Made by a program: the position numbers and the translations under genes. Positions 1 to 64,000 of a stretch of 64,000 nt of DNA are shown one piece after another. The number at the start of each line of letters is the position of its first letter. The stretch's first letter is position 1. Source of the DNA: Clostridioides difficile CD160 (lineage in GTDB: Bacteria; Bacillota; Clostridia; Peptostreptococcales; Peptostreptococcaceae); assembly GCF_000449425.2 (NCBI RefSeq), contig NZ_AVHW01000099.1, forward strand, positions 1-64,000, given 5' to 3'. The notes beneath the pieces were generated by a model. It made no database searches. It was not told where the DNA came from and saw only the letters and a program-made list of their open reading frames with translations.

Positions 1-216
1 GAATATAAGGCTAATTGGTATGGTAGACAAATTGTAAAGGCAGGTAAATTCTTTGCAAGTTCACAAATATGTAATAAATGTGGGTACAAAAACGAGGAAA
101 TTAAGGATTTAAATATAAGAGAATGGATTTGTCCTTGTTGTAATGAAACTCATGATAGAGATATAAATGCAAGTATAAATATACTAAAAGAAGGATTAAG
201 ACTAATAAGAGTTTAA
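1..216 (+). CDS. tnpB: TnpB RNA-guided nuclease/accessory transposon protein, C-terminal part
   Basis: The open frame enters from the left edge and ends at TAA 214-216, giving 71 residues. It shows the TnpB C-terminal zinc ribbon ([12 protein letters not shown], then [11 protein letters not shown]) and the RDINASINI motif with the last RuvC aspartate. TnpB proteins of IS200/IS605 elements are omegaRNA-guided DNA nucleases that help retain the transposon. The start and the rest of the RuvC domain are outside the window, so activity cannot be judged. The protein end overlaps the start of the presumed omegaRNA. Confidence 0.9.
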
Positions 217-342
217 AATAAATAACTTATGTAAGAACCGTAGGAACTACGGGGATAGCCTGTGGAGAATTGGTAAGACATATTTTAGTATGCAAAATTC
301 TATGAAGCAGGAAACCTGTGACTTTAGTCATGGGAGGTTCAG
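200..342 (+). ncRNA. Putative omegaRNA / transposon right-end RNA
   Basis: The segment runs from the end of tnpB to the element boundary. It holds GC-richer structured sequence (GTAGGAACTAC hairpin near 230; terminal AACCT...AGGTT hairpin at 314-338). Position and shape match TnpB omegaRNAs, whose guide is the flanking DNA just past the right end, here starting at about 343. Boundaries are approximate. Confidence 0.55.
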
Positions 343-498
343 AAATTAGTCAATACAACTGAGAATAGCAACCTTTGCTTTAGACCTTTAGAGCCAAATC
401 TTGAATCAGGCTTAAATATTGTATGGAAAAAGTATCAAGTTTTTTCACCTGCTGCTGAAATATTTTTAAAAAAGATGCAAGAAAATTTTACTATATAG
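343..498 (+). pseudogene. LysR-family regulator, C-terminal fragment interrupted by the mobile element
   Basis: Frame 343-498 reads as the last 51 residues of a LysR-type regulator's effector-binding domain (FRPLEP, then SGLNIVWKKYQ, then SPAAEIFLKKMQENF), ending at TAG 496-498. It begins directly at the transposon end, and the rest of the gene should lie left of the window beyond the element. If the element is an IStron, RNA splicing could restore the message, so this may be an interrupted but functional gene rather than a true pseudogene. Confidence 0.7.
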
Positions 499-574
499 AG
501 AATAATTTATTAAGTGTATTTACTTATAAAAATGAGCTAGTCTAAATTATTTCTTAAGTGCTAAAATATGTAGT

Positions 575-619
575 AAAAATGCCCTTAGAATTTAATTATT
601 TAGATTCTAGGGGCATTTT
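575..619. terminator. Rho-independent terminator, bidirectional
   Basis: AAAATGCCC..TAGAAT pairs with ATTCTAGGGGCATTTT around an AT loop. It has T/A runs on both sides and serves the LmbE-like gene on the minus strand. Confidence 0.8.
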
Positions 620-697
620 ATATGTTATTTAAACATATTTATTTTTTATATTATTTAATCTCCATGCTAGAGTATCTCCATCTGTTAATATTAACAA

Positions 698-1498
698 TTA
701 ATCTTCACTTAACACAGATGTAAGCTCAGGGTCATTTAAAAGATGTTCAAAATAGCTATGTGCTGAAATATATCCTATTCCATACATTTTACGTTTTGAA
801 TTTACAACCTTATATTCATAACATGCACTCTTGACTTTATTGTAGTCATTAAAATCCACTGCTTTATAGATAGCTCTTTCATTTCTTGGTATATACTTTA
901 CATATTTCGGCTTGATAAAATACAAGTCGTCTTTTATCTTACGCTCACGTTTAAGCTTCTTTAAAACTTCTCCATTTTTTCTATGCATTATATGGTCATC
1001 ATACTTATAATGATGAGCTATATGAGTAACATCACCCTTAAATTTATGCTCAAAATCCAATATAGTCTTCTTCATTAACTCATAATGTGTTCCTTCTTTT
1101 TTATCTATATCTGCAAGTATAATTACATTTTGAGGTTTCACTCCAAGTTCTTTCAAAGCAGATTTAAATTCATTATTTCTAAGCTCTTCTTTTTGCTTTC
1201 TAGTCAAATTTCTAAATTTAGTATTAGCCTTAAAAACGTTAACCCCAGAACCATCTGATACTAGTACAACATATACATTATTAACACCACACTGTTTTAT
1301 AGCATCTACAATTGCACTTCCACCCCATAGGACTTCATCATCTTGATGTTGAGGATAAAATACTGCTACTGACTTAAGCTTCCTGCTATTACTCTTAGGA
1401 ATAGGCATTTCAAGTTTTCCATTAAAATTCTTCGCAATTAAAAATATCATTAATAATATTAATATACTTATGCCTATGTGCTTTGTTTTATTTTCCAT
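698..1498 (-). CDS. Membrane-anchored PIG-L/LmbE-like N-acetylglucosaminyl deacetylase
   Basis: 266 residues. Residues about 8-24 form a hydrophobic N-terminal signal anchor (ISILILLMIFLIA), so the catalytic domain faces outside. The LmbE/PIG-L metal motif appears as FYPQHQDDEVLWGG (about 48-61), and the later histidine motif as HHYKYDDHIMHRK. The family de-N-acetylates GlcNAc conjugates with zinc; the substrate here is unknown and a cell-surface glycan is an inference. GGAG lies upstream of the ATG. It is monocistronic between terminators. Confidence 0.85.
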   Translation of the reverse strand: MENKTKHIGISILILLMIFLIAKNFNGKLEMPIPKSNSRKLKSVAVFYPQHQDDEVLWGGSAIVDAIKQCGVNNVYVVLVSDGSGVNVFKANTKFRNLTRKQKEELRNNEFKSALKELGVKPQNVIILADIDKKEGTHYELMKKTILDFEHKFKGDVTHIAHHYKYDDHIMHRKNGEVLKKLKRERKIKDDLYFIKPKYVKYIPRNERAIYKAVDFNDYNKVKSACYEYKVVNSKRKMYGIGYISAHSYFEHLLNDPELTSVLSED

Positions 1499-1630
1499 AT
1501 TTAAAGTTTTCTCCTTCTTATTAATTCAAATATATGATAAACCTTTGTGGCAAATAGGTTGAAATACACAAATTATTTTACAATATTTTATAGTTTCATA
1601 CAATCTTTGACACGAGCTATAATAAAATAA

Positions 1631-1677
1631 AAAAGCCTTCTAACCGTAACATTGCAAATATTACAGCTAGAAAGCTT
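1631..1677 (-). terminator. Terminator downstream of hslO
   Basis: On the minus strand AAGCTTTCTA and TAGAAGGCTT flank an AT-rich loop, followed by a run of six T. Confidence 0.7.
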
Positions 1678-1777
1678 CTTAATTCTTAAAATTTATTAAG
1701 CTTATTTTTAATCTAAACATGTCTATTTTAGATAAATTATACTTTAATTACTATATAAATACGACTATTTTCATAGT

Positions 1778-2653
1778 CTACATTTCTTTTAAAACTTCAA
1801 GTAACTCTTCTTCACTATACATGTACTTCTTATTACAGAATTGACAACCAACTTCTGCTTTTTTATCTTCTTCTATTATTTCAGCTAATGATTTTTTACC
1901 TATTGCAACTAAAGCAGTTTTTACTCTTTCCTTTGAACATTCACACATAAATCCAACTTCACAAGTATCAAGTATCTTAGGCTCTAAACCATCTAAAACA
2001 ATACTTAATATATCTTCTGGTGATTTTCCTTCTTTTAACAGATTCGTTACTGAAGGTAATTTAGCTACATTTTCCTCTAATTTAGCAATCGTCTCTTCTT
2101 CTGCATCTGGCATCAATTGAACTATAAATCCTCCCGCAAACTCTACTTCTTCTTCTTTTGTAAGTACACCTAAAGCTACTACTGATGGAGTTTGTTCTGA
2201 TACTGCAAAGTAATAAGTAAAGTCTTCTGCAATCTCTCCACTTACCAATGGATAAGTGCCATTATATGGCTCTCTAAGACCTAAGTCTTTAATAACTTTT
2301 ACAACACCTTCTGTACCTACTGCTGCTGCTACATTTAACTTACCATTTGGATAGTCTTCAACTTCTACTTGTGGATTTCCTACATACCCTTTTACCATAC
2401 CTTTAGAATCTGCTGTTGCAATAATAGTTCCAATTGGGCCTCCACCTTTTATTATTACAGTCAATTTATCACTATCATTTTTCATCATTAGTCCCATTAT
2501 AGATGTTGCAGTTAATGTTCTTCCAAGTGCTGCTGTTGCTACTTTTGTAGTTTCATGTAATCTTCTAGCTTCTTCCACTGTGTTTCTAGTAGTTGCAACA
2601 AATGCTCTAACTTGACCATTTCCTGATGTTGCTCTTAGTACATAATCTCTCAT
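1778..2653 (-). CDS. hslO: Hsp33 redox-regulated chaperone
   Basis: 291 residues, the usual length for Hsp33. The N-terminal chaperone domain is intact. The C-terminal zinc switch has the four expected cysteines as CEC (within GFMCECSKERV) and CQFC (within VGCQFCNKKYMY). Under oxidative stress these cysteines release zinc, form disulfides and activate holdase function in the cytoplasm. AGGAGG-type RBS precedes the ATG. An AT-rich direct repeat lies just upstream. Confidence 0.96.
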   Translation of the reverse strand: MRDYVLRATSGNGQVRAFVATTRNTVEEARRLHETTKVATAALGRTLTATSIMGLMMKNDSDKLTVIIKGGGPIGTIIATADSKGMVKGYVGNPQVEVEDYPNGKLNVAAAVGTEGVVKVIKDLGLREPYNGTYPLVSGEIAEDFTYYFAVSEQTPSVVALGVLTKEEEVEFAGGFIVQLMPDAEEETIAKLEENVAKLPSVTNLLKEGKSPEDILSIVLDGLEPKILDTCEVGFMCECSKERVKTALVAIGKKSLAEIIEEDKKAEVGCQFCNKKYMYSEEELLEVLKEM

Positions 2654-2682
2654 TTATATTCCTCCATATTTCGTTAATTATC

Positions 2683-2739
2683 TAATTTCAATATATTCTA
2701 TTTTAATTTCAATATATTCTATTTTAATTTCAATATATA
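2683..2739. repeat. Short AT-rich tandem repeat, 21-bp unit
   Basis: About 2.7 copies of a 21-bp unit (TAATTTCAATATAT plus TCTATTT) lie upstream of hslO. Copies start at 2683, 2704 and 2725. No coding or regulatory role is evident. Confidence 0.8.
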
Positions 2740-2944
2740 AATACTTACCTATTTTAACCTTAGATAATAGTTCTTCTATATTAGATTTACTCTCAATCTA
2801 TAAAACTTTATAATTATCAAAAAGTAACAGTTCATAAAACACCATCAATTTGTTTTAATATATAAACCTGTATTTGTTGTATTTTTATATGACATTTATC
2901 TTCTATATAAATATATACAAAATTTTTTTACACACAAATATACC

Positions 2945-3691
2945 CTATTTTTTACATACAAAAAATATCCTTTGACTTTCTTCATTAGGTTCATCAAAAG
3001 TAAAATCTCCATAAGATTTTATATATTTAAACCCAGATTCTTTAAGCATATCAACTATTTCATCTTCAGTATACGCCCTTTGTTGATGTACTTCTTCAAA
3101 TCTTTCAAACTTTCCATATTCATCTTTAATAAAAAATGTAAGCTCCATTTCAATTAGATTTTCTTCATCATCAAAGTAATTTTGCCACATATATGCTATA
3201 TCTTCTCTATTTTCACCATACATATTATTTCCTAATATATTGGCTAATTTATAAAATGAGCTTATATCAAATATAAATATTCCATCTTTTTTTAATAATT
3301 CATATGTCTTTGAAAATACATTTTCCAAATCATCATCATAGGTTATATAGTTGAATCCATCACAAGCACAAAGCACACAATCTAAATCGGATATTTCAAA
3401 ATCTAGTTCTGATATATCTTGTTGAAGTAAAACCAATTCTACTCCTTCTTTTTCTGCTTTTTCTCTTGCTACACTAAGCATCTCATCAGATATATCTATG
3501 CCAGCTATATCATAATCTTTTTTAGTTAATGGAATTGTAAGATTACCTGTACCACATGCCAATTCCAATATATTTTTTACTTTTACACCTTCATCATCTA
3601 TTATATCTTCTATATATTTAACCCAGCCTTCATAATCAACTTCATTCATAAGTTCATCGTATACAAACGCAAAATCGCTATATTGACTCAT
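2945..3691 (-). CDS. Class I SAM-dependent methyltransferase
   Basis: 248 residues from the ATG at 3691 (MSQYSDFAFVYDELM). That start follows a GGAGGGG sequence; a longer TTG-started form is less likely. Motif I is ILELACGTGNLTIPL, followed by GIDISDEMLSVA (acidic post-I residue) and the CVLCACDGFNYI region, as in Rossmann-fold methyltransferases of the YqeM/CheR-like group. Substrate unknown. The start overlaps the end of the upstream SASP gene by 14 nt, suggesting translational coupling. Confidence 0.85.
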   Translation of the reverse strand: MSQYSDFAFVYDELMNEVDYEGWVKYIEDIIDDEGVKVKNILELACGTGNLTIPLTKKDYDIAGIDISDEMLSVAREKAEKEGVELVLLQQDISELDFEISDLDCVLCACDGFNYITYDDDLENVFSKTYELLKKDGIFIFDISSFYKLANILGNNMYGENREDIAYMWQNYFDDEENLIEMELTFFIKDEYGKFERFEEVHQQRAYTEDEIVDMLKESGFKYIKSYGDFTFDEPNEESQRIFFVCKK

Positions 3692-3923
3692 CCTTTTTAT
3701 TCTGCCCCTCCACAATCTTTTTCAGCCTCTTTTTGCGTGATGTAAGCATACCTCCGATTCTTCCAGCTTCCTTAGCTGTAAGCCCTGCCCATCCACGTTC
3801 TCCAACTTTGTCCATAAGACCTAGTTCTGAGGCTATCTCATATTTCATTATATCATCATTTGTCAATATTTTAGTATTCTTGCCATTAGTTATCTTCTTT
3901 TCTCTTTGCATATTTTCTTTCAA
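3678..3923 (-). CDS. Alpha/beta-type small acid-soluble spore protein (SASP), divergent
   Basis: 81 residues from a TTG at 3923, chosen because AAGGGG lies 8 nt upstream. The SASP signatures are present: KYEIASELGL near residue 30 and a C-terminal WAGLTAKEAGRIGGML matching the second helix motif. Such proteins coat spore DNA and protect it from UV. This copy is longer at the N-terminus than sspB at 40127 and ends in a very basic tail (RKKRLKK). It overlaps the downstream methyltransferase gene. Confidence 0.85.
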   Translation of the reverse strand: MKENMQREKKITNGKNTKILTNDDIMKYEIASELGLMDKVGERGWAGLTAKEAGRIGGMLTSRKKRLKKIVEGQNKKDESI

Positions 3924-4053
3924 AAAAATCACCCCTTCTTATTTGTATTTTTGTCAATTAAAAGAAATTTATACAAATATGTAAGGGGTATTTATCAATT
4001 CACATCTTTTTAAATTTAAGTATCTCTACTTTTTAATATTTATAAAGTACTTC

Positions 4054-5172
4054 TTAATTTATAGCTTCTTTATATTTCAATAATTTTGCATAAACATTCA
4101 GTGCATTTACACATATCTTTTCATCAAAATTAAAGTTTATATTATGAAGACCATTTACAAATCCTTTTTCCTCATTTTTTGAACCTAACATAAAAAATAA
4201 ACCTGGAACTTCTTTTTGATAGTAAGAAAAATCTTCTGATATCATAAGTGGCTCTAATTCCACAACAGTATCATTTCCAACAGCTGATACAAATTCTTGA
4301 TATAAATCCTTGTCATTTTTAACAGCAATATAATCGTCTATGATATTTATATTAACCTTACAGTTATAAGCTACTTCAAACCCTCTAGCAAGTTCTCTAA
4401 CTCTAAGTTTCATTTTCTCATACACTTCTGGGCTGAAACATCTCATAGTACCTTCCATCTTTATGTTCTCAGCTATTATATTTCTTCTAGCCCCACCTTC
4501 AATTCTACCAATAGTCAACACTGCATTGTCTATTGGACTTATATTTCTTGATACTATAGTTTGAAGTGAACTTATAAAGTTTGAAGCTACTACTATCCCA
4601 TCAATCCCATTTTGTGGCATAGCACCGTGCCCACTTTTAGACACTATTTCTATGTCAATATCTCCTATTTGAGCCATAAAGTATCCTTCTCTTGTACCAA
4701 CATAACCTTCAGGTAACTCTGGATATATATGAAGCCCATATATTTCATCAACATTATATTTTCTAAGCACACCTTCATTTATTAAAGCTTTTGCTCCCCC
4801 TGGCCCTTCTTCTGCTGGTTGGAATATGAATACTATATTATCATTTAGCTCTTCTTTATTGTCATTTAAATACTCAATTAACCCAAGTAATATAGTAGCA
4901 TGTCCATCATGACCACATAAATGTTTTACACCCTCTTCGCTATGAAGCCCATCTATATCAGCTCTAAAAGCTATATCTTTTTTAGGTCTTTTACCTTCTA
5001 TTATACCTACTATACCTGTTTCTAAATAAACTTCATATTTAATTCCCAATTTGTCAAGATAATCTCTTATGTACTTTGAAGTCTTATATTCTTTTCTTCC
5101 AATTTCTGCGATTGGGTTTAATGCCTTTCTATGTTTATAAAGTTGCTCTTGTAAATATGATGCCTCTCTCAT
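4054..5172 (-). CDS. M20D-family amidohydrolase / N-acyl-amino-acid deacylase
   Basis: 372 residues from the ATG at 5172, which sits behind a GGAGGAGATTAC RBS; upstream in-frame starts lack one. Metal-binding motifs of the M20D group are visible: HLCGHDGHATILLG (about 85-98), FQPAEEGPGGAK (about 122-133) and LHIYPELPEG. The family removes acyl groups from amino acids using two metal ions. N-acetyl-DAP deacetylases belong to the same subfamily, and a dapH-type pathway is encoded nearby, so a role in DAP synthesis is possible but unproven. Confidence 0.85.
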   Translation of the reverse strand: MREASYLQEQLYKHRKALNPIAEIGRKEYKTSKYIRDYLDKLGIKYEVYLETGIVGIIEGKRPKKDIAFRADIDGLHSEEGVKHLCGHDGHATILLGLIEYLNDNKEELNDNIVFIFQPAEEGPGGAKALINEGVLRKYNVDEIYGLHIYPELPEGYVGTREGYFMAQIGDIDIEIVSKSGHGAMPQNGIDGIVVASNFISSLQTIVSRNISPIDNAVLTIGRIEGGARRNIIAENIKMEGTMRCFSPEVYEKMKLRVRELARGFEVAYNCKVNINIIDDYIAVKNDKDLYQEFVSAVGNDTVVELEPLMISEDFSYYQKEVPGLFFMLGSKNEEKGFVNGLHNINFNFDEKICVNALNVYAKLLKYKEAIN

Positions 5173-5320
5173 GTAATCTCCTCCAAATTCTAATTTATTA
5201 AAAAATATTTCTATATCTCTCATAATTAAAATATTATATAACAAACTATACTAATTAAAAGTAAAAAATTAAATTTAATATAAAAATATTTTGCATTATT
5301 AAATAATTCACCATTAATAA

Positions 5321-5359
5321 TAATTCCCCTGTTTCATAAATCAAAACAGGGGAATTATT
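5321..5359. terminator. Terminator downstream of sdaB, bidirectional
   Basis: AATTCCCCTGTTT pairs with AAACAGGGGAATT across a short loop, with AT-rich flanks on both sides. Confidence 0.85.
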
Positions 5360-5377
5360 AGTTAAAAATTTTATTTT

Positions 5378-6571
5378 TTAGCAAGAGAAGAAATGTTTAG
5401 CAAGTCCACCCTTAGCAGTTTCTTTATACTTATCCATCATGTCTATACCAGTTTCTTTCATTGTTTCAACAACTTGGTCTAAGGAGACAGAATGTGAGCC
5501 ATCAGTTAATAATGCATAATTAGCTGCATCGTAAGCTCTTTGAGCTGCCATTGCATTTCTTTCTATACATGGAATTTGAACGTATCCATATACAGGGTCA
5601 CAAGTCATTCCTAGATGATGCTCAAGTGCTATTTCTGCTGCATATTCAATGTGGTCTATAGTCCCACCTTTTAAGTATGCTACTGCCGCTGCTGCCATAG
5701 AACAAGCTGCACCAACCTCACCTTGACACCCTACCTCTGCTCCAGATATTGATGCATTAGTTTTTATTATATTTCCTATTATCCCAGCTACAAGTAGAGC
5801 TTCGATTATTTTTTCGTCATCATACTTATAAAAATCTTGCATTGCAAAGAATATTCCTGGAATTACACCAGCAGAACCACAAGTTGGTGCTGTAACTATT
5901 ATATTACCAGAAGCATTTTGCTCTGACGCTGCCAGTGCATATGCGTATACAAGCGTTGAGAAATTCTTATCTTTTTGGTATGCATTATAAAATGTACTTG
6001 CTCTTCTTTTTAATAATAGTTTACCTGGTATTATCTCATCTGTGCTTAGTCCATCATCAATAGATTTTCTCATAGCATCTTTTATAGTTGTTATATAATC
6101 TTTTATGTCTTTTGGTTCACATTCCAACACAAAATCTACTAAAGTCTTATTATTTTCCTTACACCATTTTACTATTTCATCCATAGTATCTAGGTGATAT
6201 ATACTGTTACTTTTGCTATTTCTCTGACCTTCTTCTGCTATAGTTCCTCCACCTACAGAGTATACAGTCCATTCAGCTGTTACATTTCCTTCTTTATCTA
6301 AAGCTTCAAACTTCATTCCATTTGGGTGAAAATCTTTTATAATATCTTCTTCCCAAACAATTTCAACTTTTTTAGGTGCTATAGTTTTTTCAATTATATA
6401 GTCAGTTAAGTGACCTTTTCCTGTAGCTGCCAAACTACCATATAATATTGCTCTAAAACTTTCTGCATCTGGGTTTTCATTTTTAAATCTTTCTGCTGCT
6501 CTTTGTGGCCCCATAGTATGAGAACTTGAAGGCCCACTTCCTATTTTAAAAAGTTCCTTTAAAGTATCCAT
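5378..6571 (-). CDS. sdaB: L-serine ammonia-lyase (dehydratase), iron-sulfur type, single chain
   Basis: 397 residues combining the beta domain (N-terminal GSGPSSSHTMGPQRAA) and the alpha catalytic domain (APTCGSAGVIPG, SGAEVGCQGEVGAACSM). Cysteines in GCQGEVGAAC, the TCDPV region and IPCIERN would hold the [4Fe-4S] cluster. The enzyme converts L-serine to pyruvate and ammonia, a major fermentative route in this organism. A TCC-rich complement at 6574-6580 gives the AGGAGG RBS. Monocistronic. Confidence 0.93.
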   Translation of the reverse strand: MDTLKELFKIGSGPSSSHTMGPQRAAERFKNENPDAESFRAILYGSLAATGKGHLTDYIIEKTIAPKKVEIVWEEDIIKDFHPNGMKFEALDKEGNVTAEWTVYSVGGGTIAEEGQRNSKSNSIYHLDTMDEIVKWCKENNKTLVDFVLECEPKDIKDYITTIKDAMRKSIDDGLSTDEIIPGKLLLKRRASTFYNAYQKDKNFSTLVYAYALAASEQNASGNIIVTAPTCGSAGVIPGIFFAMQDFYKYDDEKIIEALLVAGIIGNIIKTNASISGAEVGCQGEVGAACSMAAAAVAYLKGGTIDHIEYAAEIALEHHLGMTCDPVYGYVQIPCIERNAMAAQRAYDAANYALLTDGSHSVSLDQVVETMKETGIDMMDKYKETAKGGLAKHFFSC

Positions 6572-6893
6572 ATTATTCCTCCTAAATTTTCCGTATTATT
6601 ACTTATTATTAGATTTTACGCACATATTTATTATAACCTAAATATATTAATTATTAGTTATTAAATTCGCATAAAATTTATTTTTTATTTCCATTTTGGT
6701 ATATTTTATTAAATTAATATGCATATTTTGAGAATAAAACATTTATTTCAAATTTTTGTAATATTAATATAATATAAATATCTTATTTAAACAGTTAAGA
6801 TATTAACTATACCTATTAAAATTAATTAATTTGTACTATAATTATTATTGTACTTAAAAAATTAAATTTAGATAAAAAAGGAGATTTGATTAT
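6572..6893. other. Divergent AT-rich promoter region between sdaB and the dapA copy
   Basis: About 320 bp, almost pure A/T, lie between two divergent genes. AAAAGGAG precedes the dapA copy. No riboswitch or palindrome stands out. Confidence 0.6.
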
Positions 6894-7774
6894 ATGTTAT
6901 TTAAAGGTTCTGCTGTTGCTTTAGTTACCCCATTTACAGAGGATAATAATGTCAACTTTGAAAAATTAGGTGAATTAATCGAATACCACATTGAGAATGA
7001 CACAGATGCACTAGTTGTTTGTGGAACAACAGGTGAGGCAACTACTATGAGTGAATCTGAAATTTTTGCTGTAATAAAATATACAGTTGAAAAAGTTAAC
7101 AAAAGAATACCTGTTATAGCAGGTATGGTTCAAACAATACTATGTTGTCTGTTCATATGAGTCAAGAAGCTGAAAAATTAGGAGTGGATGGTCTTTTAAT
7201 AATAACTCCTTACTATAATAAGACTAATGAAAAAGGTCTTAAACTTCACTTTGAAACAATAGCAAATAGCGTTAAGTTACCAATTATTTTATATAATGTA
7301 CCTGGAAGAACTAAAGTAAATATAAAGCCATCTGTTGTGGCTGAACTTGCTAAGATAGATAATATAGTTGCTGTTAAAGAAGCAAGTGGAGATTTAGCTC
7401 AAGTTGCAGAAATAGCTAAATTAGTACCTAAAGACTTTGCTATATACTCCGGTAACGATGATACTATCTTACCACTATTATCATTAGGTGGAAGTGGTGT
7501 TATCTCTGTACTTGCTAACATATGTCCTAAAGAAACACATGATTTAGTAACTAAATTCTTTGAAGGTGATATTGAAGGCTCAAAAAAATTACAACTTGAT
7601 ATGGATGCTTTAATTGCTGCCTTATTTATAGAAGTAAATCCAGTGCCAGTTAAAACTGCCATGAATATTTTAGGTTTTAATGTTGGAGATTTAAGACTTC
7701 CTCTAGCTGAAATGGAAGAAACTAATCTAAATGTATTAAAACAAGAAATGACAAATTTTGGATTTAAATTTTAG
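6894..7774 (+). pseudogene. dapA: 4-hydroxy-tetrahydrodipicolinate synthase, frameshifted copy
   Basis: The first part (6894 to about 7125) and the second part (about 7126-7774) are both clearly DapA but lie in different frames. After IPVIAG the first frame runs into [11 protein letters not shown] and stops at 7159. Inserting one G at 7125/7126 restores GSGSNNTM followed by [13 protein letters not shown], matching the intact paralogue at 9321. The total would be about 293 residues with YNVPGRT and the Schiff-base lysine in KEASGDL. It is either a recent null mutation or a sequencing error; the rest of the gene shows no decay. Confidence 0.9.
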
Positions 7775-7847
7775 CAATATTTATATAAATAAGTTGATTT
7801 TTTCTTAAATATGTATTATTATTAGAATAATCAAATTTTAATATCCT

Positions 7848-8078
7848 ATTAACCTAGGGTAGAGGTAGCTGTAACTAAGAGTATCCAATAGTAGCTGGCA
7901 GGCGTTAATGATTGGAAAAAGGATTTACAGCCGAAGAAAATATTTCTTGCAATTATATTTTCTGGGATTACACATAACATGTGTAATACTGTCACTTATA
8001 TTATGAGTGATGAGCTACAGGGTTTACTTTGAGTGATAAATTAGACGTACAAAGTATACCTTTGTACGTTTTTTGTAT
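7848..8078 (+). promoter_or_regulatory. Lysine riboswitch (L box) with terminator, upstream of asd
   Basis: Conserved L-box segments appear in order: AGAGGTAGC, a GGAAAAAGGATTTACAGCCGAAG core (about 7913-7938), CTGGG followed by a hairpin, ACTGTCA, and GATGAGCTAC. They are followed by a terminator (GTACAAAG...CTTTGTAC then T-run, about 8049-8076). Lysine binding would favour the terminator and shut off asd-dapA-dapB-dapH. It lies downstream of the frameshifted dapA copy, which it therefore does not control. Confidence 0.9.
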
Positions 8079-8202
8079 ATAATTAAAGTTGTTAATATAA
8101 TATTAAAGTTTTTGGATATATAAAAATATTAACATATCTTACTTGTATAACTAAAATCAAATAAAATAATGTTTTAATAATTTAAAATTGGGGTGAATTT
8201 AT

Positions 8203-9204
8203 ATGAAAAAAGTAAATGTAGCGATAGTTGGTGCTACTGGAATGGTAGGTAGAACATTTTTAAAAGTATTAGAAGAAAGAAATTTTCCAATAGAAAATCT
8301 ATTTTTATTCTCATCTTCTAAATCAGCTGGTTCTAAAGTAGTATTTGGTGGTAAAGAATATATAGTAGAAGAATTGAAGGAAACTTCATTTACTGATAGA
8401 GGTATACAAATAGCATTATTCTCTGCTGGAGGAAGTATTAGTGAAAAGTATGCTCCAATAGCAGCATCAAATGGAATCTTAGTAGTAGATAACTCTAGTC
8501 ACTGGAGAATGGACCCAGATGTGCCTTTAGTAGTTCCTGAGGTAAATCCAGAAGCAATAAAAGAACACAAAGGCATAATAGCTAATCCTAACTGCTCTAC
8601 TATACAAGCTATGGTTCCTCTTAAAGCACTTGATGATAAGTACAAAATTAAGAGAGTAGTATACTCTACTTACCAAGCTGTATCTGGTTCTGGTGTTAAA
8701 GGAGTTGAGGATTTAGAGCAAGGAATGAATGGTAATCCTACTGGATTCTACCCTCATCAAATCTCTTACAATTGTCTTCCTCATATAGATTCATTTACTG
8801 AAAATGGATATACTAAGGAAGAAATGAAAATGGTAAATGAAACTATGAAAATACTTGATAACTATGACTTAAAAATAACTGCAACTACTGTAAGGGTTCC
8901 AGTAAGAAATGGTCACAGTGAATCTATAAATGTTGAATTTAACAATCCATTTGAGTTAGAAGATTTGGTAAAAACACTTGAAGAAGCTCCAGGTGTTGTA
9001 GTAGTTGATAATCCTGCTAAGAATGAATATCCAACTGCTGTAGAATTTGACAATAGAGATGAAGTATTTGTTGGAAGAATAAGAAGAGACTTTAGTGTTG
9101 ATAATGGTGTAAATCTTTGGGTTGTTGCTGATAATATAAGAAAAGGTGCTGCAACTAATGCAATTCAAATAGCTGAAATGGCTTTATCATACGATTTAGT
9201 ATAA
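8203..9204 (+). CDS. asd: Aspartate-semialdehyde dehydrogenase
   Basis: 333 residues. The N-terminal NADP-binding motif is VAIVGATGMVGRTFL, and the catalytic cysteine lies in ANPNCSTIQ (about residue 131). The enzyme reduces aspartyl phosphate to aspartate semialdehyde, the branch point to lysine/DAP and to threonine/methionine. It is the first gene after the lysine riboswitch and starts an operon with dapA, dapB and dapH. GGGGTG precedes the ATG. Confidence 0.96.
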   Translation: MKKVNVAIVGATGMVGRTFLKVLEERNFPIENLFLFSSSKSAGSKVVFGGKEYIVEELKETSFTDRGIQIALFSAGGSISEKYAPIAASNGILVVDNSSHWRMDPDVPLVVPEVNPEAIKEHKGIIANPNCSTIQAMVPLKALDDKYKIKRVVYSTYQAVSGSGVKGVEDLEQGMNGNPTGFYPHQISYNCLPHIDSFTENGYTKEEMKMVNETMKILDNYDLKITATTVRVPVRNGHSESINVEFNNPFELEDLVKTLEEAPGVVVVDNPAKNEYPTAVEFDNRDEVFVGRIRRDFSVDNGVNLWVVADNIRKGAATNAIQIAEMALSYDLV

Positions 9205-9320
9205 TATGCAAAATTGTATAAATATATAATTTTGTAAAATATTAATAATAACACAAAAACAAGCATTAGAAGTAACTGTAATATAAAACACAAAAATAAA
9301 AAAGAGGGGATTGATTTTAT

Positions 9321-10208
9321 ATGATATTTAAAGGTTCTGCTGTTGCTCTAGTTACACCATTTACAAAGGATAACAAAGTTGATTTTGACAAATTAGGCGA
9401 ATTGGTTGAATACCAAATAGCTAATGGTACTGATGCTATAGTATCTTGTGGTACTACTGGTGAAGCTAATACTATGACTGATGAAGAACAACTTGCTACT
9501 ATTAAGTATGTTGTAGAAAAAGTTAATAAAAGAGTTCCTGTTATAGCTGGAAGTGGTTCTAATGATACTATGCACTCAGTTAATCTAAGCCAAGAAGCTG
9601 AAAAATTAGGAGTAGATGCTCTATTAATCATAACTCCTTATTACAATAAAGCTAATAAGGCTGGACTTAAACGTCATTTTGAAACAATAGCTAACAGTGT
9701 CAAACTTCCAATTATACTTTACAATGTCCCTGGAAGAACTTGTGTAAATATAAGCCCTAGCCTTATAGTTGAACTTGCTAAAATAGATAATATAGTTGCT
9801 GTAAAAGAAGCTAGTGGAGACCTAGGACAGGTTGCAGAAATAGCTAGCTTAGTACCAGATGACTTTGCTATCTACTCTGGTAACGATGATACTATACTTC
9901 CTTTATTGTCTTTAGGAGGTCAAGGAGTTATATCAGTACTTGCTAATGTTTGCCCTCAAGAAACTCACGATTTAGTAGCCAAATTCTTTGAAGGCGATAT
10001 AGAAGGTTCTAGAAAATTACAACTTGGTATGGATGCTCTAATCGCAGCTTTATTTATAGAAGTAAATCCTATACCAGTTAAGACTGCAATGAATTTATTA
10101 GGATTCAATGTTGGAGATTTAAGATTACCTCTAGCAGAAATGGACCCAGCAAATTTAGAAGTATTAAAGAAAGAATTAGTTAACTTTGGACTAAAAGTTA
10201 ATGCATAG
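9321..10208 (+). CDS. dapA: 4-hydroxy-tetrahydrodipicolinate synthase (intact copy)
   Basis: 295 residues with the TIM-barrel DapA signatures: GTTGEANTM near 45, YNVPGRTCVNI with the catalytic tyrosine and arginine, and the Schiff-base lysine in AVKEASGDLGQ. It condenses pyruvate with aspartate semialdehyde. AGAGGGG RBS. It lies in the riboswitch-controlled operon and is very similar to the frameshifted copy at 6894, so the cell keeps one working enzyme. Confidence 0.96.
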   Translation: MIFKGSAVALVTPFTKDNKVDFDKLGELVEYQIANGTDAIVSCGTTGEANTMTDEEQLATIKYVVEKVNKRVPVIAGSGSNDTMHSVNLSQEAEKLGVDALLIITPYYNKANKAGLKRHFETIANSVKLPIILYNVPGRTCVNISPSLIVELAKIDNIVAVKEASGDLGQVAEIASLVPDDFAIYSGNDDTILPLLSLGGQGVISVLANVCPQETHDLVAKFFEGDIEGSRKLQLGMDALIAALFIEVNPIPVKTAMNLLGFNVGDLRLPLAEMDPANLEVLKKELVNFGLKVNA

Positions 10209-10274
10209 TAAAAATTGATGCATGGTAAAAAATAAGTTTGGTCAAAAGTTAGCCCTTAATCATAGGAGGAAATT

Positions 10275-11024
10275 ATGTTAAAAGTTATAGCAACTGGTTA
10301 TGATGGAAAAATGGGTAAGATTTTAGCCGATACTATAAGAGAAGATAGTGAATTAGAGTTGGTTTGTGTTTCAGCTAGAGGTATGGATAGCTGTGAAGGT
10401 GACCTTAAAATCTATGAAGATATGAGCACTATAGTTGAAAAAGTTGACGTAGTTATAGATTTTTCTCATCACTCTAATTTAGATAATATCTTATCTTATG
10501 TTTTAAAAACTAAGACACCTTTAGTAATCGCTACTACTGGATATAATGATGAAGAAATGAACAAAATACATGAAGCGGCTAAAGTTATTCCTGTATTCCA
10601 ATCATATAATATGTCTCTTGGTGTAAATGTATTAGTAAAATTGGTTAAAGATGCAGCTAAATTATTAGAAGGATTTGATATAGAAATAATAGAAAAACAT
10701 CACAACAGAAAAGTAGATGCCCCAAGTGGCACAGCTGTTATGATTGCTAACGCTATAAAAGAGGTTTTACCAAACGTTGAAAATAATTATGGTAGATATG
10801 GTCGTAGTGCGAAAAGACAAACAAATGAAGTTGGTATTCATGCTATAAGAGGTGGAAACATTGTTGGTGAACATGATGCTCTGTTTGCTGGAGATAATGA
10901 AGTACTTACAATAAGCCATCAAGCCCAATCTCGTGGTATCTTTGCAAGTGGTTCTATAGCTGCTGCTAAATATTTAGTTAAACAAAAACCAGGATTTTAT
11001 AATATGGACAGCATGTTAGGATAA
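10275..11024 (+). CDS. dapB: 4-hydroxy-tetrahydrodipicolinate reductase
   Basis: 249 residues. The N-terminal nucleotide-binding motif is ATGYDGKMGKIL; the family motif EKHHNRKVDAPSGTA carries the catalytic His/Lys. It reduces the DapA product using NAD(P)H. AGGAGG RBS. Third gene of the asd operon. A close paralogue lies at 13496. Confidence 0.95.
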   Translation: MLKVIATGYDGKMGKILADTIREDSELELVCVSARGMDSCEGDLKIYEDMSTIVEKVDVVIDFSHHSNLDNILSYVLKTKTPLVIATTGYNDEEMNKIHEAAKVIPVFQSYNMSLGVNVLVKLVKDAAKLLEGFDIEIIEKHHNRKVDAPSGTAVMIANAIKEVLPNVENNYGRYGRSAKRQTNEVGIHAIRGGNIVGEHDALFAGDNEVLTISHQAQSRGIFASGSIAAAKYLVKQKPGFYNMDSMLG

Positions 11025-11213
11025 TAACAATAATATAATGAGGATACACAGTATAACTCAAATATATACAATAGATAAATTTATTTGATACTATGCTTAT
11101 ATAATAAAAAATCTGTAAAATAAAATGTAAATAATGAAAAGTAAGTATATACTAAAATTGATAAATAAGTATATAATAAAAGAAATATAATGAAATACAA
11201 GGAGAATTAACAA

Positions 11214-11930
11214 ATGGTAAATTTAAACGATGCTTATGAAATAGCAAGATATATAAAAGAAGTTAAAAAGAAAACACCTGTTAAGGTATATGTAAATACT
11301 AACTCTTTACATTTCCAATCAACTGATAAATTTAAAGTATTTGGATGCAATGGTTCTTATATATTTATAGGTGACTATGAAGATATAATGGAAGTATTAG
11401 ATAAACATGGTAAAGATATAATAGATACTCATGTAGAATACGATAGAAGAAATTCTGCTATTCCTCTAAAAAATACTTTAAGTGAACATGCAAGAATTGA
11501 GCCAGGTGCAATAATAAGAGACATGGTTACTATAGAAAAAAATGCTGTTGTAATGATGGGAGCTGTTATAAATATAGGAGCTGTTATTGGTGAAGGTTCT
11601 ATGGTAGATATGAATGCTGTTATTGGAGCTAGAGGTACTCTTGGTAAAAATGTTCATCTAGGTGCTGGAGCTGTTGTCGCTGGTGTTTTAGAACCACCTT
11701 CTGCTACTCCTGTTATAGTTGAAGATGATGTTTTAATAGGAGCTAATGCAGTTATTCTTGAAGGTGTTAGAATCGGTAAAGGTGCTGTTGTTGCAGCTGG
11801 TGCTATTGTAACTACTGACGTAGAAGCTGGTGCTGTTGTTGCTGGTTCTCCTGCTAAAGTTATAAAAATGAAAGATGAAAAAACGGCTGACAAGACTAAA
11901 CTTATGGATGACCTTAGAAATTTAGACTAA
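11214..11930 (+). CDS. dapH: 2,3,4,5-tetrahydrodipicolinate N-acetyltransferase
   Basis: 238 residues. The N-terminal third is a DapH-specific domain ([20 protein letters not shown]). Residues about 90-220 form a left-handed beta-helix of hexapeptide repeats ([37 protein letters not shown]). Presence of DapH indicates the acetylase branch of DAP synthesis. Last gene before a strong terminator; 190 bp of AT-rich sequence separates it from dapB. Confidence 0.94.
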
Positions 11931-11954
11931 TTAAATAAGTAATGTATAATCAAA

Positions 11955-12003
11955 AGGGGTGTCTCAACATGAATTTAATTCATTAGAGACACCCTCTTTT
12001 TAT
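11955..12003 (+). terminator. Terminator of the asd-dapA-dapB-dapH operon
   Basis: GGGTGTCTC pairs with GAGACACCC around an AT loop, followed by CTCTTTTT. Confidence 0.9.
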
Positions 12004-12174
12004 AATATTTAATTTATTCAATATAGTTTCTTATTTTTATTCTTGTTTATCCTTATCAAATCCGACTGCTTATTTCCACTATGTTTATTTATTTTACTAA
12101 ATCTGATTACTTATTTTTATTGTATTTTATTCATTCTTATTCAGCATTTTAAACTATCTTAACTTTACCTTAGA

Positions 12175-13164
12175 TTAATACATCGAACCACTATTTACTA
12201 CTGGTTGTGCATCTTTATTACCACAAAGAACCACCAATAGATTACTTACCATAGCTGCTTTACGTTCTTCATCTAAAGTTACAACATTATTTTCACTTAA
12301 ATTAGTTAGTGCCATCTCTACCATACTCACAGCCCCTTCAACAATCTTTTTACGTGCTGCTATTATAGCCTCTGCCTGTTGACGTTGTAACATCGCTGCT
12401 GCAATCTCTGGTGCATAGGAAAGGTGAGTAATTCTCACTTCACAAACTTCAATTCCTGCAATATCAACTCTTGATTGTAATTCATCTTTTAATTTATCTG
12501 CTATTTCCTGACTACTACCACGAAGAGATTTTTCATCTCCATCTTCAGACACATCGTATGGGTAAAGTCTTGAAACATTACGAATAGTAGAATCACACTG
12601 AATAGATAAAAATGTATTATAATTATCCACATTAAACACAGCCTTAGTTGCATCTATAACTTTCCAAATTACAACAACTCCTATTATAATTGGATTCCCT
12701 AATAAATCATTAACTTTCTGTTTTTCATTATTAAGAGTCATCGTTTTTAAAGATACTTTTTTCCCTCTTGGATTAGATGATATATCTACTTTTTCATCAG
12801 AAGAAGATTTTGATACATTAATTCTCGATGATGTTGGATTTATTGCTGAACAAAATGGATTTACCCAATAATATCCTTCTTTTTTTATAGTTCCATAATA
12901 GTTACCAAACAAAACTAGAACTATAGCTTCTTTAGGATTAATCATTTTTAGACCAAAACATAGGATAAAGTCTACCAGTATAAATACAAGCCCTAAAATT
13001 AGCATAAGTGAGCCTATCCCAGCAAAACCATTATCAAGTTTTATTATTCCAAAAACCATGATGCCTATTGAAACTATTAAAAACAAGATAATCATTATCA
13101 AAGCCACTACTCCATTAAATGTTTTCGCTTCTTTCTCTTGATAAGTTTTTTCTTCTTTTAACAT
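12175..13164 (-). CDS. SPFH/Band-7 (stomatin-like) membrane protein
   Basis: 329 residues from the ATG at 13164, which follows GGGAGTGATAGAT; an ATG five codons upstream has a poorer RBS. Two hydrophobic segments lie near residues 20-45 and 48-70. The Band-7 domain follows (EAIVLVLFGNYYGTIKKEGYYWVNPF) with a long helical tail (EVRITHLSYAPEIAAAMLQRQQAEAIIAARKKIVEGA) typical of the family. Such proteins form membrane scaffolds; no specific role is evident. It interrupts the dap block on the opposite strand. Confidence 0.85.
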   Translation of the reverse strand: MLKEEKTYQEKEAKTFNGVVALIMIILFLIVSIGIMVFGIIKLDNGFAGIGSLMLILGLVFILVDFILCFGLKMINPKEAIVLVLFGNYYGTIKKEGYYWVNPFCSAINPTSSRINVSKSSSDEKVDISSNPRGKKVSLKTMTLNNEKQKVNDLLGNPIIIGVVVIWKVIDATKAVFNVDNYNTFLSIQCDSTIRNVSRLYPYDVSEDGDEKSLRGSSQEIADKLKDELQSRVDIAGIEVCEVRITHLSYAPEIAAAMLQRQQAEAIIAARKKIVEGAVSMVEMALTNLSENNVVTLDEERKAAMVSNLLVVLCGNKDAQPVVNSGSMY

Positions 13165-13495
13165 ATCTATCACTCCCATATTCGTGTATTAAGTTAAGAT
13201 ATTTCTAATTTAATAATATCACTTTTAATGCCCTAAATGTTGAATTTAAAGTTAATACTCTAAATTTTCACCTATATATACCTTTAGTATTTTTAATATA
13301 TCAATATTAATTTTTAAATGCCTTTTATGAAATATGAACTTATATTTAATATATATTAAATTTGAGTACACTTTTTTAAATATCCAGTAAATTGTAACCC
13401 TATTATCACTAATATTATTTTATATAGATTATATTAGTGATAAAATAAACTTATAGTAATACAACAAATTTTTATTAATTTCATAGGAGGAATTT
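13165..13495. other. Divergent AT-rich intergenic region
   Basis: About 330 bp between the Band-7 gene and the second dapB. An imperfect ATCACTAATATTAT/ATATTAGTGAT palindrome at about 13405-13441 could be an operator. No lysine riboswitch is visible here. Confidence 0.5.
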
Positions 13496-14251
13496 ATGTT
13501 GAAAGTTATAATTAGCGGTTATAATGGAACAATGGGAAGAGTATTAGCAGAATGTGTAAAAAAGGATAGTGAATTAGAACTAGTGTGTGGTGTAGCTAGG
13601 TCTGCTGATGAAAAAGGTTGTCATGGTGATACAAAACTTTATAAAACAATGACTGATGTAACTGAAAAAGCTGATGTCATAATAGATTTTTCACATCATG
13701 CAACTTTAGAGCCAATATTATCATATGCACTAAAAAATAATACACCTGTGGTATTAGCCACTACTGGCTATGATGAGCGTGATTTAAACAGAATAGAAGA
13801 AGCATCAAAAAGTATTCCTGTATTATTGTCATCAAATACATCTCTTGGAGTGAATATCTTAATCAAATTAGTTAAAGATGCGTCAAAAATGCTAGATGGC
13901 TTTGATATTGAAATCATAGAAAAACATCACAATAGAAAAGAAGATGCTCCTAGTGGAACTGCTACTATGATAGCAAATGCAATTAAAGAAGTATTACCAG
14001 AAAGTATAAACACACATGGAAGATATGGTAGAGATTGTAAAAGAAAAGCAAACGAAATTGGGATACACTCTATAAGAGGTGGTAATATAATCAGCGACCA
14101 TGACGTTATATTTGCAGGAGATAATGAAGTTCTTACATTAAGTCATCATTCTCAATCTGATGAGGTATTTGCAAACGGTTCTATAGTCGCAGCTAAATTC
14201 TTAGTTGGTAAACAATCTGGACTTTATAAAATGTCAGATATATTAGGATAG
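13496..14251 (+). CDS. dapB: 4-hydroxy-tetrahydrodipicolinate reductase, second copy
   Basis: 251 residues, collinear with the dapB at 10275: ISGYNGTMGRVL nucleotide-binding start, DVIIDFSHHATL, and EKHHNRKEDAPSGTA active-site motif. All key residues are kept, so it should be active. AGGAGG RBS. It stands alone with its own promoter region and terminator and lacks the lysine riboswitch, which would allow DAP or dipicolinate supply independent of lysine; that is an inference. Confidence 0.94.
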   Translation: MLKVIISGYNGTMGRVLAECVKKDSELELVCGVARSADEKGCHGDTKLYKTMTDVTEKADVIIDFSHHATLEPILSYALKNNTPVVLATTGYDERDLNRIEEASKSIPVLLSSNTSLGVNILIKLVKDASKMLDGFDIEIIEKHHNRKEDAPSGTATMIANAIKEVLPESINTHGRYGRDCKRKANEIGIHSIRGGNIISDHDVIFAGDNEVLTLSHHSQSDEVFANGSIVAAKFLVGKQSGLYKMSDILG

Positions 14252-14266
14252 TTTTTTATACATAAT

Positions 14267-14327
14267 AAATCTCAATCTATTTAAATATCCATATTTTAAA
14301 ATTTGAATACTTAATAGATTGAGATTT
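14267..14327. terminator. Terminator between the second dapB and bclA2
   Basis: AAATCTCAATCTATT pairs with AATAGATTGAGATTT across a long AT loop. It can serve both convergent genes. Confidence 0.75.
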
Positions 14328-14457
14328 TAACATATTTCTAAAGTTTATAACTTCTATCTATTTCTTTTGCATATAAATATTTTCTTATCTATTATTTCAC
14401 TTATTGATATATAATAATATCTTTTACTATCTTATAGTTTTTTATTTCTCATATAAA

Positions 14458-16143
<1,686 letters not shown>

Positions 16144-16166
16144 ATAATAAATCCTCCCTATTTTAA

Positions 16167-16209
16167 AATTAGAGCAACACTCTATAAAGATTGAGTATTG
16201 CTCTAATTA
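16167..16209 (-). terminator. Stem-loop between the DUF4179 gene and bclA2
   Basis: On the minus strand AATTAGAGCAATACTC pairs with GAGTGTTGCTCTAATT, followed by only four T. It lies about 25 nt before the bclA2 ATG, so it is either a weak terminator of the upstream operon or part of the bclA2 leader. Confidence 0.6.
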
Positions 16210-16238
16210 ATTATATGAATCGACAATTTTTTATGTGA
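16209..16238 (-). promoter_or_regulatory. Possible sigma-K promoter for bclA2
   Basis: On the minus strand CATATAATT resembles the sigma-K -10 element, with an AC-containing -35 about 17 nt upstream (16235-16237). Late mother-cell expression is known for bclA genes; the match is short. Confidence 0.35.
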
Positions 16239-16246
16239 GAATATAT

Positions 16247-17467
16247 CTATTTACTTATATCAATATCTATACTTTGATTGTTAAATGTTGTTATGTTATT
16301 AACTTCTTTGCTCCAATCTTCTATTATTGGAGTTATTTTTATCTTTTTAACATCTTTTTTGACTTCATACTCTAAAGAAGATTCAACATAATTACCTTTA
16401 GAATAATCTAAGCTATAGCCTCCTGCTCCACTAAGTAACTCTAAACTTTTTCCTCTCTCATCTTTAAGTTCAAATCCTAATATTTTTGGAAGTTTATCAT
16501 CTTTAGCAAAATTATACTTATTAACTTTAAATCCATACATTACTTTAATCTTCGTTGGAGAAACCCTCACTTCTTTTAATACTAAATCTATATCAACATT
16601 TTTATTTTTTAACCTTACATTCTTATCTACATTATAAACGCTTGTATCTTTAGCTATATTTGAACCATTTATGTTAGTGTTAAATGTCCAATTTCCACTA
16701 AGATACCCATTTAAGTGCTCTCCTTCTACTCCTCCCATATTTCCTATCTCTATCTCTTTTGGTGTCTTTATACTCTTATTTAACTCATACTCAACTTTAT
16801 TTATGCTTATATTTATATCATAGTCTTTATTTAAATCTACATTTTTCAATAAATCAAAATTTTCTACATCACTTTTTCCATCTCCATCTTTATCTAGATT
16901 ATCAAGTTTACACGTCATAACCATATTGGTAGTTCCATCTTTATTTTTTTCTGATGTAGAAGGCCCTGACACTGAAACAAAGTTCATATCTCCAACTTTA
17001 ATTTTGATATCATCAATTCCTAAGAATCCATTTTCTTTCTTTAAGCCCAAGGCATCTTTATCAAGCTTACTATCATCAACACTTATGTTGAGTAATAATT
17101 CCCCTTCTCCAAGCATAATCTCATTTAATGTTATACTTATTCCTTTATCTGTAACAACACTATCTACAATGTTTTTATAAGGTTTGAGTTCTTCAGTATC
17201 CTTATTAAAGAAGTATTCTATTTGTTTTCCTATATGTTGCATATATGCTAAGGTAGTTTCATTAGTAAATGCAGATGTACCTAAAATAACTACTGATAAT
17301 CCCCCTACTAGAGCATATCTCTTAAAATTATTCTTATTATTATTATATTGAATCTTAGATTTCATTCTCTTTTTCATCTTAGATTTCTCTTCACTACTCA
17401 ATACAATGTCATTATATTCTTCTATATCTATATTTGTCTCATTAAATAAATCAAATTTATCTTTCAT
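16247..17467 (-). CDS. DUF4179-type putative membrane anti-sigma factor
   Basis: 406 residues. A cytoplasmic N-terminus of about 45 residues rich in acidic then basic residues precedes one transmembrane helix (about 50-66, YALVGGLSVVILGTSAF). A long extracytoplasmic beta-rich domain follows. This layout is typical of DUF4179 proteins encoded next to ECF sigma factors. The sigma gene lies just upstream, and the AAAGGAGA RBS is in the 60-bp gap. Anti-sigma function is inferred from layout and context. Confidence 0.75.
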   Translation of the reverse strand: MKDKFDLFNETNIDIEEYNDIVLSSEEKSKMKKRMKSKIQYNNNKNNFKRYALVGGLSVVILGTSAFTNETTLAYMQHIGKQIEYFFNKDTEELKPYKNIVDSVVTDKGISITLNEIMLGEGELLLNISVDDSKLDKDALGLKKENGFLGIDDIKIKVGDMNFVSVSGPSTSEKNKDGTTNMVMTCKLDNLDKDGDGKSDVENFDLLKNVDLNKDYDINISINKVEYELNKSIKTPKEIEIGNMGGVEGEHLNGYLSGNWTFNTNINGSNIAKDTSVYNVDKNVRLKNKNVDIDLVLKEVRVSPTKIKVMYGFKVNKYNFAKDDKLPKILGFELKDERGKSLELLSGAGGYSLDYSKGNYVESSLEYEVKKDVKKIKITPIIEDWSKEVNNITTFNNQSIDIDISK

Positions 17468-17529
17468 AAAAAATCTCCTTTTCCTCTATATTTTTTATAT
17501 TCAAATATTTGCTATTATCCATTTTATAT

Positions 17530-18063
17530 TTAAGCTTTCTTCTTATTTAAATGAATTTTCATCTTTTTTCTACCTCTTGAAAGTCTATTATGTAAGTTTT
17601 CAACAGTAGTTTCATTTTGTATAGCTATGTCTTTTAGAGAAATATCTTCTAAGTAATACTTTCTAAAGAGTTCTGCATCTTTATCACTTAATGTACTTAT
17701 AAGGTCATTTACTTCTTCTTCAATTTCTTTTTTATCCAATTTTTTATCTATATAGAGTATTTCTTTATCTTCCAATTCTAAATGCATATTATTGTTTGTG
17801 TACTTTTTCCTATAATTGATTGCTCTATATTTAGAGATAGAACCTATCCAATTTTTAAATGAATTTTTTTCAATATCAAATTTTTCTATGTTATTCCATA
17901 TTGATAAAAGTACATCATCTATACATTCTTCTTCATAAATTCTAGCATTAGCAAGTGTTCTTCTGACTATAGATGTTATAAAATTCCCATACTCATCAAT
18001 AAGCATTTCCATACCTTTTTCTTTTTGCTTTTTTATATTTTTGATTATAAGTTTATCCTCCAA
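17530..18063 (-). CDS. ECF-type RNA polymerase sigma factor
   Basis: 177 residues from a TTG at 18063, 7 nt behind GGAGG; the longer in-frame form lacks an RBS. Sigma region 2 is seen at about 20-85 (GNFITSIVRRTL, EECIDDVLLSIWNNIEKFD, FKNWIGSISKYRAINYRKK). Region 4 lies at about 115-170 (LEDISLKDIAIQNETTVENL then HNRLSRGRKKMK). It should direct RNA polymerase to a small regulon under control of the downstream membrane protein. The inducing signal is unknown. Confidence 0.88.
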   Translation of the reverse strand: MEDKLIIKNIKKQKEKGMEMLIDEYGNFITSIVRRTLANARIYEEECIDDVLLSIWNNIEKFDIEKNSFKNWIGSISKYRAINYRKKYTNNNMHLELEDKEILYIDKKLDKKEIEEEVNDLISTLSDKDAELFRKYYLEDISLKDIAIQNETTVENLHNRLSRGRKKMKIHLNKKKA

Positions 18064-18216
18064 TTTAATACCTCCTTTGTAAAAGCCTTTACAATTACTA
18101 ATACAATTAAAAATCTCATTTCCTATCAATTATTTAAATTTTTTTTATTATATTATAAAAATAAAACCAGTTAATCTGTATAAAGTTAAATTAATCCTAC
18201 TTTAAATTGCTTTTTA

Positions 18217-18258
18217 AATGAAAAAAGCCCCAACACGATTAATAAAAATCATATTAAG
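18217..18258 (-). terminator. Terminator downstream of hpt
   Basis: On the minus strand GCCTTAATATGATT pairs (with G-U pairs) with AATCGTGTTGGGGC, followed by TTTTTT. Confidence 0.8.
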
Positions 18259-18282
18259 GCATCCACAAAATTATATAATTGC

Positions 18283-18822
18283 TTATCTATCTTCATCAGT
18301 AACATTGAATATATAAGGAACATTTCTATAGTAATCACCAAAATCAAATCCATATCCAACTACAAATTTATCTTCTATTTCAAATCCACAATAATCTGGT
18401 ACTAAATCTACTTTTCTTCTACTTGGTTTGTCCAAAAGAACACAACATTTTAAACTAGATGGGTTTTTAGCTTTTAAATGCTTTAATACAAAATCCATAG
18501 TTAATGCAGAATCAGTAATATCATCTACAACTAATACATCATATCCTGCTATATCAGTAGTAACATCCGCAACTACTTTAACCCTTCCAGTACTTTCTTC
18601 ACTATTTCCATAACTAGATGTAGTCATAAAATTAACTCTAAGAGGTAAATTTATATTTCTAACTAAGTCCGCACAAAATATAAAACTACCTTTTAATAGA
18701 GAAACTACCATAAGATTTTTATCTTTATAGTCTTTTTCTATAACTGCTCCTAATTCTTTTAATTTATCTTTAATTTTTTCTTCTGAATACAACACTTCCC
18801 ATTTTTTTGTTTCTATATCCAT
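18283..18822 (-). CDS. hpt: Hypoxanthine phosphoribosyltransferase
   Basis: 179 residues. The PRPP-binding loop is VLVVDDITDSALTMDF, and the substrate loop region MVVSLLKGSFIFCADL is present. The C-terminal motif VVGYGFDFGDYYRNVPYI is typical of Hpt. It salvages hypoxanthine (and guanine) to IMP/GMP in the cytoplasm. GGAGG RBS. Monocistronic. Confidence 0.95.
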   Translation of the reverse strand: MDIETKKWEVLYSEEKIKDKLKELGAVIEKDYKDKNLMVVSLLKGSFIFCADLVRNINLPLRVNFMTTSSYGNSEESTGRVKVVADVTTDIAGYDVLVVDDITDSALTMDFVLKHLKAKNPSSLKCCVLLDKPSRRKVDLVPDYCGFEIEDKFVVGYGFDFGDYYRNVPYIFNVTDEDR

Positions 18823-19009
18823 AAAAAGACCTCCAATTGTAATAATCCTTCTTAATTTTATAAGAGATTGCTCATTTTTTCAATACTCTTATTCAATATT
18901 AGCCAATATTATTGAGTTTTTAAGTACATTCAACAATTATTAACAATGTATCTTATATTTTAAGTAGTCGATATATTAATACTAAATTACATACTATATA
19001 TTTTAGACA

Positions 19010-19046
19010 AAAAAAGAAAAAACTTGCAATAACAAGTTTTTTCCAT
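19010..19046 (-). terminator. Terminator-like hairpin after cdsB
   Basis: AAAAACTTG and CAAGTTTTT flank CAATAA, with AT runs on both sides. It is about 90 nt past cdsB. Confidence 0.65.
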
Positions 19047-19135
19047 TTATACATAATCATATTTTATTAGGGGTACTAACCAAATTTATTTATGCTATTT
19101 TTATTGTATTTATAATATAAAAATATTTTAAAATA

Positions 19136-20443
19136 CTAATCAACTTTATTCATATCATTCATTACATTTAGGATTATCTCATCTGTTATAGACATTCCTT
19201 TATCACTTACTCTACCTAAATTTTGTATACTTTGCTCAACACTTGAACCAACTATACCATTTAGTGGTGGTACAAAACAATCCTGCTTAGCTATTATAGC
19301 ACTTTGTACAGCAGCAGATGCAGCAGATGATAATTTCAATGCACAACCAGCTTTTGCTCCATCACATATCATTCCACTTAAATCAGCTATCATATTTTCT
19401 ATAGCTCCCTCTATTTGCTTTTCAGTACCATTCATAAGCCAAGAGATACCAGCAGTTGCTCCAGTAGATGCAGCAACTCCACATCCACATACAGCAGATA
19501 ATCTTCCTGTATAGTTTTTGATATAACCAGTTACTAAATGTGATATAGCTAAAGCTTTTGCTAGTCTTTCATCAGATTGTGGGAATTTTTTATTGTAAGC
19601 AACTATTGGAAGAATTGCTGTTAAACCGTGGTTACCACTTCCATTTGAACTCATAACAGGCATTTTTATTCCTGCCATTCTAGCATCTGAAGCTCCAGCA
19701 GTTAACATCATTGCATAGTTTATAACATCATTACCTAAAAGACCTTCTTCCATAGATTTTTTAATTCCATATCCAACACCTATACCAGTTTTTTGCTTTA
19801 ATCCATACTCAGCCATCTCTTCATTCATTTTTACTCCATCTAGTAAAAACTCTATATCTTTAAAATCCATATCTTCTACATTTTTTACTAACTCTTGTAT
19901 AGTTACAGTATCCATTAAGCTTTCAGCTTTTTCTGCTGAAGCATTTGAAGCTGATACTTTTGGTTCATTATCTAGTAATACTTCTCCATCTTTCTCAAAG
20001 TATGTGAAGTTGTCATGTTTAGTTCTTATTCTAACCTTAGAAGTATGATTTGCTCCTTTTAATACAACCTCTATAAACACTTTCTCTTTTGTATCTGCAG
20101 GTGCTATTGATAAAGGATTATTATCTATATAATCTTCAGCTATTTTAACTTCTTCCTTTGTTAAGGTCTCTAACACACTTAATCCGTTTTCAGAATGTCC
20201 ACCTACTATACCTAGAGCTGCTGCTATTTTTAATCCTAATCTTTCAGTACCTGGTATACCTACGCACATACCATTTTTATAGATACTAGGACTAACTAAC
20301 ATACGATTTTCAACGACTTCTTCTCCTAATAACTCTTTTGCCTTTGCACATGCTAGTGCTAAAGCTACTGGCTCAGTACATCCTACTGCTGGCTTAACTT
20401 CTGCCTTTAACATTTCCACTAATTCTTTTCTTATATCTCTCAT
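19136..20443 (-). CDS. cdsB: L-cysteine desulfidase (UPF0597/CdsB type)
   Basis: 435 residues from the ATG at 20443 (MRDIRKELVEML), behind GGGAGG. Family motifs: VKPAVGCTEPVALALACA near residue 20, MPVMSSNGSGNHGLTAILP near 265, and cysteines in AVCGCGVAAS and DGAKAGCALKLSSAA that fit an Fe-S cluster. The enzyme splits cysteine into pyruvate, ammonia and sulfide. C. difficile has a cysteine desulfidase of this type under sigma-54 control, and a -24/-12 promoter lies upstream with the likely activator gene next door. Confidence 0.85.
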   Translation of the reverse strand: MRDIRKELVEMLKAEVKPAVGCTEPVALALACAKAKELLGEEVVENRMLVSPSIYKNGMCVGIPGTERLGLKIAAALGIVGGHSENGLSVLETLTKEEVKIAEDYIDNNPLSIAPADTKEKVFIEVVLKGANHTSKVRIRTKHDNFTYFEKDGEVLLDNEPKVSASNASAEKAESLMDTVTIQELVKNVEDMDFKDIEFLLDGVKMNEEMAEYGLKQKTGIGVGYGIKKSMEEGLLGNDVINYAMMLTAGASDARMAGIKMPVMSSNGSGNHGLTAILPIVAYNKKFPQSDERLAKALAISHLVTGYIKNYTGRLSAVCGCGVAASTGATAGISWLMNGTEKQIEGAIENMIADLSGMICDGAKAGCALKLSSAASAAVQSAIIAKQDCFVPPLNGIVGSSVEQSIQNLGRVSDKGMSITDEIILNVMNDMNKVD

Positions 20444-20519
20444 TTTATATAAACCTCCCAATTAAGTTTAGATTTAGTACTCAAATAATTCTATTAAATA
20501 ATTTCTTATCTATATTTAT

Positions 20520-20535
20520 AGCAATATACATGCCA
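20520..20535 (-). promoter_or_regulatory. Sigma-54 (-24/-12) promoter of cdsB
   Basis: On the minus strand the sequence is TGGCATGTATATTGCT, with the invariant GG/GC pairs at proper spacing. It lies about 77 nt before the cdsB ATG. Confidence 0.85.
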
Positions 20536-20654
20536 TATTCTTTATTTTTTTTATTTTTTTATTTTTGATATGCTACAATCATTGGTATGGCTAATTCTAT
20601 GTATATATTTTTTTTATTTATATAGAGATTTTATATTTTTTTCAATTGCTAAAA

Positions 20655-20671
20655 TAGCGACAATTTCGCAA
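20655..20671. promoter_or_regulatory. Candidate activator site upstream of the cdsB promoter
   Basis: The imperfect palindrome TTGCGAAATTGTCGCTA (minus strand) lies about 125 nt upstream of the -24 element, the usual range for sigma-54 enhancer sites. Binding by CdsR is inferred. Confidence 0.4.
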
Positions 20672-20678
20672 AAAGACA

Positions 20679-20718
20679 AAAAAAAATCTCAAAATGAGAT
20701 TTCATATCATTTTGAGAC
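20679..20718 (-). terminator. Terminator of cdsR
   Basis: A perfect 11-bp inverted repeat (TCTCAAAATGA / TCATTTTGAGA, 9-nt loop) is followed on the minus strand by a run of eight T. Confidence 0.9.
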
Positions 20719-20870
20719 GGTTCAAATATACTATCTAAATATATATATTCAAAATACTCATAATAAAAATTATGCTATTCTTAAAAGTTATAAATTAAAA
20801 AAAATTCAAACAATTAATATTTTTATTTGTATTTACGTTTTATACAACTTTTTATTACCTTCTTATATTA

Positions 20871-22637
20871 CTATGAGATTATATTGTATTTTTCAATTTT
20901 TCTATATAATGTAGCTCTTGATATTCCAAGTGCTTTAGCTGTTAATTCTTTATCTTTTTTATAATCTTTGTATTTATTTAAAGCTTTTATTATCTCAATT
21001 TTCTCAAGTTCATCAAGTGGAATTACTTTATCACTTTTAACTTCTAATTCTTCTACAGATGTATTTTTTATTTTTTGAGGAATCACATTCATTGTAATTA
21101 TTGGAGATGAAGACATGTTCACACTATATTCAATGATATTCTGTAACTCTCTTATATTGCCTGGCCACTTATATTCAATCAAGGTATCAACAACCCTACT
21201 GTCTATATCAATAACATTTTTAGCTAGTTTTTTTGAATACTCTTTAACCATATGCTTAATTATAAGTGGTATATCATCTTTTCTTTCTCTTAAACTTGGT
21301 AATTTTATAGGTATAACATTTAATCTATAATATAAATCTTCTCTAAATGTCCCATTTTGAACCATTTTTTCTAAATCTTTATTTGTTGCAGCAATAATTC
21401 TTACATCAATTAAAACATTTGATTTACTTCCAATCTTATTAAGCTCTTTTTCTTGTAATACTCTCAATAATTTTGACTGTAAGTGCAAACTCATATCTCC
21501 TATCTCATCTAAAAAGATACTCCCTTTATGCGCTACTTCAAACATCCCAAGCTTCCCACCTTTTTTAGCTCCAGTAAAAGCTCCCTCTTCATATCCAAAT
21601 AGTTCACTCTCCAATAAATTATCTGGTATCGCTGCACAGTTTACAGCTATAAAAGGATTATCAACCCTATTACTATGATTGTGTATGGCTCTTGCAAAGA
21701 GCTCTTTACCCGTTCCACTTTCACCAGTAATAAGTACTGTTGAAGTTGATTTAGAAGCCATCAGCGCTTCTTTTTTAGAATTTCTTATAGCTGTACTTTC
21801 TCCAATTATATTTTCCAATTTTATCTTATAATCTTTATTAATCTTATTGTAGTTTTTTATAGCGTCTCTTTTATCTATAAAGTCAATAACGTATCCTTTT
21901 AATTCATTTTTTAATACTATTTTATTGATGTTATATATTCCCTTTGAATCATATCCATATCTCTTATAAAAAAAGCTACATGATTTATCTTTCTTAAAGT
22001 TATTTATAGAAGGCTTCTGTATAAAGTCTAATTCAGCAAATATGTTTTTGCCAGTTATATTATCTTTTAGATTAAAAAGCTCCTTAAATTTTGAGTTATA
22101 TTTATCAATTTTACCATCTACATCAATAGATACAACTGCCTTGTCCATATTGTTTAATAAAGTTTCTAATTTTTTCTTTTCTAATTCCAGTTCATATGTT
22201 TTAATTTGAGCTTTTAATTTGCTAGATATTAAATCTGCCATCTTTCCTAAAAAGTTTATAAGACCACTTTTATTATTTTCTATAATCTGTGCCTGCTCTT
22301 TTGTAAAGGCTATAAGACCTATAACACCATGAGAATCACCATCACATATAATAGGGCAACACACCTCTGCAAACTCTACACAAGCATCATTTTTATAACA
22401 TTCCTTACATATATCACTACTCTTTGGGTCATCAATCAATATTGTAATCTGTTCTGTAAGTGATTTTTTAAAAGCTGTATACTTATCTACTTTCTCACCT
22501 ATTTTATCTACATAGATTCCTGTTCCTGCAATCCTAAATAACTCCTTATTTACTATAGTTACATCTATATTGAGCACTGATACTATAGCCTCAGCTATGT
22601 TTTGAATATCAGTTTTTATATATTCTAGACCTATCAT
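20871..22637 (-). CDS. cdsR: Sigma-54-dependent transcriptional activator (likely CdsR)
   Basis: 588 residues from the ATG at 22637 (AAGGA 9 nt upstream; two ATGs just before it are alternatives). The N-terminal 145 residues are a sensory domain with a [19 protein letters not shown] cysteine cluster. A PAS-like region spans about 155-260. The AAA+ domain (about 280-510) has GESGTGKE (Walker A), GAFTGA and [10 protein letters not shown]-terminal Fis-type HTH ends [13 protein letters not shown]. Its neighbour cdsB has a sigma-54 promoter, so it probably activates cysteine breakdown. Confidence 0.85.
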
Positions 22638-22642
22638 AATCA

Positions 22643-22780
22643 TCATTCCTTGTTTTTTCTTAACATAAGTATTTGTCTTATTTCTTTAAGAATCAAGTAT
22701 ATCTTATTTAAAGTAAATTGGATTGACATTAGGACTACAAAGAGCATAACAATTATTATCAACTCATAATTTATTTCCAT
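22643..22780 (-). CDS. Small single-span membrane protein, 45 residues
   Basis: A short ORF begins [16 protein letters not shown] at ATG 22780, with a strong AAGGAGATG RBS 5 nt upstream. Residues about 7-24 are hydrophobic (one membrane span), followed by a basic tail ending LMLRKNKE. Its TGA (22645-22643) overlaps the ATG codons at the start of cdsR, so the two are probably translationally coupled. A terminator-like hairpin lies just upstream (22800-22830). No family is recognised; a role in cysteine/EBP signalling is only suggested by position. Confidence 0.65.
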
Positions 22781-22798
22781 CTAAACATCTCCTTATAA

Positions 22799-22832
22799 CA
22801 AAAGACTAGGCTTAACCTAGTCTTTTATATTA
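22799..22832. terminator. Terminator after the methyltransferase-like gene
   Basis: AAAAGACTAGG and CCTAGTCTTTT form a perfect stem with a short loop, ending in TTTTATATT or, on the other strand, TTTTGTT. Confidence 0.85.
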
Positions 22833-22857
22833 TATCCATATTTATATTTTAACTCAT

Positions 22858-23427
22858 TTATCTTCTTTTTCCCACATAAATATATTTTAATTTATTTGAC
22901 TCTTTAATCATACCGTCAAAGTTTAATCTTGAAAATATATTGAATACTTCATGTGGATAGTGAATCTTTGCAACAGAACCACAAAACTTATGTTTAAGAT
23001 AGTTTAACTTAACTTTTAAATTTTTTAAATTTAAATCCTCTAATATAACCTCTCCATTGCCCTTTAAAACTCTTTGTATTTCGGATGAAGCTTTTTCACA
23101 ATCTGTAATAACATTAAATTGGTCTACTATTATTATCTTGTTGAAATGATTATCATCAAATGGTAAAAACTCTAACTTACCTTTAACTACATTGCAATTT
23201 TCATTATATACTAAAGAGTAACAGACATCTTCATAGTTACTATTCTCCAGTATAGTTACAGAAGTACCAAGACCTCTTAATCTCTTGCCTAGGTTTCCTA
23301 TATGACCAACAAGCAATATTTTATCACCTACATTATACTCAATTGTATCCAAAAAACATTCTAATTCATCAGATGTATATTTAGCTTTAACTGGCTGTCT
23401 ATTTATCTGATATAATATGCTTTTCAC
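22858..23427 (-). CDS. Methyltransferase-like protein (class I SAM fold)
   Basis: 189 residues. KILLVGHIGNLGKRLRGLG resembles a modified motif I (G-x-G-N-L-G). LEFLPFDDNHFNKIIIVDQ and VLKGNGEVILEDLNL resemble motifs around strands 3-5 of small UbiE-type methyltransferases. The glycine-rich loop is less canonical than in the gene at 2945, so activity and substrate are uncertain. It ends before a terminator. Confidence 0.65.
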   Translation of the reverse strand: MKSILYQINRQPVKAKYTSDELECFLDTIEYNVGDKILLVGHIGNLGKRLRGLGTSVTILENSNYEDVCYSLVYNENCNVVKGKLEFLPFDDNHFNKIIIVDQFNVITDCEKASSEIQRVLKGNGEVILEDLNLKNLKVKLNYLKHKFCGSVAKIHYPHEVFNIFSRLNFDGMIKESNKLKYIYVGKRR

Positions 23428-23610
23428 AATGCTTCACCTCTTCATTTCCTCAATTATAAATTATGTACAGATTACATTATAATAAATGGCGAGCAACTAT
23501 TCAAGAGATATTTCATTAGTATTTTTTTAAACAATCTTTATGGATTTTAATATGTTATTATAGCGAAATTATTAGTATTTTGTTCATAAAAAACAGTATA
23601 CTTTTTGAGT

Positions 23611-24246
23611 CTATTCATTGTTATTTTCATCCAGTTTTTTTATTTTCGATATTGATACTTCATATGCCATTTTTTTAATCACATTATTTTCATCTATTTT
23701 TTTCTCATACTCTCTACTTTGAACCCTACCCCAAAGCTGTATTCTATCACCAACCTTTAGATTCTTTGCAAATTTAGCATTTCTTCCCCAAACTATAGAT
23801 GGTATATAATCAGATTTGTTATAAGGTCTATTTATAGCCACTAATAAATCAGTTATTTCCCTTCCTAGAGGTGTCTTCCTATACACAGGCTCCTTACATA
23901 CATATCCATCTAGAAATATGCTATTAGGGTCCTTATTTTCCTCGTCTATGCTTTTTATTTCTCTGGCAAACACAGTAAGCACTAATCTATTTTTATTATT
24001 TAATGTTTTATTATATGATCTTAATTGTCCTACAACATTGACTAAATTTTGTTTATCGAGGTCAATGTCTTGAAGAAGTCTTTCTGATACAGTCATTGGA
24101 AGTATATCAAAAGAATCACTTAGTCTGTTTATTTTTATTTTCATGCTATAAAATTTTTCTCCAAATATCTCATGACTAAATTCTAGCTTATTCTCTAACT
24201 CCCCTCTTAAGTTTACTACGTTATTCTCATCTTTAACAGCTATCAT
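23611..24246 (-). CDS. Single-stranded-DNA-binding-like protein with two OB folds
   Basis: 211 residues. The C-terminal half (about 105-205) reads as an SSB OB fold (NSIFLDGYVCKEPVYRKTPLGREITDLLVAINR, then PSIVWGRNAKFAKNLKVGDRIQLWGRVQSREY). The N-terminal half (NVVNLRGELENKLEFSHEIFGEKFYSMKIKI) is a diverged second OB fold. It lacks the acidic SSB tail. A DNA repair or competence role is possible; no neighbouring replication gene supports the main SSB role. Confidence 0.75.
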   Translation of the reverse strand: MIAVKDENNVVNLRGELENKLEFSHEIFGEKFYSMKIKINRLSDSFDILPMTVSERLLQDIDLDKQNLVNVVGQLRSYNKTLNNKNRLVLTVFAREIKSIDEENKDPNSIFLDGYVCKEPVYRKTPLGREITDLLVAINRPYNKSDYIPSIVWGRNAKFAKNLKVGDRIQLWGRVQSREYEKKIDENNVIKKMAYEVSISKIKKLDENNNE

Positions 24247-24903
24247 ATTTTATCCCTCCACAATTGTTAATTCTTATATTTCTGGTATCAGCTTATATAA
24301 TAAATATATTTGTGAGAGATGTATTTTATTACAAATCTTTGATTGCTGTTTAAAAATTTTTATTTAGTTATAAATTTCATTTAATCTTTCAGTTTTAAAC
24401 TTATAAAATTTCTATACGATTATATATCATCACTGATGAATTTCCCCATTTTAGCTTTAGATTAATTATGAAACTCTTTTAATGCTTTTTAAGTCATATA
24501 TAACTCATTTTTAATACTTATATGCAAGTAAATTCAACAACTTAAATTTATACAAATAACTCAGACAACTATCAAGTCATTATAAACTTACTTTTTATTA
24601 TCTACAAGTTATATTAGACTTATTATGATAATATTTTTACTAATCTATTTTAATATATGAATACTTAGTCAGTTTATTGAGTATAAAATATAAATATTTA
24701 ACTTCAAATTATACTTTAGTTTTTAGAAATATAACAATTTATACATCTAATTTACTAAATTATTATATATATTACATAATTGGCATGTTAATTGCTTTAT
24801 ATAATTATATTAATTTAATAAATAAAAAACTGCCTTAAAATATTAATTCAATATTCTAAAGCAGTTTATGATTTTTATTATTAGCTGTAATATTTAATAA
24901 ATA
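24247..24903. other. Long AT-rich intergenic region
   Basis: About 650 bp upstream of the SSB-like gene, with no ORF that has an RBS. The only clear element is a hairpin at 24829-24868 (AAACTGC...GCAGTTT), the terminator of the prd operon side. Confidence 0.6.
24829..24868. terminator. Terminator at the end of the prd region
   Basis: AAACTGCCTTAAAATATT pairs with AATATTCTAAAGCAGTTT with few mismatches; it is bidirectional. Confidence 0.85.
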
Positions 24904-25785
24904 CTAAGCAGTCTTTTTATTTTTATTTGCAGCCATTATCATTGTAGCAGAAGTGTAAGCTATAACAACTATTACTAATGCTTTTAATATATCCATTGGT
25001 AGAGTTTTTACTATATATGCTGCTATGAAAACCCCTATTAAACCACAGATAGCTATTATAACTGATGCTTTTTTAGTATATGCATCTTCTTTTATGAATT
25101 TCATACTTGCAACTGGCATTAATAATGCACAAGAACCCATAACTATTGGGAATGCAACTTTTGAAGACATTCCTAAGAAATAAACCATTGCCATACCAGG
25201 AGCATATAGACCTATACCAGCTGTCATTAAAGCACCTAGTATAAAGTTACCTACTACACCTATTACTAATTTAACACCAGTAAGACCTAATTCATTTCCT
25301 CCACCTGGTAATACGTTAACCCAAGGATGACCTAATAACATTAATATTGCTGTTAATGCTAGAGTCACACCCATAACAAGTTGTATTTTTCTCTCGTCCA
25401 TTTTAGCTATTATTCCTGCACCTATATATGAACCAACAGCTGCTGCCACAACCATAGATACTAGAGTAACACCATCAACTGGTATGATTGATGTAAATAT
25501 GAATGCTTCTGTTACAACTGGAATTGTATGTGCTACGTTTAATGTACCAGGCATTTTCTTATCTGGTATATTTAATTTTAAAGCTTTTGACATTGCTATT
25601 GTTGGAGCAAATGACCCTATTCCTAATGTATCAAAGAAATCTGTTATAAATCCTGTTACAGCAACTTTTGGAGTACTTTGTTCTTCTAGTTTCCCCTCTT
25701 TGTTTGCTTTAGCTACGTCTTTACCAAACACAACTGCAAAGATTGCTGCGAATACTACGTATAATGCCTTTAAGATTGCTACCAT
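24904..25785 (-). CDS. TauE/SafE-family membrane exporter
   Basis: 293 residues with about eight hydrophobic helices. The family's repeated glycine-rich halves are visible (TDFFDTLGIGSFAPTIAMSK and GNFILGALMTAGIGLYAPGM). TauE/SafE proteins move sulfonates, sulfite or other small anions. AGGAGG RBS. It lies after prdF, separated by a hairpin, and is probably co-expressed to some degree with proline fermentation. The transported compound is not evident. Confidence 0.85.
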   Translation of the reverse strand: MVAILKALYVVFAAIFAVVFGKDVAKANKEGKLEEQSTPKVAVTGFITDFFDTLGIGSFAPTIAMSKALKLNIPDKKMPGTLNVAHTIPVVTEAFIFTSIIPVDGVTLVSMVVAAAVGSYIGAGIIAKMDERKIQLVMGVTLALTAILMLLGHPWVNVLPGGGNELGLTGVKLVIGVVGNFILGALMTAGIGLYAPGMAMVYFLGMSSKVAFPIVMGSCALLMPVASMKFIKEDAYTKKASVIIAICGLIGVFIAAYIVKTLPMDILKALVIVVIAYTSATMIMAANKNKKTA

Positions 25786-25845
25786 AATCCATCCTCCTAT
25801 TTTTTTATTTTTTAATATATTCTGAATCTTATAGCCTAAAAGCTA

Positions 25846-25886
25846 TAGAATAGTAGCCAATAAGAGGCTACTATTCTATTTTAATT
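25846..25886 (-). terminator. Stem-loop between prdF and the TauE-like gene
   Basis: AATAGAATAGTAGCC pairs with GGCTACTATTCTATAG (7-nt loop). The T-run on the minus strand is weak, so partial read-through is likely. Confidence 0.65.
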
Positions 25887-25904
25887 TCCCAAGTTATTTA
25901 TTAC

Positions 25905-26912
25905 TTATTTAAGAATAAATCCATGTTTAAGTGGATCTTCTTCATCTATTACAAAGTGATTAAATCCAGTTATATAAGCAGAACCACTTATTTTAGGTAC
26001 TACAGCATTGAAATCTGCAACTTTAGTTTCTTCAACTATTTCACCTTTGAATAAAGTTCCTAATATACTTTCATATACGAATTTTTCTCCTACTTTTAAT
26101 TCACCTTTAGCATGTAAAGTAGCTAATTTAGCACTTGTTCCAGTTCCACATGGAGATCTGTCAACTTGACCTTGACCAAATATAACTACGTTTTTGTAAG
26201 TAGCTTCTGGATGAGTTGGCTCATCATATATTTCAACTAAGTCTACAGTTTTTATATGAGCTAAAGTTGGATGTTGTATTTCTATTTTTTCGTTTATTAT
26301 ATCTCTAAGTTTCATAGCTAGCTCAGTTAATTTACCAGCATTTTGAGGTTCGATTTTTAAACCTAATTGACTTGCATGTATTATAGCAAAGAAGCTTCCA
26401 CCAAATGATATGTCAAATTTAACTGTTCCAACACCTGGTAAGTCAACTTCAACACCTTCTTTATATAAGAAAGCTGGTACGTTTAAGAATGATACTTCTT
26501 TAGCTTTTCCATCTACAACTGTAACATCTCCTCTTATTATTCCTGCTGGAGCTTCCATAACTACATGAGTTATAGGCTCTACTGCTGGAACTACACCTGT
26601 TTCTATAGCTGCTGTCATAGCTCCTATTGTACCATGGCCACACATGTTAAGGTATCCGCCACCGTCCATGAAGATTATTCCAAAGTCAGCATCTGGACAA
26701 CAAGGTTGAGTCATTACAGAACCAAACATATCATTATGTCCTCTTGGCTCTAACATTATAGCAGTTCTTAAATAATCTAGATTTTTTTCTAAATATTCTT
26801 TTTTCTCAGGCATAGAATTTCCTTTTATGTTAGGTATTCCACCTACAACTATTCTAGTTGCTTCACCTGCTGTATGAGAGTCTATAGCTTGTATACTTCT
26901 GCTAAATTTCAT
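25905..26912 (-). CDS. prdF: Proline racemase
   Basis: 335 residues from the ATG at 26912 (MKFSRSIQAIDSHTAGE), which follows GGGGGAATTTGAT. This equals the known C. difficile proline racemase length. The two active-site cysteines are in MCGHGTIGA (about 91) and RSPCGTGTSAK (about 256). It interconverts L- and D-proline, supplying D-proline to the reductase. The C. difficile enzyme has also been described as a B-cell mitogen. It lies just after the two prdE genes. Confidence 0.96.
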   Translation of the reverse strand: MKFSRSIQAIDSHTAGEATRIVVGGIPNIKGNSMPEKKEYLEKNLDYLRTAIMLEPRGHNDMFGSVMTQPCCPDADFGIIFMDGGGYLNMCGHGTIGAMTAAIETGVVPAVEPITHVVMEAPAGIIRGDVTVVDGKAKEVSFLNVPAFLYKEGVEVDLPGVGTVKFDISFGGSFFAIIHASQLGLKIEPQNAGKLTELAMKLRDIINEKIEIQHPTLAHIKTVDLVEIYDEPTHPEATYKNVVIFGQGQVDRSPCGTGTSAKLATLHAKGELKVGEKFVYESILGTLFKGEIVEETKVADFNAVVPKISGSAYITGFNHFVIDEEDPLKHGFILK

Positions 26913-26931
26913 ATCAAATTCCCCCTTAGGT

Positions 26932-27414
26932 TTATTTTGCGTGCTCACGCATTTTTAATTTTAGGAAAGCTAATGCTTTTTTAACATCAACTTCATCCAT
27001 GTGATTGTCTCCAACTACTTCTGTCTCTATGTAGCCTGTTGTCTTTTTATAATCAATTATAGTAGCTTTATCCAAATATGGATTGGTAATTACTAATCCA
27101 TCTGCTCCTATAATAGTAAGACCTACTGTAGGTATATCTGATTTTACAAACTCTGATATAGCATTTGTAAAATCAATATGCTGGTTTCCTGCCATATCTA
27201 AAGTTATAATCACTCCATCAGGTCGCAATGATTCAATCCATCTTCCAAGTCTAGTTGCCAAAAATGTTTTCCATTCATTGTGCTCTGATGTCCCAACTAC
27301 AACCACTCCTAACAAGTCTATGTCAGAATCATTATCTATCAAATCTAGTAATGGGTCTCTAAATATATGAAGTGATGTGTTTTTCATTGATGTAGAAATT
27401 CCCACAAAACTCAT
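26932..27414 (-). CDS. PrdE paralogue (second copy)
   Basis: 160 residues, aligned end to end with the prdE product 17 nt upstream: LHIFRDPLLDLIDNDSDIDLLGVVVVGTSEHNEWKTF versus the equivalent PrdE stretch, and the same tail (VGDNHMDEVDVKKALAFLKLKMREH). It also matches the C-terminal third of PrdA. It starts MSFVGISTSMK, so it lacks the cysteine that PrdA uses to make its pyruvoyl group and also the GIGP of PrdE. Function unknown. Confidence 0.85.
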   Translation of the reverse strand: MSFVGISTSMKNTSLHIFRDPLLDLIDNDSDIDLLGVVVVGTSEHNEWKTFLATRLGRWIESLRPDGVIITLDMAGNQHIDFTNAISEFVKSDIPTVGLTIIGADGLVITNPYLDKATIIDYKKTTGYIETEVVGDNHMDEVDVKKALAFLKLKMREHAK

Positions 27415-27431
27415 TCCCTTACTTAAATTTT

Positions 27432-27899
27432 TTATCCATGTTTTCTCATTTTAAGCTTTAAAAACGCCAAAGCCTTTTTAGCATCTATTTCATTTGTGTT
27501 GTTTTCTCCAACAACTTCTGTCTCAATACCTTCTTTTGATTTGTTCATATCAACTATTGTATTCATATATTGATTGCTTACAACAAATTTAGCTTGAGTA
27601 CCATTAAATGTCACTCCAACTACAGGTATATCTCTTTTGCCTATTTCTTCAAATGTATTAGCATAGTCAACATGTGAGTTTCCCCATCCATCTGATGAAA
27701 CTATAGCTCCATCTGCTCTCATGGCTTCCAGCCAAGCGGCCGTTCTTTGTCCCACAAAAGTCTTATTTTCGTTTCCATCTGGAGTTCCTACTACTATTAC
27801 TCCAAGTAAGTCTACATCTTTATCACTTTCAACGATGTCTAAAAGTGGGTCTCTAAAGTGATGAAGAGATGTTTCTTTTGTTGAAGGTCCTATTCCCAT
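27432..27899 (-). CDS. prdE: D-proline reductase-associated protein PrdE
   Basis: 155 residues from the ATG at 27899, preceded by AGAGGTGGATATT. It is homologous to the C-terminal pyruvoyl subunit region of PrdA. It begins MGIGPSTKETSLHHFRDPLLD where PrdA has CIGPASKEMSRHYWREPLV, so glycine replaces the cysteine. The gene follows prdD by 14 nt, and prdD ends just before the same junction. The pair thus mirrors a pre-cleaved PrdA. Role in reductase maturation or structure is not established. Confidence 0.88.
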   Translation of the reverse strand: MGIGPSTKETSLHHFRDPLLDIVESDKDVDLLGVIVVGTPDGNENKTFVGQRTAAWLEAMRADGAIVSSDGWGNSHVDYANTFEEIGKRDIPVVGVTFNGTQAKFVVSNQYMNTIVDMNKSKEGIETEVVGENNTNEIDAKKALAFLKLKMRKHG

Positions 27900-27913
27900 A
27901 ATATCCACCTCTC

Positions 27914-28672
27914 TTAAGTCATAGCTCTAAGGGCACCATCTCTGTATTCATTAGGAGATATAATCATAGGTACATTTCCCATATCTATAATTGATGTTCC
28001 TCCTTCAAAACCACTAGGTTCCTTTGAGAATAACTGATTGTCATACATAGCACCTTGACCTGCTATTTGCTTTACTATGACAACCTTTTTTGCATTTGGT
28101 CGAATTTTGTCAAAATATTCACGAACTTGAGTAGCATTTCTTCCGTCTTCCATTTTCAAAGACGTTCTTATTTCTTGTATAAAATCATCACACGCTCTAA
28201 ATGCTGCAAGTGGAAGTGTTCTTTCGAAAGGTAAACCTCCCTTTAGAGTTATATCCACATGAATTATATAATCTTCAACTGATGGAGTTCCATATCTACC
28301 AAACACCATTTGTTCTTTCAGAATACCTTCTGAAGAACCAAATTCATGCATTTGATTTCCATCTTCATCTGCACCAGTTAACATTACGTATACACCAGTT
28401 AAAGTATGTGTAATTCCCTCTCCCAATCTGCCTAAAACTTTGGTTGATATTGGTATAATGTCCATAATAGTGTTAATTTCTCTGTCATAATCTCCAGGCT
28501 TTATTATATCCACTTTTATGTCTGTTATTAAATCTTCTCTTTCTTTTATTTCATCTATACTTGATAAGTTGATTGTAAGTACATCTTTCTTTATAGAAGT
28601 TTTTGAACCGAAATTAACTTCATTCATATGAAACGGTTTTATAACAAGTCTTCTCATTATTTTTTCTTCCAT
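27914..28672 (-). CDS. prdD: D-proline reductase-associated protein PrdD
   Basis: 252 residues from the ATG at 28672 (MEEKIMRRLVIKPFHMNEVNF), behind AAAGGTGGATATT. It aligns with residues about 165-419 of PrdA (RLVIKPFHMNEVNFGSKTSI versus SLTKKHFKIDKVEFADETKI; DMGNVPMIISPNEYRDGALRAMT versus DLGNMPVVLSPLEVLDGGIHALT). It ends at the residue before PrdA's processing cysteine. A hairpin separates it from prdB. Confidence 0.9.
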   Translation of the reverse strand: MEEKIMRRLVIKPFHMNEVNFGSKTSIKKDVLTINLSSIDEIKEREDLITDIKVDIIKPGDYDREINTIMDIIPISTKVLGRLGEGITHTLTGVYVMLTGADEDGNQMHEFGSSEGILKEQMVFGRYGTPSVEDYIIHVDITLKGGLPFERTLPLAAFRACDDFIQEIRTSLKMEDGRNATQVREYFDKIRPNAKKVVIVKQIAGQGAMYDNQLFSKEPSGFEGGTSIIDMGNVPMIISPNEYRDGALRAMT

Positions 28673-28690
28673 AATATCCACCTTTGTTCT

Positions 28691-28727
28691 TAAAACCCCT
28701 CTCCCAACTGTATGGGAGAAGGGTTTT
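28691..28727 (-). terminator. Intercistronic terminator-like hairpin between prdB and prdD
   Basis: On the minus strand AAAACCCTTCTCCCA pairs with TTGGGAGAGGGGTTTT, with only the four stem T's and then AAG. Partial termination could set the ratio of prdB to prdDEF transcripts. Confidence 0.7.
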
Positions 28728-28751
28728 ATATTTTCAAATATAAATTACATT

Positions 28752-29477
28752 TTAAACGTGAGCTTTATATTCGTATGGTAATGGAACTATCTTACCAGCA
28801 GATGGTATTGCAACTAATTGCTCTAATGTATCTCTTAATATATGTGTTTGCATTTCTATGTTATGTGGTTCACCAGCATTAGCACCCATTGGAACTAATG
28901 GAGCAACTGCTCTAGGAGTTCCGTTTTGTCTAACTACTGGAGGAAGAGCTGCGATTATTATTGTAGGTATTCCAGCTTCCTCTATTGCTCTCTGCACGAT
29001 CACGGCAGTTCTATGGCAAGTACCTCAGCCAGCTGTCATGACTACACCGTCTACTCCTTCTTCCTTAAGTTTAGCAGCGATAGCAGGACCAGTTTCTTCA
29101 GTGAAGACATGTTGGTTTCCTCCACCACCCATGAATGCATAGTGCATAGGAGCTACTGCTTTTATAAATCCTTCTGCAGCTAATTCATGTAATCTATCTA
29201 TAGGAAACATACAGTTTATATCTTTGTTTACATCTCCATTATCATATCCACCATGTGATACCATCATTTCATCAACTGTAGCTGTATTAGGTACAGCTCT
29301 AAATGTAGTATCTCCTGCTAGATTAAATCTCTTGTCAGATTTTAAGTGAACACCAGCTGCTGTAGCTAAAGCTATAGTCATATCTTTTAATTCTTTAGTT
29401 ACAGGAGTCCAAACTGGAGGAGGTGTTATTGGAACGAATATTTCAGATTGAAGTCCTTGTACTGTTGTAAGGCTCAT
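28752..29477 (-). CDS. prdB: D-proline reductase selenoprotein subunit PrdB (in-frame UGA = Sec)
   Basis: 241 residues when the TGA at 29027-29025 is read as selenocysteine 151. The two halves on either side of TGA are one protein: MTAG, then Sec, then GTCHRTAVIVQRAIEEAG, giving a Sec-x-x-Cys redox pair. PrdB and PrdA form D-proline reductase, which reduces D-proline to 5-aminovalerate in Stickland fermentation. Sec is the catalytic residue that opens the ring. A bacterial SECIS should lie directly after the TGA; I could not fold it with confidence. Confidence 0.96.
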
Positions 29478-29514
29478 ATATTTCCTCTCCCTTCTATTTT
29501 CAAACGATTATTTA

Positions 29515-29799
29515 TTATTTTTCTTCTTGCTTTGATTGCATTTCTGCTTGTTTTTCTTGTTCTCTCCTAATATTTTCTACATACTCTTGATTAGGCTCTG
29601 GACTTAATACCTCAGGATAGCTTAGCATGAATCCAACTTCTTGACCTATCTTAAGTTCGTAGTCAGTTATAAGCATTCTATTAGGTATTTTAAATTGTCC
29701 AAGTCTACCTTTCAGGTCTATAGTCACTCCACCACCTTTGATGTCAACTATAATACCCTCATAAAAAGTCTCTGATGAGATATATTTTAATCTATCCAT
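29515..29799 (-). CDS. Small conserved prd-operon protein (CBO2795 family)
   Basis: 94 residues. The first 60 look like a small beta-barrel (FYEGIIVDIKGGGVTIDLKGRLGQFKIPNRMLI), and the tail is charged and helical (EYVENIRREQEKQAEMQSK). It is always found between prdA and prdB in such operons as I recall it. Function unknown; an RNA-binding or assembly role is only suggested by the S1/OB-like strand pattern. Confidence 0.75.
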   Translation of the reverse strand: MDRLKYISSETFYEGIIVDIKGGGVTIDLKGRLGQFKIPNRMLITDYELKIGQEVGFMLSYPEVLSPEPNQEYVENIRREQEKQAEMQSKQEEK

Positions 29800-29861
29800 T
29801 ATAATTCTACCTCTCTACACTGTTTTAAACTTGGATCTAAATTTATACTATTATCTAAATC

Positions 29862-31739
29862 TTAGTTTTCGTCTTTTTCGTATATTTCTCTTCTTTTCTT
29901 ACTCATTGGTAAAGATTGCTCATTATCTTCTAATGCTATTTTTTCTCCTGTAACTTTTTCTATAGCCTCTATGTTATTTAATTTAACATTTGGATTCCAT
30001 TTTCTTTCAGGAGCTTTAACTTCTACACCAGCTATAGCATTTTTAAGCATAGCCATTATTCTAACAGCATCTTCTGGAGCTAATGTATTGTTAGATAATA
30101 TTTCATTCTCTATACCTTGTTTAGACTTGTTATTGTCTACCATGTGAGTCATGTACTTATTACCAACAACTAGAGCACCTTGAACAGCTGAGAAACTTAC
30201 ACCAACTACTGGTATACCTCTCATACCTATTTGCTCTATGTGAGATGCGAAGTCTATATGGTTATTTCCGAAACCTTCAGTAGTTACTACAGCTCCATCA
30301 ACTTCCATAGCTTCAACTAACATACCTAATCTCTTAGATACATAGAATTTCTCAGCGTTTACTTGTGGAGAACCAACAAATACAACACCTACTAAATCTA
30401 TTTCTTCATCTTCCATAGCTCTTATTACTAATGGCTCTCTCCAGTAATGTCTTGACATTTCTTTTGATGCAGGTCCTATACAAGTTAATGCATGGATACC
30501 ACCATCTAATACTTCAAGTGGAGATAATACAACTGGCATGTTTCCTAAGTCAACGTTTGGTTGAGCTCCTAATGTACCAACTGGCTCAACTGGTAATATT
30601 AGGTTGTCATGCATTGCACCTTGTCCCATTATTTCTTTTATAACAACAACTTTCTTTTTACCTTCTCTTCTGTATTGCTCTATTACTTCTTCGTCAACTA
30701 CTAAAGAGTTGTCAACTGTTTTTAATGCTTCTCTTATTTCTTGAGTTACATAGTCAAATGCACGGTGAGCAGCTAGAGGTCCTGGTCTTTCCATGTTAGT
30801 TCCTGCTTTTATTGTTACTTGACCTTTGATGAATATTTCACCTTTGTCAGCAGCACCTGGTCTACCCCACATCATAGTAGTATTTAACTCACCTTCTGAA
30901 GAACCGAATTCACCTATTTGAACTCCATTTTCATCTGTACCAGTTAATACCATTACAGCTCCATCTATAACTCTAGTTATACCTGAACCTAATTCGCCTT
31001 CTTCTTTAGTAGCGATTGGTTGTATATCTAATACAGCTTCACTGTAAGTTTCATATTTATCAGGAGTTATTATTTCTAACTTCATATCTACAACTAACTC
31101 TTGAGTATCATTAGCTTCTTTACATATTTCTTCAGCATTTCTGATGTATAAAGTAGTTCCTTCTATTTTAGTTTCATCAGCAAATTCAACTTTGTCTATT
31201 TTAAAGTGTTTTTTAGTTAAGCTTCTTAAAAGTTTCTTTTCTGCAACTTTTGGAGCTACTTCTACTGCACCTGCTACTGGAGCAGCAACGTTTGCTACTG
31301 GAGCAGCAACTCCTGCTTGACCAGCTACTGATAAAGGTATTTCTAAACTTATATTTTTACCTTCACCTATGTGTATTTTAACTGTTTCACCTAAAACTCC
31401 TGTGCTTACTGGCACTACTGCTTCTAAAGCTGCTGGAGCTTCTTCTACTACTGCTTCTTCTGCTACTACTTCTTTAGCCTCTCCTGCTTTGTATCCTTCT
31501 ACGTTTTCTGTAGTCATTGGAGATAACGCATCTAAAGTTTCTTTTAACTTAGCTCCTAGTACTTGACCTATAGTTAATCCATTTTCTGGTATTGTTAATA
31601 ATCCAGAATCCTCTAAGTCTGCAAATATTGCTGGATCTTCTAAGTTTTCTGGTGCTATTATTGTTCCCGCTTCAAATCTACAACAACATACTGCTGGGTC
31701 ATTTGCATGGGCTTGAGCTGTTTCTAAAGTTATTGACAT
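29862..31739 (-). CDS. prdA: D-proline reductase proprotein PrdA
   Basis: 625 residues. The N-terminal domain (about 1-150) has a CCC motif (DPAVCCCRFE), an acidic/Ala-rich linker and a KIHIGEGKNISLEIPL segment. The middle (about 165-419) is PrdD-like. The C-terminus (420 onward) is PrdE-like. The processing site is HALTCIGPAS; cleavage before Cys420 would give a large subunit and a small subunit with an N-terminal pyruvoyl group that binds D-proline. It follows an N-terminal paralogue and a stem-loop, and precedes the CBO2795-family gene and prdB. Confidence 0.96.
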   Translation of the reverse strand: MSITLETAQAHANDPAVCCCRFEAGTIIAPENLEDPAIFADLEDSGLLTIPENGLTIGQVLGAKLKETLDALSPMTTENVEGYKAGEAKEVVAEEAVVEEAPAALEAVVPVSTGVLGETVKIHIGEGKNISLEIPLSVAGQAGVAAPVANVAAPVAGAVEVAPKVAEKKLLRSLTKKHFKIDKVEFADETKIEGTTLYIRNAEEICKEANDTQELVVDMKLEIITPDKYETYSEAVLDIQPIATKEEGELGSGITRVIDGAVMVLTGTDENGVQIGEFGSSEGELNTTMMWGRPGAADKGEIFIKGQVTIKAGTNMERPGPLAAHRAFDYVTQEIREALKTVDNSLVVDEEVIEQYRREGKKKVVVIKEIMGQGAMHDNLILPVEPVGTLGAQPNVDLGNMPVVLSPLEVLDGGIHALTCIGPASKEMSRHYWREPLVIRAMEDEEIDLVGVVFVGSPQVNAEKFYVSKRLGMLVEAMEVDGAVVTTEGFGNNHIDFASHIEQIGMRGIPVVGVSFSAVQGALVVGNKYMTHMVDNNKSKQGIENEILSNNTLAPEDAVRIMAMLKNAIAGVEVKAPERKWNPNVKLNNIEAIEKVTGEKIALEDNEQSLPMSKKRREIYEKDEN

Positions 31740-31789
31740 AGTATAAAATACCTCCTTACATTATTTTCTTATTTATTATTTTAAATCTC

Positions 31790-31824
31790 GATTCCTCAAC
31801 AGGTAACCCCTTAACTGAGGAATC
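31790..31824 (-). promoter_or_regulatory. Intercistronic stem-loop before prdA
   Basis: GATTCCTCA and TGAGGAATC form a perfect 9-bp stem (17-nt loop) without a following T-run. It may stabilise or process the mRNA at the 5' end of prdA. Confidence 0.55.
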
Positions 31825-31864
31825 AAGTAAATTAAAACCTACTTAAATAGTTGTATTTTAACTA

Positions 31865-32302
31865 TTATTTTTGTGGTACTACTCCCATTTGAGTAGCAAT
31901 TGCTAAAGGTATCTCTAAGTTTATATCTTTACCTTCTTGTATGTGTATTTTTATTACTTGACCTGTTGTAGCCTGTGTCAAAGTAGATACAGGTGCTACT
32001 GGAGCTTCTACTACTTCTTCAGTAGATTCCTCAACATCTGTTTGTGCTGTTTTATACCCTTCTACATTATCTGTAGTCATTGGAGATAAAGCATCTAAAG
32101 TTTTTGTTAATTTAGCTCCTAATACTTGACCTACTGTTAAATGATTTTCTGGTATAACTAGCAATCCTGAATCTTCTAAATCTCCAAATATTGCTGGATC
32201 TTCTAAATTTTCTGGTGCTATTATTGTTCCTTCTTCAAATCTACAGCAGCATACTGCTGGGTCATTTGCATGAGCTTGAGCTGTTTCTAAAGTTATTGAC
32301 AT
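31865..32302 (-). CDS. Paralogue of the PrdA N-terminal domain
   Basis: 145 residues from the ATG at 32302, behind AAGGAGG. It is nearly identical to PrdA residues 1-100 (MSITLETAQAHANDPAVCCC shared) and keeps the CCC motif. It then has a different acidic linker, a KIHIQEGKDINLEIPL segment like PrdA's, and ends at VVPQK where PrdA continues into its catalytic part. It is the first gene after the sigma-54 promoter. It is either a retained free-standing domain or a truncated duplicate; the intact frame and RBS favour function. Confidence 0.85.
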   Translation of the reverse strand: MSITLETAQAHANDPAVCCCRFEEGTIIAPENLEDPAIFGDLEDSGLLVIPENHLTVGQVLGAKLTKTLDALSPMTTDNVEGYKTAQTDVEESTEEVVEAPVAPVSTLTQATTGQVIKIHIQEGKDINLEIPLAIATQMGVVPQK

Positions 32303-32470
32303 ATAAAAATGCCTCCTTCTTTTGATTTTTAATTTATATTGATACCTTAACACTTTTAATAATAAACATTTTTACTGTTCCCTACTAACAGCTCCAAGTG
32401 TTAAGATTTTTAAACTACATAAGTCATCAAAATTATTGTTTTTTTCTCATTTGAAGTCACTTTATATATA

Positions 32471-32486
32471 AGCAATTCCTATGCCA
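32471..32486 (-). promoter_or_regulatory. Sigma-54 (-24/-12) promoter of the prd operon
   Basis: On the minus strand TGGCATAGGAATTGCT, an almost ideal -24/-12 element. It matches the one upstream of prdC at 14 of 16 bases. Confidence 0.92.
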
Positions 32487-32611
32487 ACTTATTAACAAAA
32501 AGATTTTTTCTATAATAGATTCTTCTCTTATCGCTATTTTTAGCCAAATATCATATAAATATTTATTTAAAGCAGTTTATTTTTTATGCTTGTAAACATT
32601 TTCTCAAACAA

Positions 32612-32640
32612 AAAAAAGTGTCAATTTATCAACACTTTTT
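32612..32640 (-). terminator. Terminator of prdR, overlapping a PrdR-site-like palindrome
   Basis: On the minus strand AAAAGTGT pairs with ACACTTTT, followed by a T-run. The core GTGTCAATTTATCAACAC (32618-32635) also resembles the candidate PrdR sites. Confidence 0.75.
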
Positions 32641-32735
32641 CATTTTTTTTAACATACCCACATACATAGCATTGTTATAGCCATTGATTTTGCTACATTT
32701 CAAACTCCCACTTATTATTTTGTCAAAATTTAGTC

Positions 32736-32757
32736 ATGTGTCATATTTTAGACACAT
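32736..32757. promoter_or_regulatory. Candidate PrdR enhancer site
   Basis: The palindrome GTGTCATATTTTAGACAC (32738-32755) overlaps the prdR stop codon, about 250 nt upstream of the sigma-54 promoter. The same 18-bp pattern occurs upstream of prdC. Confidence 0.65.
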
Positions 32758-34501
32758 CTATTTTATACTGGTCTATCTTATAATACAACGTAGTTCTTGG
32801 TATATTTAATATCTTAGCTGCTTTAGCTTTGTTTCCATTAGACATTTTTAAAGCCTTTGTTATATTTTTTACTTCAATCTTTTGAGTAGCTTTCGTCAAA
32901 TCCAAAGGATATTCCTCTTCTTCAATACTCTTATTAGTAGAATCCATCATATAACTTGGTACATCTTCCACCTCTATCCTAGAGTTTTGAGATAAAACAA
33001 CCATATTTTCAATTGTATTTTTCAATTCTCTAATATTCCCTTTCCATCTGTAACTTTGAAATATGTCTATTACATCTTTACTAATTGTAAGAACAGGTTT
33101 ATTATTTTGTTTACATATTTCTTCTAAAAAACTATGCACTAACAATCCTATATCTTCTTTTCTCTCTCTAAGTGGTGGTATTTTTATTTCCACAACATTT
33201 AATCTATAATATAAATCTTCTCTAAACTTTTCTGCTTTTACCATTTTCTCTAAATCTTTATTAGTAGCTGATATTATTCTGGGATTTATTTTTATTGTGG
33301 TATCTCCACCAACTCTTCTTATTTCTTTTTCTTGCAACACTCTAAGCAACTTAGCCTGCATACTAAGAGGTAAATCAGCAATTTCATCTAAAAATACAGT
33401 TCCATCTTTTGCAAGTTCGAATATACCTATTCTACCTTTTTTACTTGCTCCAGTAAATGCACCTGATTCATACCCAAAAAATTCGCTTTCAAATAACTCA
33501 TTTGGTATAGCACTACAGTTAACAGGTATAAACTGACCTTTCCTCTCACTATAATCATGAATAGCTCTTGCAAATACTTCTTTACCTGTACCACTTTCAC
33601 CCCAGATAAATATACTACTATTAGTTCTAGCTACTTGTTTTGCAATCGCTTTCGATTTTTCTAATTTATAGCTTTTACCTAAAATTTTGTCAAAGCTACC
33701 TTTAGATAAGTTTTTAACTTCATTCTTTAAATATTTCAAAGTATCATTTACTTTTTCAAGCTCAAGAGCAAGTATCTTGGCTTCTGTAACATCAACCTCT
33801 GTACATACAACACCAATAAATTCTTCCTTATAAAATATAGGATTTGCATGAACTAACGCATACATATTTTCTTTTTTATCCGTAAAATATAAGTCACTCA
33901 TACCGATTTTACTATTCAATACTTTCTCTGAGATAGTATTCTCCAAAAATTCGTTCATCGGTCGACCGACTATGTCTTCAGATTTTATATCATACCTTTC
34001 CTCCATAAACTTATTCCATAATATAACTACACCTTCGTTATTTATAGCACAAATTCCTTCTTTAATTTGTCCTATAATATATTTTAAAGTCAAACCATAG
34101 TCTTCTAAGTGCATATATAGATAATCTCTAATATGTTCTTGTTTTAATACACCAATAATTTTATTATCTCTAAGAACAGGAAGAATTCCTATATTTTTCA
34201 ATATCATTATATCTCTACACTCATCTAAGGTTAAACCTTCGCTGACATATATTACATCCTTTTTCATTATAAGTTTTACTGTCTGGCCTTCATATTTCTT
34301 ATGCATGTCATAAAGATTATGTATATCTGTCATAGATATAATACCTTTTAATTCACCAGATGAATCTATTACCATTAGAGTTTTTGTATTGCTTTTTATC
34401 ATTTCTTTTATTGCATCTTCAATTCTTGTGTCTTCGTCTATAGTTGTAAATTTTGTATCCATTACCTCTTCTACTTTTTTTACTTCTGGTATCGAAAACA
34501 T
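32741..34501 (-). CDS. prdR: Proline-responsive sigma-54 activator PrdR
   Basis: 586 residues. Two CBS motifs lie at about 8-125, a PAS domain at about 135-240 (GICAINNEGVVILWNKFMEE), and the AAA+ domain at about 265-500 with [18 protein letters not shown] and FLDEIADL. A Fis-type HTH ends ILNIPRTTLYYKIDQ. PrdR is known to activate the prd genes in response to proline. GGGGGG-rich RBS precedes ATG. It lies directly upstream of the operon it controls, with its own terminator. Confidence 0.95.
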   Translation of the reverse strand: MFSIPEVKKVEEVMDTKFTTIDEDTRIEDAIKEMIKSNTKTLMVIDSSGELKGIISMTDIHNLYDMHKKYEGQTVKLIMKKDVIYVSEGLTLDECRDIMILKNIGILPVLRDNKIIGVLKQEHIRDYLYMHLEDYGLTLKYIIGQIKEGICAINNEGVVILWNKFMEERYDIKSEDIVGRPMNEFLENTISEKVLNSKIGMSDLYFTDKKENMYALVHANPIFYKEEFIGVVCTEVDVTEAKILALELEKVNDTLKYLKNEVKNLSKGSFDKILGKSYKLEKSKAIAKQVARTNSSIFIWGESGTGKEVFARAIHDYSERKGQFIPVNCSAIPNELFESEFFGYESGAFTGASKKGRIGIFELAKDGTVFLDEIADLPLSMQAKLLRVLQEKEIRRVGGDTTIKINPRIISATNKDLEKMVKAEKFREDLYYRLNVVEIKIPPLRERKEDIGLLVHSFLEEICKQNNKPVLTISKDVIDIFQSYRWKGNIRELKNTIENMVVLSQNSRIEVEDVPSYMMDSTNKSIEEEEYPLDLTKATQKIEVKNITKALKMSNGNKAKAAKILNIPRTTLYYKIDQYKIDVSKI

Positions 34502-34799
34502 AAAGTCCCCCCTTTATAGTAGTACATCATCAAAACTTATTTATACATATTTATTCTAGCATATCATAATAACAATTTATTCAATAATTAATATTAAAAT
34601 TTCTTAAGTGATTATTATACAGATTTCTAATACAAATTCATGTAAGTACTAAAATGAATACTTAAATCTATACAAATAAAATCAAATGAATTATACCTTT
34701 AGTATGTTATTTTTTCAATACTATTTTCACCTTCAAATTATTTTTCTATTCATAAAACAGTTAACATCCATTTTAAAAAAGATTATATTTACATAAAAA
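34502..34799. other. AT-rich intergenic region upstream of prdR
   Basis: About 300 bp between prdR and the terminator of the surface-protein gene. It should hold the prdR promoter, but no single match stands out. Confidence 0.5.
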
Positions 34800-34838
34800 A
34801 ATGCCTCAAAATGATTTTTAAATCAATTTGAGACAATA
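34800..34838 (-). terminator. Terminator of the surface-protein gene
   Basis: On the minus strand TGTCTCAAATTGATTT pairs with AATCATTTTGAGGCA, followed by seven T. Confidence 0.88.
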
Positions 34839-34872
34839 TATTTTAAAACTTAATAACAAGCAGTATTCCGTA

Positions 34873-36837
34873 TTAATTTTTTACTCTTTTAGCTTGATAT
34901 ACCAATCCACAAATTGCTATAACACCAATAAGTATATATGGCATTATTTGCGTTTCATCACCTGTTTTTGGTGATTTTACCACTATATCATGTGATGGTG
35001 GCACTGGTGGGTTTACTATTGTATCATTTTTTGATGGTACTGATGTATTTTCTACTATATCACTTGATGGTGGTACTGGTGGATTTATCACTGTATCACC
35101 TGATGGTGGTATTGGTGGATTTATCACTGTATCCTCTGATGGTGGTATTGGTGGATTTATCACTGTATCCTCTGATGGTGGTACTGGTGGATTTATCACT
35201 GTGTCATCTGATGGTGGTGATGGCTTAGGTTTATGCCCGTTTGAGTCATTATTATCATTATTTGGTGGTATTGGCGGATTTACATCTGGGTCTCCATCCG
35301 TTGGTACACCTATATTGAAATCAACTACTTCACCACTTTTTTGTTCTATTGTATAGCTCAATAAATTTTGCTTACTAGCTGGTAATACAGATGAGTGGTC
35401 TTTTTCTCCAAAATCAAAAACTGTCTTAAAATATTGAATGGCTTTTGGGAAAATATAATCATAAGATAATGCAGATACCTTATCTTTTACATCTGGCTTA
35501 TCTATGCTCTTAAGTTTAAACTTTTGTTGTGTTGAAATCTCTACTTCACCTGTACCTATTACATTTCCGTTTTCATCATAAGCAGTTACTCCATCTGGTA
35601 ATTTCAACTTAACCACACCACTGTAGCCTACTAGAGCTATAGATTCTGTTTCATAAGTTCCATCTTGAATTTTATCAAATTTAATATCAGTTAAACCACT
35701 ACTTAAACTAGGTTTTCCTGTATCATTTGGCTTTAACTCATTACGACCAGCTTCTAATAATGCTTCTAAATAAGCTTTTGTATTTATTTGAGCTTCCTTG
35801 TCTTTCAGATATTTAGCTTTTTCTTCTTCAGTATTTGCATTCTCTATCAATCTATCATAAGAATCTATAAGAGTTTGATAAAGCTTAAGTCTCTCTTGCT
35901 CATTCATTTGCCCAAGCATAATCCAAATTGCATCTTGAGTTGCAAAATGAATCATACCTTCATATTCTTTTCCACCTAAATTAAATTGTTGCTTATATCC
36001 AAATCCATCAAACTCAGAACCTGCATATAGTATAGATTTAATTGCATCTTCATTTTTATTTTCTTGACCATTAAAATCTTCTGCTGGTAAGTATGGACTC
36101 TTATTTTTATTACTTGGAGATTTTAAATGATTATTGTAACAAAATGCAGTTTGTTCTCCATCTTCACCTTCTATTACATATTTACCATCCTTATGGCTTG
36201 CACCTATAAGACCCTCTATTACATAATCGAAAGTTAAAGTTTTTGTAATATCATCAAATCTTAAATCAAAATAAGGTCTATTTGAACCATCTGTTTCTTT
36301 TAATAAACAACTATTCTTTACTTTTGAATTTTTATTATTAGACCAAAAGCTAGTATTTCCATCTCGTGAAGTAAGTACCTCATAAATTTCTGACTGTTCA
36401 TCTGTTTTTACATCATTTTCGTCTTCCCAGAAATTATATACAATCTTATTTATTTGAGATACAGTAAGATTAAGAATATCTTCAATGTTCTTCTTCAAAC
36501 TCATTTCTTCCACTTCTAATTTTTCTTCTTCTGATGGTATCATTTCATTTGGTACTTCTTCTAATGATGGTTTATCCCCATCTGGTGTCTCTCCTACTGT
36601 TGGTTTTTCTCCATCTGGCGTCTCTCCTACTGTTGGCTTCTCTCCATCTGGTGTTTCTCCTACTGTTGGTTTCTCTCCATCTGGTGTTTCTCCTACTGTT
36701 GGTTTCTCTCCATCGAGTATTATATCTTTTCCATCTACTTCGTCAGCATAAGATATTATTGGTGCAAATGCAGTAAATGCTATACTAAAAGCAATTACTA
36801 AACTAATTATACTTGATTTTTTAATTTTTATTTTCAA
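34873..36837 (-). CDS. Sortase-anchored proline-rich surface protein (CD3246-like)
   Basis: 654 residues from a TTG at 36837, 6 nt behind AGGAGG. There is a signal peptide (SIISLVIAFSIAFTAFAPIISYA). Four DGEKPTVGETP repeats lie near residue 45-90, then a large domain, then a proline-rich stalk with six (V/I)NPP(V/I)PP units. The C-terminus has SPKTG, a hydrophobic span and KRVKN, matching the (S/N)PxTG signal of C. difficile sortase B. NP-PxP sequences like these are cleaved by the secreted protease PPEP-1, which releases such adhesins when c-di-GMP is low. A c-di-GMP-II riboswitch precedes it. Confidence 0.92.
   Translation of the reverse strand: MKIKIKKSSIISLVIAFSIAFTAFAPIISYADEVDGKDIILDGEKPTVGETPDGEKPTVGETPDGEKPTVGETPDGEKPTVGETPDGDKPSLEEVPNEMIPSEEEKLEVEEMSLKKNIEDILNLTVSQINKIVYNFWEDENDVKTDEQSEIYEVLTSRDGNTSFWSNNKNSKVKNSCLLKETDGSNRPYFDLRFDDITKTLTFDYVIEGLIGASHKDGKYVIEGEDGEQTAFCYNNHLKSPSNKNKSPYLPAEDFNGQENKNEDAIKSILYAGSEFDGFGYKQQFNLGGKEYEGMIHFATQDAIWIMLGQMNEQERLKLYQTLIDSYDRLIENANTEEEKAKYLKDKEAQINTKAYLEALLEAGRNELKPNDTGKPSLSSGLTDIKFDKIQDGTYETESIALVGYSGVVKLKLPDGVTAYDENGNVIGTGEVEISTQQKFKLKSIDKPDVKDKVSALSYDYIFPKAIQYFKTVFDFGEKDHSSVLPASKQNLLSYTIEQKSGEVVDFNIGVPTDGDPDVNPPIPPNNDNNDSNGHKPKPSPPSDDTVINPPVPPSEDTVINPPIPPSEDTVINPPIPPSGDTVINPPVPPSSDIVENTSVPSKNDTIVNPPVPPSHDIVVKSPKTGDETQIMPYILIGVIAICGLVYQAKRVKN
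34985..35280 (-). repeat. Repeats encoding (V/I)NPP(V/I)PP stalk units
   Basis: About 45-nt units, each coding for a PPSxDTVINPP-type block, recur through this stretch, with one degenerate unit (ENTSVPS). Confidence 0.85.
36580..36715 (-). repeat. 33-bp tandem repeats encoding DGEKPTVGETP
   Basis: Four near-identical 33-bp units followed by a diverged fifth (DGDKPSLEEVP). They are located after the signal peptide; copy number is likely to vary between strains. Confidence 0.88.
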
Positions 36838-36854
36838 GATTTTCCTCCTATTTA

Positions 36855-36950
36855 TATTTATAGCAGGTTGCACTACTAACTCCATATATCTTTTAAGTGC
36901 CCAGATTTAAGATATACTTCACAGTTTCTATAAATAGGTTTTTAGTAATT
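36855..36950 (-). promoter_or_regulatory. c-di-GMP-II riboswitch upstream of the surface-protein gene
   Basis: On the minus strand the class II aptamer is clear: GAAACTGTGAAGTATATCTT, then GGGCAC, then ATGGAGTTAGTAGTGCAACC, then TGCT. An outer CTATTTATAG/CTATAAATA stem closes it. The RBS AGGAGG (36849-36844) follows within about 15 nt. In strain 630 an allosteric group I intron lies between this aptamer and the ORF; here no intron is present. Confidence 0.92.
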
Positions 36951-37063
36951 TTTAATTCTTATTTTTAAGTATTTTAAGTGCACTTTTTATGAATATCCTA
37001 AAATATAATCTTATTATTTAAGATATTCTTGATTAATAAAAGACAAAAATATATTTTCACACT

Positions 37064-37088
37064 AAAAAAGATACCATAGAGTATCTTG
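37064..37088 (-). terminator. Terminator upstream of the c-di-GMP-II aptamer
   Basis: AAGATAC pairs with GTATCTT (6-nt loop), followed on the minus strand by T's. It lies between a promoter at 37209-37237 and the aptamer. Confidence 0.75.
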
Positions 37089-37203
37089 ATATAACACAAA
37101 AACTTTACCCTGTTGGATGATTGACTTCATTAAATTTTTACCTGTCAATATGGCCACATATTTGAGTCTTTATTTTTGTCTAATATAATTTTAATAGCTA
37201 TTT
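37064..37203 (-). ncRNA. Putative short structured leader RNA
   Basis: Between the promoter-like sequence and the terminator is about 140 nt with two hairpins (ATATGTGGCCATAT, and ATTGAC...GTCAAT). It has no ORF with an RBS. It may be a small RNA or an attenuator in the leader of the surface-protein gene. No known family is recognised. Confidence 0.4.
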
Positions 37204-37208
37204 CCATC

Positions 37209-37237
37209 ATTATACATTATGCATTACCTTTTGTCTA
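37209..37237 (-). promoter_or_regulatory. Sigma-A-type promoter
   Basis: TAGACA and TATAAT on the minus strand are separated by exactly 17 nt. Confidence 0.6.
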
Positions 37238-37289
37238 TTTTTTCCATATTATTTATATTATTCCATAATGTTATCGTCATATTACAACA

Positions 37290-37338
37290 AAAAACATCCT
37301 TAAAGTAATTTTTCAAACTTTTCTAAGGATGTTTTTTT
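37290..37338 (-). terminator. Terminator of prdC
   Basis: AACATCCTTA and TAAGGATGTT form the stem, with T-runs on both strands. Confidence 0.9.
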
Positions 37339-37369
37339 CATATATTTTTATATTATATTATTATTTATA

Positions 37370-38683
37370 TTATTTTATTTTTAATCTTACGTCACCTTTT
37401 ATTCTTCTTATTAATGGGTGATTAACTGTTCTCATTACATGGTCAGTAATATGATATACACCTAATTTTAATTTTGGTGCAGAACCCATTACTGTGTTAC
37501 TACAGTCAGTACAGTTTCCTATTAATATAACTTCTGCTCCAGCTTTCTTAAATTCTATACATTTTTGAGCTTGTCCTGGACAGTGTCCTGGATTTTCACA
37601 TTTTAATGCACCTTTAATTTCTTGAGCTTGTTTACATTTTTGAACTGATACTATATCAGTAACTCCCATTTTAGCTGCTATGTCTCTCATTCTTTCTTCA
37701 TTAGGTCCACATGCACAGACTAAAAGACCCATTTTTCTCTTTTCATTAACAAATGGCATAGTAACTATTATACCACCACTAGTTTTAGTTATTGGAGTAT
37801 CTAAAGTAGTAGCTTTACCAGTGAAAGGTCCTCCTAAGATTATCTCTCCGTATTCACCTTTTATTCCACCAGCTCTTTCAATTAATTCTCCAACAGTAGT
37901 TCCGATAGGCACATCTTCAAATACTATAGATTCTTTTCCACTGTTTAATTGTCCAACTACAGTTACATTTTTAGATATAACTGGTCTTTTTTGCTCAACA
38001 GCTTCTACTATTCTAGTTAATGTCTCTACATTTATTACTACTGCATTAGCTTCTGAAGGTAATTGAGTTGGCTCAAGTAATTTACCTAGAACATCTCTTA
38101 CTATCGCTCTCTCTTCTCCCATTGGGTACATGTCAACTAGTTCTGCAACTTCTATGTTATCTCCTGGCTTTATTACTTTTTTGAATGCTGCTATTGCTTC
38201 TGGATGCTTGCTTTTTATTGCTAGCATACCTTTTCCAGCATTAGTAACTTCCATAGCGTATTTTATACCTTGATAAACTATTTCTGGTCTTTCTTCTATT
38301 TCTTTTATGTTGTGAGCTAATAAAGGTTCACATTCAGCTGCATTTGCTAATATTGTTCCACCTTTTAAATCTATGTTTAATTTTATATGAGTAGGGAATC
38401 CTGCTCCACCCATTCCTACAACTCCAGCTTCTTTAATTAAGTCAAGTATACTTTCTCCTTTTAATGGTTCAAAAGTATCATCTTGTACTTCATCAGCTTC
38501 GATTACTATAGCTTGGTCATTTATTTCACTTATTTTTCCACTAACACTGGCATAAATATTTGCCCCTAATCCAGCTGGTTCTGCGATTAGAGTTCCTTTT
38601 TTTACTACATCTCCAACACTTACTACTGGTTTATCTGGACCACCAACGTGTTGTTTTAATAAAATAGAATATAGTTTGTTCAA
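37370..38683 (-). CDS. prdC: RnfC-like electron-transfer protein PrdC
   Basis: 437 residues. An RnfC-type N-terminal barrel (GLGANIYASVSGKI) is followed by a Rossmann/FMN-like domain with GVVGMGGAGFPTHIKLN. A C-terminal cysteine-rich part has CACGPNEERM, CKQAQEIKGALKC and GHCPGQAQKC. PrdC is thought to pass electrons from NADH to D-proline reductase, linking proline reduction to redox balance. It is transcribed apart from the other prd genes from its own sigma-54 promoter. Confidence 0.94.
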   Translation of the reverse strand: MNKLYSILLKQHVGGPDKPVVSVGDVVKKGTLIAEPAGLGANIYASVSGKISEINDQAIVIEADEVQDDTFEPLKGESILDLIKEAGVVGMGGAGFPTHIKLNIDLKGGTILANAAECEPLLAHNIKEIEERPEIVYQGIKYAMEVTNAGKGMLAIKSKHPEAIAAFKKVIKPGDNIEVAELVDMYPMGEERAIVRDVLGKLLEPTQLPSEANAVVINVETLTRIVEAVEQKRPVISKNVTVVGQLNSGKESIVFEDVPIGTTVGELIERAGGIKGEYGEIILGGPFTGKATTLDTPITKTSGGIIVTMPFVNEKRKMGLLVCACGPNEERMRDIAAKMGVTDIVSVQKCKQAQEIKGALKCENPGHCPGQAQKCIEFKKAGAEVILIGNCTDCSNTVMGSAPKLKLGVYHITDHVMRTVNHPLIRRIKGDVRLKIK

Positions 38684-38806
38684 CTAGTACGCCCCCTTAA
38701 GTATATTAATTTTTTTATAAGCTGTTCAAATAATGTTAATGTTGTTTTTCTATTACAATGTCTTAACATATTGTTTATTTCTATAGAACATATCGCTTAT
38801 TAACAA

Positions 38807-38822
38807 AGCAATTTCTATGCCA
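38807..38822 (-). promoter_or_regulatory. Sigma-54 (-24/-12) promoter of prdC
   Basis: TGGCATAGAAATTGCT on the minus strand, about 125 nt before the prdC ATG. Confidence 0.92.
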
Positions 38823-38905
38823 ACTTTTAAACAAACTTATATCCTTTGAAAATACTGTCTTACAGTATTCATAACTTATTTAAAATATTTAAACTTATTT
38901 TAAAC

Positions 38906-39010
38906 AAGTCAATTATTAGACACTTTTTTAATTAATTTAATCTATAATTATTGATATCGCATACATGCATAAAAAGTGTCAAAAAATAGACACCGTCTTT
39001 TTATCGACAC
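38906..39010. promoter_or_regulatory. Cluster of candidate PrdR sites upstream of prdC
   Basis: GTGTCAAAAAATAGACAC at 38976-38993 is a near-perfect palindrome and matches the site at 32738. AAGTCAATTATTAGACAC (38906-38923) and GTCTTTTTATCGACAC (38995-39010) are weaker copies. All lie 85-190 nt upstream of the -24 element. Confidence 0.65.
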
Positions 39011-39071
39011 TTTTCTAACATATATTATATAATTTACCACAACTTTACTTAAAATATACATTTATTACTTA

Positions 39072-39836
39072 TTAATTCCTAGGTTTTTGCACTCCATTAG
39101 AGTCAACTATGTAATTATCTTTATATAGTAAGTCTGATACCTTTACTAAATTGTATCCATCTTTTTTAAGTTTACTTATTATAGTGTCCAAGTAGTTATC
39201 TACATCATTTATATTAGCATGAAATAAAACTATTGAACCAGGTTGAGATTCTTTTATTACTTTTTCAATTACGTGGTTTGGTCCAAGCTCTTTCCAGTCT
39301 ATAGAATCCACATCCCACTTAATTACTTTATAACCTAAATCACTACAAATGTCCATAGCTTTGTTGTTTACATCTCCAAAAGGTGGTCTAAACAGATTGG
39401 TCTTTTTCCCTGTTATATTAAATATCTTTCCCGATGTCGTTTCTATTTCTTTTGTTATATCTTCTTTTGATATTTCTTTCAAATTAGCATGGGTATTTGA
39501 ATGGTTTCCAATTTCATGACCTCTTTCATCTATAGCCTTTACAATATCTTCATTATCATCAACCCAACTACCAACTAGAAAAAAAGTAGCTTTTATATTA
39601 TGTTTATCTAAAGTATTTAGAATTTCATCCATATTATTAGTTCCCCATGCCACGTCAAAACTTAAAGCTATTTTTTTCTCATTTGTATCAACTTTATATA
39701 TAGGCATTTTTGAGTTGTCAGATTTAGAACATATGTACTTTATTCCACAAACAAAAGCAAATATTAATACTAATAATAATGAAAAAAATAAAACACTATA
39801 TATCAAAGCTTTAGTTCTTTTAACTTCTCTTTTCAT
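39072..39836 (-). CDS. Polysaccharide deacetylase (NodB family), membrane anchored
   Basis: 254 residues. A transmembrane segment lies at about 12-33. The NodB domain has FDVAWG (catalytic Asp), HSNTH (metal-binding His pair), RPPFG and the C-terminal VLFHAN motif. Enzymes of this type remove acetyl groups from peptidoglycan sugars, affecting lysozyme resistance or spore cortex. It is divergent from sspB, a spore gene, which might hint at sporulation use. Confidence 0.88.
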   Translation of the reverse strand: MKREVKRTKALIYSVLFFSLLLVLIFAFVCGIKYICSKSDNSKMPIYKVDTNEKKIALSFDVAWGTNNMDEILNTLDKHNIKATFFLVGSWVDDNEDIVKAIDERGHEIGNHSNTHANLKEISKEDITKEIETTSGKIFNITGKKTNLFRPPFGDVNNKAMDICSDLGYKVIKWDVDSIDWKELGPNHVIEKVIKESQPGSIVLFHANINDVDNYLDTIISKLKKDGYNLVKVSDLLYKDNYIVDSNGVQKPRN

Positions 39837-40126
39837 ACTATTCCCCCTTTTAGATAATTTCTTCTATATTTAAAATTTATTTTTTTTTAGCTCAAAAAAG
39901 TACTGTAATATTTAATTTATAGGACAATAAAGAAAAAAACAAAGTCTATCTTGACCCAGTTAAATGCTCTAAAATACTCATTTATTTAATTTTTTTATAT
40001 TTTTTACATTTTTACCTTTATTTTTCTGTATATATTGTTTTTATTTTGGAGAAATTAGTATTAACATCACATAAATAAAAGTGTTGTTAGACATCATAAA
40101 CTAATTATTTGAGGAGGAAATTTACT

Positions 40127-40330
40127 ATGTCAAATTCAAACAGAACAGTAGTGCCAGAAGCAAAAGCTGCTTTAAACCAAATGAAATTAGAAATAGCTAA
40201 CGAAATAGGTTTATCTAACTATGAGAACATAGACAAAGGTAACTTAACAGCTAGAGAAAATGGATATGTTGGTGGATACATGACTAAGAAATTAGTTGAA
40301 ATGGCTGAAAGACAAATGGCTGGAAAATAG
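40127..40330 (+). CDS. sspB: Alpha/beta-type small acid-soluble spore protein
   Basis: 67 residues from the ATG at 40127 behind GAGGAGG. The classic SASP motifs are present: KLEIANEIGL and the second helix NLTARENGYVGGYMTKKLVE. The EI-G germination protease site type is visible in ANEIGLSNYE. It binds and protects spore DNA. It is expected to be expressed in the forespore. Compact and typical, in contrast to the copy at 3678. Confidence 0.94.
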   Translation: MSNSNRTVVPEAKAALNQMKLEIANEIGLSNYENIDKGNLTARENGYVGGYMTKKLVEMAERQMAGK

Positions 40331-40360
40331 ATAGTAAATTTTGACACCTGGGTATCAACA

Positions 40361-40390
40361 GGGCTGCTAATTAGCAGCCCTATTTCTCTG
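40361..40390 (+). terminator. Terminator of sspB
   Basis: GGGCTGCTAA pairs with TTAGCAGCCC, followed by TATTTCT. Confidence 0.85.
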
Positions 40391-40520
40391 TATTTATTTA
40401 TAAAATTAATTTTATATGATTTGTTAAAGATTAATAATACTATACAAATTGTTCTTTTAATTTTGTATAAATTAGTTTAATATATTATATATAGAAATAG
40501 TTTGACGGAGGATGATATTT

Positions 40521-41057
40521 ATGTTTGAAAACTCGTCTGAAGAATTAGCGTATCATAAACTTTTAATTTTATATATCTTAGAAAAAATTAAAATGGATTT
40601 AACTAATTCTCAAATAACTCAAGTAGTATTAGAGACTGAAATGATGAATTACTTCTCATTACAACAGCTTTTATCTCAGCTTATGGAATCTAAGTTTTTG
40701 ACTACATATAAAGACTCTGACAGAGAATATTATGCTCTTACTCAAAGAGGCGTAGAAAGTCTAGAATACTTCTTTAATCGAATACCTACTAGTGTTACAG
40801 AAAAAATAGACAAGTATATAGATTCTAATAAAGAAAATTTACTAGCAGATACTCAAGTAAAGTCTAGTTTCGTAAAGCAAAGTGATAATGAATTTATTGT
40901 AAACCTTAGAGTCATAGAAAATCAGTCTAACTTAATAGATTTAAATCTAAATGTTTCATCAGAGAAACAAGCAAAACTTATTTGCAACAACTGGAAAAAT
41001 AATGCATCTTATATGTATGCCGAAGTTATCGACTTACTTATAAGAGACATACATTAA
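40521..41057 (+). CDS. DUF4364 family winged-helix-like protein
   Basis: 178 residues from the ATG at 40521, 9 nt after GGAGG; the ATG at 40512 touches the RBS. The N-terminal half resembles a winged helix (KLLILYILEKIKMDLTNSQI, then MNYFSLQQLLSQLMESKFLT, then YYALTQRGVESLEYF). The C-terminal half is beta-rich. DUF4364 proteins of clostridia are presumed DNA-binding regulators; targets unknown. Confidence 0.8.
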   Translation: MFENSSEELAYHKLLILYILEKIKMDLTNSQITQVVLETEMMNYFSLQQLLSQLMESKFLTTYKDSDREYYALTQRGVESLEYFFNRIPTSVTEKIDKYIDSNKENLLADTQVKSSFVKQSDNEFIVNLRVIENQSNLIDLNLNVSSEKQAKLICNNWKNNASYMYAEVIDLLIRDIH

Positions 41058-41058
41058 A

Positions 41059-41091
41059 GCCTACAAACAAATTATAGTTGTAGGCTCTTTT
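41059..41091. terminator. Shared terminator of convergent genes
   Basis: GCCTACAA and TTGTAGGC form the stem, followed by TCTTTT; it overlaps the 3' end of the beta-propeller gene. Confidence 0.8.
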
Positions 41092-41927
41092 CCTACCTTG
41101 ATTTCTTTTATTAATTTGTTATTTGCGGTTTCGTAAACTTTCACTGAGTTTTCTTGCGTGTCTGATACAAATAATAACTTTTCATCTTTAGATACTTCTA
41201 ATCCCTGAGGAATTCCATTTATCTCAATATTTCCAATATATCTACTTGTTGTATAATCTAAAATTCTCACATTATTATAACCCAAGTCAGCAACATAAAC
41301 TTTTTTGCCACTATAATTAAATCTTATTTCCACTGGTAATAAGAATTCATATAATACCTTTTTTATATCCATGCTTACTTCATCAACTATTATGAGCTTT
41401 CCATCAAGTGTTGATATATACATTTCTTTCTTTTGCTTATCAAGTTCTATATGCCATGCTCTAAAGTCCATATTAATTTTCTTTTGTATATTTTTATTTA
41501 TTGTATCTATACATACTATTGAATTTATACACGGTACATATAATTTTTTACTTTCTCTGTCAAAGTCAAATCCATGTGGCATATTATCAACACCAATAAT
41601 TCCTATTGGATTTAATGTGTCTTTATCCAATACATATATACTATTAGAATCTTCATTTGCTACAAATAATTCATTATCACTAAGTACAACTTGACTAAGA
41701 CTTCCTCCTATGGAAACAGTATCAATTATTTTATCATTACTTAAATCTAAGACATAGAGTATACCATTACTTGAGCTAGGTATGTATATTAAATTTTTTT
41801 CTTTTTCTATGCAAAAATGATGTGGATATATATTATCTTCTAATACTATTTCCTTTTCTAGCTCAAGTGTAGAATAATCAACTATGCTAATGCTCTTTGA
41901 TAGATAGTTAGAAATATAGATTTTCAC
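41061..41927 (-). CDS. YVTN/YncE-like beta-propeller protein
   Basis: 288 residues from a GTG at 41927, 6 nt after AGGAGG. About seven repeats of roughly 40 residues have the pattern (N/D)-x-(I/V)-x-V-x-D (ISIVDYSTLELEKEI, LYVLDLSNDKIIDTVSIGG, IYVLDKDTLNPIGIIGV, VRILDYTTSRYIGNIEI, VKVYETANNKLIKEIKVG). There is no signal peptide, so it appears cytoplasmic. Ligand or partner unknown. Confidence 0.82.
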   Translation of the reverse strand: MKIYISNYLSKSISIVDYSTLELEKEIVLEDNIYPHHFCIEKEKNLIYIPSSSNGILYVLDLSNDKIIDTVSIGGSLSQVVLSDNELFVANEDSNSIYVLDKDTLNPIGIIGVDNMPHGFDFDRESKKLYVPCINSIVCIDTINKNIQKKINMDFRAWHIELDKQKKEMYISTLDGKLIIVDEVSMDIKKVLYEFLLPVEIRFNYSGKKVYVADLGYNNVRILDYTTSRYIGNIEINGIPQGLEVSKDEKLLFVSDTQENSVKVYETANNKLIKEIKVGKEPTTIICL

Positions 41928-42075
41928 ATAACCCCTCCTCTCCACAATACATATACTACAATAATATATTATTTCATTAGCTTGTATTATGCTTTATAGT
42001 TGCATTATTACGCATATATTTGGTATTATTATTAATGTTAAAAAAATGAAATAATATTTAATGGAGGTCTTTTTA

Positions 42076-42321
42076 ATGAAAGTAACATTTAACCCAAGTG
42101 GTGTCTGTTGTAGAGAAATGATTTTTGAAGTTGATGAAAATAATATGATTGTTGATGCTGAGTTCGTAGGAGGATGTAATGGTAATTTATCAGGACTTAG
42201 AAGCTTAATAATTGGTCAAAATGCTCTTGAAGTAGCTGATAAATTAAATGGTATTGATTGCGGTGGAAAAGGTACTTCTTGCCCAGACCAGTTATCTAAG
42301 GCTATCCGTCAATCTATATAA
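42076..42321 (+). CDS. TSCPD-domain protein (TIGR03905 family)
   Basis: 81 residues from the ATG at 42076 behind ATGGAGGT. It shows FNPSGVCCREMIFEV, GGCNGNLSGL and the family-naming CGGKGTSCPDQLSKAI. The same domain is found at the C-terminus of some ribonucleotide reductases; the cysteines suggest metal or redox function. Free-standing role unknown. Confidence 0.88.
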   Translation: MKVTFNPSGVCCREMIFEVDENNMIVDAEFVGGCNGNLSGLRSLIIGQNALEVADKLNGIDCGGKGTSCPDQLSKAIRQSI

Positions 42322-42371
42322 TTACTACTATATAACATCAATAAAATTTATTAAAAACTTACTTTACATAA

Positions 42372-42405
42372 AAAGAGCTGTCTACCATCTTAGACAACTC
42401 TTTTT
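42372..42405 (+). terminator. Terminator after the TSCPD gene
   Basis: AAGAGCTGTCTA and TAGACAACTCTT form the stem, followed by T's. Confidence 0.8.
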
Positions 42406-42442
42406 TATATTTTTATTTATATTCCTGTATTTATTTATAAAA

Positions 42443-43741
42443 TTATAATTTCTTTACTAAAGTTCTCACTGTGCCAATCATGTATAAAGAACCTGCACTT
42501 ATTATCACATCATCCTTATTTGCTGTTTCTAGTGTGTAATTTACTGCATCTTCTATCTCGTGTTTTGATGTTACATCATCCACATATTTTAATACTTTCT
42601 CTTTTAGTATATCTGAATTTATGGCCCTTGGATTGTTAGGTGTTGTTGTTATTACCTTATTAAAACGTGGCAATAATATATTTAAAACACTATCAATATC
42701 TTTATCTTCTAGCATACCTATCAATAGAGTTAAACTTCTCTCTTTAAAATTTTTATCAAGTGCTTTTGCCAAAGATTTTGCTCCATCTTCATTATGTGCA
42801 CCATCTATTATAAAAATTGGATTTTCTTTTATTTTTTCTATTCTTCCTGGCCACTGAGTAGTTATAAGTCCTTTTCTTATAGATTTTTCACTTATATTTT
42901 CTAGTTTATTTATATCTTTTAGATATTTTATTACACTCATCGCCAATATAGAATTATTTATTTGATGTTCACCTATCAACTTTATTTCAAGGTCTTTGTA
43001 AATTTCTTTCATTACAGTACAGTCATATATTTGAGAGTCTATATCTGATTTTTTTATATTTACATCATCAAAATTAACTTCTATATATTGTGCTTTTTTC
43101 TCCTTACAAACTGACTTTATAACATTTTTGGCTTCATCAGTTTGGTCATATACTAGTACTACTCCACGTTCCTTTATTATACCAGCCTTTTCATATGCTA
43201 TTTTTTCTATTGTATCTCCAAGTATACCTGTATGGTCTAAACTTATAGATGCTATTACACTTACAAGTGATTTTGTTATTATATTGGTAGCATCATATCT
43301 TCCACCTAAACCAACTTCTAAAGCTACAAAATCCACCTTTTGTTCTGAATAGTAATAAAATGCCATTGCAGTAACTACTTCGAATTCTGTTGGATACTCA
43401 TAGCCTTGTCCTACCATAATATCTATTTTTTCTTTTATTAATTCAATTATCCTAGCAACATCATCTTGTGGTATATTTTCTCCATTTACTCTTATACGTT
43501 CAGTAAAGGTTTCTAAATACGGAGATGTATATAAACCGACTTTATATCCACACTCTCTTAGTATATTAGAAACAAAAGAACACACTGAGCCTTTTCCATT
43601 AGTTCCAGCTACATGTATTATATTTAAAGTTTCTTGTGGATTCCCCAATAATTCTAATAATTTTCCAATATTCTCTAGACCTAATCTTATACCAAATTTA
43701 TTGGTTTGTGATATATACTCCAATGCTTCTTCATATTTCAT
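42443..43741 (-). CDS. folC: Folylpolyglutamate synthase / dihydrofolate synthase
   Basis: 432 residues, Mur-ligase fold. The P-loop is VAGTNGKGSVCSFVSN (about 44-59). ALEVGLGGRYDATNII and SLDHTGILGDTIEKIAYEKAGI are family motifs, and the C-terminal domain has FIIDGAHNEDGAKSLA. It adds glutamate to folates in the cytoplasm. No other folate genes adjoin. Confidence 0.94.
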   Translation of the reverse strand: MKYEEALEYISQTNKFGIRLGLENIGKLLELLGNPQETLNIIHVAGTNGKGSVCSFVSNILRECGYKVGLYTSPYLETFTERIRVNGENIPQDDVARIIELIKEKIDIMVGQGYEYPTEFEVVTAMAFYYYSEQKVDFVALEVGLGGRYDATNIITKSLVSVIASISLDHTGILGDTIEKIAYEKAGIIKERGVVLVYDQTDEAKNVIKSVCKEKKAQYIEVNFDDVNIKKSDIDSQIYDCTVMKEIYKDLEIKLIGEHQINNSILAMSVIKYLKDINKLENISEKSIRKGLITTQWPGRIEKIKENPIFIIDGAHNEDGAKSLAKALDKNFKERSLTLLIGMLEDKDIDSVLNILLPRFNKVITTTPNNPRAINSDILKEKVLKYVDDVTSKHEIEDAVNYTLETANKDDVIISAGSLYMIGTVRTLVKKL

Positions 43742-43883
43742 TATCTAATTCCCCCTGTATCGGCATTTTCTTTTATGTTATCTAATTATAGTATATTTTC
43801 TACTTTTAATCTACTGACAAAGAATACATATAATCTAATACCTTCTACATTAAATCTAGTTACTACTTCTTTATTTTCTTTAT

Positions 43884-44921
43884 TTATAAATTTTTATTTT
43901 TATACATTTCTACTAACTCAGTTAATGTATATATCGAAACTAAATCATACTTTGAGATATCCATATAATTAAATTTTATGTTAAATACCTGCTCTAATTT
44001 TTGAAGTAAATTAAAACAATTATCATAAACTAATCCTATCTCCTTATTAAAAAGACTACATTGAAATAATTTTTCATTATCAGCTTTAATGTTTAAACAA
44101 TCTCTAACAACATCAGCAACTTTCATAAGAAGAGTATTTTCTTTGTCATACAAATCCAATTTAAAGTTTGGAATTCTACTATACTCATCAAACTCAAAAC
44201 TATCCCAATGATTTTTAGTTGCTAATAGTTCAAGTTTATCATTTAAATCAGATATCTCTATATCTGGATTTTCCGACAATATCTTAGCTATTTTTCCAGT
44301 AAACTTCGCTGCTACATAGCTATTACATTTTGGTGGTAACCTGTAGGAGTTGTTTATGTCACAACTTATATATGAATTACTATCCATTACACATTGAACA
44401 TCATATTTTTTATTGTACCAAAAAGAATCTTCTACATCTAAAGTAAATCCTCTCACGCCTATAACATTATTAAACATTGCTGGATAACTTAAGTCAAAAT
44501 TATTAGACAATGAACATACTATTATTTTTCCTTTTCTAAACAATTCATAACATACTTCAAATAATCCCTTGACACTTTCTACTCCTATGACTGATAAACT
44601 TAAGTTAATCAATCTTATGTTAGTATCTAGAAGATATTTTAATGCTTCTTCAAGAACTTTTATATTTGCAATGCTATCTTTTCCTAAAACTTTTATGACA
44701 AATAGCTCTACATCTTCATATTCCTTCTTTATTATTGATGCACAAGCAGTTCCATGACCATCTTCATCATCAAATTTATCTGATATAAAAATATAATCAT
44801 GTATACATTCAAAAGCAATTCCTCCAACTAAGTTATCCTTTAAGTAATCATGTTCTTTATCTATTCCTGTATCTAATACTGCAACCTTAACTTTATTATT
44901 CATATCACATATATTCTCCAT
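43884..44921 (-). CDS. Subtilisin-like (S8) serine protease without signal or propeptide
   Basis: 345 residues. The catalytic triad is visible: Asp17 in VAVLDTGID, His56 in DGHGTACAS, and Ser in CNSYVAAKFTG, where the usual GTS is NS. The oxyanion Asn is in CSLSNN. The protease domain starts at once with no signal peptide or inhibitory prodomain. The C-terminal 100 residues are family-unspecific. Start uncertain (an ATG six codons in has a better GGAG). Cytoplasmic maturation of a peptide or protein is possible; no precursor gene is evident nearby. Confidence 0.8.
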   Translation of the reverse strand: MENICDMNNKVKVAVLDTGIDKEHDYLKDNLVGGIAFECIHDYIFISDKFDDEDGHGTACASIIKKEYEDVELFVIKVLGKDSIANIKVLEEALKYLLDTNIRLINLSLSVIGVESVKGLFEVCYELFRKGKIIVCSLSNNFDLSYPAMFNNVIGVRGFTLDVEDSFWYNKKYDVQCVMDSNSYISCDINNSYRLPPKCNSYVAAKFTGKIAKILSENPDIEISDLNDKLELLATKNHWDSFEFDEYSRIPNFKLDLYDKENTLLMKVADVVRDCLNIKADNEKLFQCSLFNKEIGLVYDNCFNLLQKLEQVFNIKFNYMDISKYDLVSIYTLTELVEMYKNKNL

Positions 44922-45716
44922 TACTAAAAGTTTTTAATATATCTATGCTAATAGTTCATCTTAAACTTTAATTTAAGTTGCACAATTTATCTTTTAAATG
45001 CTATATTTATTTCTAAAAACACAAATTAAGTATACTATATATTCAATTTATATTCATTATATCAATTATTATCATTAAATAGTTAAAAATTAAGATAAAA
45101 TTTTTAGATTTATATCACAATTTAGAATTTTTTGTAAAAAGGAGATTATCCTTCTTATTAGACAATCCCCTTGTATACTTTATTAATACTTATTCATAAT
45201 TAACTATCAATTGTATATTATACTTTTCAATCTAGATTACATAAATCTCATTTTTATTTAGGGGAATAATTATTTATATACTATAAGAAAATTAATTTAA
45301 ATATAATCGTCTTGTAATCTATCTTACAAAACATACTATTCATTCTACAAAGTATGAATCAAAGTGTAAAAAAATACCAAGAACTGCGAATAAATATAAA
45401 TTTAAATTACTATGTAAAAATTTGTACCAAGTACACTCTAAAAATTTATATAGGTATTATCCTAAGAAGCAATACCTACACCCTTATACATTATATCATA
45501 TTTCAATAAATAAATCGCATAAAAGGAAGTCTTTTAATAGAATTAAACTATCTATTAATTTATTACTATAAGTTCTACAAATTATAAATAATTATTTTAA
45601 TGTATATACTGTATTGCCTCAAACATTGATATAACCAATCAAAATAGATATAATAAAATGAAACAAATATTTATAGAATTTTATAAATATTCATTATTTT
45701 AAAGGGGTGATTGTAT
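44922..45716. other. Long intergenic region between the subtilase and azlC
   Basis: About 790 bp, AT-rich. Contains a terminator-like hairpin on the minus strand at 45140-45174 (AAGGGGATTGTC..GATAATCTCCTT plus T-run) and a perfect TAGGTATT/AATACCTA stem at about 45452-45473. No ORF with a good RBS was found. The minus-strand hairpin has no known gene upstream of it, hinting at an unannotated small RNA between about 45180 and 45700. Confidence 0.5.
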
Positions 45717-46433
45717 TTGAAACAAGAAACATCAAAAAAAGAAATCTTAAAAGAAAGTTTTCTGGCATCAATCCCAATATTTCTAGGATATATTCCATTA
45801 GGACTTATTTGTGGTATTATGCTTCAAAAAGCAGGTTTATCTGCCTTTTACATATTAATGATGTCACTTATGGTATTTGCGGGTAGTTCACAATTTGTAG
45901 CAGCTTCAATGCTAGCTTCAAATGGAAGTATAACTTCAATAGTATTAACTACATTTATATTGAATCTTCGTAACTTTTTAATGAGCTCCAACCTACATAT
46001 GCATATAAAAAATAAAAATATGAGATTTTTAATGTATTTTTGCCATGGTGTTACAGATGAAACATTCGCTATAAACTTAGAAAAATATACTTATGGTACT
46101 TGGACAGATAGACACGCATTATACCTAAACAATCTTTGTATAATAGTATGGGCTGGTAGTTGTTTCTTAGGAGCATTTCTTGGAGAAATTGTTACTATCA
46201 GTGATTCTGTTGCAGGCTTCCTACTTACAGCAATGTTCATCACATTAGTAGTTAATCAAATTAAAAGTAAAGTATATATACTCGTTTCAATGCTTTCTAT
46301 CCTATTATCAATAGTTTTATATACTTTCTTTAAAAGCAGTTTAGTTATCATAATAGCCTCTGTTTTATCTGCTTTATTTGGCTTTTATATACAAAAATTA
46401 ACTCATAAAAAGGAGGAAGTCTATGAATACTAA
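45717..46433 (+). CDS. azlC: AzlC-family branched-chain amino acid exporter, large subunit
   Basis: 238 residues from a TTG at 45717, chosen for its spacing behind AAGGGG. About seven or eight transmembrane helices. AzlC motifs: SIPIFLGYIPLGLICGIM, MVFAGSSQFVAASML and FILNLRNFLMSSNLH. With AzlD it exports branched-chain amino acids or analogues. It overlaps azlD by 11 nt. Confidence 0.9.
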   Translation: MKQETSKKEILKESFLASIPIFLGYIPLGLICGIMLQKAGLSAFYILMMSLMVFAGSSQFVAASMLASNGSITSIVLTTFILNLRNFLMSSNLHMHIKNKNMRFLMYFCHGVTDETFAINLEKYTYGTWTDRHALYLNNLCIIVWAGSCFLGAFLGEIVTISDSVAGFLLTAMFITLVVNQIKSKVYILVSMLSILLSIVLYTFFKSSLVIIIASVLSALFGFYIQKLTHKKEEVYEY

Positions 46434-46746
46434 TTACATACTTATAGTTATTTTAGGTATGGCAATTGTTACTTATATTCCAAGGATTTTACCTATGATA
46501 ATACTTTCAAAAAATGATATGCCTGATTCTATTAAAGACATTATGAAATTTATACCTATCGCTATACTTAGTTCACTAATAGCAAAGGATATTTTTTTTA
46601 ATGGAGATAGTATATATTTGTCATTCACCAATCCCAAAATTATATCAGGTATCATAGTACTATTAGTAGCTTATAAATTTAAATCTATTGCTATCTCAAT
46701 AGCTGTAGGTGCAATATCTATATGCTTTTTTGGAGTCATCTTTTAA
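46423..46746 (+). CDS. azlD: AzlD-family branched-chain amino acid exporter, small subunit
   Basis: 107 residues with three or four transmembrane helices. The conserved N-terminal motif MAIVTYIPRILPMII and the KFIPIAILSSLI region are typical of AzlD. RBS AAAGGAGG lies within the end of azlC, and the start overlaps it, indicating coupling. Confidence 0.9.
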   Translation: MNTNYILIVILGMAIVTYIPRILPMIILSKNDMPDSIKDIMKFIPIAILSSLIAKDIFFNGDSIYLSFTNPKIISGIIVLLVAYKFKSIAISIAVGAISICFFGVIF

Positions 46747-46903
46747 AATTTTATGTCACTATACAGTAAAAAACTGAAATACTGTACAATACTGCATATA
46801 AAAATCAGTCATAATATACTAATAATTAATCTATTATAATTGTGTACTCTACATCTAAAACAATATCAATAATCTATAAGCTACTATTTTACATCATAAT
46901 AAG

Positions 46904-46950
46904 GGCTGTCTTAATACAGAGAATTTTTTCTATATTAAGACAGTTTTAAA
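46904..46950 (+). terminator. Terminator of azlCD
   Basis: CTGTCTTAATA and TATTAAGACAG form the stem with a long loop, followed by TTTTAA. Confidence 0.8.
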
Positions 46951-47011
46951 TTAATAGCTCTGTGATGACTTTAAATATTTTTCAAAATATTTTACTTTAC
47001 CTTTTTCAAAA

Positions 47012-47722
47012 TTAATACATTATATCACATAACAAGCTTGTTAATGCTACTTTTAAATCTTTGAGCCTGTACTTACTAATAGGTATAAATTTATCATTAA
47101 TAGTAATCATATTATCCCCAAGATCTTCTATTCTTCTCAAATTGACAATAAAACTTGTGTGACATCTGAAAAATCCATTTTCACATAATAATTTTTCTGC
47201 TTGTTTCATGCTCATATTAGCTTTATAATCTCTCCCTAATGTATGTACAACTAAATCTCTCTTTACAGTTTCAACATATAAAATAGAATCTATCAGTATT
47301 CTATTAAATCCTTTTTTACTATTTAAAACTATATAACGCTCCTTCTTTCTTTGAAGGTTATCAATACAAAGATTTACACCCATTGCAAAGTTACTATACT
47401 CTATAGGTTTTACTAAATATCTATAAGCACGTACTTCATAACCCTGGGGAGCATACTCTGAAAAAGCTGTTGTAAATATAATTTCTACTTTTTCATCAAA
47501 CTTTCTTATTTTTTTAGCCACCTCAATTCCATTGATATCTTTCATTTGGATGTCTAAAAATATAATGTCAATTTTTTCTGGGTATTTGGATATTAAATCT
47601 TCTCCACAGGAGAATTCCAGTATTTGATAATTTAGACACCTTTCAGACAAAAGTTTTTCTGCAAATTCCTTCAGTATGCTTCTTTGTATTTTTTCGTCAT
47701 CACATATAACTACCCTGAACAT
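47012..47722 (-). CDS. LytTR-type response regulator
   Basis: 236 residues. The receiver domain has acidic DDE near residue 9, phospho-acceptor Asp in FLDIQMKDINGIEV (about 58), TTAFSEY and the lysine of LVKPIEY. The LytTR DNA-binding domain follows (LNSKKGFNRILIDSILYVET, GFFRCHTSFIVNLRRIEDL). Such regulators usually pair with an AgrC-like kinase; none is adjacent, so it is an orphan here. GGAGG RBS. Confidence 0.9.
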   Translation of the reverse strand: MFRVVICDDEKIQRSILKEFAEKLLSERCLNYQILEFSCGEDLISKYPEKIDIIFLDIQMKDINGIEVAKKIRKFDEKVEIIFTTAFSEYAPQGYEVRAYRYLVKPIEYSNFAMGVNLCIDNLQRKKERYIVLNSKKGFNRILIDSILYVETVKRDLVVHTLGRDYKANMSMKQAEKLLCENGFFRCHTSFIVNLRRIEDLGDNMITINDKFIPISKYRLKDLKVALTSLLCDIMY

Positions 47723-48090
47723 AATATCACCTCCAAATCTAAAATATCATTTAGTTTACTTTATTTCAATTTCCAAACTGTACTCATTGACTTTTCTATT
47801 CAAATTTTTTTACAAGTTTAAATTGTCGATTAAACTACTTCTAGTAATTATCTTTGATACATAAACTTAAATTATGATAAATTCATCTATTTTTCTAGTT
47901 ATATTGTGTAAAAAATATATGAAAACAAATGTAATATGTATTTTATTATGCTATGTTAAATATCATAATACAGCAAATTTTTATTACTCATAAATTTTTT
48001 AAATGTAAGATTAATATAATCATAAAATAAGATAAAAATATAACACATCTGTAATGAATTATAACATCATATTTGTATATATAGAAAGAA
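47723..48090. other. AT-rich intergenic region
   Basis: About 370 bp between the LytTR gene and the valS terminator. No ORF, repeat or structured RNA is apparent. Confidence 0.55.
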
Positions 48091-48134
48091 AAACATACAA
48101 AAAGTACAAATTACGTACTTTTTGTATGTTTTTA
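48091..48134. terminator. Terminator of valS
   Basis: AAACATACAAAAAGTAC and GTACTTTTTGTATGTTT form a perfect 17-bp stem with a short loop; bidirectional. Confidence 0.93.
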
Positions 48135-48147
48135 TTAACACTTTCAT

Positions 48148-50814
48148 TTATTTTATTTTAGATTCTAAATTTATTAGTCTTTCCTCAACAGATTTAATCA
48201 TCTCTTCAAATTTTTCTTTTTTAGCTTTTTCTTCTTCAATTAGACTTTCAGGAGCTTTTGCTAGGAATCCTTGGTTTGCAAGTTTTCCATTAACTCTTTT
48301 TATTTCTCCTTCTAATTTTTTCTTTTCTTTAGATAATCTTTCAATTTCTTTTTCAAAGTCAACTAACTCATTAAGAGGTATAAATATTTCAACACCATCA
48401 ATAACTACTCCAACTGCATCTTCTGGTACATTAGATTTGTCTTTTGCTACCTCAACATTTGAAGCAGATGCTAAAGTTATGAAATAATCTTTACCAAGTT
48501 CAATAGCTTCTATCTTTTCCTCACTTGGTATTATTATCAATTTAGCTTTCTTAGAAGGTGGTACATTCATTTCTGCTCTTACATTTCTTATACTTCTTAT
48601 ACCTTCCATCAATAAATTCATCATTTCTTCTTCTTCAGCCATATTATCTTCTTCATTATATTTTGGCCACTCAGATACTATTATACATCCTTCAACAGTA
48701 GGAAGGTAAGTGTATATCTCCTCTGTTATAAATGGCATATATGGATGTAATAATTTTAATATCTTTTCAAGAACATAAGTTAATGTATATAATGCTGCAG
48801 ATTTAGCATTTGTATCTTCTCCATATAATCTAGGTTTAACCATTTCAATATACCAGTCACAGTATTCTGACCAAGTGAAATCGTATATCTTCTGAAGTGC
48901 TATTCCTAAATCAAACTTATCCATATTATTAGTTGCTTCTTTTACAATATTATTTGCTCTTGATATTATCCATTTATCTGCTAAAGTTAAGTTATCTTTA
49001 ACACTTTCTCTAGTTATGTTTTTAATTATATCTTCATCAATATTCATAAATACAAATCTTGATGCATTCCACAATTTATTGGCAAAGTTTCTAGCAAATT
49101 CTACTCTTTCCATATAGAATCTCATATCATTTCCTGGGGAATTTCCAGTTGTTAATGTAAATCTTAGTGCATCAGCTCCATATTGCTCGATTATCTCTAA
49201 TGGGTCGATACCATTTCCTAAGGATTTACTCATCTTTCTACCTTGAGAATCTCTTACCAATCCATGAACTAATACATGGTCAAATGGCTTCTCATTCATA
49301 CAGAACATCCCTGCAAAAGCCATTCTAACTACCCAGAAGAATATTATATCATATCCTGTAACAAGTACACTTGTTGGGTAATAGTAGTCTAAAGCTTCAG
49401 TTTTATTTGGCCATCCTAGAGTAGAGAAAGGCCATAGTGCAGAACTAAACCAAGTATCTAATGCGTCTTCATCTTGTTTAAAATGAGTGCTTCCACATTT
49501 AGGACATTTATCAGGCATTTGTTTTGCTACTACTATTTCTCCACATTCTTGACAATAGTAAGCTGGTATTTGATGACCCCACCATAATTGTCTTGATATA
49601 CACCAATCTCTTATATTTTCTAGCCATTGTAAATAAGTTTTATCAAATTTTTCTGGAACAAATTCTAGTTCTCCATTTTTAAGAATATCTATAGCTGGTT
49701 TTGCAAGTTCATCCATCTTAACAAACCATTGCTCTGATAATCTAGGCTCAACTACTGTATGGCATCTGTAACAAGTTCCTACATTATGATTATGCTCTTT
49801 TATCTTAATTAGGTAACCTTGCTCCTTTAAGTCTGCTACGATAGCTTTTCTACATTCAAATCTATCCATACCTTCATATTTTCCGCAAACTTCATTCATA
49901 GTTCCATCTTCATTCATAGTATTTAACTGCTCAAGATTATGTCTTAATCCTACTTCAAAATCATTAGGGTCATGTGCTGGAGTCATTTTAACTGCACCAG
50001 TTCCAAACTCTAAGTCAACATAATTATCTGCAACTATTGGAAGTTCTCTTCCTACTAATGGAAGTATTGCTGTTTTTCCTATTAAGTGTTTGTATCTATC
50101 GTCTTCCGGATTTACTGCTATACCAGTATCCCCTATCATCGTCTCAGGTCTAGTTGTAGCTATTTCTAAGAAATCTTCACTATCTTTTAGTGGGTATTTT
50201 ATATGATAAAAGTTTCCGTCATGTTCTTCATGCTCAACTTCTGCATCTGATAAAGTAGTTTTACAATCTGGGCACCAGTTTATTATTCTATTCCCTCTGT
50301 ATATGTGACCTTTTTCATATAGCTTTACAAAGAATTCTATAACTGCTTCATTACACCCTTCATCCATGGTAAATCTCTCTTTATCCCAATCACAAGAATC
50401 TCCTAATTGTTTAAGTTGGTTAGATATTTTTCCTCCAAATTCATCCTTCCAGTCCCAAGCTCTCTTTAAAAATTCATCTCTACCTATTTCATACTTTGTC
50501 TTACCTTCTTCTTTTTTTATTCTTTCAACAACTTTAACTTCAGTTGCTATAGAAGCATGGTCAGTTCCTGGAAGCCAAAAAGCTTCATACCCATCCATAC
50601 GCTTCCATCTTATTAATATATCCTGAAGTGTATGGTCAAGAGCGTGTCCCATATGCAATTGCCCTGTTATGTTTGGTGGTGGCATCATTATTGTAAATGG
50701 CTTTTTATCTGGATTTGGTTTAGATTTAAAATACCCTTCATCCATCCATTTTTTATATAACCTAGCCTCAAAATCTTTTGGATTATAAGTTTTTGATAAG
50801 TTCGTATTTTCCAT
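48148..50814 (-). CDS. valS: Valyl-tRNA synthetase
   Basis: 888 residues, full length. The class I signatures are [13 protein letters not shown] (HIGH) and [11 protein letters not shown] (KMSKS). The editing domain ([18 protein letters not shown]) is present. A zinc-ribbon pattern ([20 protein letters not shown]) lies near residue 420, and the C-terminal coiled coil ([20 protein letters not shown]) is typical of ValRS. It charges tRNA-Val. It is controlled by the T-box leader upstream. Confidence 0.97.
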
Positions 50815-50865
50815 TGTCTTGCCTCCTGTATTTTTATAAATAAATTTTTTAAAATATATCTAGAA

Positions 50866-51160
50866 ATAAAAAAGAGCCCTTCATCCTCTTTAAAAGGACG
50901 AAAAGCTCGCGTTACCACCTTAATTCCAAAGTTTAAAATACAATAACATTAATCAAATATTGTTTAATGTTATTTCATCAACTTTGACTCTCAAAGAATT
51001 TAACGGTTCTAACCGTCTAAACTTACTAACAGTTCAGTTTAGAAACTCCAAAGCTACGTTCAGCAAACCTTATACTTAGAAAATCTTACAGCCAGTGAAT
51101 TTTCCTCTCTTTTAGTAGTATTTACTTACTCCTCTTCTTCTCAGTCTTTAATATTACATA
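50866..51160 (-). promoter_or_regulatory. T-box riboswitch of valS
   Basis: On the minus strand the T-box core AAGGTGGTAACGCGAG is followed by a terminator stem (GAGCTTTTCGTCCT / AGGATGAAGGGCTC) and a T-run. Stem I lies at about 51020-51140. GTA in the sequence GAACGTAGC (51057-51055) is the likely valine specifier. Uncharged tRNA-Val would favour the antiterminator and raise valS expression. Confidence 0.93.
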
Positions 51161-51462
51161 TTATTATATACAAATATTATTCTCTTTGTCAATTATTTTT
51201 ATTTTATTTTTTCTGAATTTTCTTAATTATTTTTTTATATTATATGCTGATTATTATATTCTATACTATTTTTTTCAACTTATTTTGTCTTATAATGTCA
51301 ATAACTATACTATTTTTTGTTTAAATTTTAACGCCATGTTATTTATTTTAGATTACATTCTATTTACATTATCTTTCTTATGTTCTATTTTTTATATTCT
51401 ATTTTATAAATTATATGTTTTATTTCCTAAATAATTTACTTTATTTTTTACTATAATTGAAT

Positions 51463-52293
51463 TTATTGTAAGTTTTCTTGCCAGAAATTTTTAGGTGTGA
51501 TATTCTCTGTAATTGGCAATATTGTATATCCTCTCTCCTTCAAAATTCTTATAATATTGTTTAAAGCGTTTAAACTTTGTTCTTTCTCATGAATCAGCAC
51601 TACTAATTCATCTCTTTTTCTTCCATAGTACAATATATTACTAACAATTTGACTTGTAGAAGATTTCCAGTCTTGTGTATCCAAATTCCAGTCCCAAATT
51701 AAATAATCATTCTCCATAAGTTTACTATATGAACCTTCTGGCATATATGGCTTACTTCCATAGGGTAATCTTATTAATTTTGAACTCTGACCAGTTATAT
51801 CTTGTAAAGTATCATTACATGTATTGAACTCCCCCACTGTTACCTCTGGGCTTTTATATAGCTTATGTATATCATGACTTACACTATGAAAACCTATTGA
51901 ATTTTTCTCTTCTAATACCCTTTTTACTTCTTCCTTATGATTTTTCATGTTTTGATTAAGCATAAAAAATGTCGCTTTGACATCGTTCTCTTTTAAAATA
52001 TCAAGAAGTGCATTTGTATATTTTGATGGTCCATCATCTATCGTTATGTACGCTACTTTTTCAGAAGTAGCCCCTGGTCCTTTTGTTTCCTCTTGAGATG
52101 CTTTATACATAATTTCTCCTAATGTATTCCCTTGAGAAAGTAATTCTAGTGTATTTTCACCTTTTGTGCTTATATTTTGGACTGGAACATTATTGATTTT
52201 TTCTTCCAATAATGTCCCAGTTAAAATTAAAACAGCTATAAGAAATAACCTTATCATTACATGAAAAGTAGCCTTATTATCTTTAATTTTCAT
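51463..52293 (-). CDS. Polysaccharide deacetylase (NodB family), secreted or anchored
   Basis: 276 residues. A hydrophobic segment at about 12-27 (VMIRLFLIAVLILTGTLL) acts as signal anchor. The NodB domain has YITIDDGPS (catalytic Asp and metal Asp), HSVSHDIH, LPYGSKPY and DWNLDTQDW. It should de-N-acetylate peptidoglycan GlcNAc, giving lysozyme resistance. It lies downstream of the hydrogenase gene with a 45-bp gap and GGGAG RBS. Confidence 0.88.
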   Translation of the reverse strand: MKIKDNKATFHVMIRLFLIAVLILTGTLLEEKINNVPVQNISTKGENTLELLSQGNTLGEIMYKASQEETKGPGATSEKVAYITIDDGPSKYTNALLDILKENDVKATFFMLNQNMKNHKEEVKRVLEEKNSIGFHSVSHDIHKLYKSPEVTVGEFNTCNDTLQDITGQSSKLIRLPYGSKPYMPEGSYSKLMENDYLIWDWNLDTQDWKSSTSQIVSNILYYGRKRDELVVLIHEKEQSLNALNNIIRILKERGYTILPITENITPKNFWQENLQ

Positions 52294-52338
52294 CCCCCAT
52301 ATCTCCCTTTTATAAAAGAATAAGTTTAAGAGTAAAAA

Positions 52339-53775
52339 TTACTTTTTATACTTATTCTCTTTCTTATTACTTTTTATATCTCTACTAAATATTTTTTTAA
52401 CTTTTTCTTCTTCCTTTTCTCCTAGAGATTCTACTCTTTTGATTCCCAAAGAAGTTAAAAATTGCAACACATTTAAATTATCAAATGGAGTTTCCATATT
52501 TGTGCTTTCACTATATTCATCAACATTCTTAGTACCTTCTTCTACACTTAAAATACGCTTAGGACCTCCTACACAGCCTCCTACACACCCCATTCCTTCT
52601 ATAAAGGTAGCTTCTATCTCCTTATTTAAAACTTTCTTTAAACCGTCCATACATTCTTTTGTTCCCTCAAATGCTTTTTCTTCAAATTTTATATTTTTGT
52701 CAATTCTTCTAACTGATAACTTAACTGCTTTACTTACACCTCCTGTTCTAGCATAAACTCTACCTGAAAGGGATGCCTCTACTCTATTACTTTCATCCAT
52801 TATAGCTGGATTTAACTCTAATGCATCAAATATTTCTTGTAACTCTTTAAATGTAAGCACAAAATCAACTGCATCCTTTATATCTTCTAACATTGCTTCT
52901 TTCTTTTTTGCCATACAAGGACCTATGAATACAACTTTAGCATCTGGATTTAAAATTTTTACAGCTCTCCCACAGGCAATCATAGGAGAAACAGATGGTG
53001 ATACATTCTCCAATATTTGAGGAAAACTATTTTGTATCAAGCTTACCCAAATAGGACAGCAACAGCTAGTTATAAAGCATCCTTCTTCATCCTTTTTCAT
53101 ATGTTCATAATAATCATATGCTTCTTTTGCAGTAAGCATATCTGCTGCCAAAGCAACTTCTATCATATCTTCAAATCCTATCTTTTTTAATGCAGTTCTT
53201 AATTTACCAGGGCTTACATCTTTTCCAAACTGCCCTACAAAAGCTGGTGCGACTATTGCATATACAGGACTCTTTATATCTTTCAACAACTTTATCATTG
53301 GTATAAATTCTATCTTATCTGATATTGCACCTAACTTACATCTTGATACACAATCACCACAAGCACTACATACATCTTCCTCATTACAATTAATATGCTT
53401 GCTTTTTATTTTACATGACTCATCTTCCTTATTATTTTCATCACAATATTTGCAAGCATCTGATATTATAGATATTATTGGTCTTTTGACTTCATCTAAA
53501 TTTATAGCTTCATGTAATGCATCTTTTAAATTTTTATCTGTGTCTCCTGTTACATCTAATCCCATAGTTACTCTAATTAGATTTACCATGGTATCTTTAT
53601 CAAATTCCTCATTAAAATCATTTTTTAAATTATTATTCAAATTATCATTTAAAATTTTTTCAGGTAGATTTTCAATATCCTCTGTATTATCATTCCACAC
53701 TGCCTTTACAAGTTCTCCAAAAAGCTTCATCTTATATATTTCTAATATTTTAGAATTATCATTTCTAGTATTCAT
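52339..53775 (-). CDS. [FeFe]-hydrogenase catalytic protein, small type
   Basis: 478 residues. An N-terminal helical part is followed by a cluster region (CKYCDENNKEDESCKIKSKH, then CNEEDVCSACGDCVSRCKLGAI, a ferredoxin-like [4Fe-4S] motif). The H-cluster domain has TSCCCPIW (L1), IGPCMAKKKEA (L2) and GMGCVGGCVGGPKR (L3). Residues differ from the canonical L1/L2 of prototypical hydrogenases and resemble group B enzymes. It would make or take up H2 with ferredoxin. No maturation genes adjoin. Confidence 0.88.
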   Translation of the reverse strand: MNTRNDNSKILEIYKMKLFGELVKAVWNDNTEDIENLPEKILNDNLNNNLKNDFNEEFDKDTMVNLIRVTMGLDVTGDTDKNLKDALHEAINLDEVKRPIISIISDACKYCDENNKEDESCKIKSKHINCNEEDVCSACGDCVSRCKLGAISDKIEFIPMIKLLKDIKSPVYAIVAPAFVGQFGKDVSPGKLRTALKKIGFEDMIEVALAADMLTAKEAYDYYEHMKKDEEGCFITSCCCPIWVSLIQNSFPQILENVSPSVSPMIACGRAVKILNPDAKVVFIGPCMAKKKEAMLEDIKDAVDFVLTFKELQEIFDALELNPAIMDESNRVEASLSGRVYARTGGVSKAVKLSVRRIDKNIKFEEKAFEGTKECMDGLKKVLNKEIEATFIEGMGCVGGCVGGPKRILSVEEGTKNVDEYSESTNMETPFDNLNVLQFLTSLGIKRVESLGEKEEEKVKKIFSRDIKSNKKENKYKK

Positions 53776-53858
53776 AAAAAATAGTACCTCCGTAAATTAA
53801 ACTTATATATGTTTAATATTTACAAAGATACTATTTTTTATTTATTATTTACTTACTA

Positions 53859-54731
53859 TTATTGATATAATTTATTTAATTTCTTTAACATCTCTATTTC
53901 AAGCATTATTTTCATTAAATGATAGTTAAATACAGGGCTTTTTTCTTCATCTATATTCCAGTCTAATTCATCCACATTATATGTTTTCTTAAGGTATTTA
54001 TATGTATGCTCCTTTAAATAAAGTTTATTTTCTAATAACTCTATAGACTGCATATGAAAATGTATTTCTCTACATATCCTTAAGGTATTCTCAATTTTTT
54101 CTATATTAGTTTCACTCAAACTATAATCCAATTCATCAATAAGTTTTGAATATATTTCTTCTAATTTTTCTACTTCTTCTTCAAATCTCTCTACATCTAA
54201 ATTATTTTTTCTAAGTATTTTGTCTTCAATAAGTAACATTGACAGTTCTTCTATCTTTTTAAACTCATCTATAACACTATTTAGATAATTTGGTCTAGCA
54301 ACATAGTAATTAACAAGTACCCCAAACAAGACACCTACAGATGTATCCAGTACCCTATGTAAAGAATAATATACAGGGTCATTGTTTCCTACTCCTAGAT
54401 GTATAGCCAGAAAAGTTACACAGGCAACTACTACTGACTTTATTTTAAACAGATTGCATAAATATATTGAGCACATTACTCCTAGACCACATAAAAAAGG
54501 GTCTCCAGCTTTAGTGATGGCAAAGATGAATCCTATTATACCACCTAAAATAGTACCTTCTACTCTATTGATTCCTGTTTTTAAAGAACCTTTTACCGTA
54601 TCTTGGACAGAAATTATACATGCTACCAGAGAATAAAACATATTCTCAACTAAATAGTCTCCTAAAAGCATACATAACGTTACACTAATTCCTGTTTTTA
54701 TAGTTCTCATACCCATCTTTTGAAGTTTCAA
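53859..54731 (-). CDS. Aromatic acid exporter/FUSC-like membrane protein
   Basis: 290 residues. Four to five hydrophobic helices in the first 150 residues with VQDTVKGSLKTGINRVEGTILGGIIGF, the hallmark of the ArAE/DUF939 family. A cytoplasmic helical domain with coiled-coil character (VERFEEEVEKLEEIYSKLID) follows. AGGAGG RBS. Substrate unknown. Confidence 0.82.
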   Translation of the reverse strand: MKLQKMGMRTIKTGISVTLCMLLGDYLVENMFYSLVACIISVQDTVKGSLKTGINRVEGTILGGIIGFIFAITKAGDPFLCGLGVMCSIYLCNLFKIKSVVVACVTFLAIHLGVGNNDPVYYSLHRVLDTSVGVLFGVLVNYYVARPNYLNSVIDEFKKIEELSMLLIEDKILRKNNLDVERFEEEVEKLEEIYSKLIDELDYSLSETNIEKIENTLRICREIHFHMQSIELLENKLYLKEHTYKYLKKTYNVDELDWNIDEEKSPVFNYHLMKIMLEIEMLKKLNKLYQ

Positions 54732-54864
54732 AGTTCCACCTCCTAAAAAGCACTTTCTATAAAATACGCATCCTCAAATTTAATATGTTCCTAGTATATC
54801 ACAATTTTTTAAATTTACCCATTAATCATATTTTTTTATCAATTACTTCTTAATTTAGACAATA

Positions 54865-54893
54865 AAAAAAAACTGCTTTAAAGCAGTTTTTTT
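54865..54893. terminator. Terminator of the pstCAB-phoU operon
   Basis: AACTGCTTT/AAAGCAGTT is a perfect stem with T runs on both sides. Confidence 0.92.
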
Positions 54894-55545
54894 ATCCTAT
54901 CTCTACCATTTTACCTTCAATTGCAAAAATTATTTTTTCACACACATTTGTTATATGGTCTCCAATTCTTTCAAGGTATCTTCCTATAAGTAAAAGTTTT
55001 ACCCCTTGGTCTATGGTATTTGTATTTTCATGCATTATTTTTAAACAATCAATTTGTACTTGTTCATACAAACCATCTACAATATCATCTTTAGTTCCTA
55101 CATCATAAGCTATACTTGCATCAAATAAGATTAAAGCTTCTCTAGTCTGAGACATCATAGATTTACATTCTTTTGCCATCTTAGGAATATCTATCAGCTC
55201 TTTTATATAAGCTTCTCCACCTATTTTCAGCATTTCTCTAGCTATGTTAGCTGCATAATCTCCTATTCTTTCTAATTCTATTGATATATTTCCTAATGAA
55301 TAAATAAATCTTAAATCCCTTGCCATTGGTTGCTTTAATACTATTAGTTCTATACTTTTATCCCTTATCTCTTCTCTTAATTTATTTATCTCTTCATCAT
55401 TTTCTACTACGTTTCTTGCACCTTCTAAATCCTTCTCTATCATACAAGTCACAGACTTTTCTATTGCTTCTTCACATTTTTCCATCATAAGTACTGTTTG
55501 TTCCTTTAAAGTATCAATACTTATATCTAAGCTATTATTGACCAT
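54892..55545 (-). CDS. phoU: Phosphate uptake regulator PhoU
   Basis: 217 residues, the two-repeat helical PhoU fold. Each repeat has the metal-binding E(R)xGDxxxN motif: LERIGDYAANI near residue 83 and LERIGDHITNV near 188. PhoU restrains the Pst transporter and Pho signalling. Last gene of the operon, 27 nt after pstB. Confidence 0.95.
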   Translation of the reverse strand: MVNNSLDISIDTLKEQTVLMMEKCEEAIEKSVTCMIEKDLEGARNVVENDEEINKLREEIRDKSIELIVLKQPMARDLRFIYSLGNISIELERIGDYAANIAREMLKIGGEAYIKELIDIPKMAKECKSMMSQTREALILFDASIAYDVGTKDDIVDGLYEQVQIDCLKIMHENTNTIDQGVKLLLIGRYLERIGDHITNVCEKIIFAIEGKMVEIG

Positions 55546-55572
55546 TGTCTAACTCCTTTATAGTTATATATT

Positions 55573-56340
55573 TTAACCAAATCTACCTGTTATATAGTCT
55601 TCTGTTCTTTTATCCACAGGAGTGGTAAACATAGTTTTTGTATCACTAAATTCTATAACCTCTCCATTTAAGAAAAAAGCTGTTTCATCTGATATACGAG
55701 CAGCTTGCTGCATGTTATGAGTAACTATGACTATTGTGTAATCTTTTTTTAAATCCTCTATAAGTTCCTCAACTTTTAATGTTGAAATTGGGTCTAGAGC
55801 AGATGTAGGCTCATCCATAAGGATAACTTCTGGTCTCATAGCAATTGCTCTTGCTATACATATACGTTGTTGTTGCCCACCAGAAAGACCTAATGCAGAT
55901 GATTTAAGTCTATCTTTAACTTCATCCCAGATAGCTGCTCCTTTCAAACTCTCTTCTACAATTTTATCTAATTGTTTCTTATCTCTTAGCCCTTGTGTAC
56001 GAGGGCCATAGGCAACATTATCATATATACTCATAGGAAATGGATTTGGTTTTTGAAATACCATCCCTACTTTAGTACGAAGATTTATGACATCATCTGA
56101 AATGTATATGTCCTCTCCATCCACAAAAATATTTCCTTTAATTGTTACATCTTCTATTAAGTCATTCATTCTATTTAAAGTTCTTATAAAGGTTGATTTC
56201 CCACATCCAGATGGTCCTATTAAAGCAGTAACTTTATTTTCTTTTATGTCCATATTTATTTTATTTAATGCTTGTTTGTCACCATAAAATAAATCCAAAT
56301 CTTTTACACTCATTTTTATATTATCGATTAATTCCATCAT
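55573..56340 (-). CDS. pstB: Phosphate ABC transporter ATP-binding protein
   Basis: 255 residues (254 if the second ATG is used). Walker A is GPSGCGKST, the Q-loop is [23 protein letters not shown], the signature is LSGGQQQR, and Walker B is [12 protein letters not shown]. It powers high-affinity phosphate import through PstA/PstC. GAGGTG RBS; 15 nt after pstA. Confidence 0.97.
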
Positions 56341-56355
56341 TCACACCTCTTAAAT

Positions 56356-57180
56356 TTAATAATTAGCCTTATTTAACTTCTTAGCAACAAATCTTGCTAG
56401 CATGTTTAGTGCTAATACGATTACTATTAAAACAATTCCTATACTAGCTGCTGTTGCTATATCTCCACTCTCTTTAGTCAGTAAATATGAGTGTACAGTT
56501 AATGTTCTTGCACTATCAAATATTCCACCTGGCATCTTAGCTACAGTACCTGCTGTAAGTAATATCGCAGCTGATTCTCCAATTATACGACCAACTGATA
56601 AGATTATTCCTGATAAGATTCCTGGTATTGCACTTGGAAGTACTACTTTATATAAAGTCTGAAATTTAGTAGCTCCCAGTGCTAATGATGATTCTCTATA
56701 CGCTTGAGGAACTGTCTTTAAAGCTTCTTCTGTTGTACGAATTATTACTGGTAATATTATTATTGCTACTGTAAGCGAACCTGCAACTATTGAATACCCC
56801 ATTTTTAATGTAACAACAAAGAAAATTCCTCCAAATAATCCATACACTATAGATGGTATTCCTGATAAACTTTCAGTTGCGAATCTTATGGCTGTAACTG
56901 CTTTTCCTTTTTTTGCATACTCTTGTAAATATATAGCAGCTAAGATTCCTATAGGAGTTGCTACGACTATAGAAACTACTACTGTGTATAATGTTGTAAT
57001 TATCATTGGAAGTATACCACCATCACCTGATGCTGAATAATTGCTGAATAAGAAATTAAAATTCATATTTCCAATTCCCTTTATAAATATAAATCCTACT
57101 ATGACTACTAACGATACTATTGTAAATAGTGCTGATAGGTATACTAATAATTTTAATGTATTCTCTCTGAACTTTCTCAT
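56356..57180 (-). CDS. pstA: Phosphate ABC transporter permease PstA
   Basis: 274 residues with six transmembrane helices. The EAA-type coupling loop is QAYRESSLALGATKFQTLYKV, followed by PSAIPGILSGIILSVGRIIGESAA. It directly follows pstC, with which it forms the membrane channel. Confidence 0.96.
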   Translation of the reverse strand: MRKFRENTLKLLVYLSALFTIVSLVVIVGFIFIKGIGNMNFNFLFSNYSASGDGGILPMIITTLYTVVVSIVVATPIGILAAIYLQEYAKKGKAVTAIRFATESLSGIPSIVYGLFGGIFFVVTLKMGYSIVAGSLTVAIIILPVIIRTTEEALKTVPQAYRESSLALGATKFQTLYKVVLPSAIPGILSGIILSVGRIIGESAAILLTAGTVAKMPGGIFDSARTLTVHSYLLTKESGDIATAASIGIVLIVIVLALNMLARFVAKKLNKANY

Positions 57181-57181
57181 C

Positions 57182-58099
57182 TTAATTTACCGCCTTATTT
57201 GAAAGTTTATTTAAAACTAAGTTTAAGATTAATATAAATGTAAACAGTACTACTCCAGTTGCAAATAGCATCTCTTGATGTGTACCAAATGCATATCCCA
57301 TTTCAAGTGCTATATTAGTTGTAAGTGGTCTTACACTGTCTGTTATTGAAGTTGGCATAACTGGTGAGTTTCCTGCAACAAGTATTACTGCCATTGTTTC
57401 TCCTAAAGCTCTTCCTACTCCTAATACTACTGCAGCTAATACTCCAGATTTCGCAGCTGGTAATACAACTTTAAAGATTGTTTCTATTTTTGATGCACCA
57501 AGTGCTAATGAACCTTCTTTATATGCTTTTGGTACTGCTCTTATAGCTGTTTCTGATACAGATATTATTGTTGGTAACATCATTACTGCTAGTACTATTA
57601 CTATTGCTAATAAACTTTGACCCTTTGGAAGATTAAACATATTTTGTATCATTGGAACTATCACTGCAAGACCAAATACACCGTATAATACTGAAGGTAT
57701 ACCTGCTAGAAGCTCAACTGCTGGTGACATTATTTTTGCTAACCTCTTAGGTGCTACTTCTGCTATAAATATAGATGTTAATATACCCACTGGTACTCCT
57801 ATCACAAGTGCTCCAAGTGTTGCAAATATTGATGCTACTATCATAGATGATATTCCAAATTTATTAGCAGAAGGAACCCAATCTGCACCAGTTAAAAAAT
57901 CTATAAATGAGTATCCCTCAAATATAAATGGTCTTAGTCCTTTATAAAATACAAATCCTATTATCAAAAGTAAACTTGCAACTGCTACCAAAGCACTAAG
58001 TAAAAAAATATTTTTTGCTACTTTTTCAATTATATATTTTGTCTTGTTGCCATTATTGTTGTTTTTTTCTAAACCTACTAACCTAGATTTTACTATCAT
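57182..58099 (-). CDS. pstC: Phosphate ABC transporter permease PstC
   Basis: 305 residues from the ATG at 58099, which follows GGGAGGATATT; an upstream in-frame ATG is less well placed. Six transmembrane helices and the coupling loop KAYKEGSLALGASKIETIFKV. First gene of pstCAB-phoU, now separated from pstS by cmrRST, with its own upstream Pho-box-like repeats. Confidence 0.95.
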   Translation of the reverse strand: MIVKSRLVGLEKNNNNGNKTKYIIEKVAKNIFLLSALVAVASLLLIIGFVFYKGLRPFIFEGYSFIDFLTGADWVPSANKFGISSMIVASIFATLGALVIGVPVGILTSIFIAEVAPKRLAKIMSPAVELLAGIPSVLYGVFGLAVIVPMIQNMFNLPKGQSLLAIVIVLAVMMLPTIISVSETAIRAVPKAYKEGSLALGASKIETIFKVVLPAAKSGVLAAVVLGVGRALGETMAVILVAGNSPVMPTSITDSVRPLTTNIALEMGYAFGTHQEMLFATGVVLFTFILILNLVLNKLSNKAVN

Positions 58100-58195
58100 A
58101 ATATCCTCCCAATCGATTTTCATTCTGTATTCAAAATTTAAATTTTTATAATTCGTATCAATTAAATTTTCTATACTTTTATTCTACTTTTTTTA

Positions 58196-58234
58196 AGTTA
58201 AATCTATATTAGGATTAAGTTAAACAAGTGTAAA
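58196..58234 (-). promoter_or_regulatory. Pho-box-like direct repeats upstream of pstC
   Basis: On the minus strand TTTACA (58234-58229) and TTAACT (58223-58218) lie 11 nt apart, with another TTAACT two helical turns further (58201-58196). This fits PhoP boxes (TT-A-CA repeats at 11-nt period). Confidence 0.5.
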
Positions 58235-58321
58235 ATTATATTCACTTTTTTAACATCGATTTTACTTTTAGAACTATTTTTGACATTTAGTTTACATTAT
58301 GATGGTATTTGCTTATATTAA

Positions 58322-58380
58322 AATAGCAGATATAAGTAATAATACATTTCTCATGTAACTCATTACTTATATCTGCTATT
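58322..58380. terminator. Perfect 19-bp inverted repeat downstream of cmrT
   Basis: AATAGCAGATATAAGTAAT and ATTACTTATATCTGCTATT flank a 21-nt loop. It probably ends cmrRST transcription or protects the message, though the T-run is poor. Confidence 0.65.
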
Positions 58381-58426
58381 GATATTTATTAATTAAATTT
58401 AGTCCTTTATAACATATACATTCATA

Positions 58427-59107
58427 TTATTCCTTATTAAAATAGTAACCTGCTCCTCTTATTGTTATAATTTTTTGAGGATTTTTATAATCTTTTTCTA
58501 TTTTCTTTCTCAATCCGTTCACTGCAACTACTACACTATAATTATCCTCTAAATATTCATTTAACCACACATGTTCATATATCTCTTTAGTAGTCAATGT
58601 CTTTTCAGGATTCTCTATAAAATAATTTAATAGTTTATTTTCTGTTGGAGTTAATTTTATTATTTTGTCCTCTAATTTTATTACTCCACTAGTTCTATTG
58701 TATTCCTCTAATTTTGAATTACTTTCATTGCTATTTACATATGAATTTACTCTTCTTAAAATTGCTTTTACTTTTGCATATAAAATTTCCAAATTTAGAG
58801 GTTTAATCAAATAATCATCTCCACCAGAATTTAAGGCATTTAAAATACTTTGGTCTTCATTTATGTAAGTCATATAAACAATTGGACAAGTAGTTACATT
58901 TCTTATTTTCTTGCAGAGAGTCCATCCATCACCATCAGTTAGGATTATCTCTAAAAATATTAAATCATATCTATTACTAAATATTTTTCCAATAGCTTCT
59001 TCACAGCTATATGCTAAATCTATAGTTATCCCTTTTCCTTCTAAAAAGTTTTTCAATTCCTGGCAATTATTCTTGTCTCCATCTATTATCAATATCTTAG
59101 TTTGCAT
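58427..59107 (-). CDS. cmrT: OmpR-family response regulator CmrT
   Basis: 226 residues from the ATG at 59107, behind AGGAG. The receiver domain (1-120) has Asp9/Asp11, T in VYMTYIN and K in YLIKPLN. The phospho-acceptor position carries Glu53 (IFLEIIL) instead of Asp. The winged-helix domain (about 135-225) is intact (IIKLTPTENKLLNYFIEN, VVVAVNGLRKKIEKDY, IITIRGAGYYF). CmrRST controls colony morphology, chaining and motility in C. difficile. The Glu may mimic phosphorylation. Confidence 0.88.
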   Translation of the reverse strand: MQTKILIIDGDKNNCQELKNFLEGKGITIDLAYSCEEAIGKIFSNRYDLIFLEIILTDGDGWTLCKKIRNVTTCPIVYMTYINEDQSILNALNSGGDDYLIKPLNLEILYAKVKAILRRVNSYVNSNESNSKLEEYNRTSGVIKLEDKIIKLTPTENKLLNYFIENPEKTLTTKEIYEHVWLNEYLEDNYSVVVAVNGLRKKIEKDYKNPQKIITIRGAGYYFNKE

Positions 59108-59156
59108 TATAATCACTCCTAAATATCATTATTCTTTTATATTAAATAACCCATTA

Positions 59157-61172
59157 TTATGAAAAACAGAGATTTAATTTTATTGTAAAAACGGTTCCTT
59201 TTCCTAACTCTGAATCTACAAAAATTTCTCCATCATGTTCTTTTACAATGGACTTTACAATATATAACCCTAACCCTTGCCCTGTTGAAATGTCAGTATC
59301 TCTTGCTGTAAAGAACCGTTCAAATATCTTTGGTATATTTTCTGGTGGTATTCCTTTACCATTATCAGAAATTTTAATAACTGCAAATTCATCTTCTTTA
59401 TTCATTGACAAACTTATCCTACCATCAAATGAAGTAAAGCTTAAAGCATTGTAAATTAGATTTTCAAATGCTCTAGCCAATCTTTCTTTATTTATCTTTG
59501 CATATATTTTTTTATCTAATAGAGAGAGTTCAAAGTTTACACCACATGCTTGTGTGTCTGGCAAGTTATTTTCATATATCTCTTTGATGAAATCATTTAG
59601 ACATATCTTCTCACTAAGACCAATTTCTTTATCTTGTGATGTAAATTCTTGTAGACTACGTACTCTACTTTGTACTTCATTTGATTTTTGATTTATCGCA
59701 GATAGATAAGCTTTTGTCTCTTCATCTACATGAATATTACCAACCTTTATTAAATCTATAAATGCCTGTATAGCTGAAACAGGTGCTTTTAAATCATGTG
59801 CCACATCAGCCAAGAACTTTTTACGTTCATCTAATAGTGTCATAAGTTCATTAGTTCTTAATTCAACTTCATGCTCAAGATTCTTTGTGAGTTTTTCATT
59901 TTCTTTTATTATCATCTTGTTCCTATGTATCATCATAATAGAAAATAAAATAACAATTATAAACCCACAGTATTCTGTTTGCCATCCTGTAAATATAGGC
60001 TCAAATCTGTTACTAGTCACTGCATCGAATAATACACTAATACCAAACACAATATTTACTGAAACTAAAATATAGGAACTTATATGCTCAGAGCATGTCT
60101 TTTTATAGATTGAAACTAGTGAAGACATTAAGATATAAATAAATACAATATATTTATATATATCTATTAATTTTCCATATATATCAACAAAATCTATATA
60201 ATATGGAAGAAGAACAACTGGTATTACAATAGATATAATACACATTGTAATCCCTAATGGTAAAATTAAAAATCTATATCCTTTATTTTCTTCTATTTTG
60301 GATATACTTCCATTTATACAAATAATACATAAGACCGCTATAAAATATGATGAATCCTCAACTGCATATGTAAAGTTTACTAAAGGAAGTCCCAATAGAT
60401 GCACAAAAGGATATGATACATGTATTGCAAAGAAAATACACATACATCCAAAATAAAAGTAGAGTTTACTTTTTTTTGAAAAAAACCAAACAGCTAGTGA
60501 AAATATAGCTATTGCAAAAGTTGTGAAACAAATTATACTATAAAAAAGTAATCGATAAAATACCATATTACTTATGTCTTTTGTTTCCCCCAATGCAGGT
60601 GGATAATACAAACCACTATAATAATGTGAAAAATTAGATACATTGATTATAATTTCTGTATCTTTATTTGCGACAAAACTTACTACTGAATTTTTAATTT
60701 TTGGTCTATACTTTTCTGTTCCTACATCTCCTAGTTTAGAAACCATTTCTCCATTTATCCATACTTCACTTGCACAAAAAATTTCAGGAATCTCTAGACT
60801 TAATACCTTATCCCTACCTTCATTTTTTATTCTCATACGGTAAGTAGCATTGCCATATGGTGATTGGTTCTCTTTTCTCATAGAGAAATCTGGATATTGA
60901 CCTATAAAAACGTATTTTGGTTTTATATGTTGTTCTATAAAATCATTTGGTTTAAATATTTTATGGTTATAAAACTCCCAATCATCTATTAAAAAGACAA
61001 GTTTACTTTTAGTAAAGGTATTACTATCTATAGTTAAAATTCCATTACTTGCTCTAATAGACTTATATGTATATTTATTATCATATTTATACAGAAGATT
61101 TAATCCTGTTATTGCCAACAGAGAGATTATCAATACAATGAGAGTTCCTTTTAGTATATTATACTTTTTCAT
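59157..61172 (-). CDS. cmrS: Sensor histidine kinase CmrS
   Basis: 671 residues from the ATG at 61172 (start uncertain). After an N-terminal membrane helix comes an extracellular 7TMR-DISM-like domain (about 30-190), then about seven helices (about 200-410), then a coiled coil. The HisKA motif is FLADVAHDLKAPVSAIQAF. The ATPase domain has ENLIYNALSF (N box), ISDNGKGIP (G1) and GQGLGLYIVK (G2). It should phosphorylate CmrR. It follows cmrR by about 70 nt. Confidence 0.9.
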   Translation of the reverse strand: MKKYNILKGTLIVLIISLLAITGLNLLYKYDNKYTYKSIRASNGILTIDSNTFTKSKLVFLIDDWEFYNHKIFKPNDFIEQHIKPKYVFIGQYPDFSMRKENQSPYGNATYRMRIKNEGRDKVLSLEIPEIFCASEVWINGEMVSKLGDVGTEKYRPKIKNSVVSFVANKDTEIIINVSNFSHYYSGLYYPPALGETKDISNMVFYRLLFYSIICFTTFAIAIFSLAVWFFSKKSKLYFYFGCMCIFFAIHVSYPFVHLLGLPLVNFTYAVEDSSYFIAVLCIICINGSISKIEENKGYRFLILPLGITMCIISIVIPVVLLPYYIDFVDIYGKLIDIYKYIVFIYILMSSLVSIYKKTCSEHISSYILVSVNIVFGISVLFDAVTSNRFEPIFTGWQTEYCGFIIVILFSIMMIHRNKMIIKENEKLTKNLEHEVELRTNELMTLLDERKKFLADVAHDLKAPVSAIQAFIDLIKVGNIHVDEETKAYLSAINQKSNEVQSRVRSLQEFTSQDKEIGLSEKICLNDFIKEIYENNLPDTQACGVNFELSLLDKKIYAKINKERLARAFENLIYNALSFTSFDGRISLSMNKEDEFAVIKISDNGKGIPPENIPKIFERFFTARDTDISTGQGLGLYIVKSIVKEHDGEIFVDSELGKGTVFTIKLNLCFS

Positions 61173-61243
61173 TGCATCAATCACATCTCTTTCATAGTAG
61201 TACTAAATAAAACAAGAACTATTTATTGATTACAGTATCCCAC

Positions 61244-61921
61244 TTACGGTACAAATTTATATCCTTTTCCCCATACAGTTTGAATGTATTGATGCTCTCT
61301 GCTTAAAGAATTAATTTTTTTCCTCATCTGTGCAATATGAACCTGTACTGTATGTTGGTCTCCAATATCAGGCATTTTCCAAACTTGATTATATATTTCT
61401 ATTTTTGAGAATACTTGTTCTTTATTTTCAGCTAGAAACAATAATATTTCAAACTCCATAGTGGTTAAATCGATACTTTTTTCGTCAAAAGTTACTTTTC
61501 TTGAGTTCACATTTATCACTAAAGACGAAAATTTTAACACATTAGGAACTGATGTAATGTTTTTATATTGCCTCATACGAGCATATATTCTAAGTTCAAG
61601 TTCTTTTAAGCTATATGGCTTTGTTATATAATCATCTCCTCCAGCTAAAAAACCCCGAACTCTTTCTTCTTCATGTTCATAATTAGATAAAAATATTATA
61701 GGTATGTTAACCTTTTCTTTTATAACATTGCATACTTTATACCCATCTAAGTCTGGTAATGCAATATCTAGAATTATACAATCTAAAACTACACTTTCTA
61801 CTATCTTCATAGCCTCTTTAGCTGTCTTAGATATATATACATTAAAACCTATATTTGAAAAATAAATTTGATTTATGTTTAAAATATCAACATCATCATC
61901 TACAACCAGTAAGTTATACAT
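61244..61921 (-). CDS. cmrR: OmpR-family response regulator CmrR
   Basis: 225 residues from the ATG at 61921, behind GGAGTGGTGTA. A canonical receiver: acidic DDD at 8-10, phospho-acceptor Asp52 in IILDIALPDLDG, and K in YITKPYS. The C-terminal winged helix is complete (SIDLTTMEFEILLFLAENKE, HTVQVHIAQMRKKIN, IQTVWGKGYKF). First gene of cmrRST, behind a 540-nt regulatory region with a switch and riboswitch. Confidence 0.9.
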   Translation of the reverse strand: MYNLLVVDDDVDILNINQIYFSNIGFNVYISKTAKEAMKIVESVVLDCIILDIALPDLDGYKVCNVIKEKVNIPIIFLSNYEHEEERVRGFLAGGDDYITKPYSLKELELRIYARMRQYKNITSVPNVLKFSSLVINVNSRKVTFDEKSIDLTTMEFEILLFLAENKEQVFSKIEIYNQVWKMPDIGDQHTVQVHIAQMRKKINSLSREHQYIQTVWGKGYKFVP

Positions 61922-62114
61922 TACACCACTCCATTCAAAATATTTCAATCATAGTCTAAGGTTTTAATTATTACAAATTATGATGTTTTATTTTTTATAT
62001 AACTAGTATTATTATTTTATAATATCTTTACAAACTCGACTATAAAACTTAAGTATTTTTGAATAATTCTTGAATATTGAATTAAATATTAAGATTCATT
62101 ATTAAATACTAATC

Positions 62115-62382
62115 AAAGTCTCCGATTGTTGGAAAATGGAGCTTAAGGTGATTTTATATTATAAATTTATTATTTTTCTAGAAACTTGTCAATCAGCCAG
62201 TTTGAGTATTGATTTATATGATTTATATAGTTATAATATAAAATAAATTGGATTATTTTGGTAAATGTATTGTTACAAAATGTTTATATTTCGCATCTTG
62301 ATGTTTATAAAAACGTTATTTTCTTATTATAATTATATTATACTTTAAAAAAAATTCCCCTTTTCCAACAAATGGCTACTTT
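62115..62382. other. Candidate invertible DNA element (cmr switch)
   Basis: Two imperfect 30-nt inverted repeats (62115-62144 and 62353-62382) share 22 of 30 positions, with TTGTTGGAAAA at the core. They bound a 208-bp AT-rich interior upstream of cmrR. Position and size fit the phase-variable cmr switch, inverted by a site-specific recombinase. Orientation alters cmrRST expression. Which orientation is ON cannot be judged here. Confidence 0.8.
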
Positions 62383-62469
62383 AAAAGCCAAAATTCCACG
62401 TATCAAATTAAATCTAACTACTAATTCAATAGTCTTTAGATTTTTAAATATTTTTGTTAAATTTAAAAC

Positions 62470-62508
62470 AAAAAAAGGCTATGCAATATAAAATTATATT
62501 CATAGCCG
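62470..62508 (-). terminator. Terminator of the cmr riboswitch
   Basis: On the minus strand GGCTATG-AATATA pairs with TATATTG-CATAGCC, followed by TTTTTTT. Its 5' arm overlaps the 3' end of the aptamer (CCGGCTATG), so ligand binding would block it. Confidence 0.88.
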
Positions 62509-62575
62509 GTTGCACCACTAACTCCATATACCTCTAGATGCCCAATAATAAGGTATACTTCTCAGTTTCTAAAAT
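62500..62575 (-). promoter_or_regulatory. c-di-GMP-II riboswitch upstream of cmrRST
   Basis: The class II aptamer is clear on the minus strand: GAAACTGAGAAGTATACCTT, GGGCATC, ATGGAGTTAGTGGTGCAACC, GGCTATG. It is followed by a terminator sharing the last segment, as in an ON switch. The invertible element lies between it and cmrR. Confidence 0.93.
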
Positions 62576-62732
62576 ATTTTTATTAAAAAATTTTAATACA
62601 CTTTAATAAATTTCCTTTTTATTCTAACATTGTAATATTATTTTGTCAATATTCCAATATTCTTTAGAGATAATGTACTAAAATATCTATTATATAATTA
62701 AAATATTTATATTCATATCACCAATAATAGAC

Positions 62733-62784
62733 AATACCCTGCAAGTTACAGCAACATTTTTATGAGCTTATCTTGCAGGGTATT
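62733..62784 (-). terminator. Terminator of pstS
   Basis: AATACCCTGCAAG and CTTGCAGGGTATT form a perfect 13-bp stem. Confidence 0.88.
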
Positions 62785-62813
62785 ATATATTCATTTTATA
62801 TTAAATATTTATA

Positions 62814-63647
62814 TTATTGATTAACTTTAATAAATCCTTTTTCTGAAACAAGTGCTTGTCCTTCGTCACTCAATATATAATCTATTAAAGCTTTACCTTT
62901 TTCTGATAAATTATCTTCTTTATTAACTAGTATAAATGGTCTTGATATTGGATATTTATTAGCTATTACATTGGCATCAGTTGCTTCAACATCATTTATT
63001 TTCAAACTATTTACTTTCTCATCAACATATCCAAATGATATATATCCTATAGCATTTTCATTTCCCTCAACTGTAGTTTTTATATTTCCTGAACCATCAC
63101 TTATTTGTGCATCTTTAGTTAATTCTTCTGACTTGAATCCTACAATTTCTTGGAATCCATCTCTAGTTCCTGAACCTTCTTCTCTTGATACAATTACTAT
63201 TGGAGCGTCATTTCCTCCTACGTCTTTCCAGTTAGTTATCTTTCCTGTATAAATACCTTTAACTTGATCCATTGTTAAATTTTTTACTGGGTTAGTAGTA
63301 TTAGTTATCAATGCTATTCCATCTATTGCTATCTTAGTTTCCTTTAATCCAGCACTTTTTTCTTCATCTTTTAAGTCTCTTGAACTCATTCCTATCTCAG
63401 ATGTTCCTTCTATAGCATTTTTTATACCTCCAGAAGAACCAATCTGTTGAACTTCTACACTAACACCTTCATTTTTTTCCTGAAACTTTTCTCCTATAGT
63501 TTCCATAAGAGGACCTATTGAAGTCGAACCTGAAACAGAAACTTTATTTGAGTCTGCTGAACCTCCTGAGCCAGAGCCACATCCTACTGCTAAAACTCCA
63601 ACTAACATTGTACTAGCTAAAAGAACTCCTATTTTCTTTTTAAACAT
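62814..63647 (-). CDS. pstS: Phosphate-binding lipoprotein PstS
   Basis: 277 residues. The lipoprotein signal ends LAVGCGSGSGG (lipobox Cys near residue 23). Phosphate-binding motifs are VSGSTSIGPLMETI, IGSSGGIKNAIEGTSEIGMSSRDL and SREEGSGTRDGFQEIVG. It captures phosphate outside the cell for PstCAB. Here it stands apart from pstCAB with its own terminator and Pho-box-like repeats. Confidence 0.95.
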   Translation of the reverse strand: MFKKKIGVLLASTMLVGVLAVGCGSGSGGSADSNKVSVSGSTSIGPLMETIGEKFQEKNEGVSVEVQQIGSSGGIKNAIEGTSEIGMSSRDLKDEEKSAGLKETKIAIDGIALITNTTNPVKNLTMDQVKGIYTGKITNWKDVGGNDAPIVIVSREEGSGTRDGFQEIVGFKSEELTKDAQISDGSGNIKTTVEGNENAIGYISFGYVDEKVNSLKINDVEATDANVIANKYPISRPFILVNKEDNLSEKGKALIDYILSDEGQALVSEKGFIKVNQ

Positions 63648-63718
63648 TTCACTTACCCCCGCTTATATTTTAATTTTTTTGTTGTCATATTTTCTATATT
63701 TTAATAATACATATTTTT

Positions 63719-63777
63719 TGTTAAGTGAATATTAGAGCGAGGTTAAGTAAGTGTAAATATTGTTAAATACATGTAAA
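63719..63777 (-). promoter_or_regulatory. Pho-box-like repeats upstream of pstS
   Basis: On the minus strand TTTACA (63777-63772), TTAACA (63766-63761), TTTACA (63757-63752) and TTAACC (63746-63741) recur at 11, 9 and 11 nt, with another TTAACA at 63724-63719. This matches PhoP-type direct repeats. Confidence 0.6.
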
Positions 63778-63902
63778 AATTTAATTTTATATAGTATATT
63801 GCTAATTATATTAATTTTTTTAAGTTATTTTGAAGTATATAAGTATAACGCAACATTTAAAATTATTGCAAACCTTCACTAAGATTATTAATTTGCCACA
63901 TT

Positions 63903-63998
63903 CTATAATTCTTTTTCTAGTTTATTAACTAAACCAGCAAATACATTTAAGGCTTCCTCTATAGATTCTTTTTTTGTCATATCTACACCAGCAGATTT
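63903..63998 (-). CDS. Partial gene at the right edge, C-terminal 31 residues
   Basis: The frame enters from the right edge and ends at TAG (63905-63903), reading KSAGVDMTKKESIEEALNVF then AGLVNKLEKEL. It looks like a helical protein tail. No family can be named from this much. Confidence 0.55.
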   Translation of the reverse strand, partial: KSAGVDMTKKESIEEALNVFAGLVNKLEKEL

Positions 63999-64000
63999 CA

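Follow-up and report, generated by a model that had tools for sequence, protein, structure and literature searches.

The window analysed here, a 64,000-nucleotide stretch of the Clostridioides difficile CD160 genome, carries on its minus strand a TTG-started surface adhesin gene located between prdC and prdR (Table 1). The translated product contains a thioester domain (PF08341, E 3.9e-10), a signal-peptide-like start, NPPVPP/NPPIPP repeats and an SPKTG motif. Judged by this domain, the SPKTG motif, the repeats, the prd neighbours and a leader common to intron-bearing relatives, the gene is the CD3246 orthologue. Excerpts of earlier work count the C. difficile 630 protein CD3246 among the thioester domain proteins (PMC11477304) and give it the SPKTG motif together with clustered protease sites (PMC4591827); the gene is assigned to the core genome in the available part of PMC6814731, and ribotype 027 is reported to be without it in that of PMC4591827. 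The window also holds, at 20871-22646 and ~10 kb from prdR, a second PrdR-like sigma-54 regulator, which scored 422 bits, under the family cut-off of 795.

Upstream of the CD3246 orthologue, as in the allosteric ribozyme of strain 630, lies a c-di-GMP-II aptamer. A cmscan search of the window returned RF01786 at 36938-36853 on the minus strand with a score of 77.2 bits (E 1e-15), above the gathering threshold of 53.5, and the match was full length (model positions 1-84). From the 3' end of the aptamer at 36853 the sequence runs through AAT, AGGAGG (36849-36844) and AAAATC (36843-36838) to the TTG start codon (36837-36835), with 15 nt separating the last aptamer base from TTG. The Shine-Dalgarno (SD) word is contiguous and sits 6 nt from TTG, rather than being interrupted as in the allosteric ribozyme. 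Neither the sequence nor a terminator scan of the window leader revealed a terminator-like site between aptamer and gene; an SD adjoining the aptamer without an intervening terminator is the geometry of a translational ON riboswitch. The first-pass annotation had placed the aptamer next to the ribosome-binding site, about 15 nt from TTG with AGGAGG in between, and the 77.2-bit match and the gap read from the sequence bear this out. The mechanical ORF list begins a 670-aa open reading frame at an in-frame ATG that falls within the aptamer (36885). Inspection revealed no SD 5' of this ATG; automatic annotation could choose it as the gene start, thereby hiding the riboswitch.

Table 1. Features of the CD3246 leader and related sites (window coordinates unless a genome and contig are named)
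Feature	Position	Strand	Basis
CD3246 orthologue, TTG-started surface protein gene	34873..36837	minus	PF08341, translation, gene order
c-di-GMP-II riboswitch aptamer (RF01786)	36853..36938	minus	cmscan; also found in whole-genome search
P1 5' strand CCUAUUUAUAG	36928..36938	minus	cmscan
P1 3' strand CUAUAAAUA, ON register	36855..36863	minus	cmscan structure line; duplex -5.4 kcal/mol
UAUAAAUAGG, alternative partner of P1 5' strand, OFF register, includes AGG of SD	36847..36856	minus	10-bp helix
Second putative SD-masking hairpin CCUGCUAU/AUAGGAGG, exclusive with P1	36844..36867	minus	MFE of longer leader cut
Shine-Dalgarno AGGAGG	36844..36849	minus	sequence
Insertion place of group I intron in five related species, AGGAG/intron/GARAATT and equivalent cut registers	36844..36847	minus	sequence comparison
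Palindrome AAGTGCACTT, conserved in 8/8 genomes	36976-36985	minus	leader alignment
Terminator-like hairpin AAGATAC...GTATCTTTTTT, conserved 8/8	37064..37087	minus	sequence and leader alignment; missed by terminator scan
Promoter-like TAGACA-17-TATAAT, both boxes identical in 8/8 genomes	37209..37237	minus	consensus match, candidate
Second c-di-GMP-II aptamer, then terminator-like hairpin, response regulator and histidine kinase genes	62495-62578	minus	cmscan, gene order
Weak group I intron-like matches	G001:C1:2248563, G002:C31:373914, G003:C48:85191, G005:C308:13595, G006:C1:2077545, G007:C1:2051862		

In strain 630, ~600 nt including a group I ribozyme are described as separating the aptamer from CD3246 (PMC12564702, in part), and the ribozyme as interrupting the ribosome-binding site (PMC4591827, in part). 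Both sources, as far as their available text goes, agree with the order that the first-pass annotation had given, namely aptamer and self-splicing group I intron before a UUG-started surface protein gene. No group I intron lies between aptamer and gene in the window leader. Rfam returned no group I intron match in 36500-37500 at E up to 5, and none of the 219 12-mers common to the five orthologous leader introns described below was found within 2.5 kb of the aptamer (4 of them, AT-rich, occur elsewhere in the window). Likewise, GCTCC, the guide word of these introns, is missing from -450 to +900 relative to the aptamer start. The absence of the intron, as first claimed from the letters alone, was upheld by both Rfam and the shared 12-mers, and an intron displaced elsewhere in the leader, which would have overturned that claim, was looked for by Rfam, 12-mers and GCTCC and not found. 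In the 4.76 Mb of the window genome (G000), RF00028 matched 25 times at a cut-off of E 0.001, with none of these matches reported at the CD3246 leader; the genome is therefore not poor in group I introns. A permissive Rfam search of 61000-63500, around the second aptamer of the window, similarly yielded no group I intron remnant.

We compared the leader across eight Clostridioides genomes (G000-G007, window genome included) using a 501-base query spanning it, which was found in all eight. In three genomes (G000, G002 and G005) the match continues through the SD without an intron. In the remaining five (G001, G003, G004, G006 and G007) it is interrupted at query positions 255-259, inside the SD, and inserts of 555-572 nt, running from TAAC to TATC, separate the two parts of the match. 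The five inserts are 90.3-99.1% identical pairwise. Rfam reports a group I intron in four of them; the fifth, from G004, is 97.1% identical to the insert of G006. A GCTCCCT word, complementary to the GGAG in the 5' flank, is found in each of the five. In all, five of the eight genomes carry some 560 nt of intron at an identical point and three lack it. The other group I introns of these genomes, which are presumably of the IStron kind, are 69-72% identical to the leader intron core over ~360-395 nt in most matches, and differ from it in having no match to roughly its first 103-125 and last 88 nt. A weak group I intron-like match (28-33 bits, 329-331 nt) was also seen in 6 of the 8 genomes (Table 1).

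The junction was examined by comparing the last 26 nt before the start codon, beginning with CTATAAAT, with both insert flanks of each genome, keeping the flanks unjoined. The best indel-free split matched at 24 of 26 positions in G001, G003, G006 and G007 and at 25 of 26 in G004. The best cuts were AGG/AG, AGGA/G and AGGAG/T, and a fourth, three bases further on, tied in four genomes, G004 being the exception. With the cut AGGAG/T the insert reads TAAC...TATCAG and its 3' side GARAATT-TTG. On this comparison the window is a clean, indel-free empty site of the intron alleles, in keeping with the earlier remark that its DNA resembles the spliced product. In the absence of c-di-GMP, the ribozyme is described as cleaved at a point 4 nt ahead of the start codon (PMC12564702, in part). 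That position in the intron alleles reads AGGAG/AAUU-UUG (AGGAA in G004), and the word before it equals the 5' flank; its recurrence at both places fits a 5' splice site after AGGAG, given the cut as described in that excerpt. We infer that the 3' splice site of the relatives lies after CAG, in which case the spliced mRNA would carry AGGAGG plus 6 nt before UUG, as in the window. Recombination between the flanking AGGAG words was considered as a route of intron loss and rejected; it predicts AGGAG plus 4 nt, whereas the window has AGGAGG plus 6 nt.

To address the direction of change, nucleotide trees were built for alaS, with 5 outgroups, and for folC, with 4 outgroups and without G003. The three intron-free genomes group together with support of 99 (alaS) and 100 (folC), and their clade neighbours G001/G007 (plus G003 in alaS) with support of 99 and 93, leaving G004/G006 outside. 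Monophyly of the intron-bearing species was rejected (AU p 0.0039 for alaS, 0.0096 for folC and 0.00019 for both). G004/G006 are basal in the alaS protein tree too, where support within the genus is 56 and lower, except for G002+G005 (80) and G004+G006 (100). Since the intron-free species are nested among intron-bearing ones, one loss is simpler than two gains, and we regard loss from an intron-bearing ancestor as fairly likely. The CD3246 locus is, however, a cross-species recombination mosaic between prdC and prdR, as seen when G007 (locus L102) is compared with G006 (L101) and the window, and this counts against a firm call of polarity. In 150-column windows, the leader, intron and 5' gene part of G007 are 94.7-100% identical to G006 (one window, 88.9%) and the 3' gene part is 97-100% identical, but across the middle of the gene 5 of 7 windows place G007 nearest to G000 or G005 (alignment without G002).

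The intron-free state could instead be ancestral, with these species never having had the intron and the allosteric ribozyme arising elsewhere in the genus by insertion of an intron into an SD-masking riboswitch and spreading by recombination of the leader, a history that we consider unlikely while granting it a real chance. Consistent with this history, the leader does move between species: G007 and G006 share 99.1% identity in the intron but 93.3% in alaS; large parts of the G007 locus are G006-like around a gene middle mostly closest to G000/G005; and intron-free, SD-coupled class II aptamers exist elsewhere in the family. It is opposed by the nesting of the intron-free genomes in two rooted genes and by the introns themselves: those of G001/G003 are 90.3-91.2% identical to those of G004/G006, within the flanking-gene range of 87.8-96.1% for the same pairs, so no recent transfer is seen between the two intron lineages. 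Ancestral absence moreover requires one gain and an old transfer, versus a single loss.

For this intron-free arrangement, the first-pass annotation had proposed direct control through the closing stem of the aptamer. The in silico reading that fits best does use this stem, as the P1 5' strand is predicted to have two alternative partners. With CUAUAAAUA it forms 9 bp and an isolated duplex of -5.4 kcal/mol, and with UAUAAAUAGG a 10-bp Watson-Crick helix of -8.7 kcal/mol. A helix of at least 10 bp including at least 3 SD bases arose in 3 of 5000 dinucleotide shuffles. The CC of the P1 5' strand, CCUAUUUAUAG, is unpaired in the aptamer fold, where cmscan flags the two P1 pairs at this CC as non-standard, and is complementary to GG of the SD. 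This leading CC, which pairs only in the OFF register, is present in 8/8 CD3246 leaders and in 0/22 other class II aptamers of these genomes, the count covering 30 of the 31 class II sites in the eight genomes (one site is without a locus). All eight leaders carry CTGCTATAAATATAAATAGGAG and CCTATTTATAG unchanged; the switching bases are invariant across the 8 genomes and accordingly show no covariation.

Folding calculations point the same way, albeit modestly. With the shorter leader cut the OFF register is present in the minimum free energy structure (MFE) of 8/8 leaders. The longer cut of the window leader gave a different MFE, in which the SD lies in a second hairpin, CCUGCUAU/AUAGGAGG, instead of the OFF register; both cuts thus mask the SD. 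The second hairpin is predicted at -6.3 kcal/mol in the window and -4.0 with the intron-allele sequence, and the overall stability of the longer cut, matched by 17 of 200 shuffles (z -1.52), is not remarkable. For the three intron-free leaders, including that of the window, enforcing the aptamer with 20 of its 22 model pairs took the mean unpaired probability of AGGAGG from 0.22 up to 0.39. The same calculation for the intron alleles gave 0.41 to 0.41 in three, and 0.47 to 0.49 and 0.48 to 0.52 in two. The predicted rise in SD exposure on aptamer formation is therefore modest, and a local hairpin of -1.7 kcal/mol that covers part of the SD in the aptamer-formed fold limits it. The gap between the free and the aptamer fold is ~11 kcal/mol in a model without pseudoknot and ligand.

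These observations suggest the following mechanism. Without c-di-GMP, the P1 5' strand CCUAUUUAUA would pair with UAUAAAUAGG and cover part of the SD, and/or CCUGCUAU would pair with AUAGGAGG and mask it. When c-di-GMP is bound, the P1 5' strand would be kept on CUAUAAAUA, freeing AGGAGG for initiation at UUG. We infer ligand binding, SD masking and the loss of the intron from an intron-bearing ancestor. In this view the window leader, a CD3246 (Cdi2_1) c-di-GMP-II leader without the intron, probably acts as a translational ON switch that controls the SD directly. Because the switching bases are identical in 8/8 leaders, the intron alleles would have their 5' splice-site region covered by this helix, so that one strand swap may gate splicing there and ribosome binding in the window. 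For strain 630, P1 has reportedly been proposed to pair with the 5' splice site. We are close to evenly divided, with a slight lean toward doubt, over a broader reading in which allosteric ribozyme and simple riboswitch are exchangeable states of a single locus. On that reading a strand-swap riboswitch existed first and houses the intron in its SD, one helix gates either the 5' splice site or the SD, and in one Clostridioides clade an RNA-precise loss of the intron reduced the two inputs of the ribozyme to the single input of a riboswitch again. The ON direction agrees with what the available text of PMC11477304 states for class II switches of C. difficile.

The modest exposure change also leaves room for the view that intron loss uncoupled the gene from c-di-GMP, leaving the aptamer a relic and AGGAGG to support constant translation. 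The SD exposure of the leader is indeed within the range of shuffled sequences, 14% of 500 of which were as low. Against this view, the three intron-free aptamers score 77.2-78.1 bits, not below the 75.5-77.0 of the five intron-linked ones, and the switching bases are unchanged in species whose gene bodies differ by 8-11%; we consider it improbable. We give a similarly slim chance to control that is mainly transcriptional and exerted upstream of the aptamer, where a promoter-like TAGACA-17-TATAAT, a terminator-like hairpin and the palindrome AAGTGCACTT are conserved in 8/8 genomes. The riboswitch of 630 is described as controlling transcription as well (PMC4591827, in part). These elements, however, lie upstream of the aptamer, which could therefore not act on that hairpin in the usual way, and the stretch between aptamer and gene is, as noted above, free of terminator-like sites. 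Rfam gave no convincing match upstream of the aptamer (37237-36939, minus strand), and a 47-base piece over the upstream hairpin recurs, at 83%, ~3.2 kb from another class II aptamer (G000:C92:8467-8513). Finally, an intron dropped from the window contig by misassembly is extremely improbable: group I introns do seem to break the G000 assembly, at least 18 of the 25 matches lying exactly 59 nt from a contig end, but the window contig continues through the leader and the junction is common to three divergent assemblies (G000, G002 and G005) with differing flanks.

We thus favor a direct translational ON switch at an empty intron site. A 2022 review (PMC9481103) describes, in the part available, the c-di-GMP-II/group I system as the only known natural unimolecular allosteric ribozyme and restricts the aptamer-ribozyme pair to C. 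difficile. No report of an intron-free CD3246 leader was found in the literature searched, parts of which were available and which did not extend to the primary 630 papers; an earlier mention is possible. Given the reported restriction of the pair to C. difficile, the unusual feature here is the existence of two allele types at one gene, matched with and without the intron, and the switch type itself is not new. A rare natural allosteric ribozyme is seen here in two forms, one of which lacks the ribozyme. The sister alleles, which differ in little besides the intron, provide a natural control for comparing response curve, GTP dependence, leakiness and speed, and the helix proposed to gate splicing becomes testable as an SD-masking helix in the intron-free alleles. 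The matched alleles also bear on how an allosteric ribozyme arose and on what the intron adds.

Among known class II riboswitches, those of the terminator type in the same genomes (e.g. 62578-62495) share the aptamer class of the CD3246 leader and its expected ON response. In contrast to that leader, their P1 begins without CC, and the 3' end of the aptamer feeds a terminator-like hairpin rather than an SD. The cmrRST genes of 630 are listed, in the available part of PMC11477304, with a riboswitch before response regulator and histidine kinase genes, as at 62495-62578.

Closer in design are class II aptamers that adjoin an SD. An automatic pattern rule, which assigned SD and terminator classes to 61 distinct parsed sites, placed 11 of those from other genera of the family next to an SD. 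Five such loci (L142, L143, L144, L151 and L154) resemble the window in that the aptamer is followed by an SD-like word and a start codon within ~30 nt, and no terminator was found at SD-coupled loci of other genera, these among them. Their masking sequences differ from those of the window leader, and at L142 and L144 the stretch after P1 is, by eye, complementary to sequence beyond the start codon, unlike in the window. With SD-coupled class II aptamers present elsewhere in the family, the switch type of the window leader is ordinary. The same survey (loci L001-L004, L056-L081, L140-L164 and L170-L237, 55 of 123 loci being without a parsed site) bore on a candidate output code in which AGUA precedes SDs and AGUG precedes terminators; with more data this code weakened to a tendency and was set aside. 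The base before GUGC in AGU[A/G]GUGC at the 61 distinct sites was A in 13 and G in 1 of the SD class, G in 33 and A in 8 of the terminator class, and A in 5 and G in 1 of the others. One of the 13 SD-class A sites (L062) is a misclassed intron allele, and the corrected counts are A in 12/13 SD sites and G in 33/41 terminator sites.

The closest known system is the aptamer with allosteric group I ribozyme of strain 630 (Lee 2010; Chen 2011; known here through citing papers), which, as described there, has the gene and aptamer class of the window leader and would be expected to share its ON response. By the same descriptions, the window leader differs in having no ribozyme and an unsplit ribosome-binding site, and its input would be c-di-GMP alone rather than c-di-GMP and GTP. 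The likeness is drawn through the five intron-bearing relatives, whose switching bases are identical to those of the window, the 630 system itself being known by description.
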